Positions 1 through 64,000 of a DNA stretch of 64,000 nucleotides are shown here, piece after piece (position 1 is the first letter of the stretch; the number at the start of each line of letters is the position of its first letter). The notes beneath the pieces are model-generated. The model had not been told where the DNA came from. It worked only from the letters and a program-made list of their open reading frames with translations, and did no database searches. The stretch is taken from assembly GCA_002168075.1 (NCBI GenBank), contig NHCE01000010.1:270154-334153 (forward strand), given 5' to 3'. The DNA is from Rhizobiales bacterium TMED25. Lineage in GTDB: Bacteria; Pseudomonadota; Alphaproteobacteria; Rhizobiales; TMED25. A program made the translations under genes and the position numbers.

Positions 1-54
1 AATAGTAGATTACTATAATGAAGTAAAAAATATTGCAACAAAAAAGGTGTATTT

Positions 55-999
55 GTGTCAAATTTATTAGTTTTTCCGGGGCAGGGTAGTCAATTTGTTG
101 GGATGGGTAAAAGTTTTTCAGAAAATTTCAAAGTATCTAAAAATGTATTCGAAGAGGTGAATGAATCACTTTCTTTAAATCTTACAAAAATTATGTGGGA
201 AGGCGATCTAACAGAGTTGACAAAAACTGAGAATGCCCAACCTGCATTAATGGCTGTTAGCATAGCAATGTTGAAGGCTATAGAGAATGAGGTTGGTATC
301 AATTACGATAAAGTTTTATTTATGGCAGGGCACTCTCTTGGAGAATACTCAGCACTTGTGGCAGCAAATTCTCTTAAACTTGATGTTGCAGCAAAATTAC
401 TGAAGATAAGAGGGCAGTCCATGCAAAAGGCTGTTCCCGTAGGTCAAGGGGCAATGGCTGCTATAATAGGAACCTCAATAGAACAAGTTGAAAATTTAAC
501 AACAGAAATCAATAGTATTTATCCCGAATGCGTCTGCGACATTGCGAATGATAATGCCCCCGGGCAAGTTGTAATAAGTGGGCATAATGTTGCAATTGAT
601 AAGGCAATTGAGCTTGCATCTAATTTTGGATCAAGAAAAGCAATGAAATTACCTGTTAGTGCTCCATTCCACTGTTCCTTAATGCTAAAGGCGGCTGAAG
701 AAATGATGGAGGCATTTAGTGAAATTGATATAACAGATCCTATTATCCCAATAATTTCAAATATTACGGCTGGAATTGAAACCTCAAAAGAGAAAATAAT
801 TGAATTATTAATTAAGCAGGTTACAGGAAGAGTGAGATGGACTGAAACTATTCTTTTTGCGAAAGATAATAATATAAATACAATATATGAAATAGGTGCA
901 GGCAAAGTTTTGTCTGGTTTGGTGAAAAGGATAGATGGATCATTAAATTCAATTTCCATAAACGACCCTAGCCAGATTGATAACTTCAAGTTAAGTTAA
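55..999 (+). CDS. fabD: Malonyl-CoA:ACP transacylase FabD
   Basis: Transfers malonyl from malonyl-CoA to acyl carrier protein, supplying the extender unit for type II fatty-acid synthesis in the cytoplasm. The 314-residue length is normal. The N-terminal FPGQGSQ motif (residues 7-13), the nucleophile elbow GHSLGEYSA with Ser94, and the catalytic His206 in SAPFH are all present. The GTG start is supported by an AAAGG ribosome-binding site about 7 nt upstream. It is first of a fab cluster (fabG follows 15 nt later), the usual alphaproteobacterial arrangement. The 54 bases before it hold no recognisable gene. Confidence 0.97.
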   Translation: MSNLLVFPGQGSQFVGMGKSFSENFKVSKNVFEEVNESLSLNLTKIMWEGDLTELTKTENAQPALMAVSIAMLKAIENEVGINYDKVLFMAGHSLGEYSALVAANSLKLDVAAKLLKIRGQSMQKAVPVGQGAMAAIIGTSIEQVENLTTEINSIYPECVCDIANDNAPGQVVISGHNVAIDKAIELASNFGSRKAMKLPVSAPFHCSLMLKAAEEMMEAFSEIDITDPIIPIISNITAGIETSKEKIIELLIKQVTGRVRWTETILFAKDNNINTIYEIGAGKVLSGLVKRIDGSLNSISINDPSQIDNFKLS

Positions 1000-1014
1000 A
1001 TATAAAAAGGAAAA

Positions 1015-1755
1015 ATGATGGGATCTTTACAGGGAAAGACGGTATTACTTACGGGCTCAACAGGAAGTCTTGGAAGTGCAATCGCAAAAAAGTTATCTTC
1101 AGCTGGCGCAAGAATTGCGCTATCTGGTACAAATAAAGAAAAATTAAATAGTCTTTTAGAGGAGTTAGGTCCGACTCATAGCTCTTTTCCGTGTGATTTA
1201 TCAAAATTTGATGAAATTGACAATCTATCTGACAGCGTGATCGAAAATTTTGGCTCTATTGATATACTGATAAATAATGCAGGTATAAAGAAAGACGATT
1301 TGCTTATTCGGATGAAGGATGAGGACTGGTTCGATGTAATGACAATTAACTTAAACTCTGTTTATAAATTAACAAAAAATATTACAAAACATATGTTCAA
1401 AAAGCGAAGTGGTAAGATTATATCAATATCATCTGTAGTAGGCTTTGCTGGAAATCCAGGGCAGACAAATTATGTATCATCCAAAGCTGCAATTGTTGGC
1501 TTTACAAAATCTCTTGCAATGGAGGTCGCAACTAGGGGCGTGAACGTAAATTGTATAGCGCCGGGTATGATCGAATCAGATATGATTGACTCATTAAATG
1601 AAAAGCAAAGAGAGAATATATTGTCCAGAATACCAATGGCTAAATTAGGTAGCCCAGATAATATTGCCGATGCGTGTATATTTCTTGGTAGTGAAATGTC
1701 GGATTACATTACGGGCCAAACGATACATGTTAATGGTGGAATGGCAATGTTGTGA
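1015..1755 (+). CDS. fabG: 3-oxoacyl-ACP reductase FabG
   Basis: NADPH-dependent short-chain reductase that reduces 3-oxoacyl-ACP to 3-hydroxyacyl-ACP. The Rossmann motif TGSTGSLG near the N terminus, NNAG at the end of beta-4, and the Ser140/Tyr153/Lys157 triad (YVSSK) are visible, and the length of 246 is normal. Two consecutive ATG codons follow an AAAAGG site; the second, at 1018, is better spaced from it, so the protein may be one residue shorter. It lies between fabD and acpP in the same direction. Confidence 0.97.
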   Translation: MMGSLQGKTVLLTGSTGSLGSAIAKKLSSAGARIALSGTNKEKLNSLLEELGPTHSSFPCDLSKFDEIDNLSDSVIENFGSIDILINNAGIKKDDLLIRMKDEDWFDVMTINLNSVYKLTKNITKHMFKKRSGKIISISSVVGFAGNPGQTNYVSSKAAIVGFTKSLAMEVATRGVNVNCIAPGMIESDMIDSLNEKQRENILSRIPMAKLGSPDNIADACIFLGSEMSDYITGQTIHVNGGMAML

Positions 1756-1859
1756 GTATTATATTTCAATGGAAAGCTAAATTTTTTAATTGTAGTTAAA
1801 TATTTATAAATATATTAATTGTTAAATGAAGAAACTTAAATAACTAATAGGGGTAAAAA

Positions 1860-2096
1860 ATGAGTGATGTTGCTGAACGCGTAAAAAAAATAGTAATTGG
1901 ACATCTTGGAGTTGAAGCAGATAAAGTTGTCGAAAAAGCAAGTTTTATTGATGATCTTGGTGCAGATAGTCTAGATACTGTTGAACTAGTTATGGCATTT
2001 GAGGAAGAATTCAATTGTGAAATTCCAGATGATGCAGCAGAAACTATTCAAACTGTTGGTGATGCCATATCATTTCTTGAAAAACAGAAATCTTAA
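1860..2096 (+). CDS. acpP: Acyl carrier protein
   Basis: Small acidic four-helix carrier that holds growing acyl chains on a phosphopantetheine arm. The arm attaches at Ser37 in the invariant [10 protein letters not shown] motif. The 78-residue length is typical. The 104-nt gap upstream is the largest within the fab cluster and may carry its own promoter, which would suit a highly expressed protein, but no clear hexamers were assigned. An AGGGG ribosome-binding site precedes the ATG. fabF follows after 10 nt. Confidence 0.97.
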
Positions 2097-2106
2097 TTAA
2101 GCAATC

Positions 2107-3363
2107 ATGAGACGCGTAGTTGTCACTGGGTTGGGTTTAGTAACTCCTTTGGGAGTTGGGGTTGATTATGTCTGGAGTAAGTTAATTCAAGGTGTATCTG
2201 GAATTGATCACATATCTTCCTTTGATACATCAGATTTGCCAGTAAAAATAGCAGGACATATCCCACGTGGTAATGAAATGGGGCTTTATAACCCCGATGA
2301 TTATATGGAACCCAAAGAGCAGAGAAAAGTAGATGATTTTATAACATATGCTATTTGTGCTTCAGATCAAGCGATAAAAGACTCTGGGTGGATTGCGGAT
2401 ACGTATGAGAAACAAATAAGGTCTGGGGTTCTAATCGGCTCAGGTATTGGTGGGCTTCAAGGTATTGAAGAAGCTGCTATAACTTTAAAAGAGAGGGGTC
2501 CAAGACGTATCTCACCTTTTTTCATACCTGGACGTTTAATAAATCTGGCATCAGGGCAAGTTTCAATTAAAAATCAATTTAAGGGCCCAAATCATGCTGT
2601 TGTGACAGCATGTTCAACAGGTTCACACGCAATAGGAGATGCTGCTCGCTTAATTTCCTATGGTGATGCTGATATTATGGTTGCTGGAGGAACTGAGTCT
2701 CCATTATGTAGACTTTCAATTGCTGGGTTTGCAGCTTGCAGAGCTTTAGCATCAAATTTTAATGACTCTCCAAGTCTTGCCTCTCGTCCTTTTGATGAAG
2801 ACCGAGATGGTTTTGTTATGGGTGAGGGTGCCGGTTGTGTTGTTCTAGAAGAATATGATCATGCCATTAAAAGGGGGGCCAAAATTTATGCAGAGTTGAA
2901 AGGCTACGGATTATCTGGTGATGCTTATCATATTACTTCCCCATCAGAAGATGGTGATGGAGGATATAGGTGTATGAAAGCGGCAATTAGTAATTCTGGA
3001 ATGGATGTTACCGATATAGATTACATAAATGCTCATGGCACTTCAACACCGGCCGGTGATGAGATTGAAATTAAAGCAGTAGAAAAATTATTTGGTGATC
3101 ATTCAAAAAACTTAATGATGTCATCAACAAAGTCATCCATCGGTCATCTTTTAGGTGCCGCCGGAGCAGTGGAGGCAATATTTTCAATAATGGCTATTAA
3201 TAAAGGCGAAATACCTGCTACCTTGAATTTAAAAAATAAATGTACGAATACAAAAATAAATCTTGTACCATTAATACCAATTAAAAAAACTATAAACAGT
3301 GCTCTTAGCAATTCATTTGGTTTTGGTGGAACTAATGCAACTTTAATTTTTTCAAGGACTTAA
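2107..3363 (+). CDS. fabF: 3-oxoacyl-ACP synthase II (FabF)
   Basis: Condenses acyl-ACP with malonyl-ACP, the elongation step of fatty-acid synthesis, and is often responsible for unsaturated chain extension. The Cys-His-His triad is complete: Cys169 in TACSTGSH, His310 in NAHGTSTP and His347 in SIGHLLGAAG. The C-terminal FGFGGTN motif is present and the length of 418 is normal. In most alphaproteobacteria fabF is followed by mltG and a YicC-family gene before gmk; here gmk follows after 15 nt. Confidence 0.97.
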   Translation: MRRVVVTGLGLVTPLGVGVDYVWSKLIQGVSGIDHISSFDTSDLPVKIAGHIPRGNEMGLYNPDDYMEPKEQRKVDDFITYAICASDQAIKDSGWIADTYEKQIRSGVLIGSGIGGLQGIEEAAITLKERGPRRISPFFIPGRLINLASGQVSIKNQFKGPNHAVVTACSTGSHAIGDAARLISYGDADIMVAGGTESPLCRLSIAGFAACRALASNFNDSPSLASRPFDEDRDGFVMGEGAGCVVLEEYDHAIKRGAKIYAELKGYGLSGDAYHITSPSEDGDGGYRCMKAAISNSGMDVTDIDYINAHGTSTPAGDEIEIKAVEKLFGDHSKNLMMSSTKSSIGHLLGAAGAVEAIFSIMAINKGEIPATLNLKNKCTNTKINLVPLIPIKKTINSALSNSFGFGGTNATLIFSRT

Positions 3364-3378
3364 TAGAATAATTTATAA

Positions 3379-4044
3379 ATGAATAATGAATTAATACGTC
3401 GTAAAGGACTTTTGTTAATTATATCATCACCTTCCGGTGCAGGAAAAACTACTTTAACAAGAAAACTTATATCGGATTTAAGCGATACTGTTTTATCTGT
3501 GTCAGTTACAACGAGGCAGAAACGAAGCAACGAAGAGGACGGTCTTCATTACTATTTTATAGATGATAAATCTTTCGATAAAATGATTAAAGAAGATAAT
3601 TTGTTAGAGCATGCAAACGTTTTTGGTTACAATTATGGCACTCCAAAGGATAGAGTAATAGAGTCCATTCAGTCTGGTAAAGATGTTGTTTTTGATATTG
3701 ATTGGCAAGGCGCAAGTCAACTCAGAGAGAATTTTAAAGATAATATTGTGTCAATTTTTATACTACCACCATCTGCTACTGAATTGATGAGTAGGCTCAT
3801 AAAGAGGGATCAAGACTCATTTGATACGATAAAAAATAGATTAAATGCAGCCTATGACGAAATAAAACACTGGAATGAATATGACTATGTAATCATAAAT
3901 GATAATCTAAAAGAGTCTTATGAAGAATTGAAAGCAATAATATTATCCGAAAGAATAAAAATAACAGTTTCAAACAAGTCTAAGATTGAAACGCATGTTA
4001 ATAAACTGTTGGAAGACTTATCAGATAGATTAAGCAGTAGTTAG
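3379..4044 (+). CDS. gmk: Guanylate kinase
   Basis: Phosphorylates GMP to GDP with ATP, needed for GTP, dGTP and (p)ppGpp pools. The P-loop SPSGAGKT is at about residues 17-24, followed by the GMP-binding segment SVTTRQKRSNEEDGLHYYF and the lid region. At 221 residues it matches the family. It ends tail-to-tail with rsmA, and the two stop codons share four bases (TTAG), leaving no room for a terminator. Confidence 0.97.
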   Translation: MNNELIRRKGLLLIISSPSGAGKTTLTRKLISDLSDTVLSVSVTTRQKRSNEEDGLHYYFIDDKSFDKMIKEDNLLEHANVFGYNYGTPKDRVIESIQSGKDVVFDIDWQGASQLRENFKDNIVSIFILPPSATELMSRLIKRDQDSFDTIKNRLNAAYDEIKHWNEYDYVIINDNLKESYEELKAIILSERIKITVSNKSKIETHVNKLLEDLSDRLSSS

Positions 4045-4859
4045 CCTTTTTCGTACAGGTATGAAAGTTTAATATAATCCTCTACAGAGAGATCTTCCGG
4101 CCTTAGATCCGGATTTAGTTTATACTTCTTAATAAGATTTTCTTCAGAAATTATATTTTTTAGTGAGCTTTTTATTTTTTTTCTTCTTTGCCCAAAAGCC
4201 AAGCGTGTGATTTCTTGAACTACCTCAATATTAGGTTTTAAAGAACTATTTAAATAGTTAAAAGTTACCACCGAGGAGTCGACTTTGGGCGCAGGATAAA
4301 AACATTTAGCCTTGAGATCAAAGGATACTGCACATTCATACATATATTGAGATATAATTGATAATCTACCGTATGTTTTTGATTTTTTTTTGGCAATAAT
4401 CCTGTTTGCGACTTCTTTTTGAAACATCAGTGTCATTTTATCAAACTTTGGATCTGTATATTGATACAGCAGTAATTTTGTTAAAATCTTAGTTCCAATA
4501 TTGTATGGTAGATTGGATATTATTCTTATTTTCTTTTCAGTTAAGGAGGCAAAGCTATAATTCATGACATCCGCATTGATAATTTCAATTTGATTTGGAT
4601 ACGTTAATTGTAATTTCCTTAAAATTGGAATAAATTTTTTATCTTTCTCTATTAACAAAACCTTTCTTGCACCTAGTTTGAGTAAGGATTTGGTTAATCC
4701 ACCAAGCCCAGGTCCAATCTCTATTACTAAGTCGCAATTTTTAGGATCAATTGTCAACGCGATTTTCTTAAATATATTCTCATCGAAAATAAAATTCTGG
4801 CCTAATTTTTTATTTGGCCTGATATCAAAGTCTTCTAAAAGTTTTTTATATTCTGAAAT
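4041..4859 (-). CDS. rsmA: 16S rRNA (adenine1518/1519-N6)-dimethyltransferase RsmA (KsgA), ATT start proposed
   Basis: Dimethylates two adjacent adenines in the 3' hairpin of 16S rRNA during 30S maturation, using S-adenosylmethionine. The SAM motif EIGPGLGGLT and the catalytic NLPYN motif (about residues 116-120 of the long form) are clear. The first standard in-frame start (TTG at 4757) would remove the conserved N terminus: the frame upstream still encodes family-like sequence containing IRPNKKLGQNF. No ATG, GTG or other TTG exists before the upstream TAA. I propose ATT at 4859, preceded by an AAGGA site 10 nt upstream, giving 272 residues, the usual length. It overlaps the pdxA end by 14 nt. 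Confidence 0.88.
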   Translation of the reverse strand: MSEYKKLLEDFDIRPNKKLGQNFIFDENIFKKIALTIDPKNCDLVIEIGPGLGGLTKSLLKLGARKVLLIEKDKKFIPILRKLQLTYPNQIEIINADVMNYSFASLTEKKIRIISNLPYNIGTKILTKLLLYQYTDPKFDKMTLMFQKEVANRIIAKKKSKTYGRLSIISQYMYECAVSFDLKAKCFYPAPKVDSSVVTFNYLNSSLKPNIEVVQEITRLAFGQRRKKIKSSLKNIISEENLIKKYKLNPDLRPEDLSVEDYIKLSYLYEKG

Positions 4860-5886
4860 CTTTGAAGTTTCCTTTTGAATGGTTTCTTACCATAGAATTT
4901 GCCATATTAATTGCTCTTATTAAACTCTCTGGATGGGCCTTCCCAGTCCCGGCCAATAGATATGCTGGACCATGATCAGGAGAGGTTCTAAGTGTCGTGA
5001 GTCCTAAAGTAATATTAACAGCAGAAAAAGGTGATATTGTTTTTATTGGAATGAGCGCTTGATCATGGTACATACAGATGACGGCGTCATAAGTACTTAA
5101 ATTATTCTCATTAAATAAACTATCCGCAGAGAACGGACCAGATATATTCATCCCTGTTCTTTGCAATTCCAAAATTGCTGGTTCTATAATTTTTATTTCC
5201 TCCATACCACAGAGTCCACCATCTCCAGCATGGGGATTAAGTCCAGTTAGGAATATCTTTGGGTTGGATATTTGAAAATAATTTTTTAAACTATTTCTTA
5301 CAATTTTAGAGGTTGTGATAATAAGTTCTTTTGTGATTGTATTTGAAACCTTCGCTAATGGAAGATGCCTTGTCAGTGGAACAACTTTAAGTTTATCACT
5401 TGCAAGGAGCATTACTGCAGTTTTCTTATTGTCTAAGAAAGAAAATAATTCTGTTTGACCATGATATTGGCACCCAAGATATGATAGTGACTTTTTGTTA
5501 ACCGGGTTTGTGACAATGGCAGAAATTTTATTTTCAGATATTTTTTGTCTAGCAGTTACTATTGAGTCAATAATAAATTGATTATTTTTTTTATCATATT
5601 GCCCAATCTTTTCCTCAAATATTGGTATATCATAAACCATTAGGGCATCACTCTTTTTGCTTACATTGTAGTTATCTAAATCATTAACCTTTTTTGTTTT
5701 TATCTTAAGTTTTAATATCTCTGCTCTTCGTTGCAGTAGATCATTACTTCCAAAATATATAAAGTTTGGAAGTTTTAGTTGATCTCTTAGAGCCCAAGAT
5801 AGAATAGTAATATCTGGAGATATTCCAGCTGGATCACCCATGGTCAATCCAACTGGTAAATTCTTATTATTTGTTTTTATATTCAA
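4846..5886 (-). CDS. pdxA: 4-hydroxythreonine-4-phosphate dehydrogenase PdxA
   Basis: Oxidises 4-phospho-hydroxy-L-threonine in the DXP-dependent route to pyridoxal 5'-phosphate. Family signatures are GLTMGDPAGISPDI at the N terminus, metal-binding histidines including HLPLA and GLNPHAGDGG, the MYHDQ motif near residue 270, and TSPDHGPAY near the C terminus. The length of 346 is slightly above the E. coli protein. It overlaps surA upstream by 20 nt and rsmA downstream by 14 nt, consistent with translational coupling in the lptF-rsmA operon. Confidence 0.95.
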   Translation of the reverse strand: MNIKTNNKNLPVGLTMGDPAGISPDITILSWALRDQLKLPNFIYFGSNDLLQRRAEILKLKIKTKKVNDLDNYNVSKKSDALMVYDIPIFEEKIGQYDKKNNQFIIDSIVTARQKISENKISAIVTNPVNKKSLSYLGCQYHGQTELFSFLDNKKTAVMLLASDKLKVVPLTRHLPLAKVSNTITKELIITTSKIVRNSLKNYFQISNPKIFLTGLNPHAGDGGLCGMEEIKIIEPAILELQRTGMNISGPFSADSLFNENNLSTYDAVICMYHDQALIPIKTISPFSAVNITLGLTTLRTSPDHGPAYLLAGTGKAHPESLIRAINMANSMVRNHSKGNFKDFRI

Positions 5887-6775
5887 TATTTGAGTCCTGT
5901 ATTATGTCACGTAATATTTTTGTTGAGTAATTATCAAGTTGGTCTGCTATAAGGATATTTTCAATGACTTTATTAGTTAATGATTTTTTTGGGGTACAGT
6001 TAATATATATTTTTATTTGCTCCGTATCAGCTTGAGGCGGGAAAAGGAAAGTATTGAGATTATATCTAATCATCGTATTGAATGGCTCTTCTATTTGATC
6101 TATAGAGATATCAATTCTATCTTGGATATCAATATTAGTCTTGTCTTTGTAAGAAAAAAGGTTCTGTGAACAGCTTTGAAAGTTATTTTCGATATTATTA
6201 ACTAGGTCCATTAACTCCATTGGATCTATATTCTCGGTACTCAGGGTCATTGTTTGAATATGAAATAGTTCTCTTTCCAATAATGAATTCCTGTATTTAT
6301 CAATATCTTCAAGAGTAACATTGGCTAATCTCGCATATTTTCTTCCAATATAATCTTGCCATAGCTTTCTAGACTTACGTTGATCTATTATTGTTTTCGG
6401 GTCTACGCCTGCTTCAGTTAATTGGCCGGCATATTCTTCATAGCTTGCTCCTTGTGCTTTGAGTGTATCATCTAAAGTAATTATTATCTGCTCATCACTA
6501 TAAGATAAACCAATTTTTTCAGCTTCGCTTTTCATTATAGCCTCGTCAACTAATTCCTTGAGAGCAGCCCTTGAAATTACGTCTCGTTCTGCATTCGGAT
6601 TTACAAATTTAATGTATTTTGACCTTTCCTGAAAATCAGTTTCTATGATTGGTAAGCCATTCACAAGCAAAATTATTTTTGAAATAATTTGCGATTTTAC
6701 TGTATTAGTGAGCAATATGAATAAGATTATTGCAAATACTATAACCTTATTCTTGTAAATAGTTTTAATACCCAT
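5867..6775 (-). CDS. surA: SurA-like periplasmic chaperone / peptidylprolyl isomerase
   Basis: Periplasmic chaperone that escorts outer-membrane proteins to the BAM machinery. A hydrophobic N-terminal signal segment (about residues 10-28) precedes the SurA N-domain pattern (IVNG-like ILLVNGLPI, then DFQERSKYIKF and the ALKELVDEAIMKSEAEKIGL helix). At 302 residues it is much shorter than E. coli SurA (428), and I could not recognise a well-conserved parvulin domain in the C-terminal half, so isomerase activity is uncertain. Its position directly after lptD, an outer-membrane client, supports the assignment. Confidence 0.85.
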   Translation of the reverse strand: MGIKTIYKNKVIVFAIILFILLTNTVKSQIISKIILLVNGLPIIETDFQERSKYIKFVNPNAERDVISRAALKELVDEAIMKSEAEKIGLSYSDEQIIITLDDTLKAQGASYEEYAGQLTEAGVDPKTIIDQRKSRKLWQDYIGRKYARLANVTLEDIDKYRNSLLERELFHIQTMTLSTENIDPMELMDLVNNIENNFQSCSQNLFSYKDKTNIDIQDRIDISIDQIEEPFNTMIRYNLNTFLFPPQADTEQIKIYINCTPKKSLTNKVIENILIADQLDNYSTKILRDIIQDSNIEYKNK

Positions 6776-6785
6776 GGAGATAATT

Positions 6786-8966
6786 TTATTGAATTGGTGC
6801 AGTTTTTAACTCAAATTTCAAGAGTATGGACTTATCTTTCTTTATATCTCGGTCAGTAAATAAGTTTTCTCTGTAAACAATATCAAAAGATAAGCATTCA
6901 TCATCAAAACGAAGGCCAATTTGATTATTAAGAAAATTATTTGACTCTAAGTTATAGACACCCTTTGAGATCATTGACCAATCCCTTGTAAGTCCGAACT
7001 CTAAATAGCCTGACATTTCTTCTAAATCAACATCATTATTATCATTACCATCATCATTTAACCAGTTTGCATCGGCTTTTATTTCTGTATAATTAAAGCC
7101 AAGGTTAAGACTTTTTTTATTTTGGAAGTTCATATTTAATTCATTAAATTGATTTTTTTTGAATGCTCCGTCAAATCTTGTTTTGTAATCAAATTGTAAT
7201 GAGTCATTAAGATTGTAAGATAACGAGCTTACTATATCTGAATGGTAATTATTGGTACCCGAGTATTTCTTTCCTGAGTAAGTATTATCACCGTCTAAAT
7301 GATAAGATTTCCCTATCGATGCACTAAATAGACCACCAAGCCTATCTTGAAGATCATAACCCAATCCAATAGACATTTTATTACCAGAGTCAATTTTATC
7401 ATAACCATATGAACGATTTGCTTCAAATAAGTTCAAAGAATTAAAGTTTATAGTTCGCGAATCTTCATTAAGTAAATCACTATCTGTATCTTCTTTCCCA
7501 ATATAAGAATAACTTAACTTTGGTTCAATTATTTGCTTTCCTATACTACTATTCTGAAAGAAGGGCCATGAGGTCTCTATTGCAGCTTCAGGAGTGAACC
7601 TCGAGTGATCAGTAAATTCATTATCAGACTCATCATAGGTGCTAAAATAGTCACCCTTTAAGCCAATATATGGTTCAAAAACCACTCCATTTTTCATAAT
7701 ATTTCGATCTTCCCATGAAATTTCTGTGGTTAGCCGAGTTTGATCATCTCCACTGTTTCTATGCAGACTTGAAATTTGTGCATCTAAATTTACTTGACCC
7801 ATAAAAGGAAGATTATTTAATTTATATTCATAATCTAGCTGGGGAAGTAGCTTTGCTTGCCGAGTATCACTATCACTTAATAGATTATGAAAGCTAATTG
7901 CTTGTAGATTTATATAATTTTGGTTATTTGTACCTGACAAGAAAAGGTTTGAGTTATATTTTGTTCTATCGTCTAATCCATATTTTCTCATGTAAGTATC
8001 GTCACTGGCAAATGTTGCATTCCACCCCCAATTTACATTGTCACTTATAGGTAAATATGCATTTGTTTTAAGGCCAGCTCTGAATCTTTTATTTCCTGGT
8101 GCTATATCCATTGGATTTGCCTGATAAATAAAGCTCGGATTGATACTAAATTTGCCACCAGTATCAGTTACTTTTCTATATTCTAAATCTATTAAAGGAC
8201 CTTGTTTAGAGGTCAAAAATGGTGTGATAGTTACATCACTGGTATCATCAAGTACAAATAAGTATGGTATTTTAACAGAATGTCCATAGAAATTTGAAAA
8301 AGAATATGTTGGTAGTAAATAACCAGATTGACGTTTGACAGATAAATCTGGATAACTAAAATAAGGAAGTTTGAGAAGAGTTTTATCAAATAACTTGAAT
8401 TTTATATTCTGAAAAACGAACTTTTTATTTAGCTCATCATGTGTTACGACGTCTGCTTCAAATTCCCATGTGTATGGACATGTTTTACCATCTTTCGTAT
8501 CGTTACAAAATGTATAGCCTGCATTTTTAAAAATATTTTTATTTCCAAAATCTACATCGCCACTTTCCGATCTAATTTTTGTTCCATCATTCAGAACAAT
8601 TTTAACACTTTCAATAAATCCTTGTTTCAATTGGTTGGATAACATTATACGTTCAGCGTTAATTTGTACCTCACCTTTTTCGGTCATTGTCACTTTGCCT
8701 GAGGCAATAACTTGATCAATATCCTGAATATATGTTATTTTATTTGCTTCAACAACGAAGGTTTTATAAAATAATTTTGCATTACCCTCAGCAGTTATAT
8801 TATTACCGTCATTATCATAATACAAATTATCCGCTTCAAAATAGATAGAAGAATTATCATTTGAGCTATCAATCGACTCAGCTAATAATTTTTTTTCAAG
8901 TTGAAATGAGCACATTACAACAATTACAAAAATTACTAAAATATTTTTACTAATTATTTTCAACAT
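6786..8966 (-). CDS. lptD: LPS-assembly outer-membrane protein LptD
   Basis: Forms the outer-membrane barrel that inserts lipopolysaccharide at the cell surface with LptE. A signal peptide (about residues 8-29) is followed by an OstA/LptA-like domain (FEADNLYYDNDGNNITAEG) and a long beta-barrel region. Cysteines in TFCNDTKDGKTC and a C-terminal Cys in DDECLSFD resemble those that form LptD's essential disulfides. The length of 726 is typical for alphaproteobacteria. Its ATG shares one base with the lptG stop (TAATG), so translation is probably coupled. Confidence 0.93.
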   Translation of the reverse strand: MLKIISKNILVIFVIVVMCSFQLEKKLLAESIDSSNDNSSIYFEADNLYYDNDGNNITAEGNAKLFYKTFVVEANKITYIQDIDQVIASGKVTMTEKGEVQINAERIMLSNQLKQGFIESVKIVLNDGTKIRSESGDVDFGNKNIFKNAGYTFCNDTKDGKTCPYTWEFEADVVTHDELNKKFVFQNIKFKLFDKTLLKLPYFSYPDLSVKRQSGYLLPTYSFSNFYGHSVKIPYLFVLDDTSDVTITPFLTSKQGPLIDLEYRKVTDTGGKFSINPSFIYQANPMDIAPGNKRFRAGLKTNAYLPISDNVNWGWNATFASDDTYMRKYGLDDRTKYNSNLFLSGTNNQNYINLQAISFHNLLSDSDTRQAKLLPQLDYEYKLNNLPFMGQVNLDAQISSLHRNSGDDQTRLTTEISWEDRNIMKNGVVFEPYIGLKGDYFSTYDESDNEFTDHSRFTPEAAIETSWPFFQNSSIGKQIIEPKLSYSYIGKEDTDSDLLNEDSRTINFNSLNLFEANRSYGYDKIDSGNKMSIGLGYDLQDRLGGLFSASIGKSYHLDGDNTYSGKKYSGTNNYHSDIVSSLSYNLNDSLQFDYKTRFDGAFKKNQFNELNMNFQNKKSLNLGFNYTEIKADANWLNDDGNDNNDVDLEEMSGYLEFGLTRDWSMISKGVYNLESNNFLNNQIGLRFDDECLSFDIVYRENLFTDRDIKKDKSILLKFELKTAPIQ

Positions 8967-10054
8967 TAACCGTCTTCTTGACTAATCAAAACTTTTATAC
9001 TTATTAAAATTATGGTTATTATATGCCACCAAGCTCCTAATAATGGGTTAAATATTTCATTTTCTGATAGTATAAATGACACATAGTTTGTGGTAAAGAG
9101 CAAAAATCCAACAATAATACCCAATAATATCATAAAGATAACATGCTTTACACGAAATAATTTAACGGAAAAGCATGCAGCAACTAGTATCATTGAACAC
9201 AGCAGAGCGGGGAAGGCAATTAAAAAATTAAGATTTACTGCATGTTTTACAGGATTGATACCATTTTGATTTAATCTTTTTATAGTACTGAAAATTGTCC
9301 ATATGGATTGATCACTGTTTTTTAAAACATCTTCAAGAATAATAAGCTCATTAGTTTGTGTCTCAATTGTATAAATTTCTTGAAAAGTCTTAATATTTGA
9401 TGCGGATGTGATCCTTGCTTTTTCAAGAATCCAAGAGCTTTTATCAAATATCGCATATGCGCTATCAACTCTTTCAGTAATCGAATAATTTTTGTCATAC
9501 TGAATAAAAGTTGCATTCAATAAAGTTAAATGCTGGGGCAAGACCTTTTTAGAATATACAATAAGAGGGCCGCGAGAGTTACTTTGTGATGACCAAAAGC
9601 TTGCATCTTCTTTTGTTAATAATGATCCTAGAGTTTCATCGGTAACGCTCTGTTCTAAATCAATATATTTATTCTTGAGGTTTACTCCTGCAGGATTTAG
9701 AGAGAGAATTGTAATAAATCCAATGATCAATGTTGAAATAATACATGGTAATAATATTTGCCAGATTGATAGACCTGAAGATTTTGCAACGGTTAGCTCA
9801 CTATTTTTGGATAATCGATTGAAAAATAGCATAGTGCCAAAAAGTATTATTAAAGGAAGAAAATCCTCGCATGTATTAGGTAATTTTAAAATTGACAATC
9901 TAAGTATTATGAAAATACTTGAATTTTCTGCATCTTCTAACTCTTTAGATATTTCAGCAATATCAATTAAGAAAATACATATTCCAAATATTAGTAATAT
10001 AAGAAAAGTTGAAGATAAAAACTGTTTCACTAAGTATCTAGTATAGATTTGCAT
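8966..10054 (-). CDS. lptG: LPS export ABC transporter permease LptG
   Basis: Inner-membrane permease that, with LptF and the LptB ATPase, extracts LPS and drives it along the Lpt bridge. The protein has the YjgP/YjgQ layout: two N-terminal membrane helices, the cytoplasmic coupling region NSELTVAKSSGLSIWQIL, a periplasmic beta-jellyroll, then three C-terminal helices. The motif DIAEISKELEDAENSS after the first helix is the LptG type. Its start overlaps the lptF stop by 17 nt. LptF and LptG are paralogues, so the assignment rests on this motif and gene order. Confidence 0.9.
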   Translation of the reverse strand: MQIYTRYLVKQFLSSTFLILLIFGICIFLIDIAEISKELEDAENSSIFIILRLSILKLPNTCEDFLPLIILFGTMLFFNRLSKNSELTVAKSSGLSIWQILLPCIISTLIIGFITILSLNPAGVNLKNKYIDLEQSVTDETLGSLLTKEDASFWSSQSNSRGPLIVYSKKVLPQHLTLLNATFIQYDKNYSITERVDSAYAIFDKSSWILEKARITSASNIKTFQEIYTIETQTNELIILEDVLKNSDQSIWTIFSTIKRLNQNGINPVKHAVNLNFLIAFPALLCSMILVAACFSVKLFRVKHVIFMILLGIIVGFLLFTTNYVSFILSENEIFNPLLGAWWHIITIILISIKVLISQEDG

Positions 10055-11159
10055 TTTTAATCTTTCTTTCTCTATGCATAATGGAAAAAATATATAATGA
10101 ATAGAGCAATATTACAGATATTGGAACAGCGTAATGGATTAAATATAGTTCATAATTTTTGATTTTAGATGAAATCGATATGCCTAGTATTTTCAATAAT
10201 AAGCATGATCCAGCGACATAAACGATATAGCGAGATTTTAGTAATCTAAAATTCAAATCTTTTTGAAGAAAAAATAACGCAATAAACACAAATGATATCG
10301 TGTAAAGGGGATTGGATAATCTTATATGGGCTTCATTTCTGAGCTGTATATTGCGATAGATTTCCTCAATGGAAGTGTTTATTGGATTTAACAATTCACC
10401 AATTGATTTTTCAGAGGGTTTAAAATAAACTTTTTGTGCAGTTGTAATCACGTTCGATAAGTTAATGGTATAACTTTCAAAACTAATTATTTCCATATCT
10501 TCGCCAAGAAGGTCTTTGTTTGCATTAAAAATTTTTCCGTCGGTCATTTCGAGTAAGATTTGATTATACAAACTATATAGTTTTGCTTTTTTTGCAGAGT
10601 AGGTAACCATATTTTTACTATCTGATTCATCATTTATTATCACGCCAATAAAATCTCCATTATCATTCCTGTCAGCTACAAAAATTGTAAAATCTTCATC
10701 AGGATGTATAAATTCATTTTCTTGAAAGGAACCACTTATAATATCAGATTTTATAGTAGTTATCTTTTCCCGAAAATTTTGCATAGACCATGGTGTGATA
10801 TAAATACTAAACAGATATATCAGTAAAGTAACTAGAATAGATATTTTTAGAAATGGTAGTGTTTTTTGATATGGTGAAATCCCAGAAGAGTTCAGTATAA
10901 CTAGTTCCGAGTCTCTTATCATTTTATCCATGACAATAACGGAAGCTATAAGTAGTGAAGATGGGGCCATTAAACTTAAAAGCCAAGGGTAAAGTAGTGA
11001 TGTTAATGATAGAAAATCAAATATTGATCTATCTTTTTCAATTATTAAGGGGATATATCTTAAAGTTTGAGTTATCCATGCAAGAGAGGACATTATAGTT
11101 ACGATAACTATAAATATTACAAGGATATTCAGAAATATATATCTGTTAATGTTTCGCAT
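10038..11159 (-). CDS. lptF: LPS export ABC transporter permease LptF
   Basis: Partner permease of LptG in the LptB2FG complex. It shares the same topology; the segment SLAWITQTLRYIPLIIEKDRS after the first helix is LptF-like, and RDSELVILNSSGISPYQKTLPFL is the coupling-helix region. At 373 residues it matches the family. It is the first gene of the reverse-strand operon lptF-lptG-lptD-surA-pdxA-rsmA. The 105-nt AT-rich gap to the divergent pepA gene must hold promoters for both directions, but I assigned no hexamers. Confidence 0.9.
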   Translation of the reverse strand: MRNINRYIFLNILVIFIVIVTIMSSLAWITQTLRYIPLIIEKDRSIFDFLSLTSLLYPWLLSLMAPSSLLIASVIVMDKMIRDSELVILNSSGISPYQKTLPFLKISILVTLLIYLFSIYITPWSMQNFREKITTIKSDIISGSFQENEFIHPDEDFTIFVADRNDNGDFIGVIINDESDSKNMVTYSAKKAKLYSLYNQILLEMTDGKIFNANKDLLGEDMEIISFESYTINLSNVITTAQKVYFKPSEKSIGELLNPINTSIEEIYRNIQLRNEAHIRLSNPLYTISFVFIALFFLQKDLNFRLLKSRYIVYVAGSCLLLKILGISISSKIKNYELYLIHYAVPISVILLYSLYIFSIMHRERKIKNANLY

Positions 11160-11264
11160 TAAATTAATTAGCTTTTGAAATGCAAATTTAATAATTTCAT
11201 TTATAACAATATTTAACTAAAATAAATAGTATTAATAAAAATTTGGCAATAAAAAGGTTTATTC

Positions 11265-12743
11265 ATGAAAATTTCATTCGTTAATTTTGGTATAGAAGCT
11301 AGCGGCTCTATCGTTATTTTCTTTTCTGATAAAGAGGGTTTATTTATTACTGAAAAGTCAGAAAATGATAAAAATATTTCAAAATTATTTCAGACAAATA
11401 CAAAACTATCCAAAGATAAGATAATACAAGATAAAATATTAGATATTATTAGCCCACATTCAAATGATTACGATAGGATAATTTTTTTCAAATTAGAGAA
11501 TATAATAAATTTAAATGAGAATGATTGGATAAAGATTGGGGGAAGAGTCTCTGGCTATCTAGCTCAAAATAATATCTTGGATGTATCTATAAGATTGGAG
11601 TCAACTATAAAAAACGTAGAGATGACTTCAATACCTTCCAAGATCGCATTCGGGATGGAACTTAGGGCTTATTCTTTTGATAAATATAAAACAAATAATA
11701 AGCAGAAGAACGTCATGAATGTGAAATTTGTCACAAACCATCATGTCACAACAGAAAATCTCTACAAGAGTTATTTTAGCATCCTTAACGGAGTTAATTT
11801 AGCGAGGGATTTAGTAAATGAACCATCAAACGTTTTGAGCCCAAAGGAATTTACAAATAGAATTAAGGAAATAGAAAATCCTAGATTAAAAATCAAAATT
11901 TTACCACAAAAGAGACTTGAAGCTATGGGGATGGATGCATTTTTATGTGTCTCGAAAGGAAGCCGAAATGAGCCTTATGTTGCTATAATGGAATACCTGC
12001 CTAATAAGAATCAAAAACCAATAGCAATTCTGGGTAAGGGGGTAACCTTTGACTCTGGTGGTATATCTATTAAGCCGGCGGGAGGCATGGGTGAGATGAA
12101 AGGTGACATGGCTGGTGCTGCTAGTGTTGTTGGCTTGATGAAGGTCTTATCTGAAAGAGATGCGAAAATTAATGTTGTTGGAATTGTCGGCTTAGTTGAA
12201 AATATGACAGATGGTAATGCTGTAAGGCCAGGTGATGTAATAAAATCAATGTCCGGTACAACGATCGAAGTTTTAAATACAGACGCAGAGGGTCGGCTTG
12301 TATTAGCAGATATTGCGACTTATGCAATTGAGAATTATGACCCATTATCAATCATCGACCTTGCAACTCTTACTGGAGCTATATTATCTGCCCTTGGGCA
12401 AGAAATGGCTGGGATTTTTTCAAATAACGATGAACTTGCCGAGAACTTAATTGCTTCTGGAGAAAAAACAGGAGAATTATTATGGCGAATGCCCATTGGT
12501 AAAAATTATAGGAAGATGATCGACTCAAAAGTAGCAGATATTAAAAATATTGGTGGAAGATATGCTGGAGCAACGACAGCTGCTGAATTTATTCACTGTT
12601 TTACTAAAGATGTTCCATGGGCACATTTGGATATCGCAGGCACATCAATATCAAGCCTCAAAAATGAAATCAATACAAGTTGGGCATCAGGTTTTGGCGT
12701 TCGGTTATTAAATCAATACTTGGAAGACTTTATCGAAAAATAA
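11265..12743 (+). CDS. pepA: Leucyl aminopeptidase (M17, PepA)
   Basis: Dinuclear-metal cytosolic aminopeptidase that trims N-terminal residues from peptides. The M17 metal/active-site motifs are intact: GKGVTFDSGGISIKP, KGDMAGAA and the signature NTDAEGRLVLAD. The length of 492 is normal, with a divergent N-terminal domain. An AAAAGG site precedes the ATG. In related genomes holC normally sits between pepA and ndk; here the 78 bases between them contain no gene. Confidence 0.95.
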   Translation: MKISFVNFGIEASGSIVIFFSDKEGLFITEKSENDKNISKLFQTNTKLSKDKIIQDKILDIISPHSNDYDRIIFFKLENIINLNENDWIKIGGRVSGYLAQNNILDVSIRLESTIKNVEMTSIPSKIAFGMELRAYSFDKYKTNNKQKNVMNVKFVTNHHVTTENLYKSYFSILNGVNLARDLVNEPSNVLSPKEFTNRIKEIENPRLKIKILPQKRLEAMGMDAFLCVSKGSRNEPYVAIMEYLPNKNQKPIAILGKGVTFDSGGISIKPAGGMGEMKGDMAGAASVVGLMKVLSERDAKINVVGIVGLVENMTDGNAVRPGDVIKSMSGTTIEVLNTDAEGRLVLADIATYAIENYDPLSIIDLATLTGAILSALGQEMAGIFSNNDELAENLIASGEKTGELLWRMPIGKNYRKMIDSKVADIKNIGGRYAGATTAAEFIHCFTKDVPWAHLDIAGTSISSLKNEINTSWASGFGVRLLNQYLEDFIEK

Positions 12744-12821
12744 ACATGTTTTCATAATTGTAAATTTAACTATTTCAGTATATGTATCTATTATTATAAA
12801 TATAAAAGAAAGCTATTGACT

Positions 12822-13244
12822 ATGACACAAGAAAGAACTCTATCAATAATTAAGCCTGACGCTACTCGTAGAAATTTGATTGGAAAAATCATAACAAAGT
12901 TTGAAGATGGCGGTTTGAAAATTGTCGCGCAAAAGAAGATTCAGTTAACTCAAAAATTAGCTGAAGATTTCTATGCTGTCCATAAAGATAGACCTTTTTA
13001 TAGTGATCTTGTAAATTTTATGATTTCAGGGCCAGTAGTTGTTCAAGTTTTAGAGGGTGATGATGCTGTTATAAGAAATCGTGAAATTATGGGTGCAACA
13101 AATCCTGCAGAAGCTGCTGATGGAACAATAAGAAAAGAATTTGCGGAAAGCCTTGAGGCTAACTCAGTCCATGGTTCAGATAGCCTTGATAATGCCAAAA
13201 TTGAAATAGAATTTTTCTTCGATAAAAACGAAATTGTTGGTTAG
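12822..13244 (+). CDS. ndk: Nucleoside diphosphate kinase
   Basis: Exchanges the gamma phosphate between nucleoside triphosphates and diphosphates through a phosphohistidine. The phosphorylated His117 in NSVHGSDS and the N-terminal [13 protein letters not shown] strand are present, and 140 residues is the family length. An upstream in-frame TTG at 12816 exists, but the ATG used here matches the family start. Confidence 0.97.
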
Positions 13245-13340
13245 AACTATAAACTTTTTTGAATGAGGTTTTCTTAAATTTTATTCTTTGATATAATTTT
13301 CGTATTATTTTGATTCTATAATTTTTTAGTGGAGGCCCCA

Positions 13341-13748
13341 ATGGTTGAGAGTTTTAATGGATATTTATACCTTATTATATTCCTCGTTTTATTAGTAATG
13401 AATATTTTCTATGGCTTTAATTGTTTATTTAGGACAGAAAAATTCCTTGAAAAATACGCCATAAGTATAGAGGCCGCTTTCTTTTGTAGATTTGCAGGAG
13501 CCATGATTAGTGCGGCAGTTTTGATGCAATTATATATATTATTTAGAGGAACGGAAGCGGCATGGGCATTCTTTAATTTTATGTTTGTCACCATGACTCT
13601 AATTTCTGCGGTTTCGTTCTATGGTTTTGAAATTGATAAATTAGGTCTTACTGATAAATCCTCCAGAGAGGGCTACATATCAACCGGAGTATTGGCTATC
13701 CTATGGGGTATTTTATGTTTTGGTCTTGCAGATAAAATTTATATTTAA
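13341..13748 (+). CDS. Uncharacterised four-helix membrane protein
   Basis: I do not recognise this 135-residue protein. It shows four hydrophobic segments (roughly residues 8-28, 47-66, 75-92 and 112-132) separated by short charged loops, with a conserved-looking FYGFN near the end of helix 1. The ATG was chosen over an upstream GTG because GGAGG lies 5 nt before it. It sits between ndk and a CMD-family gene and could be co-transcribed with the latter (82-nt gap). A small DUF-type integral membrane protein is the safest description. Confidence 0.7.
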   Translation: MVESFNGYLYLIIFLVLLVMNIFYGFNCLFRTEKFLEKYAISIEAAFFCRFAGAMISAAVLMQLYILFRGTEAAWAFFNFMFVTMTLISAVSFYGFEIDKLGLTDKSSREGYISTGVLAILWGILCFGLADKIYI

Positions 13749-13830
13749 ATACCAGTCATCAAAGTATCTTTGCTATTTATGACGTAACTGATATGCTACT
13801 TTTATGTAGTAATTAACGGGAGGGATTTCT

Positions 13831-14481
13831 ATGCGAAAACAAAGGATAAGTTATGTTGATCCTAATCAAGTCTCTGATGCAAAAATGAAGAAAGAGTTTG
13901 AGAGATGTCGAGATAGGGGTACTCCAAGACCCGAAAGTCAGGCTATAAGGGCTCATGCTCCCGCAACATTCTGGTCTTTTGCAAACACATGGCAAACTGT
14001 ATTTCATGAAGGTGTTTGCGATCATACAATTAAGGAATTATGCAGAGTTTATGTATCTCACTCTGTAAAATGCGAATATTGTGGCAATCAAAGATCTATT
14101 CAATCCAGGCAAAAAGGTCTTGTTGAAGATGATTATTTTGATTTACTAAATTTTGAAAAATCAACTAGATATAATGAAAGGCAAAAAGCAGCCCTTCGTT
14201 ATACCGAAGCAATTATATGGGATTTGGAGACGAATGACATATTATGGGAAAATTTATATAAGTATTATGGTGAAGACGAAATTGTGGAGCTTGGTTATTT
14301 TGTAGCCATTACAATGGGGCAGCAGCGCTGGCTTAAGACGCTCAATATTGATCACCACAAGGTTCTTGTTGGCACCGATGCCTCTATGATGCCGGGAGCT
14401 GAAACACCTACCGCTTGGGAAGATCATCAAAAATCATCTGATTACTGGGCTAAAAAATCTCATCCAAACCTAAAGCAATAG
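13831..14481 (+). CDS. Carboxymuconolactone decarboxylase / AhpD-like family protein
   Basis: An alpha-helical protein of the AhpD-like superfamily. The core is at about residues 40-125, with KELCRVYVSHSVKCEYCGNQRS carrying the redox CxxC pair. AhpD-type proteins usually have CxxCxxxH; here the position after the second cysteine is occupied by Arg/Ser rather than His, so peroxidase-type proton relay is doubtful. The 216-residue length and acidic C-terminal half resemble CMD proteins of unknown substrate common in marine alphaproteobacteria. A strong GGGAGGG site precedes the ATG. Function is not inferred beyond the family. Confidence 0.8.
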   Translation: MRKQRISYVDPNQVSDAKMKKEFERCRDRGTPRPESQAIRAHAPATFWSFANTWQTVFHEGVCDHTIKELCRVYVSHSVKCEYCGNQRSIQSRQKGLVEDDYFDLLNFEKSTRYNERQKAALRYTEAIIWDLETNDILWENLYKYYGEDEIVELGYFVAITMGQQRWLKTLNIDHHKVLVGTDASMMPGAETPTAWEDHQKSSDYWAKKSHPNLKQ

Positions 14482-14516
14482 TCGCAGTTCTAATTACTTA
14501 GAGTATAGCCACATCG

Positions 14517-15119
14517 ATGATAACCCTTGAATTATTTATTGCTTTTAGCGTTTTTGCTTTTGTATCCTCAATAACACCTGGGCCAAATAATATTATGTTA
14601 ATGGCATCAGGTACAAATTTTGGTTTTAAAAAAACGATCCCACACTTGCTAGGGGTTAATCTTGGTTTTGGATTTTTGCTATTTTGTGTTGGTATTGGGT
14701 TAATGCAAATTTTTGATCTATTTCCAATTATGCATGACGTATTCAAAATATTTTGTAGTATTTACCTTATATATTTGGCCTATAGAATTGCAACTTCGGC
14801 ATCCCAAACCAAAAATTCACAAAGTAGAGCAAGGCCATTTTCTTTTATTCAGGCGATACTATTCCAATGGATTAATCCTAAGGGTTGGTCTATGGCTTTA
14901 ACCGGAATATCTGTATATTCCACTTCCAGTTCTCTTATAGGTGTGCTTATTATCACATTAGCTTATACTTTAATAAATCTACCCTGTATTTGCTTTTGGA
15001 CAATGCTTGGGGAACAATTCAGTCGGTTTATGACTAGTAATTTGCGTTTGAGGATCTTCAATTATATTATGGCAACTTTACTAGTTCTTACCCTGGTTCA
15101 AATTTTCTTTATGGGTTAA
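14517..15119 (+). CDS. LysE/RhtB-family amino-acid exporter
   Basis: Predicted inner-membrane exporter of amino acids or similar small molecules. The family signature TPGPNNIMLMASG lies in the first helix region (residues 21-33), followed by about five further membrane segments; 200 residues is the usual size. INPKGWSMALTG near residue 120 is also typical of the family. Substrate cannot be told from sequence. It starts 35 nt after the CMD-family gene, so the two may be expressed together. The ribosome-binding site is weak. Confidence 0.9.
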   Translation: MITLELFIAFSVFAFVSSITPGPNNIMLMASGTNFGFKKTIPHLLGVNLGFGFLLFCVGIGLMQIFDLFPIMHDVFKIFCSIYLIYLAYRIATSASQTKNSQSRARPFSFIQAILFQWINPKGWSMALTGISVYSTSSSLIGVLIITLAYTLINLPCICFWTMLGEQFSRFMTSNLRLRIFNYIMATLLVLTLVQIFFMG

Positions 15120-15126
15120 TAATTTA

Positions 15127-15252
15127 ATGAATAAATTAGTATTAAGTTTTATAGCACGAATGGGGATATATATACTCTTGTATTGCCTCCTCGCTGGAGC
15201 TTGCTACCTATCCCTTCTTATCATATCAAAAATATTAGGTTGGCTTTTTTAG
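15127..15252 (+). CDS. Possible 41-residue membrane micro-protein
   Basis: A short open frame beginning 7 nt after the lysE stop. It encodes a basic N terminus (MNKLVLSFIARMG) followed by one long hydrophobic stretch of about 25 residues containing two cysteines, ending in GWLF. This is the pattern of a single-pass micro-protein. There is no clear ribosome-binding site, so expression would depend on coupling to lysE. No homologue is recognised and it may be chance. Confidence 0.35.
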   Translation: MNKLVLSFIARMGIYILLYCLLAGACYLSLLIISKILGWLF

Positions 15253-15268
15253 GCAATAACTAAACTTC

Positions 15269-15922
15269 TCAGCCAGCTAGTTTTGATAATTCAATAGGTT
15301 TATAGATTTTTTGATCAGTTTTATTCTTTGCAATATTTATCATAGCCTCTGCAACTATTTTAGCTAAAATAGGTCTATATTGGCGCATCCTACCAATCAG
15401 TAGTGGGTTTAAAAGCTTAAATGCTTTTTTATAACGTTGCTCATCTTTTCGAGGTGAAAAGCGATCTCCAAGTAGAAGGGAAGGTCGAACTATTGCGAGG
15501 TTTGAAAATTGCATATCCATTAAATTATTTTCAACGTTTCCCTTATTCTTAAGATATAGGCTGATGCTTTTATGATTGGCGCCCATAGTTGATACATATA
15601 GGAAAGATTTAATAGAATTTTTCTTCGCAAAATTTGCAATGTCTATTGGTATAGTAAATTCAATTCTAGTAAATTCTGCTCTATCAGGGGTAATTTTCCC
15701 TGTAGTTCCAATGGAAAAGAAACAATCATCACCGGAAATAGCGTGTGAGTAAGTTGAAATATCCAAGAAGTCAGTTATGATTAATTCCACTTTCTTGTTA
15801 TTTATTTGCAGTGGTTTTCGCGCAAATACTTTAATATGACCGTAATATTGATCTACTAAAAGCTGATCTAATATATGACTACCAACCAAACCTGATGCAC
15901 CAAATAATAATGCAGTTTTCAT
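15269..15922 (-). CDS. NAD(P)-binding Rossmann-fold oxidoreductase (atypical SDR, HTATIP2/YbjT-like)
   Basis: A 217-residue atypical short-chain dehydrogenase. GASGLVGSHIL at residues 8-18 is the dinucleotide-binding motif; FLYVSTMGANHKS and a YLKNKGNVENNL segment resemble the active-site region of NAD(P)H-binding proteins of the HTATIP2/YbjT type. The substrate is unknown. It begins 3 nt after purN and is probably the last gene of a purM-purN operon. Confidence 0.85.
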   Translation of the reverse strand: MKTALLFGASGLVGSHILDQLLVDQYYGHIKVFARKPLQINNKKVELIITDFLDISTYSHAISGDDCFFSIGTTGKITPDRAEFTRIEFTIPIDIANFAKKNSIKSFLYVSTMGANHKSISLYLKNKGNVENNLMDMQFSNLAIVRPSLLLGDRFSPRKDEQRYKKAFKLLNPLLIGRMRQYRPILAKIVAEAMINIAKNKTDQKIYKPIELSKLAG

Positions 15923-15925
15923 ATT

Positions 15926-16531
15926 CTAATTCTCTAATACTATATTATCTTTTATGATTAATTTACCACTAGCTATTTTTTGAAGACTTTCTGGAAATAT
16001 CCTATGCTCAAGCTTTAATACTTTTTCTGCTAAGGTATCTTCATCATCATCTTTTTCAATCAGAACTGACTCTTGCATTATAATAGGACCCGAGTCCAGC
16101 TCTGCACTAACAATATGGGTTGTACACCCAGTTATACTAGCCCCATCCTGAAGTGCTCTTCTATGAGTATTGAGGCCTTTATAGGATGGTAATAATGAAG
16201 GGTGAATATTTATAATTTTATTCATCCATTCGCCTACAAATTTTTTTGTTAGTATTTTCATGTATCCTGCAGTGCATATTATATCAACTTGAAGTTGTGA
16301 TAATATATTAGACAGATGATCATCAAAATCTAGGTCAGATGTAAAATTTTTTCTCAATACAATTTTAGTATTTATTCCATATTTTTCAGCAATTTCAAGA
16401 CCTGTTGCTGAATCTTTATTTGAGATGACAAGAACAATTTTAGCAGGGTAATCATCGTTTTGGGCAGCTTTTATAAGAGCCTCCATATTAGAGCCCCTTC
16501 CTGAGATAAGAATAGCAACTCTTTTCTTCAT
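15926..16531 (-). CDS. purN: Phosphoribosylglycinamide formyltransferase PurN
   Basis: Third step of purine synthesis: formylates GAR using 10-formyltetrahydrofolate. The N-terminal VAILISGRGSN motif, the TAGYMKIL strand, and the catalytic segment with INIHPSLLPSYKGLNTHRRAL and an Asp downstream (SAELDSGPII) are intact. At 201 residues the size is normal. The ATG shares one base with the purM stop (TGATG). A GTG one codon upstream is possible, but ATG is preferred. Confidence 0.95.
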   Translation of the reverse strand: MKKRVAILISGRGSNMEALIKAAQNDDYPAKIVLVISNKDSATGLEIAEKYGINTKIVLRKNFTSDLDFDDHLSNILSQLQVDIICTAGYMKILTKKFVGEWMNKIINIHPSLLPSYKGLNTHRRALQDGASITGCTTHIVSAELDSGPIIMQESVLIEKDDDEDTLAEKVLKLEHRIFPESLQKIASGKLIIKDNIVLEN

Positions 16532-17589
16532 CACAGATCCAAGTGTCCCTCATAAACGACGTCTGATTGATTATTTTTTTGATTTATTTTGCCTATCTTA
16601 AAGGACATGATATTCAGTTCTCTAAATAGTTCATCTGTTTCATTAGCTAAATTTTTGTCAATAACTAAAACAAGACCAATACCGCAATTGAATGTTTTCA
16701 TTAATTCATTATCATCAAGTCCACTATATTTTTTGACCCAGCGATATACCTTCATTGATGGGTATGAACTGAGGTTAATATGTGCAGCCATATCAGGGTT
16801 TAATACCCTTGGAAGATTTTCCGTCAAGCCACCACCGGTTATATGCGCAATGGCTTTGATTGAACTAATTGAATTTTTTATTCCTTTTAACTCTGATTGA
16901 TATATTTTAGTAGGACAAATCAAAAGATCTAATAACTCTTCACCTTCCAATTGATATGTAGTTATATCAATATTATTTTCGGATATAATCTTATGAATTA
17001 AAGAGTACCCATTAGAGTGGATTCCAGTAGATGGTAAACCAACAATAAGATCCCCAACACTCAAAGCTTTTGGAAGTAATTGTTCGCGCTCAACAAGCCC
17101 AACGCAAAAGCCAGCAAGATCATAATGCTTTGGTTTATAGAAGCCTGGTAATTCTGCTGTTTCCCCGCCTGCTAGTGCACAACCAGCAAGTTTACATCCA
17201 TCAGTTATTCCTTTTATAACTTCCTTTGCTAATGATCTTTCTAATTTACTAGTTGCAAAATAATCTAGGAAAAACATAGGGTCACCGCCTTGAGCCAAGA
17301 TATCATTAACGCACATGGCAACAAGATCGATGCCGATTGTATTGTGTCTATTATAATCAAAGGCGAACTTCAATTTAGTTCCAACCCCATCAGTTGCCGA
17401 AATTATTAATGGATCTTTATAATTTACCTTTGATAAGTCAAATACTGAACCAAAACCACCTAGATCGGCTTCGGAACCGGGTCGCTTAGTCGAAGATACC
17501 ATCTCAGATATCTCTTGAACTAATTTATTACCTTCATCAATATTCACACCGCTTGATTTATAGGTAATTTTTTTATTTTTTCGTGCCAT
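16531..17589 (-). CDS. purM: Phosphoribosylformylglycinamidine cyclo-ligase PurM
   Basis: Closes the imidazole ring to form aminoimidazole ribotide using ATP. Recognisable segments are YKSSGVNIDEGNKLV, the DGVGTKLK ATP-binding region, the AGGETAELPGFY motif and the glycine-rich HITGGGLTENLPRVL. The length of 352 is normal. It heads the reverse-strand pur operon and diverges from hdaA across a 134-nt AT-rich gap. Confidence 0.96.
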   Translation of the reverse strand: MARKNKKITYKSSGVNIDEGNKLVQEISEMVSSTKRPGSEADLGGFGSVFDLSKVNYKDPLIISATDGVGTKLKFAFDYNRHNTIGIDLVAMCVNDILAQGGDPMFFLDYFATSKLERSLAKEVIKGITDGCKLAGCALAGGETAELPGFYKPKHYDLAGFCVGLVEREQLLPKALSVGDLIVGLPSTGIHSNGYSLIHKIISENNIDITTYQLEGEELLDLLICPTKIYQSELKGIKNSISSIKAIAHITGGGLTENLPRVLNPDMAAHINLSSYPSMKVYRWVKKYSGLDDNELMKTFNCGIGLVLVIDKNLANETDELFRELNIMSFKIGKINQKNNQSDVVYEGHLDL

Positions 17590-17723
17590 AAGATGAGTTT
17601 TTATATGAATAAATTGAAAGATTTTAAATTTAGTACAATCATTTTCATATTTATAATATATTACATTTGCAATAAGAGTGATAGCGTAGTTTGATTATTT
17701 AATTTAAATAATGGATTTAAAAC

Positions 17724-18383
17724 GTGGAAAAGCAGTTATTTTTTGATATTGAAGAGATGCCATCTTTTGATGTAGAGGATTTTATTGTCTCCTCATCCAA
17801 TCAGTCAGCATATGATTATATTCAGAAATGGCCTGATTGGTCGAGTAATTTAGTTTTTTTAGTAGGTGAGAGTGGTGTCGGAAAAACACATTTAGCAAAT
17901 ATCTGGCTTGAAAAAGTAAATGGAATAAAATTATTACAGGAAAATATAGATATAAATTATATAGGGATGTATCAGAATATCTTAATAGAGGATATTGATC
18001 TGATCGATTATGACCTTACAGGTTTATTCCATCTTATAAATGCAATTAAAGAAAAAAATGGTCATATTATTTTTACTTCAAAGAAACCTCCAGTCAATAT
18101 GGATATTAGACTTGATGATTTATCATCTAGATTGAGATCGGCAACACCAATTTTTATTGATAAGCCAGATGATTTTCTTTTAGAGGCTATTTTGATAAAG
18201 TTATTTTCAGATAAAAAGATCATAATAGAAGATCGCGTAACATCATATATTCTGCAACGAACAACGAGATCAGTATCAGAGATAATTAGACTAATTAATA
18301 GGATTAATTATAAATCAATGGAAATGAAAAGGAGAGTAACAATTCCACTGGTTAACCAGGTTTTTAAAGAAATGAATTTCTAA
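17724..18383 (+). CDS. hdaA: DnaA-related regulatory ATPase HdaA
   Basis: AAA+ protein related to DnaA domain III that, with the sliding clamp, promotes hydrolysis of DnaA-ATP to limit replication initiation. The N-terminal QLFFDIE resembles the clamp-binding peptide of Hda proteins. Walker A GESGVGKTH (about residues 48-56) is present; Walker B is IEDIDLID. At 219 residues it lacks the DnaA DNA-binding domain. The GTG start is the first in frame. Facing purM is the standard alphaproteobacterial arrangement. The stop overlaps that of rnd by 4 nt. Confidence 0.92.
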   Translation: MEKQLFFDIEEMPSFDVEDFIVSSSNQSAYDYIQKWPDWSSNLVFLVGESGVGKTHLANIWLEKVNGIKLLQENIDINYIGMYQNILIEDIDLIDYDLTGLFHLINAIKEKNGHIIFTSKKPPVNMDIRLDDLSSRLRSATPIFIDKPDDFLLEAILIKLFSDKKIIIEDRVTSYILQRTTRSVSEIIRLINRINYKSMEMKRRVTIPLVNQVFKEMNF

Positions 18384-19483
18384 TCAGGTTTATGATCAGA
18401 TTTGCTGGAAATTTCAAACGCCAACTTACCAAATAAGTTATATCTCCAGCCTTTAAGAAATTTAATATTTTTATGATTATTTCTAACTAAATTTTTTAGA
18501 TCACTTTGATTAGCAATTAGATGGGTACAAATTTTATGTTCCTCAGAAATATTTTTTAAAATTTTATTTAGTTCGCTAACTATTGATTTTTGTTGTTTCG
18601 AAAGCTTTGAATTAATTGGCTTATTTATATTATTGTTTTCAATAGGTTTTTTTGTAATTACTTCTATAATCTTATTAAGATATTTGTCTTCAAGCACATA
18701 TTTATTTTCACTAAGAATATTCTTCAAATACGCTAAATCATTTGGTTTTTGTTCAAGTAGTGTATTAATATTTGTATCTGAGAGGATCCTTTTTCTTGGA
18801 ATATTTGAGAGTACCGCTATATTTTCTCTTAATTCTCTTAATCTATCAATCACATCCTTTTCAGAAAAATCTTTCTTGAGAAGCTCCTCTTTAGACTCAA
18901 GATTTTTTGATATAATACTTGGAGGTCTAGAGAGAATTGCCATTTCTTCATATAACCAGTTCTTTTTTTCACCGAAAGATAATTTCTTTTGAAGATAGAG
19001 ATAAATTGTTCTTAAATATTTTACATCATTAATCGCATATTCACATTTCTTCATATTCAATGGCCTTTCAGACCAATCAGAGTATTGAAGATCTTTATCA
19101 AGATCTATATCCAAGATTTCCTTTACTAGCTGTGCATATGAGATTGAGTCTTTGAAGCCACAAAACATTGCTGCCATTTGTGTATCAAATATTGGTGTTA
19201 TAACTCTACCGGATAAATAGTAAATTGCTTCAATATCTTGCTTACATGAATGTATTAATTTTTCTATTTTTGGATTTTGGATAATATCCCAAAGGCAATC
19301 AAAATTTAACTTGGATTTTATATCAACTATAAATTGATCATTTTGTGTGGCAATTTGGATAAGGCAAAGATCAGGCCAGTATGTTTGTTCTCTGACAAAT
19401 TCAGTATCGAAACCGATTACAGTTTCTGATTGAAGATTTAAGATAAAATTATCTAGTTTATTTTGGTTATCTATTATTTGCAT
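18380..19483 (-). CDS. rnd: Ribonuclease D
   Basis: 3'-5' exoribonuclease that trims tRNA precursors. The DEDDy motifs are present: FDTEFVREQTYW with its Asp/Glu pair, HSCKQDIEAIYYL, and YAINDVKYL carrying the final Tyr and Asp. A weakly conserved HRDC-like helical region follows (about residues 205-285). The 367-residue protein starting at MQIIDNQN fits the family; an upstream in-frame TTG at 19513 would add ten residues, and neither start has a good ribosome-binding site. It is divergent from aspS. Confidence 0.92.
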   Translation of the reverse strand: MQIIDNQNKLDNFILNLQSETVIGFDTEFVREQTYWPDLCLIQIATQNDQFIVDIKSKLNFDCLWDIIQNPKIEKLIHSCKQDIEAIYYLSGRVITPIFDTQMAAMFCGFKDSISYAQLVKEILDIDLDKDLQYSDWSERPLNMKKCEYAINDVKYLRTIYLYLQKKLSFGEKKNWLYEEMAILSRPPSIISKNLESKEELLKKDFSEKDVIDRLRELRENIAVLSNIPRKRILSDTNINTLLEQKPNDLAYLKNILSENKYVLEDKYLNKIIEVITKKPIENNNINKPINSKLSKQQKSIVSELNKILKNISEEHKICTHLIANQSDLKNLVRNNHKNIKFLKGWRYNLFGKLAFEISSKSDHKPD

Positions 19484-19582
19484 TTTGATTAATTTAATTG
19501 TAACACTTATCAAATAAAGTTATATATCTACTATATTTAATGCACTTTTTTATATTTTTTTTTATTGAAAGCAAAAATTATC

Positions 19583-21388
19583 ATGCATCACTATAGAACA
19601 CATAAATGTGATGAACTTAGATCCAGTAATATTGGACAAGATGTTAGAATATCAGGCTGGGTTCATAGGATCCGTGATCATGGTGGTTTACTTTTTATTG
19701 ATTTAAGGGATCATTACGGTATTACACAATGTGTTGTTGAACCGGGGACTGATACATTTAATTTGGCTGAAACTATTAGATCAGAATGGGTTGTTTGTCT
19801 TACTGGAACTGTCAAAGCTCGAATAGATGAAACTATAAACGTTGATAAATCTATTTCATCTCTACCAACTGGCGAAATTGAATTATTTATTAAAGATATA
19901 GAAATTTTATCGAAAGCTGAAGAATTACCGCTACCGATTTTTGGTGAGCCGGATTATCCTGAAGATATTAGGCTAAAATATCGTTTTCTTGATCTTAGGC
20001 GGCAAACAATACACAATAATATTGTTCTTCGATCTAATATTATTCAATCTATTAGAAGAAGGATGCTTGAAGAAAATTTTACGGAATACCAGACTCCAAT
20101 TTTAACGGCCTCAAGCCCAGAGGGTGCTAGAGATTTTTTAGTTCCATCTAGACTCCATCCCGGTAAATTTTATGCCCTTCCTCAGGCTCCACAGCAATTC
20201 AAACAATTGATAATGATAGCAGGCTTTGATCGGTATTTTCAAATAGCACCATGTTTTAGGGATGAAGATGCTCGTGCTGATAGATCCCCTGGAGAATTTT
20301 ATCAATTAGATGTTGAAATGAGTTTTGTAACCCAAGAAGATGTATTTAGCGCCATTGAGCCTGTTCTTGTGGGAGTATTCCAAGAGTTTGCAAAAGATAT
20401 GGAAGTGGATACCATTATTCCAAAAATACCATTTATGGAAGCACTTAAGAAATACGGATCTGATAAACCTGATTTGAGAATACCAATTGAAATGTCAAAT
20501 GTTAGTGATATTTTTGAAAAATCTGGCTTTAAAATCTTCGCTGATATACTAGATAAATCATCTGATAAAAGGGAGTGGTATGATAAATCAGAGGTCTGGG
20601 CAATACCCGCACCTGGTGGAGGGAGTAGGGCTTTTTGTGACCGTATGAATTCATGGGCTCAGGGTGAAGGGCAACCGGGACTTGGATATATTTTCTTCAA
20701 AGATGGCGGTGGTATGGGGCCCGTCGCAAAAAATATTGGCGATGAAAAGGTTCAAAAATTAAAAAAAGATTTGAATTTAAAAGATAATGATTCTGTATTT
20801 TTTGTTTGCGGCGTTCCATCAAAATTTTATGATTTTGCCGGTAAAGCTAGAAATAAAATTGGCGAACAATTGGAGCTTATTGACGATAAAAAATATAAGT
20901 TCTGTTGGATTATTGATTATCCTATGTTTGAAGTTGATGACGAAACTAAAGGCTATCAGTTTTCTCATAATCCTTTTTCTATGCCTCAGGGTGGTTTAGA
21001 AGCCCTTGAGTCTAAAAACCCTCTCGATATTTTAGCCTTTCAATATGATATAGTATGTAATGGGATAGAGTTGTCATCCGGTGCTATTCGGAATCATGTA
21101 CCAGAAATTATGGAGAAGGCGTTTGAGATTGCCGGTTACAATAAGTCAATATTAGAAGAGAAATTTTCTGGTATGTATAATGCATTAAAATATGGGGCTC
21201 CTCCACATGGAGGGATAGCTCCAGGAATTGATCGTATTGTAATGCTCCTAGCGAACGAAGAAAACCTCCGTGAAGTAACAATGTTTCCAATGAATCAACA
21301 GGCGGAAGATTTATTGATGGGAGCACCTTCATCTGTGAATCATATGCAGTTAAAAGATTTATCGATCAGATCAATTGAAAAAAAATAA
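19583..21388 (+). CDS. aspS: Aspartyl-tRNA synthetase
   Basis: Class II synthetase charging tRNA-Asp (and often tRNA-Asn in bacteria lacking AsnRS). It has an N-terminal OB-fold ([23 protein letters not shown]), motif 2 [19 protein letters not shown], a GAD insertion domain, and motif 3 [19 protein letters not shown]. The ATG at MHHYRTHKC is chosen over an upstream TTG because the family starts there; the result is 601 residues. The last 14 nt overlap the next gene. Confidence 0.96.
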
Positions 21389-21938
21389 TCAGCAAAATTT
21401 AGTCGTAATTGGTCACGCAATTATTTCACGTGATTGCTGTATTGCAGATAGTAATGGTATTATGCCAGAGTCACTAATATCTAACAAAGATTGGGAACTC
21501 TTTCAGAAGGACCTAGATGAATCAGATCTTGTGATTCTTGGAAGAAATAGTTACGAATATTTCCATCAAAAAAAGAGGAAGCGATTAATACCTACTTCAA
21601 AGATAAGAGATTACTATTTTGAAAATAGTGATTTATGCTTTTTTAATCCATTGGATATTTCACTAGAAAAGATTATTAATTTGTATAGTTCTTATCCGAA
21701 AAAAATAGCAGTCGCAGGTGGGCAAAGAGTCTATAAGTTAGTTTTTGATGAATTCTTTTATACTCAATTTTATTTGTCTATAAAGATGAACCAATATATG
21801 AAAAACGGTCAACCCTTGATAGATGGCTTAAGTACAATCCAGAATATTAAAATATATATGGAAGAAAGGGGCATGCAAGTACAAGAAGAAAGAAAACTTG
21901 ATAGTGAAACTATTCAGTATATTTACACTCAGTTTTAA
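21375..21938 (+). CDS. Dihydrofolate reductase-like protein
   Basis: A 187-residue DHFR/RibD-C superfamily protein. The fold order is readable: [15 protein letters not shown] strand, an acidic residue Asp39 at the position of the DHFR catalytic Asp (SNKDWELFQ), [10 protein letters not shown] matching the IMGR-T-E motif, and [12 protein letters not shown] matching GGG-VY. It could supply tetrahydrofolate or act on a related pteridine or flavin precursor; I infer reductase activity but not the substrate. The TTG start lies inside the aspS end, suggesting translational coupling. The stop overlaps that of nrdJ by 4 nt. Confidence 0.75.
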
Positions 21939-24900
21939 CTACAACCGCTTGTAGATCCACACGTATCACATTTTAGACAAGTACCATTTCTAACCATTGT
22001 AAAGTTACCACACTCATCACAAGAAACTCCTTCGTAACCTTTTATTCTGGCTTCATTAATTAAGTCATTCTTTTCAATTAAGTTTGTATCTATTAAAGCT
22101 TCCGTTTTTGTATTTTCTCCAAGGTTTGGCTCGCTGACACTAACGCTTGAGGAAGTTGGAGTTAATATATCATTGGTCCCAGTTAACTGAAGGTCTGCTG
22201 AGGGTAAAATGAATAGATTATCATTCTTACTTCTTCCATAACCAGTACTAATATACTTATTAGCTGGAGCTGGTTGATGGTCATGTTCTGGGTTTCCAAT
22301 TGTATCGGGTGATATGGTATTTGGGTCAACATGAGCTAAGTCGTTTCTTTCAAGGTATGATATTGCAAGTTCTCTGAAAATATAATCGAGAACGGAAGTT
22401 GCATTTTTAATTGTATCATTACCCTGCACAAGTCCCGCAGGTTCAAATCTCGTGAAAGTGAAACTATCGACAAATTCATCAAGTGGCACTCCATATTGAA
22501 GACCTAATGAAATTGCTATTGCAAAGTTGTTCATAAGAGATCGGAAGGCAGCACCTTCTTTATGCATATCTATAAATATTTCACCAATTCTTCCGTCATC
22601 ATACTCACCGGTTCTTAGGTATACTTTATGCCCTCCAACTACAGCTTTTTGTGTATATCCTTTCCTTCTATGAGGAAGTTTTTCTCTTTCTCTTTGGGCA
22701 GCAATTTCAATAATTCTATCTACTGTATTTTCAGGTATATCGTGAGTAACTTCATCTTCCTCATCACTCTCATCTTCTAATATCTGAGCATTAAGAGGCT
22801 GAGATAATTTAGAACCATCCCTGTATAAGGCATTAGCTTTCAGTCCTAATTCCCATGATTTGAGATATGCATTCTTACAATCATCTACCGATGCCGTATT
22901 AGGCATATTAATAGTTTTTGATATTGCACCAGAGATAAATGGTTGAGCCGCTGATAACATTAGAATATGGCTATCAACAGATAGTGATCTTTTACCTGTA
23001 CGACCACATGGATTGGCACAATCAAATACATTCAGATGCTCATCTTTTATACTTGGTGCACCTTCAATTGTCATTGCTCCACAACAATATATATTTGCAT
23101 CAAGAATATCTTTTTCTGAGAACCCTATGTGAGATAGAAGATCGAATGAAAAGTCATTTAGTTGCTCATCACTTATTTTTAGTACATTTTTGCAAAAATC
23201 TTCACCCAATGTCCATTTGTTAAAAACAAACTTTATATCGAATGCGTTTTCAAGTTGTTGTTCTATTACTTCTAGTTGTTGTTTTTCGAAACCTTTATTT
23301 GATAGTTTCATATGGTCTATACCAGGTGCATTTTTTAAGGTATTTAATCCGACAGCATAATCAACTATATTATTGATTGCATTATCCCCATATCCGAGCG
23401 TTTTTAGGGCATCAGGTACTGCTCTATTAATAATTTTAAAGTAACCACCACCCGCTAGTTTCTTAAACTTCACAAGAGCAAAGTCGGGCTCTATTCCAGT
23501 AGTATCACAGTCCATGACCAATCCAATAGTTCCGGTGGGTGCAATGACAGTTGTTTGCGCATTTCTATACCCATATTTTTTACCTAAATCATATGCATCA
23601 GTCCAAGATTGTGTTGCGGCTGTAAGCAGATCTGAGTCATCAACATTTTTATGGTCAAGCGGAACAGGGGAGGTCGATAGCCCAATATAATCAGAAATGT
23701 TACCGTTAGCTGCATTGGCGTGGTTTGATATAACTCTCAGCATATGCTTTGCGTTTTTCTCATAATTTGGGAATGGTCCTAGTTCTTTTGCCATTTCTGC
23801 TGAGGTTTTGTAGGAAATACCTGTCATTAAAGCAGATATTGCTCCACATATAGCTCTGGCTTTGTCTGAGTCATAAGCTATACCGCTTGTCATTAGATAT
23901 CCACCTATATTGGCATAACCAAGACCTAAAGTCCTGTACTCATAAGACAACTTAGCAATATTTTTTGATGGGAACTGAGCCATCATTACAGATATTTCTA
24001 ATACCATAGTCCACAAGCGAACGGTATGTGTGAATTCATTTGTTTTAAGTGTCCCATTTGAATTTCGAAACTTAATAAGGTTTATTGAGGCTAAATTACA
24101 TGCTGTATCATCTAGAAACATATATTCTGAGCAAGGATTTGAGGCTCTGATTGGCCCACCTTCTGGGCAAGTATGCCAATCATTTATAGTAGTGTGAAAT
24201 TGAATACCTGGATCAGCTGAAGCCCATGCAGCATAGCCAATTTGTTCCCATAGTTCTGATGCTTTCAGTGTCTTTACAGTTGAATTATCTTTCCTTGATG
24301 TTAAATGCCAATCAGCATCATCTTTTAATGCATGAATAAAATCATCAGATAACCGAACAGTATTATTAGAATTTTGTCCAGATACAGTCAAGTAAGCCTC
24401 AGAATCCCAATCCGTATCATATGTTTCAAATGCCATAGACGTATAGCCCTGCTCAGCAAATTGAATTGCTCTTTTTATGTAATTTTCTGGGACATGCAGT
24501 TTCCTTGCTGCTAAAATTTCTTTCTTTAAGGCTGGATTTTTCTTTGGGTCATAACAGTCATTATCTGACCCTTCACAATTTACACAAGCTTTAAGAATTA
24601 AGTTAAGGTGTTTAGCACAAATTTTTGAGCCTGTTACAAGAGCTGCAACTTTTTTCTCTTCTTTCACTTTCCAGTCAATAAACTCTTCAACGTCAGGATG
24701 GTCGATATCAACAACAACCATTTTTGCTGCTCTTCTTGTTGTTCCTCCAGATTTAATAGCTCCAGCAGATCTATCTCCTATTTTTAAAAAACTCATCATA
24801 CCAGATGATTTTCCACCACCAGAGAGGTTCTCTCCGTCTCCTCTGATTTTCGAGAAGTTTGACCCTGTTCCTGAGCCGTATTTGAATAATCTTGCTTCCC

Positions 24901-25537
24901 TTGTCCAAAGATCCATAATGCCACCCTCGTTAACAAGGTCATCCTCTACTGATTGAATAAAACAGGCATGCGGTTGTGGATGTTCATATGCTGAGTCAGA
25001 TTTTGTTAGTTTTTTTGTTTGATAATCAACATAGAAATGACCTTGTCCTGGGCCATCTATTCCATAAGCCCAATTCAAACCAGTATTAAACCATTGAGGA
25101 CTATTCGGAGCACACATTTGTGAGGCTAGAATAAATCTTAACTCATCAAAATAATTTTTTGCATCATTTTCTGTATCGAAATATTTACCTTTCCAACCCC
25201 AATACGTCCATGTACCTGCAAGTCTATCAAATACTTGTTTTGAACTTGTTTCTGACCCCAATTTTGTATTTTTTGTCGCGGGAACACTTTTCCATAGCCA
25301 ACTTGGAACATCATTTTCTTCAATTTTTTTTGTTTCTTGAGGAACTCCCGCTCTTCTAAAGTATTTTTGAGCAATTATATCAGCCGCTACCTGACTCCAA
25401 CTATCTGGGACTTCAAGATCATCAAGTTTAAACACAACTGAACCATCAGGATTCTTTATTTGACTAGAAGTTTTTATAAATTTTATGTTGCTGTATGGTG
25501 ATTCATTTTCTTTAGTAAAACATCTAGTTATTTTCAT
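21935..25537 (-). CDS. nrdJ: Vitamin B12-dependent (class II) ribonucleotide reductase NrdJ
   Basis: Reduces ribonucleotides to deoxyribonucleotides using adenosylcobalamin as radical source, independent of oxygen. At 1200 residues it is the long alphaproteobacterial form. Visible are the [22 protein letters not shown]-terminal region, [12 protein letters not shown], the substrate-site segment [48 protein letters not shown], and a C-terminal zinc-ribbon-like tail with paired cysteines ([14 protein letters not shown]). An AGAGGA site lies 7 nt before the ATG. The cell therefore needs cobalamin; no cobalamin riboswitch is apparent upstream. Confidence 0.96.
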
Positions 25538-25863
25538 CTTAATTCCTCTTTCTTCTTTATAAGCGCAGACTTTTTAATTTAGTTCCTTTGATATATATGT
25601 CTATATATATTTTGAATTATTTTAACTTTTTAACAAAGTTTTGTTTTTATGCACAATAACAACCAATAGTATTATCTGGACATGCGTGACATACTACATG
25701 TAGATTATTACCGAATTGTAAACATGTTTAAAAAAAACAGTTTTTTTTACAGAACAAATAAAAAACTATATGTTTTGATTAAAATTTGTTATTGATTATA
25801 TGAAAGTAACTTGATTCTTTCACGTTGTAACATGATTATTATATTTATTAAGAACATAAAACT
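25538..25863. other. Divergent intergenic region, nrdJ / NDUFA12
   Basis: A 326-nt gap, one of the two longest without a gene here. It contains two perfect palindromes whose centres are 26 bp apart: CTACATGTAG at 25694-25703 and TAAACATGTTTA at 25719-25730, both built on ACATGT. A homopolymer-rich stretch follows (about 25730-25750). No cobalamin riboswitch core and no convincing paired NrdR boxes were found. Promoters for both flanking genes must lie here; the palindromes are possible operators. Confidence 0.5.
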
Positions 25864-26268
25864 ATGTTAAAATTTATTAAAGAGATTTTTACCTGGTGGA
25901 ATAGACAAACACTCTCAACACGAATTCATACTTCACTATACGGAGCTATGGTCGGAGAAGATGATTTTGGTAATATTTACTATACTACAAAAAAAAATGA
26001 GGGAGTAAAGAGATGGGTAATTTACAACGGTTACGCTGATTCATCAAAAGTTCCTGCTGCTTGGCATTCTTGGCTACATCACGTAACTGATAGTGTACCA
26101 AATAACGAGATACAAAAAAAATCTTGGCATAAGAATCACCTTCCAAATTTAACGGGAACAGATCTTGCATACAAGCCTCCGGGTAGCCTTTCAAATACCA
26201 GTAAAACGCAAAGTGAGAATAAACATTATATAAGTTGGGATCCATCTTCAAGTGAGAATGAAAAATGA
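25864..26268 (+). CDS. NADH:ubiquinone oxidoreductase accessory subunit, NDUFA12 family
   Basis: Supernumerary complex I protein shared by alphaproteobacteria and mitochondria. The pattern FIKEIFTWWNRQTLSTRIHTSLYG followed by VGEDDFGNIYY, then RWVIYNGYADSSKVPAAWHSWLHH, is diagnostic. The 134 residues end in a polar tail. It overlaps mlaD by four bases (ATGA). In related genomes this gene lies near DUF2155 and accC/accB, as here. Confidence 0.93.
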   Translation: MLKFIKEIFTWWNRQTLSTRIHTSLYGAMVGEDDFGNIYYTTKKNEGVKRWVIYNGYADSSKVPAAWHSWLHHVTDSVPNNEIQKKSWHKNHLPNLTGTDLAYKPPGSLSNTSKTQSENKHYISWDPSSSENEK

Positions 26269-26708
26269 AAAATAATCTTTTTGAGAGTATTATTGGTTTT
26301 ATGGTTATTTTAATAGCAATAATATTTTTTTATTATGCTTATAATACATCTGGTCAAAAAAGTAATTCAAATTCATATGAATTAAATGCATCATTTACCC
26401 AAGTCTCAGGCCTTGTTACTGGAGCCGATGTTAGATTATCAGGTATCAAAATTGGATCAGTTTCAAAACAGGAATTAGATATTGAATTTTATGATGCAAT
26501 TGTAACTATGCAGATTGATAATAATATTAAAATACCGTCTGATAGTAGCGCTAAAATAAGTGCAGAAGGTCTATTAGGGGGCTATTTCATTATGATTGAA
26601 CCTGGTGGATCAGAGACAATGTTGGAAGACGGAGAGTCAATAGAACTTACCCAAGGATCCATCGATTTAATTGGACTGTTAGGAGAGGCAGTTTTTGGTT
26701 CAATGTAA
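26265..26708 (+). CDS. mlaD: MlaD-like MCE-domain phospholipid transport protein
   Basis: Membrane-anchored, periplasm-facing MCE protein of the Mla pathway, which moves phospholipids between the membranes. One N-terminal membrane helix (about residues 8-25) precedes a single MCE domain (ASFTQVSGLVTGADVRLSGIKIGSV ... AEGLLGGYFIMIEPGG). At 147 residues it is a typical MlaD. It stands between NDUFA12 and DUF2155 without mlaE or mlaF, which must lie elsewhere if present. It overlaps both neighbours. Confidence 0.9.
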   Translation: MKNNLFESIIGFMVILIAIIFFYYAYNTSGQKSNSNSYELNASFTQVSGLVTGADVRLSGIKIGSVSKQELDIEFYDAIVTMQIDNNIKIPSDSSAKISAEGLLGGYFIMIEPGGSETMLEDGESIELTQGSIDLIGLLGEAVFGSM

Positions 26709-27138
26709 TATAAAATCTTTTAGCTTGATAAGAGCTTATTTATTTATTCTTTTTGTTTTTCTATTCATTTATCATAATGATTCTGTTAATGCGCAAATTA
26801 TAATTAAAAAATACATTAACGCTGAAGTGCTTGTATTTAATAAATTAACCAAGGAGAGGGCTATATTTAAAATACCAGCTAAGTCTTCAATCTCCTTCAA
26901 AAACTTTAATATCAAGGTTAATTCATGCTTTAAAATTATGGACAAGGATCAAGACTTTGTAACTAATATAACTCTTGAACACATTTATGAGAATAGAATA
27001 GAAGAATCTGAAAATATTGTATTATACCTTATAAAACGAAATCTTAATATTGATCCTCAAAATCCATACTATGAATTTAAATTATTAAGATGTAATGATG
27101 AAAAAGATATTATTGTTAACAATATTTACAACGGCTAA
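26695..27138 (+). CDS. DUF2155 domain-containing exported protein
   Basis: Small secreted or envelope protein of unknown function conserved in alphaproteobacteria. A signal-like hydrophobic segment (about residues 12-28) ends near VNAQ. The domain follows: EVLVFNKLTKERAIFKIPAKSSISFKNFNIKVNSCFK, the usual pattern of a 'dkvtg' strand, a 'fxvp' strand and a conserved cysteine. The TTG start at 26695 has a strong AGGAG/GAGG site 6 nt away; another TTG at 26725 is possible. It overlaps mlaD by 14 nt. Confidence 0.82.
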   Translation: MVQCNIKSFSLIRAYLFILFVFLFIYHNDSVNAQIIIKKYINAEVLVFNKLTKERAIFKIPAKSSISFKNFNIKVNSCFKIMDKDQDFVTNITLEHIYENRIEESENIVLYLIKRNLNIDPQNPYYEFKLLRCNDEKDIIVNNIYNG

Positions 27139-27143
27139 TTCGC

Positions 27144-28487
27144 TTATTTAAGAAATTTTTCAAGCCAATGTATATTATAATTACCAGAGATTATATCATC
27201 ATTTGATATTAATCTTTTGAATAGAGGAAGCGTTGTTTCAACACCCTCTATCACAAATTCATCAAGTGCTCTATTTAGTCGGGAGAGGCAACCTGGTCGA
27301 TCTTTTCCATAAACAATTAGTTTACCAATCATGCTATCGTAAAACGGAGGTATATGATATCCTGCGTATACTGCGCTATCAACTCTAACCCCTGGGCCAC
27401 TTGCAGGATGGTAGGCCGTAATCTGACCCGCTGACGGAGAAAAGTTCTCAGGATTTTCTGCATTTATTCGACATTCAATTGCATGACCTTTGATTGAAAG
27501 ATCTGACTGTTTGAATGATAATTTCTCTCCTGCAGCAACCTTTATCTGCTCTTTCACTAGGTCACAATCAGTTATTAATTCAGTTATTGGATGTTCGACT
27601 TGTAATCGCGTATTCATTTCAATGAAATAAAATTGATCATCCTGATAGAGGAATTCTATTGTACCTGCACCAAGATAGTTTAAATTAGAGATTGCACTTG
27701 AGGCTATATTCCCAATTGAGTCCCTCTGACTTTCATCAATCACTGGCGAAGTAGCCTCTTCAAGAATTTTTTGGTTTCTTCTTTGGAGAGAGCAATCTCT
27801 CTCACCCAAATGAATGGCATTTCCATATTTATCACCAAAAACTTGAATTTCAATATGCCTTGGAGCATTAAGGTACTTTTCAATATATATTGTATCATCA
27901 CCAAAAGATGCTTTTGCTTCGAACTTTGCTAGATTATAAGCTTCTTCGATATCGGATTCGCTATTTGCAATTTTCATACCTTTTCCTCCACCACCGGAAG
28001 AGGCTTTAATGAGAATCGGATAACCAATTTGAACTGCTATCTTTTTAGCATGTTTAATGTCATTAATCTTGCCATCCGATCCCGGAACTACAGGAATACC
28101 TAATTTGGCGACGGTCTCCTTTGCAACAATTTTATCTCCCATTGTTTTAATATGATCAGAGGTTGGTCCAATGAAGGTTATCCCATGAGCTTCAAGTATT
28201 TCAGCAAAATGCGCATTTTCTGATAGGAACCCATAACCGGGATGAACTGCCTCGGCACCTGTTATTTCACAAGCAGAAATAATTGCAGGAATATTTAAAT
28301 AGCTATCTTTTGCCTGATGAGATCCTATACAAACACTCTCATCAGCAAGTTTTACGTGCATTGCACCACTATCTGCTGTTGAGTGAACAGCAACTGTCTT
28401 TATACCCATTTCCTTGCATGCCCGTTGAATTCTGAGAGCAATTTCCCCTCGATTAGCAATTAGGACTTTATCAAATAGTTTAGTCAT
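27144..28487 (-). CDS. accC: Acetyl-CoA carboxylase, biotin carboxylase subunit
   Basis: ATP-grasp enzyme that carboxylates biotin on AccB, the first half of malonyl-CoA formation. Seen are KVLIANRGEIALRI at the N terminus, the KASSGGGGKGMKI ATP lid, HLGERDCSLQRRNQKI, and the catalytic EMNTRLQVEHPITE. The length of 447 is standard. It overlaps accB by 4 nt. It supplies malonyl-CoA to the fab cluster at the other end of the window. Confidence 0.97.
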   Translation of the reverse strand: MTKLFDKVLIANRGEIALRIQRACKEMGIKTVAVHSTADSGAMHVKLADESVCIGSHQAKDSYLNIPAIISACEITGAEAVHPGYGFLSENAHFAEILEAHGITFIGPTSDHIKTMGDKIVAKETVAKLGIPVVPGSDGKINDIKHAKKIAVQIGYPILIKASSGGGGKGMKIANSESDIEEAYNLAKFEAKASFGDDTIYIEKYLNAPRHIEIQVFGDKYGNAIHLGERDCSLQRRNQKILEEATSPVIDESQRDSIGNIASSAISNLNYLGAGTIEFLYQDDQFYFIEMNTRLQVEHPITELITDCDLVKEQIKVAAGEKLSFKQSDLSIKGHAIECRINAENPENFSPSAGQITAYHPASGPGVRVDSAVYAGYHIPPFYDSMIGKLIVYGKDRPGCLSRLNRALDEFVIEGVETTLPLFKRLISNDDIISGNYNIHWLEKFLK

Positions 28488-28978
28488 TCAATTTCTATTA
28501 TATTTTGTCCAAACTCAATGGGTTGGCCCTCTTCAACAAGAATACTCTTCACGACACCTGATTCTGTACTTGGGATAGTATTAAAAGTTTTCATAGCTTC
28601 TATAATTATAATTGGGTCACCTTTATTGATTTTACTACCAATGCTAACAAATGGCTTACTTCCTGGCTCAGGTGATAAATAACATGTGCCCACCATTGGT
28701 GATTTTATATAAGATTTTTGACCGGAGTCCGCCGGATCATTTACAGAGCTTTGTTCAGCTTTTATTTCAATAGCTGACGCCTGTGCTGGCGCAATTGCTG
28801 GCTGTTGAGTCACAGGATTTGATACGTATTGTAACGCTTGTTTTGTTTCGCTATTTTGATTTTGTACTTTGATTCTGATGCCATCTTTTTCAATCTCAAC
28901 TTCGGATAAATTTTCACTTTTTACAATAGATGCAATTTCATTAATTAATTCAATTTCACTAATTACTTTTTTTGTCAT
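28484..28978 (-). CDS. accB: Acetyl-CoA carboxylase biotin carboxyl carrier protein
   Basis: Carries biotin between the carboxylase and transferase halves of acetyl-CoA carboxylase. The C-terminal biotinyl domain has the EAMK motif with Lys130 as attachment site, inside YIKSPMVGTCYLSPEPGSKPF ... GDPIIIIEAMKTFN. A Pro/Ala/Gln linker separates it from an N-terminal helical domain. The 164-residue length is typical. It begins 4 nt after aroQ. Confidence 0.96.
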   Translation of the reverse strand: MTKKVISEIELINEIASIVKSENLSEVEIEKDGIRIKVQNQNSETKQALQYVSNPVTQQPAIAPAQASAIEIKAEQSSVNDPADSGQKSYIKSPMVGTCYLSPEPGSKPFVSIGSKINKGDPIIIIEAMKTFNTIPSTESGVVKSILVEEGQPIEFGQNIIEIE

Positions 28979-28982
28979 GATT

Positions 28983-29432
28983 TTAGGTCCTTGATTTTAT
29001 TATTTTAATTAATGCATGTATTGCAAGTTCATAGCCATAGTCACCAAACCCAACAATTATACCATCAACAACGGATGATAAATAGGATTTGTGACGAAAT
29101 TCTTCTCTTTTGTGGATATTCGAAATGTGAACTTCAATAGCTGGAGAATTTGAAGATTTGAGGGCATCATGAATGGCAATGGATGTGTGTGTGTATGCAC
29201 CTGCATTAATAATTAAACCATGTTTTTCTGCTGCGGATTGGATCCAGTTTATAATATCGCTTTCGTCATTAGATTGATGGAATTCTAAATTAACACCTAG
29301 GGACTTTGCAATCACAGTACAATCTTCTTTAATATTATCTAGAGTTTTAATACCGTAAAACTCAGGCTCCCTAGTCCCCAATAAATTCAAATTTGGTCCA
29401 TTAATGATAATAATCTTGTCATCTTTATTCAT
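28983..29432 (-). CDS. aroQ: 3-dehydroquinate dehydratase, type II
   Basis: Third step of the shikimate pathway, dehydrating 3-dehydroquinate. IINGPNLNLLGTREPEFYG at the N terminus carries the catalytic Arg and Tyr; NAGAYTHTSIAIHDAL and EVHISNIHKREEFRHKSYLS hold the substrate and catalytic His residues. It has 149 residues. In many alphaproteobacteria a dsbA-type gene separates it from the M48 peptidase; here only 51 bases do. Confidence 0.96.
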   Translation of the reverse strand: MNKDDKIIIINGPNLNLLGTREPEFYGIKTLDNIKEDCTVIAKSLGVNLEFHQSNDESDIINWIQSAAEKHGLIINAGAYTHTSIAIHDALKSSNSPAIEVHISNIHKREEFRHKSYLSSVVDGIIVGFGDYGYELAIHALIKIIKSRT

Positions 29433-29483
29433 GATTATATTAAAGCCTAAAATTAATTAAATTTAAATTAATTATTGAAATTA

Positions 29484-30800
29484 TCAGTTGATATTTTGAA
29501 TATCATCTGCTGCCAACCAATCAGGGCTCGAATATTTAAGCCCCTGTTTTGCTCTCTCTGAAAATCTTTTTGCGCTGTCAAGGTCGCCAATTAATGAATA
29601 ATATTTTGCAATATTCAAGTCAGCCTTCGAAATATTATCAATTTCATAATATGCTTTAGACAATTGCCAGTGAATTTTTGGTCTCATAATTGTATTAATT
29701 GAAGATGACTCTAAAATATCGATTCCTTTTAGGATGCTTTTGGTATCACCAATGTTAATCAATATATCTGCATAAAGCATCTCTATTTGTGGATCACGAA
29801 TAGAGAGAGAGTTTATTGACTTTTCAATATATTCTAGTGATTTCTCAAATTCAAATTTATCCCTATAAATTTGTGCTAAGAATTCGAAGAAATAAGGAGA
29901 CTCTTCAATTTCAATTATATCAGTCATTGCTGACTCAGCCAAATCTAACTTACCTTTTTGGTAGTAACGAATAGCATTAATATATTTACTATATAATGAA
30001 CCTACATCATAATTATCTCTTAAACCCAGATAACCAATTAATTTTGCTTTTACTAGGTTATGCTTATGTATTAATTCTTGGCTATCAACTTTTTTAAAAC
30101 TCTTTTGTTCTGAAATTTTTATTTCAAGTAAATTAATCCTTTCCTCGGGGAGATCATGAGTTAAATCTAATCTATTTAACTCATCTCCATATACTCGTGA
30201 GCTAGCTCTAATTTTTTGAAAAACTTCTAATAAACCCTTTGATGATTGCCCTGAGGATTCCATTAGTCTAACGGCTGCCATATCTGCTTCATATTCTTGT
30301 TGTCTAGAATATTTTAAAAATTCTCTCGTAGCTATTTTATTTCCACCAAGTGTAATACCAGTTCCAATATCAACCATAGCATTGGAATCTGATAATGCTC
30401 CAGATACTCCAGCTCCAATTCCAATTATTTGAGCAATAATTTGGTTTTTACTCATAATTTGAGACTCAATCCTTCTTGTAATATGATGATTATTTATCAC
30501 ATGTCCCATCTCGTGAGCTATAATTGAGCTAACTTGATTTGGAGTATCTGATTCCATTATTAATCCAGTATTTATGAAGATTTTACCTTTTGGTGTAACT
30601 GACGCGTTTATTGATGGGTCTAAAACAACGTATATTTCAATCTCTTCAGTATTCAGAGCTGATACTTCATAGAGTTCTGATGCATATTGATTTAGTAGAT
30701 TATCTATTTCAGCATCTACAATTATTGATCTCGCATTTATATCTGATGAGAACAAAAAGATGATAACAATATAGAATATCAATTTACGGTATATAAACAA
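29484..30800 (-). CDS. Periplasmic M48 zinc metalloprotease with TPR repeats (BepA-like)
   Basis: Predicted periplasmic quality-control protease for outer-membrane proteins, by analogy with BepA. A signal peptide (residues 1-23) precedes the M48 domain with HEMGH at residues 96-100 and the third zinc ligand in RQQEYEADMAAVRLM. The C-terminal half is helical with TPR-like repeats (about residues 265-420). The length of 438 fits. It lies 13 nt after rne in the same operon. Its link to LPS/OMP assembly is inferred from the family. Confidence 0.88.
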   Translation of the reverse strand: MFIYRKLIFYIVIIFLFSSDINARSIIVDAEIDNLLNQYASELYEVSALNTEEIEIYVVLDPSINASVTPKGKIFINTGLIMESDTPNQVSSIIAHEMGHVINNHHITRRIESQIMSKNQIIAQIIGIGAGVSGALSDSNAMVDIGTGITLGGNKIATREFLKYSRQQEYEADMAAVRLMESSGQSSKGLLEVFQKIRASSRVYGDELNRLDLTHDLPEERINLLEIKISEQKSFKKVDSQELIHKHNLVKAKLIGYLGLRDNYDVGSLYSKYINAIRYYQKGKLDLAESAMTDIIEIEESPYFFEFLAQIYRDKFEFEKSLEYIEKSINSLSIRDPQIEMLYADILINIGDTKSILKGIDILESSSINTIMRPKIHWQLSKAYYEIDNISKADLNIAKYYSLIGDLDSAKRFSERAKQGLKYSSPDWLAADDIQNIN

Positions 30801-30813
30801 ATAACACTAGTCC

Positions 30814-32913
30814 TTAATCATCCCACCATCCTGTTTTTTGATCTTCTTTTGGAAGCTCTTTACTCAATTTTTTTTCAGCAACAACTTTTTTCTTAACAGG
30901 AACAATTTTCTTTTTTGCTTCAGTATCCTTTTGGGTAGGACTCTTCACGGATTTTTTCTTATCAGGAGATGCTTGTGGTGTTTTTTTTATTTCTTTTTTC
31001 TTCGACTCTGGTTTTTTTCTAGTATCAGCATTTTTTAAAGAAGGCTTCTTTTCTTCAATTTTAATTTCATCTTTTTCTAATTCACTCTTTTGAATTTTAG
31101 AAGTAGATGTTGATGGCTTCGAACTCTTTTTACGATTCCTAGATCCTGATAATGAATTTTTTTTATTCTTAATTTTTTTTGCACCATCTTTTTCGTCGGA
31201 GTCATTTTCATAAACTGTATCAATGCTTATTGCTGAGGGTTCATTTTTTTCTATGGTTTCATCTAGCATTTCATGAGCTATGATATATATATCCTCGTTG
31301 ATAGTATTGGATACCACTATAGTAATTGAGATGTTGTATTTATCTTCTATTTGATAAATATCTTTTCTTTTTGAGTTTAGTAAATAATTTGATAAATCTA
31401 CTCCTACACTAAGATTAATATTATTCCTTCCATTTTGGATTATGTCTTCCTCTACAGCTCTTAATACCTGAACAGATTGAGAACTAATAGAATTTATTCT
31501 CCCAACACCTTTACAATAATGACAGGTTCGCATTGCGGACTCCATTACAGAAGATCTCATTCTTTGCCGTGACATTTCAAGAAGTCCAAACTGACTTATA
31601 TGACCGACTTGAATTCTCGCTCTATCGTATTTTAATGCCTCTTTAATTCTTTTTTCTACAGATCTATTATTTCTCCTCTCTTCCATATCGATATAGTCTA
31701 TTACGACAAGGCCTGCAAGGTCCCGAAGCCTCAATTGACGGGCAATCTCATCTGATGCTTCTAGATTTGTTCTATGTGCGGTATCTTCAATATTATGTTC
31801 TCTCGTTGATCGGCCAGAGTTTACGTCAATTGCTACTAATGCTTCAGTCTGATTAATAACTATATATCCACCTGATGGAAGCTTGACATTTGTAAGAAAC
31901 ATATTATTTAACTCAGACTCTGCATTATATTTAATGTAAAGGGGAGTTGGGTCAATGTATTTCTTTATAAATTTTACGTGACTTGGAATCAACATTTTCA
32001 TAAAGTTTTTTGCTTCTTCAAAGGCATTTTCTCCAGATATGACTATTTCTTCGATATCTTTATTGTATAAATCTCTGATTGATCTTTTAACCAAACTACC
32101 TTCCTCATAGATGAGCGCCGGGGCAGAGGAGTTTAAGGTTAGGCTTCTAATAGTCTGCCACAGACGTGTGAGGTATTCAAAGTCTCTTTTAATTTCTGTC
32201 TTTGTACGCTGCGCACCTGCCGTTCTAATAATTACTCCCATTCCGTCTGGAATGGAGAGATCTTTGATAGACTCTTTAAGTTTCCCCCTTGTTTTAATAT
32301 CAGATATCTTTCGAGAAATTCCACCACCTCTGGCGGTATTCGGCATTAGAACACAGTACCTGCCTGCAAGTGATATATGTGTGGTGATAGCTGCGCCTTT
32401 ATTACCTCTTTCTTCTTTAGTTACTTGAACAAGTATGATTTGTCTTTTTTTAATAACCTCTTGTATTTTATATCTTTTTCTGAAATGGCTAGTTCTTTTT
32501 GGAACTTCGTCGTTTGCAGCATCAGGTTCAAGATCTTGATTTTCCTCTTCGGTTTGAGTAGAACGTGATTTTGATATCTCTTGGGATATGTCATCATCGG
32601 ATGAAGCGACAGCTTCAGTCTGTTGAACAGTAGATTCATTCAGCAGTTTATCTCTTTCTGATTTGGGTATTTGATAATAATCTGGGTGGATCTCACTAAA
32701 AGCCAAAAATCCATGGCGATTTCCACCATATTCAACAAAAGCTGCTTGAAGAGAGGGTTCAACCCTGGTTACCTTTGCCAAATATATATTGCCTCTAATC
32801 TGGCTGTTATCTTTCGCTTCTATATCAAATTCGTGTACTTTTCCTTCGTTATTGAGCACAATAACTCTTGTTTCCTCATCATGATTTGCATCGATGAGCA
32901 TTTTGTCAGGCAT
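30814..32913 (-). CDS. rne: Ribonuclease E/G family endoribonuclease
   Basis: Main endonuclease of mRNA decay and rRNA/tRNA processing. The N-terminal S1 domain (about residues 35-150) contains an acidic insertion near residues 95-135. The DNase I-like catalytic core carries VAIDVNSGRSTREHN and VVIDYIDMEERRNN with the magnesium-binding Asp residues, and the Zn-link CHYC follows. The remaining roughly 180 residues are a Lys/Glu/Pro/Ser-rich, probably disordered degradosome scaffold ending in GWWDD. At 699 residues it is short for RNase E. A 329-nt leader separates it from mrcA. Confidence 0.94.
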   Translation of the reverse strand: MPDKMLIDANHDEETRVIVLNNEGKVHEFDIEAKDNSQIRGNIYLAKVTRVEPSLQAAFVEYGGNRHGFLAFSEIHPDYYQIPKSERDKLLNESTVQQTEAVASSDDDISQEISKSRSTQTEEENQDLEPDAANDEVPKRTSHFRKRYKIQEVIKKRQIILVQVTKEERGNKGAAITTHISLAGRYCVLMPNTARGGGISRKISDIKTRGKLKESIKDLSIPDGMGVIIRTAGAQRTKTEIKRDFEYLTRLWQTIRSLTLNSSAPALIYEEGSLVKRSIRDLYNKDIEEIVISGENAFEEAKNFMKMLIPSHVKFIKKYIDPTPLYIKYNAESELNNMFLTNVKLPSGGYIVINQTEALVAIDVNSGRSTREHNIEDTAHRTNLEASDEIARQLRLRDLAGLVVIDYIDMEERRNNRSVEKRIKEALKYDRARIQVGHISQFGLLEMSRQRMRSSVMESAMRTCHYCKGVGRINSISSQSVQVLRAVEEDIIQNGRNNINLSVGVDLSNYLLNSKRKDIYQIEDKYNISITIVVSNTINEDIYIIAHEMLDETIEKNEPSAISIDTVYENDSDEKDGAKKIKNKKNSLSGSRNRKKSSKPSTSTSKIQKSELEKDEIKIEEKKPSLKNADTRKKPESKKKEIKKTPQASPDKKKSVKSPTQKDTEAKKKIVPVKKKVVAEKKLSKELPKEDQKTGWWDD

Positions 32914-33242
32914 TTTTTATTCCTTTTGATTTTTCTGCCATCGCTACAATATTTTTTATCGATCACATTATACATAGATGGCCATAATTCTTTTTGAAAA
33001 TTAATTTCTTGATGACGATTTGATTTGATCCACATATTGGCTCTTGTAATTGTAATAATATCAGTCATCATAAAATTCTTAATTAAATAAATTTAGTATA
33101 TATTTGTTCTTATCCGTTAATATATATTATATTGGTATAAACTTTACTATTTAGCAAGAAAATTCACATAAGCGATAGTCGCTATAATTGAATATAAAAT
33201 GAAACTTATAGAAAATTTTATTTAAAAGATGAGGATTTATCA
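32914..33242. other. Divergent intergenic region, rne / PBP1A-like gene
   Basis: A 329-nt gap with no convincing gene. A reverse open frame (from 33071) runs across the rne start out of frame and looks spurious. A small inverted repeat AGCGA-TAG-TCGCT lies at about 33174-33186 and an ATGGCCAT palindrome near 32978. A long rne leader is expected where RNase E autoregulates its own mRNA, but no known leader structure is recognisable. In relatives an amiC-type amidase gene occupies this position. Confidence 0.5.
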
Positions 33243-35102
33243 TTGAAATTAAGATTAATAGCAATAACATTTAATTTTTTTATATATTCTGCATTTTTTC
33301 TTAGTATATTTATTGTATACATTTACACAGATATTTCGCGTAGTTTACCTGAGTACAAGGATTTAATAGAGAGACAATCTCCAAGCTTAACACGATATTT
33401 TTCTGATGATGGATTTGTAATACATGAAGAATATGATCAATACAGGCTCTTTATAAACCATAAAAATATACCAGATTTATTAAAAAAAGCATTTATTTCA
33501 GCCGAGGATAAGAATTTTTATAGTCATAACGGTCTTGATTTAGTTGGGATATTCAGAGCAGCTGGTCAAAATCTATATAGTTATATAATTTTAAATGATG
33601 AAAATAGGCTTATTGGGGCATCAACAATAACTCAACAATTAGTTAAGAATTTAATTCTGGATAATAAAAGAACTGTAACAAGAAAAGTAAAAGAGATAAT
33701 ACTTGCAAATAAAATAGAGAATTTCCTGTCGAAGGAGAAGATTTTAGAAATGTACCTGAACGAGATTTATTTAGGTAGAGGTGTTTATGGCGTTGTAGCA
33801 GCATCAGAAGCATATTTTAATAAAAGTCTAGAAGATCTTAATATTGAAGAGTTTGCTTTTCTAGCAGCTCTCCCGAAAGCCCCAAGTAATTATGATCCAT
33901 CATCAAATTATGATGGAATAAAAGAGAGAAGAGATTGGGTTTTAGATCGAATGGCAGAGAATGAATTCATTACTAAATCGGTTGCTCAAATAATTAAAAC
34001 ATATCCAATTGTTTATACAGAAATAATTAATAATAAGATTGATGCAAATATAGACGAAGCATTAATCGCTAAAATTAAGAAAGAGTCAAACTCAAAGTTG
34101 AATCAGAGTACTGGAAGTGAAGGGCAGTTGAATTATCAGACCTCAATTAATTATGAAGCAACACAATACTTAAAATCATCAGTTGACAATTTCCTAAAAT
34201 CATATGATTACAGCTCTGAATCGCAAAATTATTTAGATATTGAACTATTGCTGATATCACCAATAACAGGTAGAAGAATAATAGACTATAGACATAAAAA
34301 AAATGAGCCTGCTCGCAAAACTTTTAATATGAGACGATATAACAATATACTAAAACCACTTTACTTCTCAGGTATGTTAAAATCTGATTTTCAATTAAAC
34401 ACAAAATTATTAGTAAGCGATGAACTGGGCGTTTCACCCGCTAAACTTATGTCCGTTAGAGACTTATTCAATAACAGCAGCACTCTTCCCAGTGATTATT
34501 TATATATCGGAAACTCTTTTATAAGAGAATATTTGTCATCCGAGGATTTTTTAAAAAATGAAATAATAATAGATGATAAGAGTGAGATGAATATAAATTT
34601 AGAACAAATTATTTTACTTTTGATGCCTCTAATTAATAATGGAATTTTTCATGAACTATCTTACATAGATAAAGTTACTAATAAAGAAACAGATATTATT
34701 TATAAGCCAGTTAACAATAAAAGAAGAGTAGTGGATGAAAAATTGTCATTCAAAATTAAGAGTTTATTATGTACATTTGATAACAAAAGTGTAGATCAAG
34801 ATAAAACATACTTTCTCTCAAGGGATTGTTCATTTAGTAGCCAAATCAATGATGATATGTTCATAATGGCATTTTCAGCTGATATATTAGTTGGTGTTAT
34901 TATAAGGGGAGAGGCGTATTTACAAAAGGACAACTTCTTGGCGGATTTTAACGAAAAAATCATAAACCCACTAATAAATATAATGCAAGAAGAAGAGTTG
35001 AAAGACTACTTAATTCCGGATAATGTGAAACTTATTGAAATCAATAAAGACACAGGTAATATATTTAATGTTGGAAGCAATGGTGTTTTAGAATTTTTTT
35101 AA
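33243..35102 (+). CDS. PBP1A-like peptidoglycan glycosyltransferase with degenerate transpeptidase domain
   Basis: Inner-membrane class A PBP homologue. One N-terminal anchor (about residues 6-28) precedes a complete GT51 domain: SAEDKNFYSHNG with Glu88, GASTITQQLVKNL, and KILEMYLNEIYLGRGVYGV with Glu169, followed by LPKAPSNYDP. The C-terminal region aligns in position with a transpeptidase domain (LLLISPITGRRI), but the SxxK motif reads N368-I-L-K371, and KTG is absent. At 619 residues it is far shorter than usual. It should polymerise glycan strands but not cross-link them. Synteny with rne and prfB marks it as the mrcA locus. TTG start. Confidence 0.87.
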   Translation: MKLRLIAITFNFFIYSAFFLSIFIVYIYTDISRSLPEYKDLIERQSPSLTRYFSDDGFVIHEEYDQYRLFINHKNIPDLLKKAFISAEDKNFYSHNGLDLVGIFRAAGQNLYSYIILNDENRLIGASTITQQLVKNLILDNKRTVTRKVKEIILANKIENFLSKEKILEMYLNEIYLGRGVYGVVAASEAYFNKSLEDLNIEEFAFLAALPKAPSNYDPSSNYDGIKERRDWVLDRMAENEFITKSVAQIIKTYPIVYTEIINNKIDANIDEALIAKIKKESNSKLNQSTGSEGQLNYQTSINYEATQYLKSSVDNFLKSYDYSSESQNYLDIELLLISPITGRRIIDYRHKKNEPARKTFNMRRYNNILKPLYFSGMLKSDFQLNTKLLVSDELGVSPAKLMSVRDLFNNSSTLPSDYLYIGNSFIREYLSSEDFLKNEIIIDDKSEMNINLEQIILLLMPLINNGIFHELSYIDKVTNKETDIIYKPVNNKRRVVDEKLSFKIKSLLCTFDNKSVDQDKTYFLSRDCSFSSQINDDMFIMAFSADILVGVIIRGEAYLQKDNFLADFNEKIINPLINIMQEEELKDYLIPDNVKLIEINKDTGNIFNVGSNGVLEFF

Positions 35103-35120
35103 TCAATACTGAGAGGAATT

Positions 35121-36216
35121 ATGGATTTTGACTTAAAAAAAACAACAAATGATATAAATAATATGCTGGATAAAATTTGGAGGGGTCTTTGAATTAGAAA
35201 AAGCATCAGATAAAATTGAAGAATTAAACCTGACAATTGAGAGTAAAGGTTTTTGGGATAATCAAGAGAATGCAAAAAAAATAATGCAAGAGCGACAAAT
35301 TTTAGATCAAAATTTATCATCTTATAATGATTTAAAAAGTTCTTTTGATGATTTGAATGAATTATATAATTTGTCATCCCAAGAACAAGATCTATCAATG
35401 CTCAATGAACTAGAAGAGAATATTTTTGATCTTAATAGACAGATTCAAACAAAATACATTGAAACTTTATTATCAGGTGAAGCTGATGGAAACGATGCTT
35501 TCTTAGAAATTCACTCGGGAGCTGGTGGAACGGAGAGTCAAGATTGGGCGGAAATGCTTCTACGTATGTATATCAAATGGGCAGAAAAAAAGAAATATAA
35601 GATACAGACCATTAATTTACATAATGGCGAAGAGGCGGGTATAAAAAGTGTAATTATTTCTATAACTGGTCCATTTGCTTATGGCTGGCTTAAAAAAGAA
35701 AGTGGTGTTCATAGACTTGTGAGAATTTCTCCATTCGACTCAAACTCTAGAAGGCACACGAGTTTTGCATCGATAAATATATACCCAATTATAGATGATA
35801 AAGTTGAAATTAATATTTCAGAGTCAGATGTTAGAATAGATACATATAGAGCAAGTGGAGCCGGCGGACAACATGTTAACACAACTGATAGTGCTGTACG
35901 AATAACGCATATCCCATCTGGTATTGTAGTGCAATGCCAAAATGAAAGATCTCAACATAGAAATAAAGATACAGCTTGGAATATGCTAAAAGCCAAACTA
36001 TATGAAAATGAGATTAAAATTAGAGAAGAGGCGGCATCGGCCGCTAATATGGAGAAAACTGATATTGGGTGGGGTCATCAAATAAGATCATACGTTCTTC
36101 ATCCTTATAGGCAGGTTAAAGATACTAGAACGCAGGTCGAGTCTTCGAACCCCGATAATGTACTGGATGGGGACATCGACATTTTCTTAGAGGCGGCGCT
36201 AACAAAGGCGATCTAA
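35121..36216 (+). CDS. prfB: Peptide chain release factor 2, programmed +1 frameshift
   Basis: Terminates translation at UGA and UAA. The reading frame has two parts: 23 codons from ATG 35121 to the CTT before an in-frame TGA (35190-35192), then the +1 frame from GAA 35191. The joined product is 364 residues, matching E. coli RF2 (365). SPF at residues 203-205 (stop recognition) and GGQ at 248-250 (peptidyl hydrolysis) confirm it. The TGA makes expression autoregulatory: low RF2 favours frameshifting. A GAGAGGA site precedes the ATG. The stop overlaps that of bcp by 4 nt. Confidence 0.95.
35179..35192 (+). promoter_or_regulatory. RF2 programmed frameshift site
   Basis: The site reads GGAGG-GGT-CTT-TGA-A: an internal Shine-Dalgarno-like GGAGG, a 3-nt spacer, the slippery CTT codon and the TGA stop. 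This is the arrangement known from E. coli prfB (AGGGGG-UAU-CUU-UGA-C), except that the E. coli tract is AGGGGG and the first 0-frame segment here is shorter. The frames before and after join into one continuous RF2 protein. Confidence 0.93.
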
Positions 36217-36680
36217 TTTTCGATATTTTTTGCTAATTCCAAGACTTCGTCGACATGACCTTTAACACTTACCTTGTACCATGATTGTATTACCTTCTTA
36301 TCTTTATTTATTAGAATAGTTGCTCTGTTAATACCCATAAATTTCTTTCCATACATACTTTTCTCAATCCAGACGCCATAATCCTGGCATACTGACTTAC
36401 TTTCGTCAGATGCAAGTATGATATCTAATTGATGTTTCTCGATAAATTTTTTATGTTTGGCTATGGAGTCTGCAGATACACCGATTATAGTGGTACCACA
36501 ATCCTCAAATGCTTGTTTTTGAGTTGTAAAATCAATAGCTTCTATTGTGCAGCCGGGTGTATCATCTTTAGGATAAAAATATAAGACAATATTTCTATTT
36601 GGGAATGAATTTAGGGTTATATAGCTCCCGTCATCAATTTGCATATTAAAATCTATAGCTTGGTCACCTGGTTTCAACAT
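36213..36680 (-). CDS. bcp: Thiol peroxidase, Bcp/PrxQ-type peroxiredoxin
   Basis: Reduces hydroperoxides with a reactive cysteine. The peroxidatic Cys44 lies in PKDDTPGCTIEA. The usual resolving Cys five residues later is absent; Cys61 and Cys98 (SVCQDYG) are alternatives. The ATG at 36680 is chosen because GGAG lies 7 nt before it; another ATG two codons upstream sits too close to that site. It has 155 residues. It diverges from the large AsmA-like gene. Confidence 0.92.
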   Translation of the reverse strand: MLKPGDQAIDFNMQIDDGSYITLNSFPNRNIVLYFYPKDDTPGCTIEAIDFTTQKQAFEDCGTTIIGVSADSIAKHKKFIEKHQLDIILASDESKSVCQDYGVWIEKSMYGKKFMGINRATILINKDKKVIQSWYKVSVKGHVDEVLELAKNIEN

Positions 36681-36826
36681 AAGCATGCTCCAATGTTTAT
36701 TTTATATATTATAAGATAACTAAATATTTATATTTAAAGTATATATTATTATACTATTATATTTTTACAAGATTTCACTTCATTATTGTAAAATAAATAG
36801 TGAAATAAAAAGGCAAAAAGTAACTA

Positions 36827-39800
36827 ATGTCAGTTAAATCTATTTTTAAATTCCTTTTATACTCAATCATAATCCTCTTTATCATTGTGGTCATAGCTCT
36901 TCTAGGAGCAAATACATGGTTAAACTCAAAACTTGATAGAGGTAATCTCGACCTAAGCCTTATCAAGAGCTATGTTTTCGATATCCTTAATGATAGCGAT
37001 CTCTACTCAATTGAAGCCGATGCACTGGAGATGTCTAAAACTCCTGAAGGACAGGTACTTTTGTATTTTAAGAATGTTAATTTCTATGATCATAAAAATA
37101 TTATGTCAATTGAAACTCCGACTGTAATTATTGAGAATCAGATTATAACTTATGCTTTGGGATCTTTATCGAACTTATTTACGGGAGGTCATCTTAAGAG
37201 CGACGTTAGTGTTATTAGGCCCAGAATAAATATAAATTTAGATAAGTCGCAAGTTATTGAGAGTCTAATGGTTGCAGATGATAAGGGGGAGCAAGTAATT
37301 GAGGGTGGTCAGATTAGTCAAAGTATCAGTTTTGATATTGAAAATGAGCTCCCAGTTAAAGACCATTTTTATCAGATATATTTCAGATATTTACATTCAT
37401 TACTCTCATCAAAGTCTGATAATGAACTAAATAGTTTTTTGAATCTTTTTAGTTCCTTAGCATTAAAAGATGCCACTATTGGAATAAGTTCTTTTGAAAA
37501 CAATATCAATTTTAATAATTTGCAAATCAATTTTCTTTCAGATGATCAATCTAGAAATTTGGTGGTTACGTATCCGATGAATAAGACAGAAGATGAGTTG
37601 GGAGTGGGCATATCAATCAATAATAATTCAGACTCTGCTCTTACGAATATAGATATTACATTTAAAAACCTGATTCCAGATAATTTCATATATCCATCAG
37701 AAAAGATTGGTTTAAATACGTTTTATAATGGGGCTCTATCGGGTCGGTTGAATGCGAATATTAATAATCTTGGAAGAATAACTGACTCAACACTAGATTT
37801 AAATGTAAGTCAGGGTGCAATGAAAATTAGTCTTCCATATTCAAAAACTGATATCCTGGAAATAGAAGATGCATATATAAGCAGTGCATATAATAGTGCT
37901 GACCAAGCTTTTAATATAAATGAGTTAGTCTTAGAACAGGATGGATATAATGTAAAAAGTAAGGGCGCTCTATATTTAAACTATAATGAATTAGGTAATG
38001 TATTTGAAATAGATACAACATTGACGAATCTCACTATTGAAAAAGATAAGAATTCTATAATTGAAAATTCGGATTTAAATCTAAATATTAACTTAAACAA
38101 TGGTAATATTATATTTGGGGAATTTTCTGGTCAAATGGGTGAGGGAGAAATTCTTATCACCAATACACAGAGGATTGATTACCAAGAATATAAACTTTTA
38201 CTCTCTAATGCTAATGCGATAGATATCAAAAGTTTAATCAACAATATTGATAGCCTTAATTTTGCGCAATGGTTTGAAAGTAACGTTAATGAAGCTAAAA
38301 TAAATGAAGTTCTCTGGTCTTTCAAGATTTTGGATTCAGGAGAGTTCATAGATTCAGATCTCTCCATGGATTTCGAAAACTCATCCTTCTACTATTATGA
38401 TACACATCCTCCAATCAATAATGCCACCGGTAATATAGGTATTAAAGATCAAAGTATAATAATTGAGTTGTCCAAAGGTGAGATGAATTTAGATGATGAC
38501 CAAAGTATAGATATTAATTCGATTAAAGGAAGTATTTTAGGTAAGGGCAAAGACCAAATAGCAAATTTTTCACTTGAACTAGACTCGGATATAAATAATT
38601 TGTGGTCCTACCTGGAAATAGTCCAATTTAATAATTTAGATATAATAAATCAAAAAGAACAATTAAAAGGTCAAGCAAGTATTAATTCTGTAATTAAATT
38701 TCCAATTCCTATGGATAGTTCAAAAGATCTTGAAATCGAAGCAAATATTCTTGTTGAAGAAGGACGATATATTTTATCTGAGCAGGACTCATTGATTATA
38801 CCCAATGCAAAAATAGATTTTAGGGATAATACAATAAAAACTAATGGGGAATTAAATTATAAAGGGATTGCGTCGAAGTTTACAACTATAACGAGTCTTG
38901 ATGCCGACCTCTCCACGGAGATAAACTTATCAACTAGTGTTAGCCCAACAGAGATTAATATCTTACAACCATTTTTTGGTGAGTTTATAGGTGGATTTGG
39001 AAGAGTTCCTACAGATATTAAGATAGTAATACCTCTAAATGATTTGGACAATATAGAGAAAATGGAATTAAGAGCTAATTTAACTGATATTATCACTCAA
39101 TATCCATCCTTAAATTGGCGTAAAGGCGTGAATGAAAGGGCCGAATTAACCTCAATCCTTACTAAAGTTCCGACTGAAGATGATATAGAAAAGACAGATT
39201 ATAATATAAAATTTTTATATGACTCTGACAGTGTTTTTTTAGATGGATACTTTCTTGCGACATCTGATTTTAAAGCAAAGAATCTTATAGTCACGAATTT
39301 TTCTTCACCAAAAGTACAGGGCCTAAAATTTGATGTGCAAATAGATACTGAAGGTGTAGGTAATGTTTATTTAGAGGCATCCAAAATTGATATTTCTTCC
39401 TTCATTGATAGTGATATATTCATGAGGTCCAATCAAAATATTCCGATTCCTAATTTAAATAATATAAATTTAAATGTTTTAGAGATTGACAAAGTTATTG
39501 GAAAAAACGGGGAGGATATTAGTTCAATAAATGGGCGAATAAATTTAAATGATGGAAAAATAAAAGAAATGGATCTTGCAGGTAATTTTAATCAAAATAA
39601 AGATACATTAATTCAGATAGTTTATAGAGGTGCCGACTCAGATTTACCTGTGGATCTAGGGGTGACAACAGATGATGGTGGGGCATTTTTAAGGTTTATG
39701 GGAATATATAATCAAGCACAAGAAGGCTATATGCAACTCAGAGCAACAGGGCGTAATATTAACAATATGACCGGTCAAATGGGTATAGAAGATATCTTGG

Positions 39801-40225
39801 TCTCAGATGATGCAAACCTAGTTAAAATTTTTGCTGAGTCTGGACCAAACCCAAATCGTCCAGACATATATAACGTAAGGTTTAAGTTATTAAAAACTGA
39901 ATTTCAAATTGAAGATGAATTAATATATGTCAATGATATGCAATTATTTGGCCCATCCGACAGGCTGAAACTCCAGGGTAAAAGCAATAGCGTGACAGGT
40001 AGATTTAAGTTCCAAGGTGATTATTGCGCAGACTATCTCTCTAACGCCTCTTTTGGTTCTATTCCATTGTTCGGACCACTCCTATCAGGTGGGAGTGAGA
40101 ACTGCCTCAGTGCTACGCCAATTAAAATTGAAAGAGATAAATCTGGTGATGCAATTTATTCGAGTATAAACCCAATTGGAACTGTCGCACCTGGAATATT
40201 TAGAGACTTATTTGATTATAATTAA
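36827..40225 (+). CDS. Giant AsmA-like / DUF3971 envelope protein (YhdP-type)
   Basis: A 1132-residue protein with one N-terminal membrane helix (about residues 10-31) and a very long region of repeating beta-strand character rich in Asn, Asp, Ile and Ser. This fits the DUF3971/AsmA-like C-terminal architecture of YhdP/TamB-type proteins that bridge the periplasm. Such proteins are thought to carry phospholipids to the outer membrane. The C terminus (SIPLFGPLLSGG ... INPIGTVAPGIFRDLF) is the conserved AsmA-like end. Its place between bcp and tyrS is the usual one in alphaproteobacteria. The stop overlaps that of tyrS by 4 nt. Confidence 0.85.
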   Translation: MSVKSIFKFLLYSIIILFIIVVIALLGANTWLNSKLDRGNLDLSLIKSYVFDILNDSDLYSIEADALEMSKTPEGQVLLYFKNVNFYDHKNIMSIETPTVIIENQIITYALGSLSNLFTGGHLKSDVSVIRPRININLDKSQVIESLMVADDKGEQVIEGGQISQSISFDIENELPVKDHFYQIYFRYLHSLLSSKSDNELNSFLNLFSSLALKDATIGISSFENNINFNNLQINFLSDDQSRNLVVTYPMNKTEDELGVGISINNNSDSALTNIDITFKNLIPDNFIYPSEKIGLNTFYNGALSGRLNANINNLGRITDSTLDLNVSQGAMKISLPYSKTDILEIEDAYISSAYNSADQAFNINELVLEQDGYNVKSKGALYLNYNELGNVFEIDTTLTNLTIEKDKNSIIENSDLNLNINLNNGNIIFGEFSGQMGEGEILITNTQRIDYQEYKLLLSNANAIDIKSLINNIDSLNFAQWFESNVNEAKINEVLWSFKILDSGEFIDSDLSMDFENSSFYYYDTHPPINNATGNIGIKDQSIIIELSKGEMNLDDDQSIDINSIKGSILGKGKDQIANFSLELDSDINNLWSYLEIVQFNNLDIINQKEQLKGQASINSVIKFPIPMDSSKDLEIEANILVEEGRYILSEQDSLIIPNAKIDFRDNTIKTNGELNYKGIASKFTTITSLDADLSTEINLSTSVSPTEINILQPFFGEFIGGFGRVPTDIKIVIPLNDLDNIEKMELRANLTDIITQYPSLNWRKGVNERAELTSILTKVPTEDDIEKTDYNIKFLYDSDSVFLDGYFLATSDFKAKNLIVTNFSSPKVQGLKFDVQIDTEGVGNVYLEASKIDISSFIDSDIFMRSNQNIPIPNLNNINLNVLEIDKVIGKNGEDISSINGRINLNDGKIKEMDLAGNFNQNKDTLIQIVYRGADSDLPVDLGVTTDDGGAFLRFMGIYNQAQEGYMQLRATGRNINNMTGQMGIEDILVSDDANLVKIFAESGPNPNRPDIYNVRFKLLKTEFQIEDELIYVNDMQLFGPSDRLKLQGKSNSVTGRFKFQGDYCADYLSNASFGSIPLFGPLLSGGSENCLSATPIKIERDKSGDAIYSSINPIGTVAPGIFRDLFDYN

Positions 40226-41478
40226 GAGTCTAAACTTAATAATAAATGTTTCTTTTTGCCAAATGATAGTTTTAGTTTGTTGATCTCTGTTGTTGATAAT
40301 TCTGCTGATGGATCTGTTATTGTTTGGTCATTAATTTTTATTGCACCATTTAGTATCGATTTTCTTGCATCACTATTGGATTTGGAAAAACCAACCTTAA
40401 CCAACAAAGTTAAGAGACCGATATTATCTACAAAATCACTTCTATTTAAGTGATACAATGGTAAGTTCTCTGAAATAATTTTTTTCTCATATGTTTCTAA
40501 TGCTGATTTATATACAAGATCGGCAATATCACCTCCATGAGTATTTTTTGTAACTTCATTAGCTAGGATTTTTTTAGCCTCATTCAATTCTGAACCCTGT
40601 AATTCTTCGAGTTTTTGAATCTCACCTAAAGGTAGTGTTGTGAATAGTTTCAAAAATCTATTTACATCTCTATCATCTGTATTCCTCCAAAATTGCCAAA
40701 ACTCATGAGGATTCGTAAGATCTTCATCCAGCCAGATAGCTCCATCAGATGTTTTCCCCATCTTACTTCCAGATGACGTAGTTATTAGTGGAGTGGTAAT
40801 AGCAAATGCTTCAGTTTGATCAACTCTTCTTATCAATTCTATTCCATTAATAATATTACCCCATTGATCCGACCCGCCTAATTGCAATTTACAATTATGA
40901 CGCCTGTTTAGCTCCCAAAAATCGTAGGCTTGAAAAAGCATATAGTTAAATTCAAGAAAAGAGAGAGGTTGTTCTCTATCAAGCCTCAACTTTACTGAGT
41001 CGAAGGATAGCATTCTGTTTACAGTAAAGTGTTTACCAAAGTCTCTCAGAAAAGTGATATAATTTAAATCAGTGAGCCAATTTGAATTATTTTCAATTAT
41101 TATTTTCTCATTATCAAAATTAAGAAATTTTTTAAAAACTTTTAGAATGCCACTCTGGTTATTCGCAATATTTTTTATATCTAATATTTTACGACTTTCA
41201 TCTTTTCCTGACGGATCCCCAATTAATGTTGTTCCCCCACCTAGAAGAACTATTGGTTTATGACCAAAGTCTTGTAGCCATTTAAGAAGCATAATTTGCA
41301 GTAGTGATCCTACGTGAAGACTTTCCGCTGTCAAATCAAAACCAATATAGCCGATGATCTCATTTGAATTAAAATAATCATCAATTGAGTGATCATTAGT
41401 TGTTTGATGAATAAAGCCTCTTTCATTGAGAATATTTAGTAGATCTGAGCTATACTTTTTTTTTGTTGTATTTGGCAT
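40222..41478 (-). CDS. tyrS: Tyrosyl-tRNA synthetase
   Basis: Class I synthetase charging tRNA-Tyr. The HIGH-type motif appears as HVGSLLQ after GFDLTAESL, GGSDQWGNI marks the tyrosine site, and the KMSKS loop is SKMGKTSDG. A C-terminal S4 domain (about residues 355-415) is present. The length of 418 is normal. It diverges from anmK across 61 nt. Confidence 0.96.
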   Translation of the reverse strand: MPNTTKKKYSSDLLNILNERGFIHQTTNDHSIDDYFNSNEIIGYIGFDLTAESLHVGSLLQIMLLKWLQDFGHKPIVLLGGGTTLIGDPSGKDESRKILDIKNIANNQSGILKVFKKFLNFDNEKIIIENNSNWLTDLNYITFLRDFGKHFTVNRMLSFDSVKLRLDREQPLSFLEFNYMLFQAYDFWELNRRHNCKLQLGGSDQWGNIINGIELIRRVDQTEAFAITTPLITTSSGSKMGKTSDGAIWLDEDLTNPHEFWQFWRNTDDRDVNRFLKLFTTLPLGEIQKLEELQGSELNEAKKILANEVTKNTHGGDIADLVYKSALETYEKKIISENLPLYHLNRSDFVDNIGLLTLLVKVGFSKSNSDARKSILNGAIKINDQTITDPSAELSTTEINKLKLSFGKKKHLLLSLDS

Positions 41479-41539
41479 TCTCTTAGCTAAATTGAAAATA
41501 ATTAAAATAATATTAAATACCTAAACCATTTTTATAAAA

Positions 41540-42661
41540 ATGATAGAAAAAATAAACTCAAAAAAGTTTTACGCTGTTGGTATAATGAGCGGAACATCAA
41601 TGGATGGCATAGATGCATCACTCATATTAACGGATGGTTATGAGTTTTGTGAAGTTATACAAAATGTCTATAGTGAATACACCGATTCAACAAGAGCTGA
41701 TCTAATAAAAATTCAAGAAAATTTTCAAAGTAATGTTGAATCCAATGAGGATATTGATTTTCTAAGTAGATCTCTTGGAATTTTTAATATTGAGGCAATA
41801 AAGCCAATATTTGATTTTGCTGAGAAGAATGGCATAGAGATTGATGTAATTGGTTATCATGGGCAGACTGTTTATCATAGTCCAGCGTATAAGGTATCAA
41901 TTCAGATAGGTGATCCTCAATCCTTAGCAAATTTCTTCCATACAAGAGTAGTATTTGAATTTAGGTCTCTTGATATTTTGAATGGTGGTCAAGGTGCACC
42001 TTTAACACCGATATACCACAAGGCAAAATTTAATAAACAACTAGAGCATCCATATGCCATCTTAAATATTGGAGGTATATCAAACTTGACATATATCAAT
42101 CATGAAGAAATAATTGCATTTGATATTGGACCAGGTAATGCAATAATAGACGATTTAGTAAGATTTTTATTTAAAAAACAAATCGATGAGGAAGGTGAGA
42201 TTGCAAGTTCTGGTGTTATAAATTTTCAATTGGTTGAGGAGTTTATGGAAGATGATTATTTCAAGGTTAGCCCTCCAAAGTCTCTGGATAGAAACTATTT
42301 TAATAAATATACTGAACTATTAAGTGGTGACCCAGCAGACAAAATAGCCACAGCATCATTTTTTACAGTTAGAGCAATTATTAGGTCATTGGAATATTTC
42401 TCTGAAACACCAAAAAATATTGTGATTTGTGGTGGGGGTAGTAAAAATAATTTCTTAATTAAGCAAATAGCAAAATACGCTAAATCAAATATATTACTCG
42501 CAGAGGATCTAAATTTTAACTCGAATTTTATAGAGGCAGAGGCGTTTGGATTTTTAGCTGTAAGAAGGCTTCTAAATGAGCCAATTTCTTACCCTAATAC
42601 AACAGGTGTAAAGGAACCGTTGTGCGGAGGTAAAGTTTATGACCCGTCAAAATCTATTTAG
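41540..42661 (+). CDS. anmK: Anhydro-N-acetylmuramic acid kinase
   Basis: Phosphorylates and opens 1,6-anhydro-MurNAc released by lytic transglycosylases, returning cell-wall sugars to metabolism. The GIMSGTSMDGIDASLI ATP-binding motif, GYHGQTVYHSP, LNIGGISNLTYI and FDIGPGNAIIDDL are all present, and the length of 373 is typical. It is the only peptidoglycan-recycling gene in the window. It overlaps the following reverse gene by 8 nt. Confidence 0.95.
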   Translation: MIEKINSKKFYAVGIMSGTSMDGIDASLILTDGYEFCEVIQNVYSEYTDSTRADLIKIQENFQSNVESNEDIDFLSRSLGIFNIEAIKPIFDFAEKNGIEIDVIGYHGQTVYHSPAYKVSIQIGDPQSLANFFHTRVVFEFRSLDILNGGQGAPLTPIYHKAKFNKQLEHPYAILNIGGISNLTYINHEEIIAFDIGPGNAIIDDLVRFLFKKQIDEEGEIASSGVINFQLVEEFMEDDYFKVSPPKSLDRNYFNKYTELLSGDPADKIATASFFTVRAIIRSLEYFSETPKNIVICGGGSKNNFLIKQIAKYAKSNILLAEDLNFNSNFIEAEAFGFLAVRRLLNEPISYPNTTGVKEPLCGGKVYDPSKSI

Positions 42662-43307
42662 AGTTTTCCTTGAGGGAAGTATAAATATAGTTTGATATGA
42701 CTTCATTTAGTTCTTCAATATTATTATCGAAGAAATGATTGGCGTTATCAATAAGTGAATGATGAATTTGAATACCTTTTTGATTTTGCAATCTATCAAC
42801 TAGCTTTTGAATATCTGCTTTTGGAGCAACTAAATCGTCATTTCCATTTACAATTAGACCGGATGATGGGCATGGGGCAAGAAAACTAAAATCATATAGA
42901 TTAGCTGGGGGGGCAATAGATATAAAAGATTCAATCTCAGGTCTCCTCATAAGCAGCTGCATTGAAATCCATGCTCCAAATGAAAATCCTACGACCCAAC
43001 ATCCAGTTGAGTCTCTGTTGAGGGATTGTATCCAATCAAGTGCTGAGGCCGCATCGGATAGCTCACCAATCCCAGCATCATACTCACCCTGACTCTTTCC
43101 AACACCCCTAAAATTAAATCGAAGAACAGAAAAACCATTTTTTACAAAAGTATAGTAGGCATTATGGGTAATTGGATTATTCATCGTCCCACCAAATTTT
43201 GGATGAGGATGTAGTATCAATACAATTTTTGATTCTGGATTCTCATTATGGTGGTAACGTCCCTCAATTCTACCTGATGGACCATTGAACATGATTTCTG
43301 GCATCAT
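42654..43307 (-). CDS. Alpha/beta hydrolase of the HPHPxxGG type
   Basis: A 217-residue serine hydrolase. The oxyanion-side motif LILHPHPKFGGTMNN, the nucleophile elbow GFSFGAW and a late His (NANHFF) form the expected triad set. Close relatives are found next to SUF or cysteine-desulfurase genes in alphaproteobacteria, as here, but no substrate is known. Two consecutive ATG codons follow a GAGGA site; the second, one codon in, is also possible. Confidence 0.88.
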   Translation of the reverse strand: MMPEIMFNGPSGRIEGRYHHNENPESKIVLILHPHPKFGGTMNNPITHNAYYTFVKNGFSVLRFNFRGVGKSQGEYDAGIGELSDAASALDWIQSLNRDSTGCWVVGFSFGAWISMQLLMRRPEIESFISIAPPANLYDFSFLAPCPSSGLIVNGNDDLVAPKADIQKLVDRLQNQKGIQIHHSLIDNANHFFDNNIEELNEVISNYIYTSLKENSK

Positions 43308-43420
43308 TATCCTCTATATCTTTAAATATGCATAATTAGCATATATAATTAATAATAGTAAATATAATTATATAATTTCTAAATAAATATATATATTAGA
43401 AGTTAACATAGAGGCGAAAA

Positions 43421-43912
43421 ATGAATTTTTCTTTAATATTCGAAGTTGTGGTGGTTGGGGTTTTTGCATGTATTATTTTTGATTTATGGCAACGTATTTT
43501 TCAATCTCTGACATCCATACCTCCAAGTAATTGGAGTATGGTTGGACGATGGTTTTTGAATTTATTAAATAAGCAGGTCTTATTTGTATCGGACCTGAAT
43601 AACGTACCTAAATTTGAAAATGAGACTATAGCAGGTTGGTCCCTGCATTACTCAATTGCTGTAGGCTACTCTTCTGTATATATGATTTTAAATAAATTTA
43701 ATCTGTTAGGGGTCGGACCAATAGACGGTATGATTTTTGGAATTATAAGTGTAGTTGTACCGTGGTTTTTCTTTTTACCAGCTCTTGGAAACGGAGTCTT
43801 GGGAAGACTAACTCCTAAACCAATATTAGTTTGTTCCTTGGCTTTGATGATGCATACAATATTTGGCATGTCAATTGGTACTGGTTACTTAGTATTTGAT
43901 TTGGTTGGTTGA
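43421..43912 (+). CDS. DUF2938 family membrane protein
   Basis: A 163-residue membrane protein of unknown function. The pattern matches DUF2938: an N-terminal helix with GVFACIIFDLWQRIF, the segment IPPSNWSMVGRW, AGWSLHYSIAVGYSSVY, a helix ending in PWFFFLPALGNGVLG, then TPKP before the last helix. About four membrane segments are visible. It ends 9 nt before the cysteine desulfurase gene and is probably the first gene of the SUF transcript. Confidence 0.83.
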   Translation: MNFSLIFEVVVVGVFACIIFDLWQRIFQSLTSIPPSNWSMVGRWFLNLLNKQVLFVSDLNNVPKFENETIAGWSLHYSIAVGYSSVYMILNKFNLLGVGPIDGMIFGIISVVVPWFFFLPALGNGVLGRLTPKPILVCSLALMMHTIFGMSIGTGYLVFDLVG

Positions 43913-43921
43913 GAGCAAAAA

Positions 43922-45055
43922 ATGAGAATATATTTTGACCACGCAGCCACAACCCCAATTAGATTTGAAGTGCAAGAATTCCTATCAAATCATGAAAATT
44001 TAAAATTCTATAACCCATCATCTGTACATGTAGAAGGTCAGAAGGCAAGGTCTAGTATCAACAACGCCAGAGATTTGATTGCATCATTACTTAAAAGTGA
44101 TCCTGACAATATTTTATTTACCTCAAGTGGAACCGAGTCTTGTAATTATGCCATCAACATGGCAATAGAAATTCATGCCATTAAAAATATAATATATTTA
44201 CCAACCGAGCATAGTGCTGTTATCGATCCTATAATTAATAAAAAAATTAATAAATACCAGTGCAAGATTACTAGTGAAGGGCTCATTGATTTAGAGGACT
44301 TTCAGAAATGTCTAAAAAAAACAAAAGAAAACACTTTGGTATGTGTTATGCTTTTAAATAATGAAACGGGAATCATTCAGCCGATTGAGCAAGTATCAAA
44401 GCTTTGCAATGAGCATGGTGCCTATTTATTTTCAGACATGATACAAGCCATCGGAAAGATAGATGTTTCAACATTTATCAAAATGGTTGATTTCGCATCA
44501 TTTGCTTCTCATAAAGTTGGTGGAATTCATGGTGTAGGTATGGTTTATTTCAAAGATAAGATTAAAATTTATAGAGATATTTTTGGAGGAGCTCAGGAGT
44601 TTGGGCGTCGTGGTGGAACTGAAAATGTGATTGGTATTCTGGCTTTTGCAATAGCATTAGAAGCCAGCTATGCCAAATTAGCTGATGAAAATAAAAAATA
44701 TAATCTATTGTATAATAAGCTTATAAGTGGTTTGAACGAAATATCGAATAAAATCATAATACCATCGCAAAATTCCTTGAAACACTCTAGTATTTCGACA
44801 GTGATATTCCCAGGAATAAAAGCAGAGAATTTAATTATTGGTCTTGATCTAGAAGGGATTGCGGTGAGTGCAGGGGCCGCATGTTCATCTGGTAAAATAG
44901 GTGGTTCACATGTGCTAAAGGCAATGAATTATAATAAAGAGCATGCTATGAGTTCAATTAGATTAAGTTTTGGATGGGATAATAATGAAGAACAAGTACA
45001 ATTCTTTCTCGATAGTATAAATAATTTATTACAGGGGATGAAATTTAAGTACTAA
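43922..45055 (+). CDS. Cysteine desulfurase, NifS/IscS-type
   Basis: PLP enzyme that takes sulfur from cysteine as an enzyme-bound persulfide. The N-terminal YFDHAATTP, the PLP lysine Lys198 in SHKVGG and the persulfide Cys321 in GAACSSGK are present. It has 377 residues. This group I (IscS-like) enzyme precedes sufB in alphaproteobacterial suf operons; a second, group II, desulfurase (sufS) follows later. The Rrf2-family repressor that often starts this operon is missing here. Confidence 0.93.
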   Translation: MRIYFDHAATTPIRFEVQEFLSNHENLKFYNPSSVHVEGQKARSSINNARDLIASLLKSDPDNILFTSSGTESCNYAINMAIEIHAIKNIIYLPTEHSAVIDPIINKKINKYQCKITSEGLIDLEDFQKCLKKTKENTLVCVMLLNNETGIIQPIEQVSKLCNEHGAYLFSDMIQAIGKIDVSTFIKMVDFASFASHKVGGIHGVGMVYFKDKIKIYRDIFGGAQEFGRRGGTENVIGILAFAIALEASYAKLADENKKYNLLYNKLISGLNEISNKIIIPSQNSLKHSSISTVIFPGIKAENLIIGLDLEGIAVSAGAACSSGKIGGSHVLKAMNYNKEHAMSSIRLSFGWDNNEEQVQFFLDSINNLLQGMKFKY

Positions 45056-45105
45056 TTAACTATATATATAATAGTCCTATTAACAAAGAATGATGAAATA
45101 ATTAA

Positions 45106-46572
45106 ATGCCAGCGGTAAAAGAAACAGTAAAACAAGTAGGCGACATTGGTGTCGAAAAATATAAATTTGGTTGGTCAACTGATCTAGAGACTGAAAAGGC
45201 TCCTATCGGCTTGTCCGAAGATACAATTAGATTCATATCACATAAAAAAGATGAGCCCAAGTGGATGCTCGATTGGAGGCTAGAGGCTTATCAGAGATTT
45301 CAGACAATGAAACAACCTAATTGGGCTAAAGTAGATTATCCTGATATCAATTTCAATGATATGTATTTTTATTCGGCTCCAAAAGATATTGATGGTCCTG
45401 CTTCTTTAGAAGATGTTGATCCGGAGTTACTAAAAACATACGATAAGTTAGGAATTCCCCTATTAGAGCAAGAAATGCTGGCTGGGGTTAAAAAAAATAT
45501 TGCTGTAGATGCTGTGTTTGACTCAGTTTCTGTCGTAACAACTTTTAAGGATAAATTAGCAGAAGTAGGAATAATTTTTTGTTCTATATCAGAAGCTATA
45601 AGAGAGCATCCGGATCTAGTACAAAAATATATCAGCTCAGTTGTACCAAAATCAGACAATTATTTCTCTGCACTTAACTGTGCAGTATTTACAGATGGTT
45701 CTTTTGTATACATACCCCCGAACACTCGATGCCCAATGGAATTATCGACGTATTTTAGAATTAACGATAAGAATACCGGTCAATTTGAAAGGACTCTAAT
45801 TATTGCTGATAAAGGCTCCTATGTTAGTTATCTAGAAGGGTGCACAGCTCCACAAAGAGATGAAAATCAACTTCATGCAGCCGTAGTCGAGCTCGTGGCA
45901 CTTGAGAATGCTGAAATAAAGTATTCAACTGTTCAAAATTGGTATCCCGGAGACGAAAATGGCGTAGGTGGTATATATAATTTTGTTACAAAGCGTGGAG
46001 ATTGTAGGGGAAGGAATTCAAAAATTTCTTGGACCCAAGTTGAAACTGGTTCAGCTGTTACTTGGAAATATCCCTCGTGCATACTGAGAGGCGATAATTC
46101 TGTTGGAGAGTTTTACTCAATTGCTATATCAAATGCATATCAACAGATTGACTCTGGAACAAAAATGGTTCATTTGGGTAAAAATACTACAAGCAAAATT
46201 ATATCTAAAGGAATTTCAGCTGGTAATTCTTCCAATGCATACAGAGGTCTTGTATCTTCTCATCGAAAAGCCGAGAAAGCTCGGAATTTTACACAGTGTG
46301 ATTCATTGTTAATCGGAAATAAATGTTCAGCTCATACAGTCCCATACATAGATTGTAAAAATTCATCATCCATATTCGAGCACGAAGCAACAACATCAAA
46401 AATATCTGATGATCAGATATTTTATTGTGGTCAGCGCGGAATAGGAACTGAAGACGCAATTGCTCTTATTGTGAATGGTTTTTGTAAAGAAGTACTACAG
46501 GAACTACCAATGGAGTTTGCAGTCGAGGCTCAAAAACTTGTTGGTATATCTCTTGAAGGCAGCGTTGGATAA
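45106..46572 (+). CDS. sufB: Fe-S cluster scaffold subunit SufB
   Basis: Part of the SufBC2D scaffold that builds iron-sulfur clusters. The beta-helix core with [41 protein letters not shown] and the C-terminal [27 protein letters not shown] is characteristic. The 488 residues are normal. It is 50 nt after the desulfurase, with a weak ribosome-binding site, so a separate promoter is possible. Confidence 0.97.
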
Positions 46573-46584
46573 AGGGGCTTGTGA

Positions 46585-47325
46585 ATGTTTAAAATTTCTA
46601 ATTTAACAGTTTCCATAGATGACAAGGAAATACTTAAGAACTTTGGTATTGAAGTTGGGCCAGGAGAGGTGCATGCAATAATGGGTCCAAATGGTTCTGG
46701 TAAATCTACACTTGCACATGTTTGCGCTGGAAAAGAAGAGTATACAGTTCTAAGTGGTAATGTTGTATTAAATGATGAAGAGCTGCTCGAAATGGAGCCT
46801 GAAGAACGCTCTACAAGAGGACTATTCCTTGCCTTTCAATATCCAATTGAAATCCCGGGGGTTACTACAATGACTTTTTTAAAGAGTTCACTTGAAGCCC
46901 ATTACAAGGCAAATGGGAGGGAGCCTCTTACAACACCCGAATTTATGAAATATGTTAAAAGTAAAGCTACAGAATTGAATATAGACGACTCTATGATAAA
47001 GAGGCCATTAAATGTAGGTTTTTCAGGTGGAGAAAAGAAACGGAACGAAATCTTACAAATGGCTTTGCTTGATCCCAAAATATGTATCTTAGATGAAACT
47101 GACTCAGGTCTAGACATAGATGCATTAAGATTAGTTGCTGAAGGAGTAAATAAGCTTAGAAATGACAATAGATCATTTATCGTTATTACTCACTACCAAA
47201 GATTGTTGGATTATATAAAGCCGGACTTTGTTCATATTATGCATGATGGAAAAATTATTCAAACCGGTGACAGTTCTCTTGCTCTAGACCTCGAAAAATC
47301 GGGCTATGCAAATTATATAAAGTAG
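46585..47325 (+). CDS. sufC: Fe-S assembly ATPase SufC
   Basis: ABC-type ATPase of the SufBC2D complex, cytosolic and not a transporter. Walker A is GPNGSGKST (about residues 34-42), the signature is FSGGEKKRNEIL, and Walker B is CILDETDSGLDIDAL. It has 246 residues. It sits 12 nt after sufB and 8 nt before sufD. Confidence 0.97.
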   Translation: MFKISNLTVSIDDKEILKNFGIEVGPGEVHAIMGPNGSGKSTLAHVCAGKEEYTVLSGNVVLNDEELLEMEPEERSTRGLFLAFQYPIEIPGVTTMTFLKSSLEAHYKANGREPLTTPEFMKYVKSKATELNIDDSMIKRPLNVGFSGGEKKRNEILQMALLDPKICILDETDSGLDIDALRLVAEGVNKLRNDNRSFIVITHYQRLLDYIKPDFVHIMHDGKIIQTGDSSLALDLEKSGYANYIK

Positions 47326-47333
47326 CAGCTTAA

Positions 47334-48668
47334 ATGTTAAAAAAAGATATTAGTCAGGAATTACAATCATATTGTAGAGAATACTTCTTCTCGCAAGATA
47401 AAAACTCGAAATTATATAATATCAGACTTGGTGCTTATGAGCTTTTTAAAATAAACGGACTACCTAATTCAAAAGACGAAAATTGGAAATATACAAATAT
47501 TTCTCAAAAAATTGATACGATCCCTGAGTACTCAAATAATTTGCCTGTACCTCTAAACATCAATAATTTTATCAATAATTTTGATATTATGAAAAAATTA
47601 AAAGAAACAAATGATACTGTTCTGGTGTTTATGGATGGCTCCCTCCAGAGGCAACTGTCGATTATTGATCCAAATAAAAAAAATATTGAAATTTCATCCC
47701 TAAACGAAGATGTTCCTGATTGGGCACTAGAGATAATATCTGATAAACACTCCGAAAACTCAGATCAAATATTTGATATCAATACTATCTTGATGCAAGA
47801 TGGTGCTCTAATAAATATTAAGCAAAACAAGGAAAAAGTAGATAATGTTTATATAGTGCATGTTGGCAATAATAATGGCTTTTTCAATTATAGACATGTT
47901 ATCAATATTGAACAGGGAGCAAGAGCAAATATCATTGAATTGAAAATTTCAAACAGGATTGATATTAACGCTCTATATACATCATCTATTATATGGAAAT
48001 TAGCTGATAATTGCATAGTCAATAATGTAAAGTACCAGTCTCATAATCAACTGACAGTTGGATTTAATCAGCAATATGCAGATATTGGTAATAATGTCGA
48101 GTTTAATAGTTTTACAATATCATCAGGGTCAAAATTATTAAGAGAATATAGAAGTATAAACTGTAACGGTTCAGGAAGCGATGTATCAATATCAGGTATC
48201 AATCTACTTGATGGAGATAGTCATATCGACACATTTTTATTAGTTAAACACATAGCACCTAATACAACCAGCAGAGAAAAGTATAAATCTATTTTGAATG
48301 ATCGTTCAAGGGGTGTATTTCAAGGTAATATTATTGTTGATCCAGAAGCTCAGAAAACACTAGCTAAGCAGTCTATTGATGCCCTTATCCTATCTGATAA
48401 AGCTGAGCATGACGCAAAGCCAGAATTAGAAATTTATGCAGATGATGTACAATGTGGGCATGGTGCAACAACTGGGCAAATAAGCGAAGATTCACTTTTT
48501 TATTTAAAGTCTCGCGGGATTCCTGAAGAGGAAGCAAAAACTCTTCTAGTCCAGGCATTCTTATTGGAAGCTCTTGATGAGGTTAAAGATAAGAATACTA
48601 TCCTAATCTTCAGCGATGTAATGAAAAATATCTTAAACCGTGTTTCAAAGGGTAGTTTAAATGTATGA
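47334..48668 (+). CDS. sufD: Fe-S assembly subunit SufD
   Basis: SufB paralogue in the SufBC2D scaffold. An N-terminal helical region (GLPNSKDENWKYTNIS) precedes the beta-helix, and the C-terminal DVQCGHGATTGQISEDSLFYLKSRGI is the SufD signature. At 444 residues it matches the family. It overlaps sufS by 8 nt. Confidence 0.95.
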   Translation: MLKKDISQELQSYCREYFFSQDKNSKLYNIRLGAYELFKINGLPNSKDENWKYTNISQKIDTIPEYSNNLPVPLNINNFINNFDIMKKLKETNDTVLVFMDGSLQRQLSIIDPNKKNIEISSLNEDVPDWALEIISDKHSENSDQIFDINTILMQDGALINIKQNKEKVDNVYIVHVGNNNGFFNYRHVINIEQGARANIIELKISNRIDINALYTSSIIWKLADNCIVNNVKYQSHNQLTVGFNQQYADIGNNVEFNSFTISSGSKLLREYRSINCNGSGSDVSISGINLLDGDSHIDTFLLVKHIAPNTTSREKYKSILNDRSRGVFQGNIIVDPEAQKTLAKQSIDALILSDKAEHDAKPELEIYADDVQCGHGATTGQISEDSLFYLKSRGIPEEEAKTLLVQAFLLEALDEVKDKNTILIFSDVMKNILNRVSKGSLNV

Positions 48669-49875
48669 CATAGAAAAGATCAGAAGTGATTTTCCAATAT
48701 TTAGTAAAAAAGTTAACGATCATGATCTTGTGTATTTAGATAACGCTGCATCTTCCCAAAAACCTCAGGTCGTTATTGATGCTATCAGCAAAGCATATAG
48801 TGAAGAATATGCAAATGTACACAGAGGAATTCATTATTTATCCATGAAAGCAACAGAAAATTATGAGAATGCTCGTATTGAAGTGTCAAAATATCTTAAA
48901 TCAAACTCTACTGATCAAATTATTTTCACAAAAAATGCTACTGAGGCAATAAATCTAGTCGCTTCGTCTTTTGGAGATAATATAAATGAAGGGGACGAAA
49001 TTATCTTATCAATGCTTGAGCATCACTCCAATATCGTACCTTGGCATTTTCTTCGAGAAAAAAAGAAGGCGGTTATCAAGTGGTTAGATATTGATAAAAA
49101 TGGGTTTGTTGAGATCGATAAATTAAAGTCATTGATCACACCTAAAACAAAGATTATTGGAATAACCCATATGTCAAATGTACTAGGTACGATCCAGCCT
49201 ATAAAAGAGATAATAGAATTAGCTCACGAACACAATATACCGGTATTAGTGGATGGTACTCAAGGAGCTGTTCATAATCCTCTTGATTTATCAGAATTAG
49301 ATGTAGATTTCTATGTTCTAACAGGACATAAACTATATGGACCATCCGGAATTGGTGTTTTATATGCCAGGAAAGATCATCTTGAGAATATGAAACCTTT
49401 TCAAGGCGGTGGGGAGATGATAGATCAAGTAACCCGAGAAAACGTTACATATGCATCAGGCCATCAGAGGTTTGAAGCTGGAACCCCTCCAATTGCTCAA
49501 GCTATAGGATTAGGTGCAGCGATTGAATATATTAATGGCATAGGATTAGATGAAATACAAAAGCATGAAAGAACAATAAGTGAGTATGCTAAAGAAAAGT
49601 TGAGGAATATCGATGGACTTTCTTTCTTATTAGATCCATCTCATAGCCAAGGTATATTTTCATTTACAATGTCGGGGTCTCATCCACACGATATAAGTAC
49701 AATAATAGATAAGAAGGGTATCGCAATAAGAGCTGGCTCACATTGTGCAGAACCACTCTTACATGACTTTGGTGTTACTTCAACTTGTCGTGCTTCAATT
49801 GGAATGTACAATAACGAGAAAGATATTGATCATTTATGTGAGTCTTTGCTATATTGTAAGAAATTTTTCTCTTAG
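48661..49875 (+). CDS. sufS: Cysteine desulfurase SufS
   Basis: Group II desulfurase feeding the SUF scaffold. YLDNAASSQKPQ, the PLP lysine Lys224 in TGHKLYGP, the RFEAGTPP motif and Cys362 in RAGSHCAEPLL are intact. It has 404 residues. It normally needs SufE or SufU as sulfur acceptor; neither is in the operon. Confidence 0.96.
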   Translation: MYDIEKIRSDFPIFSKKVNDHDLVYLDNAASSQKPQVVIDAISKAYSEEYANVHRGIHYLSMKATENYENARIEVSKYLKSNSTDQIIFTKNATEAINLVASSFGDNINEGDEIILSMLEHHSNIVPWHFLREKKKAVIKWLDIDKNGFVEIDKLKSLITPKTKIIGITHMSNVLGTIQPIKEIIELAHEHNIPVLVDGTQGAVHNPLDLSELDVDFYVLTGHKLYGPSGIGVLYARKDHLENMKPFQGGGEMIDQVTRENVTYASGHQRFEAGTPPIAQAIGLGAAIEYINGIGLDEIQKHERTISEYAKEKLRNIDGLSFLLDPSHSQGIFSFTMSGSHPHDISTIIDKKGIAIRAGSHCAEPLLHDFGVTSTCRASIGMYNNEKDIDHLCESLLYCKKFFS

Positions 49876-49885
49876 GATTTTTATA

Positions 49886-50224
49886 ATGAGTGATAAAGCA
49901 ATACTAGATGAAAATACGATATCAGAGCTAACTGAAAAAATTGTGGAGGCTCTAAAAACTGTATACGATCCTGAGATTCCAGTAGATATATATGAGCTTG
50001 GTTTAATATATAAGGTTGATATTGATGAAAATTATCATGTTGAAGTCGAGATGACCCTTACAGCACCAGGTTGCCCTGTGGCTGGAGAGATGCCAAAGTG
50101 GGTTGAGGATGCTGTTCTATCTGTCGGAGGGATAGCTACAGCAAAAGTAAACCTTACTTTTGATCCACCTTGGGATATATCGATGATGTCTGAAGAGGCT
50201 CAAGTAGCACTTAATATGCTCTAA
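49886..50224 (+). CDS. SUF-system Fe-S assembly protein, MIP18/DUF59 family (SufT-like)
   Basis: Small MIP18-like protein thought to help cluster maturation or transfer. VYDPEIPVDIYELGLIY and MTLTAPGCPVAGEMP are the DUF59 signatures, the latter with the conserved Cys. The start is the ATG after an AGGA site 8 nt upstream, giving 112 residues; a longer open frame reaching into sufS is not supported. It lies 10 nt after sufS. Confidence 0.92.
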   Translation: MSDKAILDENTISELTEKIVEALKTVYDPEIPVDIYELGLIYKVDIDENYHVEVEMTLTAPGCPVAGEMPKWVEDAVLSVGGIATAKVNLTFDPPWDISMMSEEAQVALNML

Positions 50225-50239
50225 TAGGGATAAATAGCA

Positions 50240-50617
50240 ATGCAGAAATCAAATATTTTAACACTTACTCCAAAAGCAATAGAAAGAATAAGATATCTGG
50301 TCAACCAATCTTCAAGCCAAGATAATATACTTCGTGTTGGAATAGAGAAGGGGGGGTGTGCAGGTTTAACATACTCTATGGATTATATATCTGAAATAAA
50401 AGAAGGCGATGAGATTGTGGATCAAGATGATATAAAGGTTGTAGTAGATCCAAAGGCAATATTATATCTACTTGGTACCGAAATGGATTATGTTGAAGAT
50501 AAATTTAGTTCTGGTTTTAAATTTAATAATCCAAATGAGGTATCTGCATGTGGTTGCGGAGAATCAGTTGAAATAGTTCCATTGGACACTGTCACTGAAG
50601 TTTCAACAGCGAGTTAA
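50240..50617 (+). CDS. sufA: A-type Fe-S carrier SufA
   Basis: Carries Fe-S clusters from the SUF scaffold to target enzymes. The three cluster-binding cysteines are in GGCAGLTY and the C-terminal ACGCGE. It has 125 residues. It is the last gene of the SUF operon; its stop overlaps the phoB stop by 4 nt with no terminator visible. Confidence 0.94.
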   Translation: MQKSNILTLTPKAIERIRYLVNQSSSQDNILRVGIEKGGCAGLTYSMDYISEIKEGDEIVDQDDIKVVVDPKAILYLLGTEMDYVEDKFSSGFKFNNPNEVSACGCGESVEIVPLDTVTEVSTAS

Positions 50618-51300
50618 TCTTTTCTAATACAATATCCAAATCCATGGACTGTTTCTATTTTACAATTTCCATGATAATTTTCTTTGAATGTTTTTCTCAG
50701 CCGACTTACGTGAACGTCAACCGTCCTATCATCTATGTTTGGGTTGTTGTCCCAAACATAATCAATTATTTGTTCTCTTGAAAAAACATGCTCTGGTCTA
50801 CTCATTAGCATAGAAAGTATTTTATATTCAGTTTTACCAATTTTGATAATTTTATCAGCACTTTTTACATTTTTTTTATTAGTATCTATTAACAAATCAT
50901 CATATTCAATCATAGATGAGTTGATATTTGTGTTTGTTCTTCTTAGCAGTGCTTTTATCCTTGCCATTAATTCAATAGGTGAAAAGGGCTTTATGATATA
51001 GTCGTCGGCACCGGATGATAAGCCATGAGAAGTATCAATGTCTTCACCTCTTGCGCTTAATATTATAATTGGGAGATGTCTCAGCTCTTTAGATGACCGG
51101 ACACGTCTGCATACAGATATTCCGCTACCGTTAGGCATCATCCAGTCTAAAATTATTATATCGGGCCGACGTTCTGAAATTAATTCAAAAGCTATTTCAC
51201 CATCCTCAGCTTTTATTACATCGAAACCATTTTTTTCTAGGTGAAAAGATATTAGTTCTAATTGATTCTTTTCGTCGTCAGCTATTAATGCAAGGGTCAT
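50614..51300 (-). CDS. phoB: Phosphate regulon response regulator PhoB
   Basis: OmpR-family regulator activated by PhoR under phosphate limitation. The receiver domain has the acidic pocket (Asp8/Asp9), phospho-acceptor Asp52 in IILDWMMPNGSG, and KPFSP. The winged-helix domain follows (YKILSMLMSRPEHVFSREQIIDYVW ... DVHVSRLRKTF). It has 228 residues. It is last in pstC-pstA-pstB-phoU-phoB and so would itself be induced by phosphate starvation. Its likely targets are the 11-bp repeats upstream of pstS, pstC and arsC. Confidence 0.94.
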   Translation of the reverse strand: MTLALIADDEKNQLELISFHLEKNGFDVIKAEDGEIAFELISERRPDIIILDWMMPNGSGISVCRRVRSSKELRHLPIIILSARGEDIDTSHGLSSGADDYIIKPFSPIELMARIKALLRRTNTNINSSMIEYDDLLIDTNKKNVKSADKIIKIGKTEYKILSMLMSRPEHVFSREQIIDYVWDNNPNIDDRTVDVHVSRLRKTFKENYHGNCKIETVHGFGYCIRKD

Positions 51301-51307
51301 TGAAGCC

Positions 51308-51997
51308 TCAATATGTAGTCATTGCCTTTGGTCTTTTTGTATCCGGGTATTCCCCTTCGGTTAGAAAATATGTTTGCTTTGCGATACTTGTTGTGTAATC
51401 TCCAACTCTTTCAAGGTTCTTAGATATAAAAACCATATGAGTTAACATTTTAGCGTCGTCTGGATTATCTGACATGTAGCTGACAATCTCCTTAAAAATA
51501 CTAAGATATAGGCGATCTGTATCAATATCTGATTCCCATATAGTCATTGCCTTTTGTATATCATTTTCCATATATGCATCAAGGCTTTGACGAAGGAGTC
51601 CTTGTACGTGTTCCCCGAGTCCAACTATGTTAACGGGAAGCCTATCGAAGCTTTCTTCTGTTACGATGACTTGGCTGCGTCTTGCTATATTTTTTGAATA
51701 ATCTCCGACCCTCTCCAGGATAGCTCCCACTCTATCAGCAACCAACAGGCTTCTCAAATCATATGCTATCGGTGACCATAGCGCAATAAGTTCAAAAACT
51801 GAGGAGCTTACCTCTGCCGTTAACTCGTCTAGTTTCTTGTCGCGCTGTATAATAGAGTCAAATTTTTTTATATTCTTATCTTTCAAGGCAGTTATTGAAT
51901 TATCGAGTTGCGTCTCAGCGAGTGCTCCGAGCTTTACTATTTGCTTATTTACGTCAGCTAAGCCGTCATCAAATGCTGTATTAATATGTTGTGTCAT
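51308..51997 (-). CDS. phoU: Phosphate transport regulator PhoU
   Basis: Cytosolic helical protein that links Pst transporter state to PhoR and prevents phosphate over-accumulation. Two PhoU repeats are visible, each with the metal-binding pattern: RVGDYSKNIARRS and RVGDYTTSIAKQ. It has 229 residues. It lies 9 nt after pstB and 7 nt before phoB. Confidence 0.95.
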   Translation of the reverse strand: MTQHINTAFDDGLADVNKQIVKLGALAETQLDNSITALKDKNIKKFDSIIQRDKKLDELTAEVSSSVFELIALWSPIAYDLRSLLVADRVGAILERVGDYSKNIARRSQVIVTEESFDRLPVNIVGLGEHVQGLLRQSLDAYMENDIQKAMTIWESDIDTDRLYLSIFKEIVSYMSDNPDDAKMLTHMVFISKNLERVGDYTTSIAKQTYFLTEGEYPDTKRPKAMTTY

Positions 51998-52006
51998 ATC
52001 TATCTC

Positions 52007-52777
52007 CTATCCTATTCTACCAGAAATGTATGCTTCCGTCATTTCATGTTTTGGGTTTGTAAAAATATTTGAAGTTACACCAAATTCAATCATTTCGCCC
52101 AAATGAAAATATGCAGTTTTATCTGATATTCTTGCAGCTTGCTGCATTGAGTGTGTAACAATGACGATAGTATAGTTTTCTTTTAATTCGTTGATGAGTT
52201 CTTCAATAACGGCAGTTGCGATTGGATCCAATGCAGAGCATGGCTCATCCATAAGTATTATCTCCGGCTTTATAGCAATTGCTCTAGCAATGCACAATCT
52301 TTGTTGTTGGCCGCCGGATAGACCGGTCGCTATGTCGTCCAATCTATCTTTTACTTCAGAATATAAGCCAGCTCGGTTTAGAGTATCTTTTACAATATCA
52401 TCCAATTCCGTTTTTGTTGATGCAATACCATGAATTTTTGGTCCATAAGCAACATTTTCGTATATAGTCTTTGGAAAAGGATTAGGTTTTTGAAATACCA
52501 TACCAACCTGCTTACGAAGGTTCTCGACTTGAATTTCTGGGCCATAAATATCAATTCCATTTAGATGAAACTCACCTTGAACTTTGCAAATATCTATAAC
52601 ATCATTCATTCTATTCAAACATCTCAGAAATGTTGATTTTCCGCAGCCAGATGGGCCGATAAGAGATGTTACTTGATTTTTATGAAAATCAACAGCTACG
52701 TTGTTTATTGCCATTTTACTTCCATAATGCACGTATACATTATTAGTTTTTAAAGCAAGTGTGTCGTTTTCTACCAT
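52007..52777 (-). CDS. pstB: Phosphate ABC transporter ATPase PstB
   Basis: ATPase of the high-affinity phosphate transporter. Walker A is GPSGCGKST, the signature is [14 protein letters not shown], and Walker B is [13 protein letters not shown]. The ATG at MVENDTLAL is chosen because GGAGGT lies just before it; a longer open frame upstream reads into pstA and is unlikely. The result is 256 residues. The start overlaps the pstA stop by 7 nt. Confidence 0.97.
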
Positions 52778-54021
52778 TTTACCTCCAATTTTCTTCTTAT
52801 TATTACGGCAATTGTATTCATTGTTATTAAGAAACCTAGTAAGAGCATAATGCCAGCAGAAGTTTTTTCTAGAAAGCCTCTCTCGGCGCTCTCTGACCAA
52901 AGATAAATTTGGGATGGAAGCCCAGTTGCTGGATCGAGTGCTCCACCAGGAATATCCATTACAAAAGCAACCATGCCAACCATTAGCAATGGAGCGGTTT
53001 CACCAAGGGCTTGTGCCATTCCGATAATGGTACCAGTTAGAGATCCGGGCAAGGATAGGGGTATCACGTGATGAAAAACTGTTTGAGTTTTCGTTGCGCC
53101 AACAGCAAGAGCCGCCTCGCGGATTGATGGGGGCACACTTCTTAATGAGGCCCTTGATGCAATAATAATAGTTGGCAACGTCATAAATCCAAGCACAAGG
53201 CCACCAACAAGTGGCACCTGGTAGGGCATTCCAAACACTCCAATGAGCATACCCAATCCAAGGAGACCATAAACAATTGATGGCACAGCTGCCAAATTGT
53301 TAATATTAACCTCAATGAAGTCCGTCAACTTCCCTGGTCGTACGAATTCTTCCAAGTAAATTGATGCTAAAAGACCAACTGGGAATGCAAATGAAAAGCA
53401 TATCAAAAGAGCATAGAATGATCCCATTAAGGCGCCAAGGATACCAGCTGTTTCGGGATCTCTTGAATCACCATTTGTAAAAAACCATAGATTAAAAGTT
53501 GATGAAATTTTACCATCAGCATCTAGACTATCAAGCACAGATAATTGGTAATCATTGATTTTTCTCTGTGCCTCTGGGACATCTCTTGGGTAATTTCCTT
53601 TGACGATTTGATCTAAGTCTGACGAGGCAGTAATGTCCATTAGAATTGTCTTTCCAATTATATTGGGATCATTAGCTATATAGTCTCTTAACTGAAAGTC
53701 AAATTTACGTGTATACATTTCTCGCACCAAAATAAATTTTTCATCATTAAGATTGGGATGATTATCTTTGACAATTTGATCCGCAAGATTTACATAGGAT
53801 GTTTTTTTTATCGCTTTTATAGAGGACTCGTTAGTGACTTCAATAGTGTTGGGATCGAAATATACACTAGCTTCAATCGTCGTTCGAATGAAAGCTCCAC
53901 TTCCTGTTGTAAATATTTTCAACATAAGGATGACGACAAAAAATAGCGACAAACACATTGCGAACATAGCAATATATTTGAATCTTTTCTCAGCAGCTAG
54001 CCGTTTAGATAAATCAGTCAT
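52771..54021 (-). CDS. pstA: Phosphate ABC transporter permease PstA
   Basis: One of two membrane channel subunits of the phosphate transporter. The long N-terminal region with one helix and a periplasmic segment (about residues 1-190) is the DUF3333-type extension seen in alphaproteobacteria. The permease domain has the coupling motif [25 protein letters not shown]. The ATG at MTDLSKRL overlaps the pstC stop by 8 nt and gives 416 residues; an earlier start at 54063 is less likely. Confidence 0.94.
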
Positions 54022-55450
54022 ACTTCTCTCTGTACTTTTTAACAATAAGTATTGCGGCAACATTGAGTATTAGCGTCATAATAAATAGAGTCAGACCTAA
54101 AGCAAATGCGACTAGTGTTTTTGGATTATCAAATTCGACATCCCCAATGAGGCTTGTTACAATTTGTGTTGTTATTGTTGTGGCTGGCTCTAAGGGATTA
54201 AATGTCAGATTTGCACGAAGGCTTGCTGCCATCACAACGATCATTGTTTCACCAATTGCTCGAGAAATTGCTAATAAAAATGATCCCATGATTCCAGCTA
54301 GTGCCGCAGGCAGAACTACTTTTTTTATGGTTTCTGATTTTGTGGCCCCTAAGGCATAAGCACCATCTCTTAGTGAGTTTGGCACTGCCTTAATAACGTC
54401 GTCACTTAAAGAAGACACAAATGGTATAATCATGACCCCCATCGCGAGACCAGCTGCTAGAGCACTTTCTGCTGAAACAGGCAAACCAACGCTTTCACCA
54501 ACATCTTTAATAAAGGGTGCCAGTGACAATGCAGCAAAAAATCCATAGACCACGGTTGGTATACCAGCTAATATTTCAATGATTGGTTTTGCAATGTTCC
54601 GCACCCTAGTAGATGCGTATTCAGCTAGATATATAGCGGTCAGGAGCCCAAGAGGTATTGCCACAATCATTGCAACAGTAGCAATCAAAATTGTGCCTGT
54701 CAGGAGTGGGACAAATCCGAAGGCATCTTTTAAAGCCTCTTGATCAAATCCTTCTGTAGCATTAATCACAAAAGCTCTATTTGGATTCCATGAAGTATTA
54801 AAGAAAAAATCTATAAAATTTACGTATCTAAAAAAATTTATAGCTTCAAATATAAGTGAGAAAAATATCCCAAATGTTATTAATATAGCTATGTAGGAGC
54901 TACCTTTTATTACGTAGGAGATTACGCGTTCCACAATAGGTTGCGCGTTAAGTTTAGTTGAAATCATTCTCGTTGCAATGAAGCCTAGAAGAACAGGTAG
55001 TATAATGAATAAAGTAATATTGGCCCAACCATATATTTTATCAAAACCCGCTAGATTCTTTGCTGCAATGAGCTCACTCTCACTTGCCATTTTTAAAATT
55101 GATTTATCCCCAACAGACAGATCAATTTCCGGTAAGTTTACAACATGTGATAAGTTCGTAACTTTATTCATTATTAAACCGGTTTTACTCGCGCTCCACA
55201 TTTCAATATCAGGGAACAACAAGGGTGACATTACAAATATTTCCTGGAAATTTGATTTAAAGATTAAGAGGAAGAACCAAATCAAAATGGCTGGTATTAG
55301 TATTATGATTACCGTATAATAACCATAATAATCAGGAAGAGCTGTGAGGGTTTGTTTTTGCTGTATTGTAAGGTTGAGTGCTCTTTTCTTGCCAATAAAA
55401 TAAAAAAAATAAGAAAGCAAAAATACAAGTAGAAGTGATACATAGACCAT
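54014..55450 (-). CDS. pstC: Phosphate ABC transporter permease PstC
   Basis: Second channel subunit. An N-terminal extension with two or more helices (to about residue 170) precedes the core permease, whose coupling motif is RDGAYALGATKSETIKKVVLPAALAG. It has 478 residues, as in the alphaproteobacterial long form. A Pho-box-like repeat lies 61-78 nt upstream, so pstC-pstA-pstB-phoU-phoB may have a promoter separate from pstS. An AAGGAG site lies about 8 nt before the ATG. Confidence 0.94.
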   Translation of the reverse strand: MVYVSLLLVFLLSYFFYFIGKKRALNLTIQQKQTLTALPDYYGYYTVIIILIPAILIWFFLLIFKSNFQEIFVMSPLLFPDIEMWSASKTGLIMNKVTNLSHVVNLPEIDLSVGDKSILKMASESELIAAKNLAGFDKIYGWANITLFIILPVLLGFIATRMISTKLNAQPIVERVISYVIKGSSYIAILITFGIFFSLIFEAINFFRYVNFIDFFFNTSWNPNRAFVINATEGFDQEALKDAFGFVPLLTGTILIATVAMIVAIPLGLLTAIYLAEYASTRVRNIAKPIIEILAGIPTVVYGFFAALSLAPFIKDVGESVGLPVSAESALAAGLAMGVMIIPFVSSLSDDVIKAVPNSLRDGAYALGATKSETIKKVVLPAALAGIMGSFLLAISRAIGETMIVVMAASLRANLTFNPLEPATTITTQIVTSLIGDVEFDNPKTLVAFALGLTLFIMTLILNVAAILIVKKYREKYD

Positions 55451-55510
55451 TCTTTATGCTCCTTACCTTAATTGTTTTAAAAAATATAAATTAACTATTG
55501 TGAAAAAAAT

Positions 55511-55528
55511 ATTACAAAAATATTACAA
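55511..55528 (-). promoter_or_regulatory. Candidate Pho box upstream of pstC
   Basis: On the reverse strand the site reads TTGTAATATTTTTGTAAT: two 7-bp TTGTAAT half-sites separated by 4 bp, an 11-bp period as in the classic Pho box (CTGTCAT-N4-CTGTCAT). The sequence CACAATA begins 8 nt after the second half-site, exactly as upstream of pstS. The position and match to the pstS and arsC copies support PhoB binding. Confidence 0.75.
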
Positions 55529-55581
55529 AGTTAGTTTTTTAAGTAGTAAATTAACTATTTTAAGTTATGTGATATTAGATG

Positions 55582-55610
55582 TAGAAAGAGGGGCTATGCC
55601 CCTCTTTCTA
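55582..55610 (-). terminator. Strong 13-bp hairpin between pstS and pstC
   Basis: A perfect inverted repeat, TAGAAAGAGGGGC - 3-nt loop - GCCCCTCTTTCTA, located 10 nt after the pstS stop codon. No T-run follows on either strand, so it is less a classic intrinsic terminator than a partial terminator or 3' stabiliser. That is the usual way to make far more binding protein (PstS) than transporter subunits from one locus. Confidence 0.8.
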
Positions 55611-55619
55611 TCTAGGTCT

Positions 55620-56702
55620 TTATTTGCAAAGTCCGCTTGAAAATGCATAACCTGCATCTTTTAGAGGATGAGCTTTGCTCGCACAGTCAGCAATATCAAA
55701 ACCCATTGGGTCTAAGTTATCAGTGATATTCCTAACTCTATCAATAAGCTCTGGTACCATAGGCGCTGCACCTATCTTTGTTAGATAACCATTATCTCCA
55801 ATCGCATTATTACTTACCATCATTTGTGCAAATTCCTGAATGCCAGGTATAACACCAATATGGTCAGCTTTTAGGTATATAAAGAGTGGCCTTGCCATTG
55901 GATATTCATATGTAGCAATTGTAGAAGCTGATGGCACTACGCCTTCAACTGTGGACGGCTGAAGTTTATCTCCGTTATCCTTGAGGTAAGAGTAACCAAA
56001 GTAACCAAAACGTTGGGGATCTTCGACAAGTTTTTGAACAATTAATGTGTCGTTTTCACCCATTTCAATGATGCGTCCATCTTCACGGTAGTCTGTACAG
56101 CCATCATCACTACCTGTAACCGCTTCAAGTGTACATCCAGCTTCCATGACTTTACCATCGAATGCATCTCTTGTACCTGAGGTTGGTGGTGCAACTAACA
56201 CCTCGATTTTATAATCTGGAAGACTTGAGTTTATCTGATTCCATGATGTATATGGATTTTCTACAACTTCACCATCTACGACAACTTTTGCAGCCATAGC
56301 TGTGAATATCTCTTCTCTTGTGAGCTCAAATTCTTCAGCTTCATTTGAGTGTGAGAATGTAATACCATCATTTGCCCACATAACCTCGATTACGTTTGTC
56401 ACGCCATTTTCTAAACAAAGCTTAGCCTCTTTTGATTTCATTGGGCGTGATGCTCCAGTAATATCAGGAAAGCCAACTCCTACGCCTGCGCAGAATGATT
56501 TCATTCCACCACCGGTGCCGATTGGGTTATATGTTGGTGTATTAAAGCCTGACTCACCTAATCTTTGGGCGTTTACAGTGCCGTATGGATAAACTGTTGA
56601 TGAACCAACAATGTTTATTTGATCTCGTGCCTGTACTTCCATTGAAGGGGCTAACATAAATGAAGCTAAAGCAGCGAGAACAAGAGTGGATAGTTTTCTC
56701 AT
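55620..56702 (-). CDS. pstS: Periplasmic phosphate-binding protein PstS
   Basis: Captures phosphate in the periplasm for PstCAB. A signal peptide (about residues 1-26, ending VQA) precedes INIVGSSTVYPYG, the phosphate-site motif, and later PPTSGTRDAF. Conserved Cys pairs (SFCAGVG, AKLCLENG, EAGCTLEA, DGCTDY) suggest disulfides. It has 360 residues. It carries its own candidate Pho box and is followed by a strong hairpin. Confidence 0.95.
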   Translation of the reverse strand: MRKLSTLVLAALASFMLAPSMEVQARDQINIVGSSTVYPYGTVNAQRLGESGFNTPTYNPIGTGGGMKSFCAGVGVGFPDITGASRPMKSKEAKLCLENGVTNVIEVMWANDGITFSHSNEAEEFELTREEIFTAMAAKVVVDGEVVENPYTSWNQINSSLPDYKIEVLVAPPTSGTRDAFDGKVMEAGCTLEAVTGSDDGCTDYREDGRIIEMGENDTLIVQKLVEDPQRFGYFGYSYLKDNGDKLQPSTVEGVVPSASTIATYEYPMARPLFIYLKADHIGVIPGIQEFAQMMVSNNAIGDNGYLTKIGAAPMVPELIDRVRNITDNLDPMGFDIADCASKAHPLKDAGYAFSSGLCK

Positions 56703-56792
56703 AGTGTTTCTCCGTTTGGGTTTAATTAAAAAAATACGCTCTGCGCATACTTGTCTTATGATTTATAAATTTTTCATTATTGTGTCATTTAT

Positions 56793-56810
56793 ATTACAAA
56801 AAAATTACAA
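56793..56810 (-). promoter_or_regulatory. Candidate Pho box upstream of pstS
   Basis: The reverse strand reads TTGTAATTTTTTTGTAAT: half-sites TTGTAAT with a TTTT spacer, 11-bp period. CACAATA begins 8 nt downstream of the second half-site, as in the pstC copy, and a TAATGA-like -10 lies 13 nt downstream. It is 91-108 nt before the pstS ATG, only about 40 nt after the aquaporin stop. Confidence 0.8.
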
Positions 56811-56852
56811 AAAATGATTGACCCACTTATCAACAGGTAAAAGGTGGGCAGC

Positions 56853-57512
56853 TTATTTTTTATAAACGGCGTTATGAATAATTAGGGCCAATAGCGCACC
56901 AAAAGACTGTGCAATTATAAAATATATAGTTCCTGAATAATGAATCCCAGAAAAAGTATCCGTGAATGTTCTTGCAATTGTTACTGCGGGATTTGCAAAA
57001 GATGTTGAAGCCGTAAACCAGTAAGCAGCAGTAATATAAAGGCCTACCGAGATAGCGACCGATTTTTGATTTTCTTTAATTGTAAATAAGATGGTCAATA
57101 TCAACCCAAATGCGGCGATAAATTCTGAAAACCACAGCGAAGGTCCAATCCTAATTTGTGATGAGTACTGTAACAAATCGGTATCAAACATAAAGTGGGC
57201 AATTAGCATACCAAATAGTCCACCAAGCACTTGTGCGAATATATATAAAATGAATATATTAAAATCAATTTCCTTCTTGATGAGAAATACTAGTGATACG
57301 ACGGGATTAAAATGGGCGCCAGAGATGGATCCAAACATTGTGATTAATACATAGAGTATTGCGCCCGTTGCAATCGTATTTGCTAAAAGTGCAATTGCAT
57401 CATTTCCTTCAGATAGCATCTCTCCCATTATACCTGAGCCAATCACGGTGGCCAATAAGATTGCTGTGCCTAAAAATTCAATAAAATATTTTTTAAAATT
57501 TTGTACTATCAT
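56853..57512 (-). CDS. Aquaporin / aquaglyceroporin (MIP family, AqpS-like)
   Basis: Six-helix channel with two pore loops: GAHFNPV (NPV at residues 69-71) and SFANPAVTIAR (NPA at 174-176, with the selectivity Arg181). The first box being NPV rather than NPA is a non-canonical pore. In Sinorhizobium the ArsC/AqpS pair reduces arsenate and releases arsenite through the channel. Here the gene starts 6 nt after an arsC-type gene, so the same role is inferred. At 219 residues it is standard for MIP proteins. Confidence 0.88.
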   Translation of the reverse strand: MIVQNFKKYFIEFLGTAILLATVIGSGIMGEMLSEGNDAIALLANTIATGAILYVLITMFGSISGAHFNPVVSLVFLIKKEIDFNIFILYIFAQVLGGLFGMLIAHFMFDTDLLQYSSQIRIGPSLWFSEFIAAFGLILTILFTIKENQKSVAISVGLYITAAYWFTASTSFANPAVTIARTFTDTFSGIHYSGTIYFIIAQSFGALLALIIHNAVYKK

Positions 57513-57518
57513 TTTTAT

Positions 57519-58022
57519 CTACCGTATCGCAATCGCAATATTTTGCAAAACATCTTTAGTTACTTTGTTATTAATATTATCCGACAGACTAATAAATTTT
57601 TTTATTCGTTTTTCAAAAACTAAATATGTATCAAGGAACGCCTGATATTTTACTTCTTCACTACCAGCCACCAGAGATGGGTCAGTCACTCCCCAATGTG
57701 CACTTATTGGTTTTCCTGGCCAAACGGGGCATACTTCACCTGCCGCGTTATCGCATACAGTAATTATAAAATCCATGTGGGGCGCAGATGCATATTGATC
57801 CCAGCTTTTAGAGCTTAAGCAACTGACGTCGTGGCCTTTGCTTTCAAGCATTAAAATGCTCATGGGATTTACAAACCCAACTGGTGATGAACCCGCAGAA
57901 TAGCCACGAAATATATCTTTTCCTATTTTATTCATTATCGATTCAGCAATTATTGATCGACATGAGTTTCCGGTACACAAAAATAAACAGTTCAAAATTC
58001 TCAATTTAAGTAATCCATTCAA
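57519..58022 (-). CDS. arsC: Thioredoxin-coupled arsenate reductase (ArsC, LMW phosphatase fold)
   Basis: Reduces arsenate to arsenite. The phosphate-binding loop is C16-T-G-N-S-C-R22, and the two further redox cysteines are Cys90 and Cys98 in TVCDNAAGEVCPVWPG, the three-cysteine set of thioredoxin-type ArsC. SAHWGVTDPS is also diagnostic. The start is uncertain: this TTG has no ribosome-binding site, while a TTG at 57995 gives MNCLFLCTGNS, closer to the family start. It lies under a Pho-box-like repeat and is followed at once by an aquaporin. Confidence 0.87.
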   Translation of the reverse strand: MNGLLKLRILNCLFLCTGNSCRSIIAESIMNKIGKDIFRGYSAGSSPVGFVNPMSILMLESKGHDVSCLSSKSWDQYASAPHMDFIITVCDNAAGEVCPVWPGKPISAHWGVTDPSLVAGSEEVKYQAFLDTYLVFEKRIKKFISLSDNINNKVTKDVLQNIAIAIR

Positions 58023-58086
58023 ATAATCAAAGTTTGTTCGTAATGATCTAGTTACTAAAAAGTTTTAATAATACTGTTTTGTGAAT

Positions 58087-58104
58087 ATTGCAAAAACATT
58101 ACAA
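58087..58104 (-). promoter_or_regulatory. Candidate Pho box upstream of arsC-aquaporin
   Basis: The reverse strand reads TTGTAATGTTTTTGCAAT: the first half-site matches the pst copies exactly and the second has one change (TTGCAAT). The 11-bp period is the same, and a TATTAT -10-like hexamer lies 13 nt downstream. It is 65-82 nt before the arsC TTG and 12 nt beyond the phoR stop, the right place for a promoter of the arsC-aquaporin pair. Confidence 0.7.
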
Positions 58105-58116
58105 TTGCATATTCAT

Positions 58117-59133
58117 TCAACAATCAATAGGGAAGAGAACGGTAAATCTTGTCTTGCCGTTTACCTGACTTGATACCTCTAAATCTGCTGAATGCCTTAA
58201 TAATATATGTTTGACTATAGCAAGGCCAAGCCCAGTACCCCCGACGTTTCGAGATCGGGCTTTGTCAACACGATAAAACCTTTCAGTGAGCCTTGGGAGA
58301 TGCTCTTCACTTATCCCTCTACCGTTATTTTCAACTGTAATACTCATTTGCTTTGAATCTGTATCATCGGTCATCTCTATAATTATCTTTATTGTACTGT
58401 TTTCAATTGAATATTTAATGGCATTATCAATAAGATTATGGAATACCTCAACGATTTGGTCTGCGTCTGCCTTGATCTCTGGAATTGTATCGAATTTTTG
58501 GTCCACAATTATTTTTTTACCAAGTTCTTTTGCCCTTAACTCAAGTGCATTTTTTGCAAGCAGAATTTGTTCTATAATATTTATTTTATTCTGGGGTTCG
58601 ATAAATTCATTAATTTCTATTTTTGAGAGCGATAACAAGTCTGATATTATTCTATTCATACGATTTGCTTCTTCTTCCATTATTTGAAGGAAACGAAGTT
58701 CTTTCTGCCTTTCTATTTTATCATTTTTAAGCGTTTCAATGAATCCAGCAATAGCGGTTAGGGGAGATCTTAATTCATGGCTAACATTCGCGATTAAGTC
58801 ACGTCTAATATTATAGAAATTTTCTTCTTCTGTCTGATCGTTGATTACAATTATACCTGGGTAGTCTACTTTCTGAGTATATGTAAGCTGAAGTGAATGT
58901 GAGCCGATGCTTGAAGAGTAGGGAAATGAGATATTTATATCAATTGACTCATTAATAGCATCTATTACTTCACTATTTCTTATTAGATTATATATTGGTT
59001 TACCGAATATTTTATCCCCAAAATATTCAATAGCAATTTTATTGGCATGTAAAATATCATATTCGGAAGATACAATAATGACACCTTCACCTAATTGTTC
59101 CAGTAATGTTATAAACTCTTTATCACCAAGCAT
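58117..59133 (-). CDS. phoR: Phosphate-sensing histidine kinase PhoR, lacking membrane segments
   Basis: Two-component kinase partner of PhoB. A PAS domain starts at residue 5 (LLEQLGEGVIIVSSEYDILHANKIA), followed by HisKA with His119 in NVSHELRSPLTAI and the ATPase domain with N-box FHNLIDNAIKYS and G-boxes NGRGI and GGTGLGLAI. It has 338 residues. Most PhoR proteins have a membrane helix before PAS; here there is none, and only 29 nt separate the start from parE. It must be soluble or recruited through PhoU/PstB. Confidence 0.9.
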   Translation of the reverse strand: MLGDKEFITLLEQLGEGVIIVSSEYDILHANKIAIEYFGDKIFGKPIYNLIRNSEVIDAINESIDINISFPYSSSIGSHSLQLTYTQKVDYPGIIVINDQTEEENFYNIRRDLIANVSHELRSPLTAIAGFIETLKNDKIERQKELRFLQIMEEEANRMNRIISDLLSLSKIEINEFIEPQNKINIIEQILLAKNALELRAKELGKKIIVDQKFDTIPEIKADADQIVEVFHNLIDNAIKYSIENSTIKIIIEMTDDTDSKQMSITVENNGRGISEEHLPRLTERFYRVDKARSRNVGGTGLGLAIVKHILLRHSADLEVSSQVNGKTRFTVLFPIDC

Positions 59134-59162
59134 TATGATTAACTATTGTTCATTTTTTTTAA

Positions 59163-61151
59163 TTAGTAAAAGTTTGCATTCTCTTGAATAAACTTAAACC
59201 TTGCCTCAGCTTTTGACCCCATAATTTGATCAATAAACGTTTCGTAATATTCCATAGGCGAGTTTTCAATTGTAATTTGAAGTAGTTTTCTACTCTCCTT
59301 ATTCATTGTAGTTTCCCTTAACTGATTTGGCAGCATTTCCCCAAGACCTTTAAAACGCGATATATCTACATTATTTAAGTTTTTAAATTCTTTTTTCAGT
59401 ATTTTGTCTTTATCATCATCATCATTGGCATAAAATATTTTATTTTTATTTGATAATTTATATAAAGGAGGCACTGCCATATAAAGATGTTTATTTTCAA
59501 TTAGTTGTATCATTTCTTTAAAAAAGAATGTTATCATTAATGCCGCAATATGTGCGCCATCAACGTCCGCATCGGTCATTATAATAACTTTTTCATACCT
59601 GAGTCTTGACTCGTCATAATTATCAGATGTTCCGCAGCCTAGAGCTTGTACTAGGTCTTTGAGCTGCTGGTTTTGGAAGTATTTTTGTGCGCTACTACTT
59701 GCTACATTCAATATTTTACCTCTTAAGGGCAGTACGGCCTGATATTTCTTATCTCTGGCTTGCTTAGCTGAACCACCTGCTGAGTCACCCTCTACAATAA
59801 ATATTTCAGTTCCATCTGATTTTTCATTCAAGCAATCTGCCAGTTTTCCAGGTAAACGAAGTTTTCTTAATACTGATTTTCTATTGAGGTCTTTCTCTTG
59901 TTTCATGCTAATTCTTGAGTTTGCAATATTTATAAAAAAATCAATTAGTTTATTTGACTGATCTGGATTTGCAGAGAGCCAGTGATCAAAATTATCAGAA
60001 ATAATAGTATTAGTAAGAGCTGTTGCACTTTTTGAGCTGAGTCTTTCTTTTGTTTGCCCTTGGAATTCAGGTTCGCTGATAAATATTGATATAATACCGT
60101 CTGTATAGCTCATAATATCATCAAGATTGATAATCTTTGAGTTTTTCACACCAACCATATCTGCATATTTTTTTAGTGATTTCAGAATTGCATTTTTAAA
60201 TGCGTTTTCGTGAGTTCCACCATTAACTGTGGGTATTGTATTACAGTATGATTTTATATTATTTTTGTTACCACTTGTCCAAATGACAGCCCATTCAACA
60301 ATACCTTCAAGCTCTTTGGATGACGATTTACCTATAAACTTTGAAGTAATAAGGAGTTCTTTCGAGGCGCTAACTTCTGTAATATAATCACTTATTCCAT
60401 TTGGATAGTAATATTGTAATTTTTCTTTCTCATAACCATTTCCGCGATTATCAAGCCAGTTTATTTTAAGACCTCTGACGAGGTAAGATTTTGTTTTTAT
60501 TATATCTTTTAGAGTCTCTTTATCAAAATAAATACCTTCTTCAAAGATATCCTTATCTGGAGAGAATGTTACTTTTGTACCATTATTATTGCTTGTTTTC
60601 CCATGTAGTATTAATTCGGATGTAGCATAGCCCCTCGAAAATTCTTGCGTGTATTTTTGTTTCTCTCTAGTAACCTCGACACACATACTCTCAGATAATG
60701 CATTTACAACAGATATACCAACCCCATGAAGGCCACCTGATGTTTTATAGGAATTAGTATCAAATTTACCTCCTGCATGAAGGGTCGTTAAAATAATTTC
60801 AAGAGCAGATTTATTTGGTAATTTTGGATGAGGGTCAACGGGTATACCCCTTCCATTATCAGATATTATTATTTCATTATCTGGGTTTAATGTCACATCT
60901 ATTGTATCGGCAAACCCAGCTATAACTTCATCAATTGAGTTATCAATAATCTCGTTAAAAAGATGATGAAGTGCCTTTGTATCAATCCCGCCAATATACA
61001 TACCGGGCCTTTTTCGAACTGGTTCTAAGCCTTCAAGTATTGTGATATCTTCAGCAGTATAGGAATTTACTTTTTTTATAGTTTTTTTTATTTTTTTTTT
61101 GCTTAGTGCCCGATGGTTTTTGTGGTTCGGGAATTGTGTCAAATAGGTCAT
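59163..61151 (-). CDS. parE: DNA topoisomerase IV subunit B (ParE), start uncertain
   Basis: ATPase subunit of the decatenating type II topoisomerase. ILEGLEPVRKRPGMYIGGIDTKALHHLFNEIIDNSIDE marks it as ParE rather than GyrB; the GHKL ATP site, EGDSAGGSAKQARDKKYQAVLPLRGK (TOPRIM) and the C-terminal RFKGLGEM are intact. It has 662 residues. The first 30 residues in this frame look unnatural, while an overlapping frame starting at 61155 reads MNDLFDTIPEPQ, family-like, and is separated from the main frame by a 10-A run. A frameshift by homopolymer slippage or sequence error is likely. Confidence 0.92.
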   Translation of the reverse strand: MTYLTQFPNHKNHRALSKKKIKKTIKKVNSYTAEDITILEGLEPVRKRPGMYIGGIDTKALHHLFNEIIDNSIDEVIAGFADTIDVTLNPDNEIIISDNGRGIPVDPHPKLPNKSALEIILTTLHAGGKFDTNSYKTSGGLHGVGISVVNALSESMCVEVTREKQKYTQEFSRGYATSELILHGKTSNNNGTKVTFSPDKDIFEEGIYFDKETLKDIIKTKSYLVRGLKINWLDNRGNGYEKEKLQYYYPNGISDYITEVSASKELLITSKFIGKSSSKELEGIVEWAVIWTSGNKNNIKSYCNTIPTVNGGTHENAFKNAILKSLKKYADMVGVKNSKIINLDDIMSYTDGIISIFISEPEFQGQTKERLSSKSATALTNTIISDNFDHWLSANPDQSNKLIDFFINIANSRISMKQEKDLNRKSVLRKLRLPGKLADCLNEKSDGTEIFIVEGDSAGGSAKQARDKKYQAVLPLRGKILNVASSSAQKYFQNQQLKDLVQALGCGTSDNYDESRLRYEKVIIMTDADVDGAHIAALMITFFFKEMIQLIENKHLYMAVPPLYKLSNKNKIFYANDDDDKDKILKKEFKNLNNVDISRFKGLGEMLPNQLRETTMNKESRKLLQITIENSPMEYYETFIDQIMGSKAEARFKFIQENANFY

Positions 61152-61210
61152 TCATATTAATACATTATCGATCGAATCAGGTAATGCAAACATTATACAT
61201 ATATATCCAT

Positions 61211-61262
61211 TATAAAAAAAATACTAAAAGCAACATTATTTATTATGCTGCTTTTAGTATTT
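61211..61262 (-). terminator. Intrinsic terminator after glnA
   Basis: On the reverse strand a 14-bp perfect stem (arms at 61249-61262 and 61219-61232; AAATACTAAAAGCA and its complement) with a 16-nt loop is followed by a run of seven or more T residues. It starts 22 nt after the glnA stop. It is the clearest rho-independent terminator in the window and separates glnB-glnA from parE. Confidence 0.85.
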
Positions 61263-61283
61263 ATAAAAATCTTCTTTTATAAT

Positions 61284-62693
61284 TTATACGCTGTAATACA
61301 GATCAAATTCAACCGGATGAGGGGTGTGCTCAAATTTGATAACCTCTTCCATCTTTAATTCAATGTATGCATCAATTTGATCTTTTGTGAAAACATCACC
61401 TGCAGTTAAGAAGCTATTATCTTTTGCAAGGCTTTCTAATGCCTCTCTTAAACTTCCTGCAACAGTTGGTATTTTTTTCAGTTCTTTAAGTGGAAGATCA
61501 TAAAGATCTTGATCTGTTGGCTTACCGGGGTGAATTTTGTTTTTGATTCCATCAATGCCTGCCATTAGCATTGCTGAGAATGCCAAGTAAGGATTTGCAG
61601 ATGGGTCTGGAAAACGTATCTCAATTCTTTTTGAATTTGGAGATTTACCAAAAGGAATCCTACATGAAGCAGATCTATTTCTAGCCGAATAGGCAAGAAG
61701 TACTGGGGCTTCAAAACCTGGCACTAGCCTTTTGTAGGAGTTTGTAGAAGCATTTGCAAAAGCATTAATGGCTTTAGCATGCTTTAATATGCCACCAATG
61801 TAGAATAAAGCTGTCTCAGAGAGTCCTGCATATTCGTCTCCAGCAAAGACAGGCTTGCCATCCTTCCATATTGACTGATGACAATGCATTCCTGAACCAT
61901 TATCACCATAAATAGGTTTTGGCATGAATGTTGCAGTTTTACCATAAGCATTTGCAACTTGATGAATTACATATTTATATATTTGTTGCTTATCTGCTAT
62001 TTTAACTAGCTCATCAAACTCGATTCCGAGTTCGTGTTGAGCGGCTCCAACTTCGTGATGATGTTTTTCAGTAACAACACCCATATCTGACATGACACTA
62101 ACCATCTCAGATCTTATGTCTTGTGCTGAGTCGACTGGAGGTACAGGGAAATACCCACCCTTTGTTCGAGGTCTGTGACCTAAATTACCAGCTTCATACT
62201 CTGTAGCTGTATTGGATGGTAATTCTGTGCAATCTATTTCAAACCCTGTTTGGAAAGGGTCTGCTGCAAATCTGACATCATCAAACATAAAGAATTCGGC
62301 TTCTGGACCAAATGATGAAGTGTCTCCAATACCAGTTGACTTCAGATAAGAGGCAGCTTTCTTTGCAATAAACCGAGGGTCTCTCTCATATCCTTCGCCA
62401 GTTATTGGGTCAAGAATATCACAGAATATCGCCATTGTGGATTGGGCAAAGAAGGGGTCCGCGTGAGCTGTGTCAGGGTCAGGCATTAGAACCATATCAG
62501 ATTCATTAATTGCTTTCCATCCTGCGATAGAAGACCCATCAAACATAACGCCATCAGCAAAAGCGTCATCATCCATTTTTGTTGAATCCATTGTTACGTG
62601 TTGAAGTTTTCCACGTGGATCTGTAAATCTTAGATCAACAAACTTAATTTCATTATCTTTAATATCTTTTAATATATCACTAACTTTTGGCAT
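61284..62693 (-). CDS. glnA: Glutamine synthetase, type I
   Basis: Makes glutamine from glutamate and ammonia with ATP. It has the [12 protein letters not shown]-terminal motif, the metal/ATP-site segments GPEAEFF and [10 protein letters not shown], and NRSASCRIP. Tyr398 in DLYDLP is the adenylylation site, so activity is probably controlled by GlnE. It has 469 residues. It lies 15 nt after glnB under a sigma-54-type promoter and ahead of a strong terminator. Confidence 0.97.
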
Positions 62694-62708
62694 TTTTAAC
62701 TCCTTGTT

Positions 62709-63059
<351 letters not shown>

Positions 63060-63076
63060 CTATATATATAATACAT

Positions 63077-63094
63077 ATGCAAAATTCATGCCAA
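63077..63094 (-). promoter_or_regulatory. Sigma-54 (RpoN) promoter of glnB-glnA
   Basis: The reverse strand reads TTGGCATGAATTTTGCAT. The -24 GG and -12 GC are separated by exactly 10 nt, and both elements (TGGCAYG and TTGCA) match the consensus. The predicted start would be about 20 nt before the glnB ATG. This implies RpoN and NtrC are encoded elsewhere in the genome. Confidence 0.85.
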
Positions 63095-63179
63095 TATAAA
63101 AAATTTTTTTTAAAAATGTTGAAATTCAGTGCTTTACTAACAAATCTATTTATAAGTTTATATTGTATTTTTATATTAT

Positions 63180-63214
63180 GCCTAGTATTTAGGCACAATG
63201 CCTCAAATTTGTGC
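63180..63214. promoter_or_regulatory. Possible NtrC enhancer region
   Basis: Two adjacent inverted repeats lie 100-135 nt upstream of the -12 element: GCCTA-N5-TAGGC at 63180-63194 and GCAC-N14-GTGC at 63193-63214. NtrC sites are TGCACC-type dyads at about this distance, but usually with a shorter spacer, so the match is partial. The assignment depends on the sigma-54 promoter being real. Confidence 0.4.
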
Positions 63215-63305
63215 AATCTTTTAAGGTTGAAATATATTTTTCTTAATAGTTTTTTTAAAAAAATGTTTCAAATTAATATTTAATATATTATACATTAAAG
63301 ATCCT

Positions 63306-63390
63306 GCGGGCGTGGCGGAACTGGTAGACGCGCCAGATTTAGGTTCTGGTTCCTTATGGAGTGGGGGTTCGATTCCCTTCGCCCGCACCA
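63306..63390 (+). tRNA. tRNA-Leu (anticodon UAG)
   Basis: A complete class II tRNA of 85 nt. The acceptor arms GCGGGCG and CGCCCGC pair fully. The anticodon stem CCAGA/TCTGG closes the loop TTTAGGT, giving anticodon TAG, which reads CUN leucine codons. A long variable arm and the T arm GGGGGTTCGATTCCC follow, and the 3' CCA is encoded. Confidence 0.97.
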
Positions 63391-63416
63391 ATTTAATTCA
63401 TATAAGTGAGTATATA

Positions 63417-64000
63417 ATGAATGTAACTGAAGTATTAGCGAAAGATTTGAATAGAGAAATTAAAGTCGTAGTGCCAAAAAATGATATTGAAGATAAATTA
63501 ATTTCCAAACTAGAAGATTTAAAAAAAACCATACAACTAAAAGGGTTTCGCCCCGGTAAAGTTCCAATCACTCATTTAAAAAGAGTTTTCTCTGATAGGG
63601 TAATGCCTGAAGTTGTTGAAGATATTATAAAAGAGACCTCCCAAAAAGTAATTATTGATAGAAATGAAAAAGCTGCAATACAGCCGAAGATTACATTTTA
63701 TGAGGGCAAGCCCTCTGAAGAGAAGGAGAAAGAAGAAATTGACAAAGTAATTAAACTTGAAAAAGAATTATCATATAAAATGACATATGAAATAATGCCA
63801 GAAATTACTCTTCCAAAATACGAATCCATATCTGTCGTAAAAAAAATAGCCGAAGTAACCACAGAGGATATTGATGAATCTCTGTTAAAAATTAGCGAAG
63901 AAAATAAAAGTTTCACTGAAAAAAATGATAAAGAGAAAGCAGAAGTTGGCGATCAAGTCACAATTGATTTTATTGGAAAGATTGATGGTGAAGTATTTGA
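63417..64000 (+). CDS. tig: Trigger factor, N-terminal part (runs off the window)
   Basis: Ribosome-associated chaperone with a peptidyl-prolyl isomerase domain. The frame MNVTEVLAKDLNREIKVVVP is open to the window end (194 codons). The ribosome-docking signature GFRPGKVP lies at about residues 43-50 and the FKBP domain begins at GDQVTIDFIGKIDGEVF. It starts 27 nt after the tRNA. tig commonly precedes clpP and clpX, which would lie beyond the window. Confidence 0.95.
   Translation, partial: MNVTEVLAKDLNREIKVVVPKNDIEDKLISKLEDLKKTIQLKGFRPGKVPITHLKRVFSDRVMPEVVEDIIKETSQKVIIDRNEKAAIQPKITFYEGKPSEEKEKEEIDKVIKLEKELSYKMTYEIMPEITLPKYESISVVKKIAEVTTEDIDESLLKISEENKSFTEKNDKEKAEVGDQVTIDFIGKIDGEVF

Follow-up and report, generated by a model that had tools for sequence, protein, structure and literature searches.

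A closely related system is found in SAR11, in which a pair of LMWPc_ArsC and AqpS genes is reported to represent the only arsenic-related genes (PMC6426599). The same study reports that arsC of Pelagibacter HTCC7211 (1a.3 ecotype) was upregulated 2.3-fold in phosphate starvation and showed no induction by DMA, that HTCC7211 tolerated arsenate better than HTCC1062, which has no arsC gene, that the abundance of SAR11 ArsC in the TARA data follows low phosphate, and that SAR11 obtains ATP from DMA and MMA (PMC6426599). The idea of a pair linked to phosphate starvation is therefore not wholly new, being partly known from the mild induction in HTCC7211. Sinorhizobium meliloti carries the operon arsR-aqpS-arsC-arsH, in which ArsC is annotated as glutaredoxin type. 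Arsenic islands (aio-ars-pst/phn) have been described in arsenite oxidizers, namely Agrobacterium tumefaciens 5A and Halomonas HAL1 (PMC3834237, PMC7965956, PMC4563254), and in A. tumefaciens 5A, ArsR1 represses pstS1/phoB1 (PMC3834237, PMC7965956). Such islands have ars operons with arsR and an arsenite oxidase, and another copy of pst is usually present elsewhere. Eighteen MIPs have been found in ars operons (PMC4435449). Among open-access papers, we found no report of Pho boxes or pst linkage of arsC-aqp pairs lacking ArsR.

Herein, we analyzed a stretch of 64,000 nucleotides (the window) from Rhizobiales bacterium TMED25, an alphaproteobacterium with a small genome that is probably marine, judged in part by its genome size. 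The gene order at the locus was glnB-glnA-parE-phoR-[arsC-aqp]-pstSCAB-phoU-phoB, with the following features.

50614..51300, minus strand: phoB, response regulator and predicted Pho-box binder (comparison with the loci of relatives)
51308..51997, minus strand: phoU (comparison with the loci of relatives)
52007..52900, minus strand: pstB (ORF as listed; the true start is probably further in, with 256 aa in G290)
52771..54063, minus strand: pstA (ORF as listed; overlaps the adjoining genes)
54014..55450, minus strand: pstC (ORF list, loci of relatives and tree)
55510..55527, minus strand: Pho box before pstC, inside the pstS-pstC spacer (pattern match; 25.6 bits)
55620..56702, minus strand: pstS, phosphate-binding protein from a horizontally acquired lineage (PF12849; in the tree with G327, of another family)
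56792..56809, minus strand: Pho box before pstS (pattern match; 20.6 bits)
56853..57512, minus strand: aqp, AqpS-type aquaglyceroporin (PF00230; NPV/NPA motifs; filter T49/A162/S171/V177)
57519..58022, minus strand: arsC, LMWP/thioredoxin-type arsenate reductase (PF01451, TIGR02691 and a PDB match to Bacillus subtilis ArsC)
58068..58073, minus strand: -10-like TATTAT, 13 nt past the second Pho 7-mer of the arsC box (sequence)
58087..58104, minus strand: Pho box before arsC, TTGTAATGTTTTTGCAAT, with its two 7-mers spaced 11 nt apart (pattern match; 19.8 bits)
58117..59133, minus strand: phoR, phosphate-regulon sensor kinase of 338 aa (TIGR02966 phoR_proteo, 1.5e-84, under the model cut-off)

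The arsC and aqp genes are separated by 6 nt on the minus strand and flanked by phoR and pstS. Coordinates and Pfam matches thus bear out the initial annotation, which had placed an arsC-type gene and an aquaglyceroporin gene 6 nt apart in the phoR-pstS interval. The other genes identified at the locus were pho/pst, glnA/glnB and parE, and only one pstS copy was found in this genome. In the relatives whose locus was compared, phoR was syntenic, and their PhoR lengths of 332-341 aa were near the 338 aa here. PhoR begins approximately 30 nt past parE, and no obvious transmembrane segment was visible in it by eye (58117-59133).

The locus resembles that of SAR11 HTCC7211 in that the two gene types are the same, in the order arsC and then the aquaporin. 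It differs in that the pair is embedded in the pst operon, with three Pho boxes, in a bacterium of another taxonomic order, whereas the available portion of the HTCC7211 report mentions neither Pho boxes nor pst adjacency (PMC6426599). Like S. meliloti, it has an AqpS homologue as the presumed arsenite route instead of ArsB or Acr3; the S. meliloti operon, however, has ArsR, ArsH and an ArsC annotated as glutaredoxin type, with no indication of phosphate control. As in the arsenic islands, where PhoB influences the aio genes, arsenic and phosphate genes are coupled physically and, by prediction here, in regulation. Unlike the islands, arsR is absent, one pstS was found, and the predicted control runs only from phosphate to arsenic.

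The arsC product matched the LMWPc family (PF01451) with 54 bits, and its best NCBIfam match was the thioredoxin-type ArsC model TIGR02691, which was full-length (4.2e-22) but below the curated cut-off (78.8 versus 174.3 bits). By these matches, the protein is placed in the wider LMWPc ArsC group, outside the narrow TIGR02691 equivalog. Its closest solved structures include B. subtilis ArsC, to which it was aligned. With the ORF numbered from 58022, the redox cysteines are C16, C90 and C98, the P-loop is C16-TGNSC-R22 (CX5R), and Asp114 is present; of the two possible TTG starts, the one at 58004 may be used in place of that at 58022. C16, R22, C90, C98 and D114 were near-invariant in an alignment of 102 homologues, so the three redox cysteines read from the sequence in the initial annotation were confirmed. 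It is the only LMWPc protein in the genome. Family membership suggests that this ArsC reduces arsenate.

The aqp product matched MIP (PF00230) with 84 bits, and its nearest NCBIfam model was a MIP subfamily, under the strict cut-off of that model. The channel has NPV and NPA loops, and V177 replaces the usual selectivity Arg. The filter set T49/A162/S171/V177 dominates the alignment of 188 channel members. No second MIP channel was found in the genome. This channel shares 53% identity and its filter residues with the annotated AqpS of S. meliloti, and from its family it would be expected to let arsenite out. The parallel drawn earlier with Sinorhizobium, in which ArsC reduces arsenate and AqpS releases arsenite, is thus valid for the channel and invalid for the reductase, since ArsC is annotated as glutaredoxin type there and is of the LMWP type here. 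Because the channel is passive, it would be useful only when arsenite is higher inside than outside. Passive exit of arsenite would be workable where outside arsenite is low, for example, in open seawater.

Searching the 1.42-Mb assembly for TGYAAYNTTTTTGYAAYA at a tolerance of one mismatch gave exactly three matches, located before arsC, pstS and pstC, whereas the reversed control of the pattern gave none in the whole genome. With a matrix trained on the pst promoters of relatives, the best site in the window outside the three boxes scored 13.8 bits, and 20 mononucleotide shuffles gave top scores of 9.6-17.4 bits versus 19.8 bits for the arsC box. The Pho-box-like repeat noted earlier before arsC was thus confirmed; it is the weakest of the three, with one weakened position (TGCAAT). 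The spacing between this box and TATTAT would be as expected for a PhoB-activated promoter. By its tandem Pho box, arsC is a predicted member of the Pho regulon.

No match to PF01022 or PF12840 was found in the whole assembly, while both searches were positive in all 14 control genomes. The absence of arsR noted earlier for the locus thus extends to the entire assembly, in which an arsR elsewhere, named at the outset as a result that would speak against phosphate control, was looked for with the same two profiles. Acr3 and ArsB were likewise not found in searches of the assembly. Having no arsR, the locus does not qualify as an ArsR-controlled ars operon. The assembly has a completeness of 98.22% and a contamination of 5.35%; the arrangement is common to two other assemblies, which argues against a chimera.

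Among 14 genomes of the family, five carry arsC and aqp and nine do not. In G000, G054 and G290 the pair lies between phoR and pstS, and G054 and G290, two genomes of the same genus, agree in this gene arrangement and each have a Pho box, TTGTAATGTTTTTGTAAT, before arsC. In G275 and G241, the pair is away from pst, downstream of an impB/mucB-type gene, and the arsC box is weak (4.9 bits by the genus matrix in G241; general score of 20.5 of 23, p = 0.015, in G275). Relatives without the insert have repeats such as TTGTAATATTTTTGTAATATTTACGTAAC in the same genus and TTGTCACATTTTTGTCACATTTTTGTCAC in the sister genus, located in the spacer after phoR and before pstS. The same position after phoR is occupied here by TTGTAATGTTTTTGCAAT before arsC, and pstS and pstC have boxes of their own.

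The history of the transporter genes was read from trees. PstS of all five carriers grouped with that of G327, from another family (100/100), as did PstC of the four carriers with sequence available (100/100). The PstS of the carriers was approximately 42-45% identical to, and apart in the tree from, PstS of the same genus, whereas PhoU and PhoB followed the species, suggesting that the transporter genes were probably replaced in place by horizontal transfer within a conserved regulatory frame. Within 52771-56702, pstS and pstC, and pstA by identity, appeared foreign to the genus, and phoR, phoU and phoB appeared native. A single donor for pst and arsC-aqp was considered and rejected: PstS of G327 is 80% identical to that of this genome but its channel only 43%, so the pair came separately and the sources probably differ. 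G201, of the same family, has two pstS-pstC loci (L138/L139), and the matched pstS of one of them contains a TGA.

We then surveyed AqpS-type loci in 385 Alphaproteobacteria genomes, 105 of which had a homologue at E<=1e-30; 104 loci were read. In 54 of them, arsR was within 2.5 kb. An automatic rule (pst/pho genes within 5 kb) found nine linked loci, of which G367 was left out as doubtful because its pst genes scored low and arsR was near, leaving the following eight.

G327: pstSCAB-phoU-phoB-arsC, with aqp convergent
G394 and G668: arsC-aqp-phoR facing phoB-phoU-pst
G591: arsC-aqp beside phoB
G613 (L190): arsC-pstS-porin O/P-pstC-pstA-pstB-aqp, in operon-like order
G503: phoR-aqp-pstSCAB-phoU
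G674: pst-phoU-phoB, two genes, then arsC-aqp
G457: a looser pst/pho neighbor, approximately 3 kb off

By the automatic rule, linkage was present in 6/17 genomes below 2.15 Mb versus 3/87 larger ones, and none of the 17 small genomes had arsR alongside the AqpS-type locus. SAR11-like streamlined genomes of the sample were among those with pst/pho linkage of the pair. In the channel tree, linkage required seven changes, at least five of them on strongly supported branches, the exact count being limited by a quick tree with skewed compositions; recurrence of the linkage is thus likely, and a single origin of the linked channels was unsupported. The survey proposed in the initial annotation has therefore located such loci in eight of 104 cases (one more doubtful), on several branches. 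The arsenate genes of G613 lie on either side of a phosphate transporter that has a phosphate-selective porin of its own. In L071 (Gammaproteobacteria MAG WB9_4_034), arsR-arsC-aqp is convergent with phoU-pstBACS, so that pst linkage occurs with arsR kept. A large neighbor gene (594-627 aa, five loci) was tried as a Na/Pi symporter and rejected, as Pfam identified solute-binding proteins, BipA and a succinate-dehydrogenase-type flavoprotein.

Considering that the genus-trained matrix proved too specific for distantly related genomes, a general 11-nt-repeat score was adopted, with random segments from the same locus as controls (strong site, p <= 0.02). Strong upstream Pho-box-like repeats were present at 16/47 loci without arsR versus 4/57 with arsR (Fisher p = 0.0005), under arsR calling slightly laxer than the 2.5-kb rule that gave 54. 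A replicate set of 79 near-relative loci (78 usable), scored separately and possibly overlapping the class sample in organisms, gave 6/34 versus 0/44 (p = 0.005). Related genomes count as independent in these comparisons, and the arsR calls come from a profile built for this analysis. The opposite strand of the same loci gave no comparable signal. Strong sites approximately 40-60 nt before arsC were also found at unlinked loci in G565 (TTGTAATATTTCTGTAAT), G315 (ATGTCACAAAACTGTCAT) and Amylibacter sp. SFDW26 (CTGTCATAAAACTGTTAT), and the arsC spacers of G394 and G668 (TTTAACAAAACTGTAAC or close) were similar to the pstS spacer of G668 (TTGTAACAAAACTTTAAC).

With a probability of roughly 0.84, we consider arsC and aqp to be PhoB-regulon members that together make up a module for arsenate detoxification, blind to arsenic itself and synchronized with high-affinity phosphate uptake. 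Under low phosphate, PhoR would phosphorylate PhoB, which is predicted to bind the boxes before arsC, pstS and pstC, and high-affinity Pst would be made together with ArsC and the channel. ArsC, judged by its family, would reduce the arsenate admitted by Pst, and uncharged arsenite would diffuse out down its gradient through the AqpS-type channel. As there is no ArsR to sense arsenic, phosphate scarcity would serve as a proxy for arsenate exposure, a suitable cue given that this is when arsenate enters through Pst. The module would have joined a phosphate operon whose transporter genes were also replaced by horizontal transfer. The same interpretation had been offered from the initial reading of the sequence, and every part of it that sequence comparison could address came out in its favor.

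Two other explanations concern function. The pair could be Pho-regulated and serve phosphate metabolism, the LMWP protein being a phosphatase and the channel carrying glycerol or water, for example, in phospholipid replacement during phosphate starvation; LMWPc is also a protein-phosphatase family, MIP channels carry glycerol, and the pair sits inside the pst operon. This is quite unlikely, given that all three cysteines of thioredoxin-type ArsC are conserved, that the channel is an AqpS-type protein with the S. meliloti identity and filter residues described above, and that about half of its relatives adjoin arsR. A channel used mainly for methylated arsenicals from phytoplankton, in or out, with ArsC as a side activity in a SAR11-like arsenic cycle, would fit the gain of ATP from DMA/MMA by SAR11, which has the same pair (PMC6426599), and the small non-aromatic filter residues would probably admit bulky arsenicals. 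We hold it to be very unlikely, since HTCC7211 arsC was induced by phosphate starvation and not by DMA (PMC6426599).

Two further possibilities concern control. In relatives that lack the insert, the pstS box occupies the position held here by the arsC box, and chance alone could have brought the insert in downstream of it; the pair would then depend on read-through from phoR/pst, with the box a leftover of the ancestral pstS promoter and no selected arsenic function. Similar linkage in other families, on separate tree branches, and the strong Pho-box-like sites of the unlinked arsR-less loci in G565, G315 and Amylibacter sp. SFDW26 make such parking highly improbable. That an ArsR-type repressor encoded elsewhere controls the pair is scarcely credible, because neither ArsR profile matched though both were positive in 14/14 control genomes; on the other side, a gene could be missing from an assembly that is 98.22% complete, and arsenic sensors other than ArsR exist.

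Beyond the detoxification module favored for this locus, we lean, with some reserve, toward regarding ArsR-less, phosphate-starvation-controlled arsC-aqpS modules as a class that is widespread in Alphaproteobacteria and has evolved repeatedly, in which PhoB control has taken the place of arsenic sensing and nutrient scarcity, not the toxin, turns on arsenate defense; as part of that reading, the present locus would rank among the clearest examples, its pair having entered a pst operon that was itself horizontally replaced. If so, cells in low-phosphate water would pay for arsenate defense within phosphate scavenging, with arsenic unmeasured, and arsenite release by bacterioplankton would track phosphate status, which bears on the use of arsenite as a marker of phosphate limitation. 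A testable rule follows: where ArsR is present, control would be by arsenic, and where ArsR is absent and a Pho box is present, control would be by phosphate.

The pstS-pstC spacer also contains, at 55540-55625, a hairpin of high stability (-26.9 kcal/mol, z -6.8). This hairpin lies just upstream of the Pho box of pstC and could set the pstS:pstC expression ratio.
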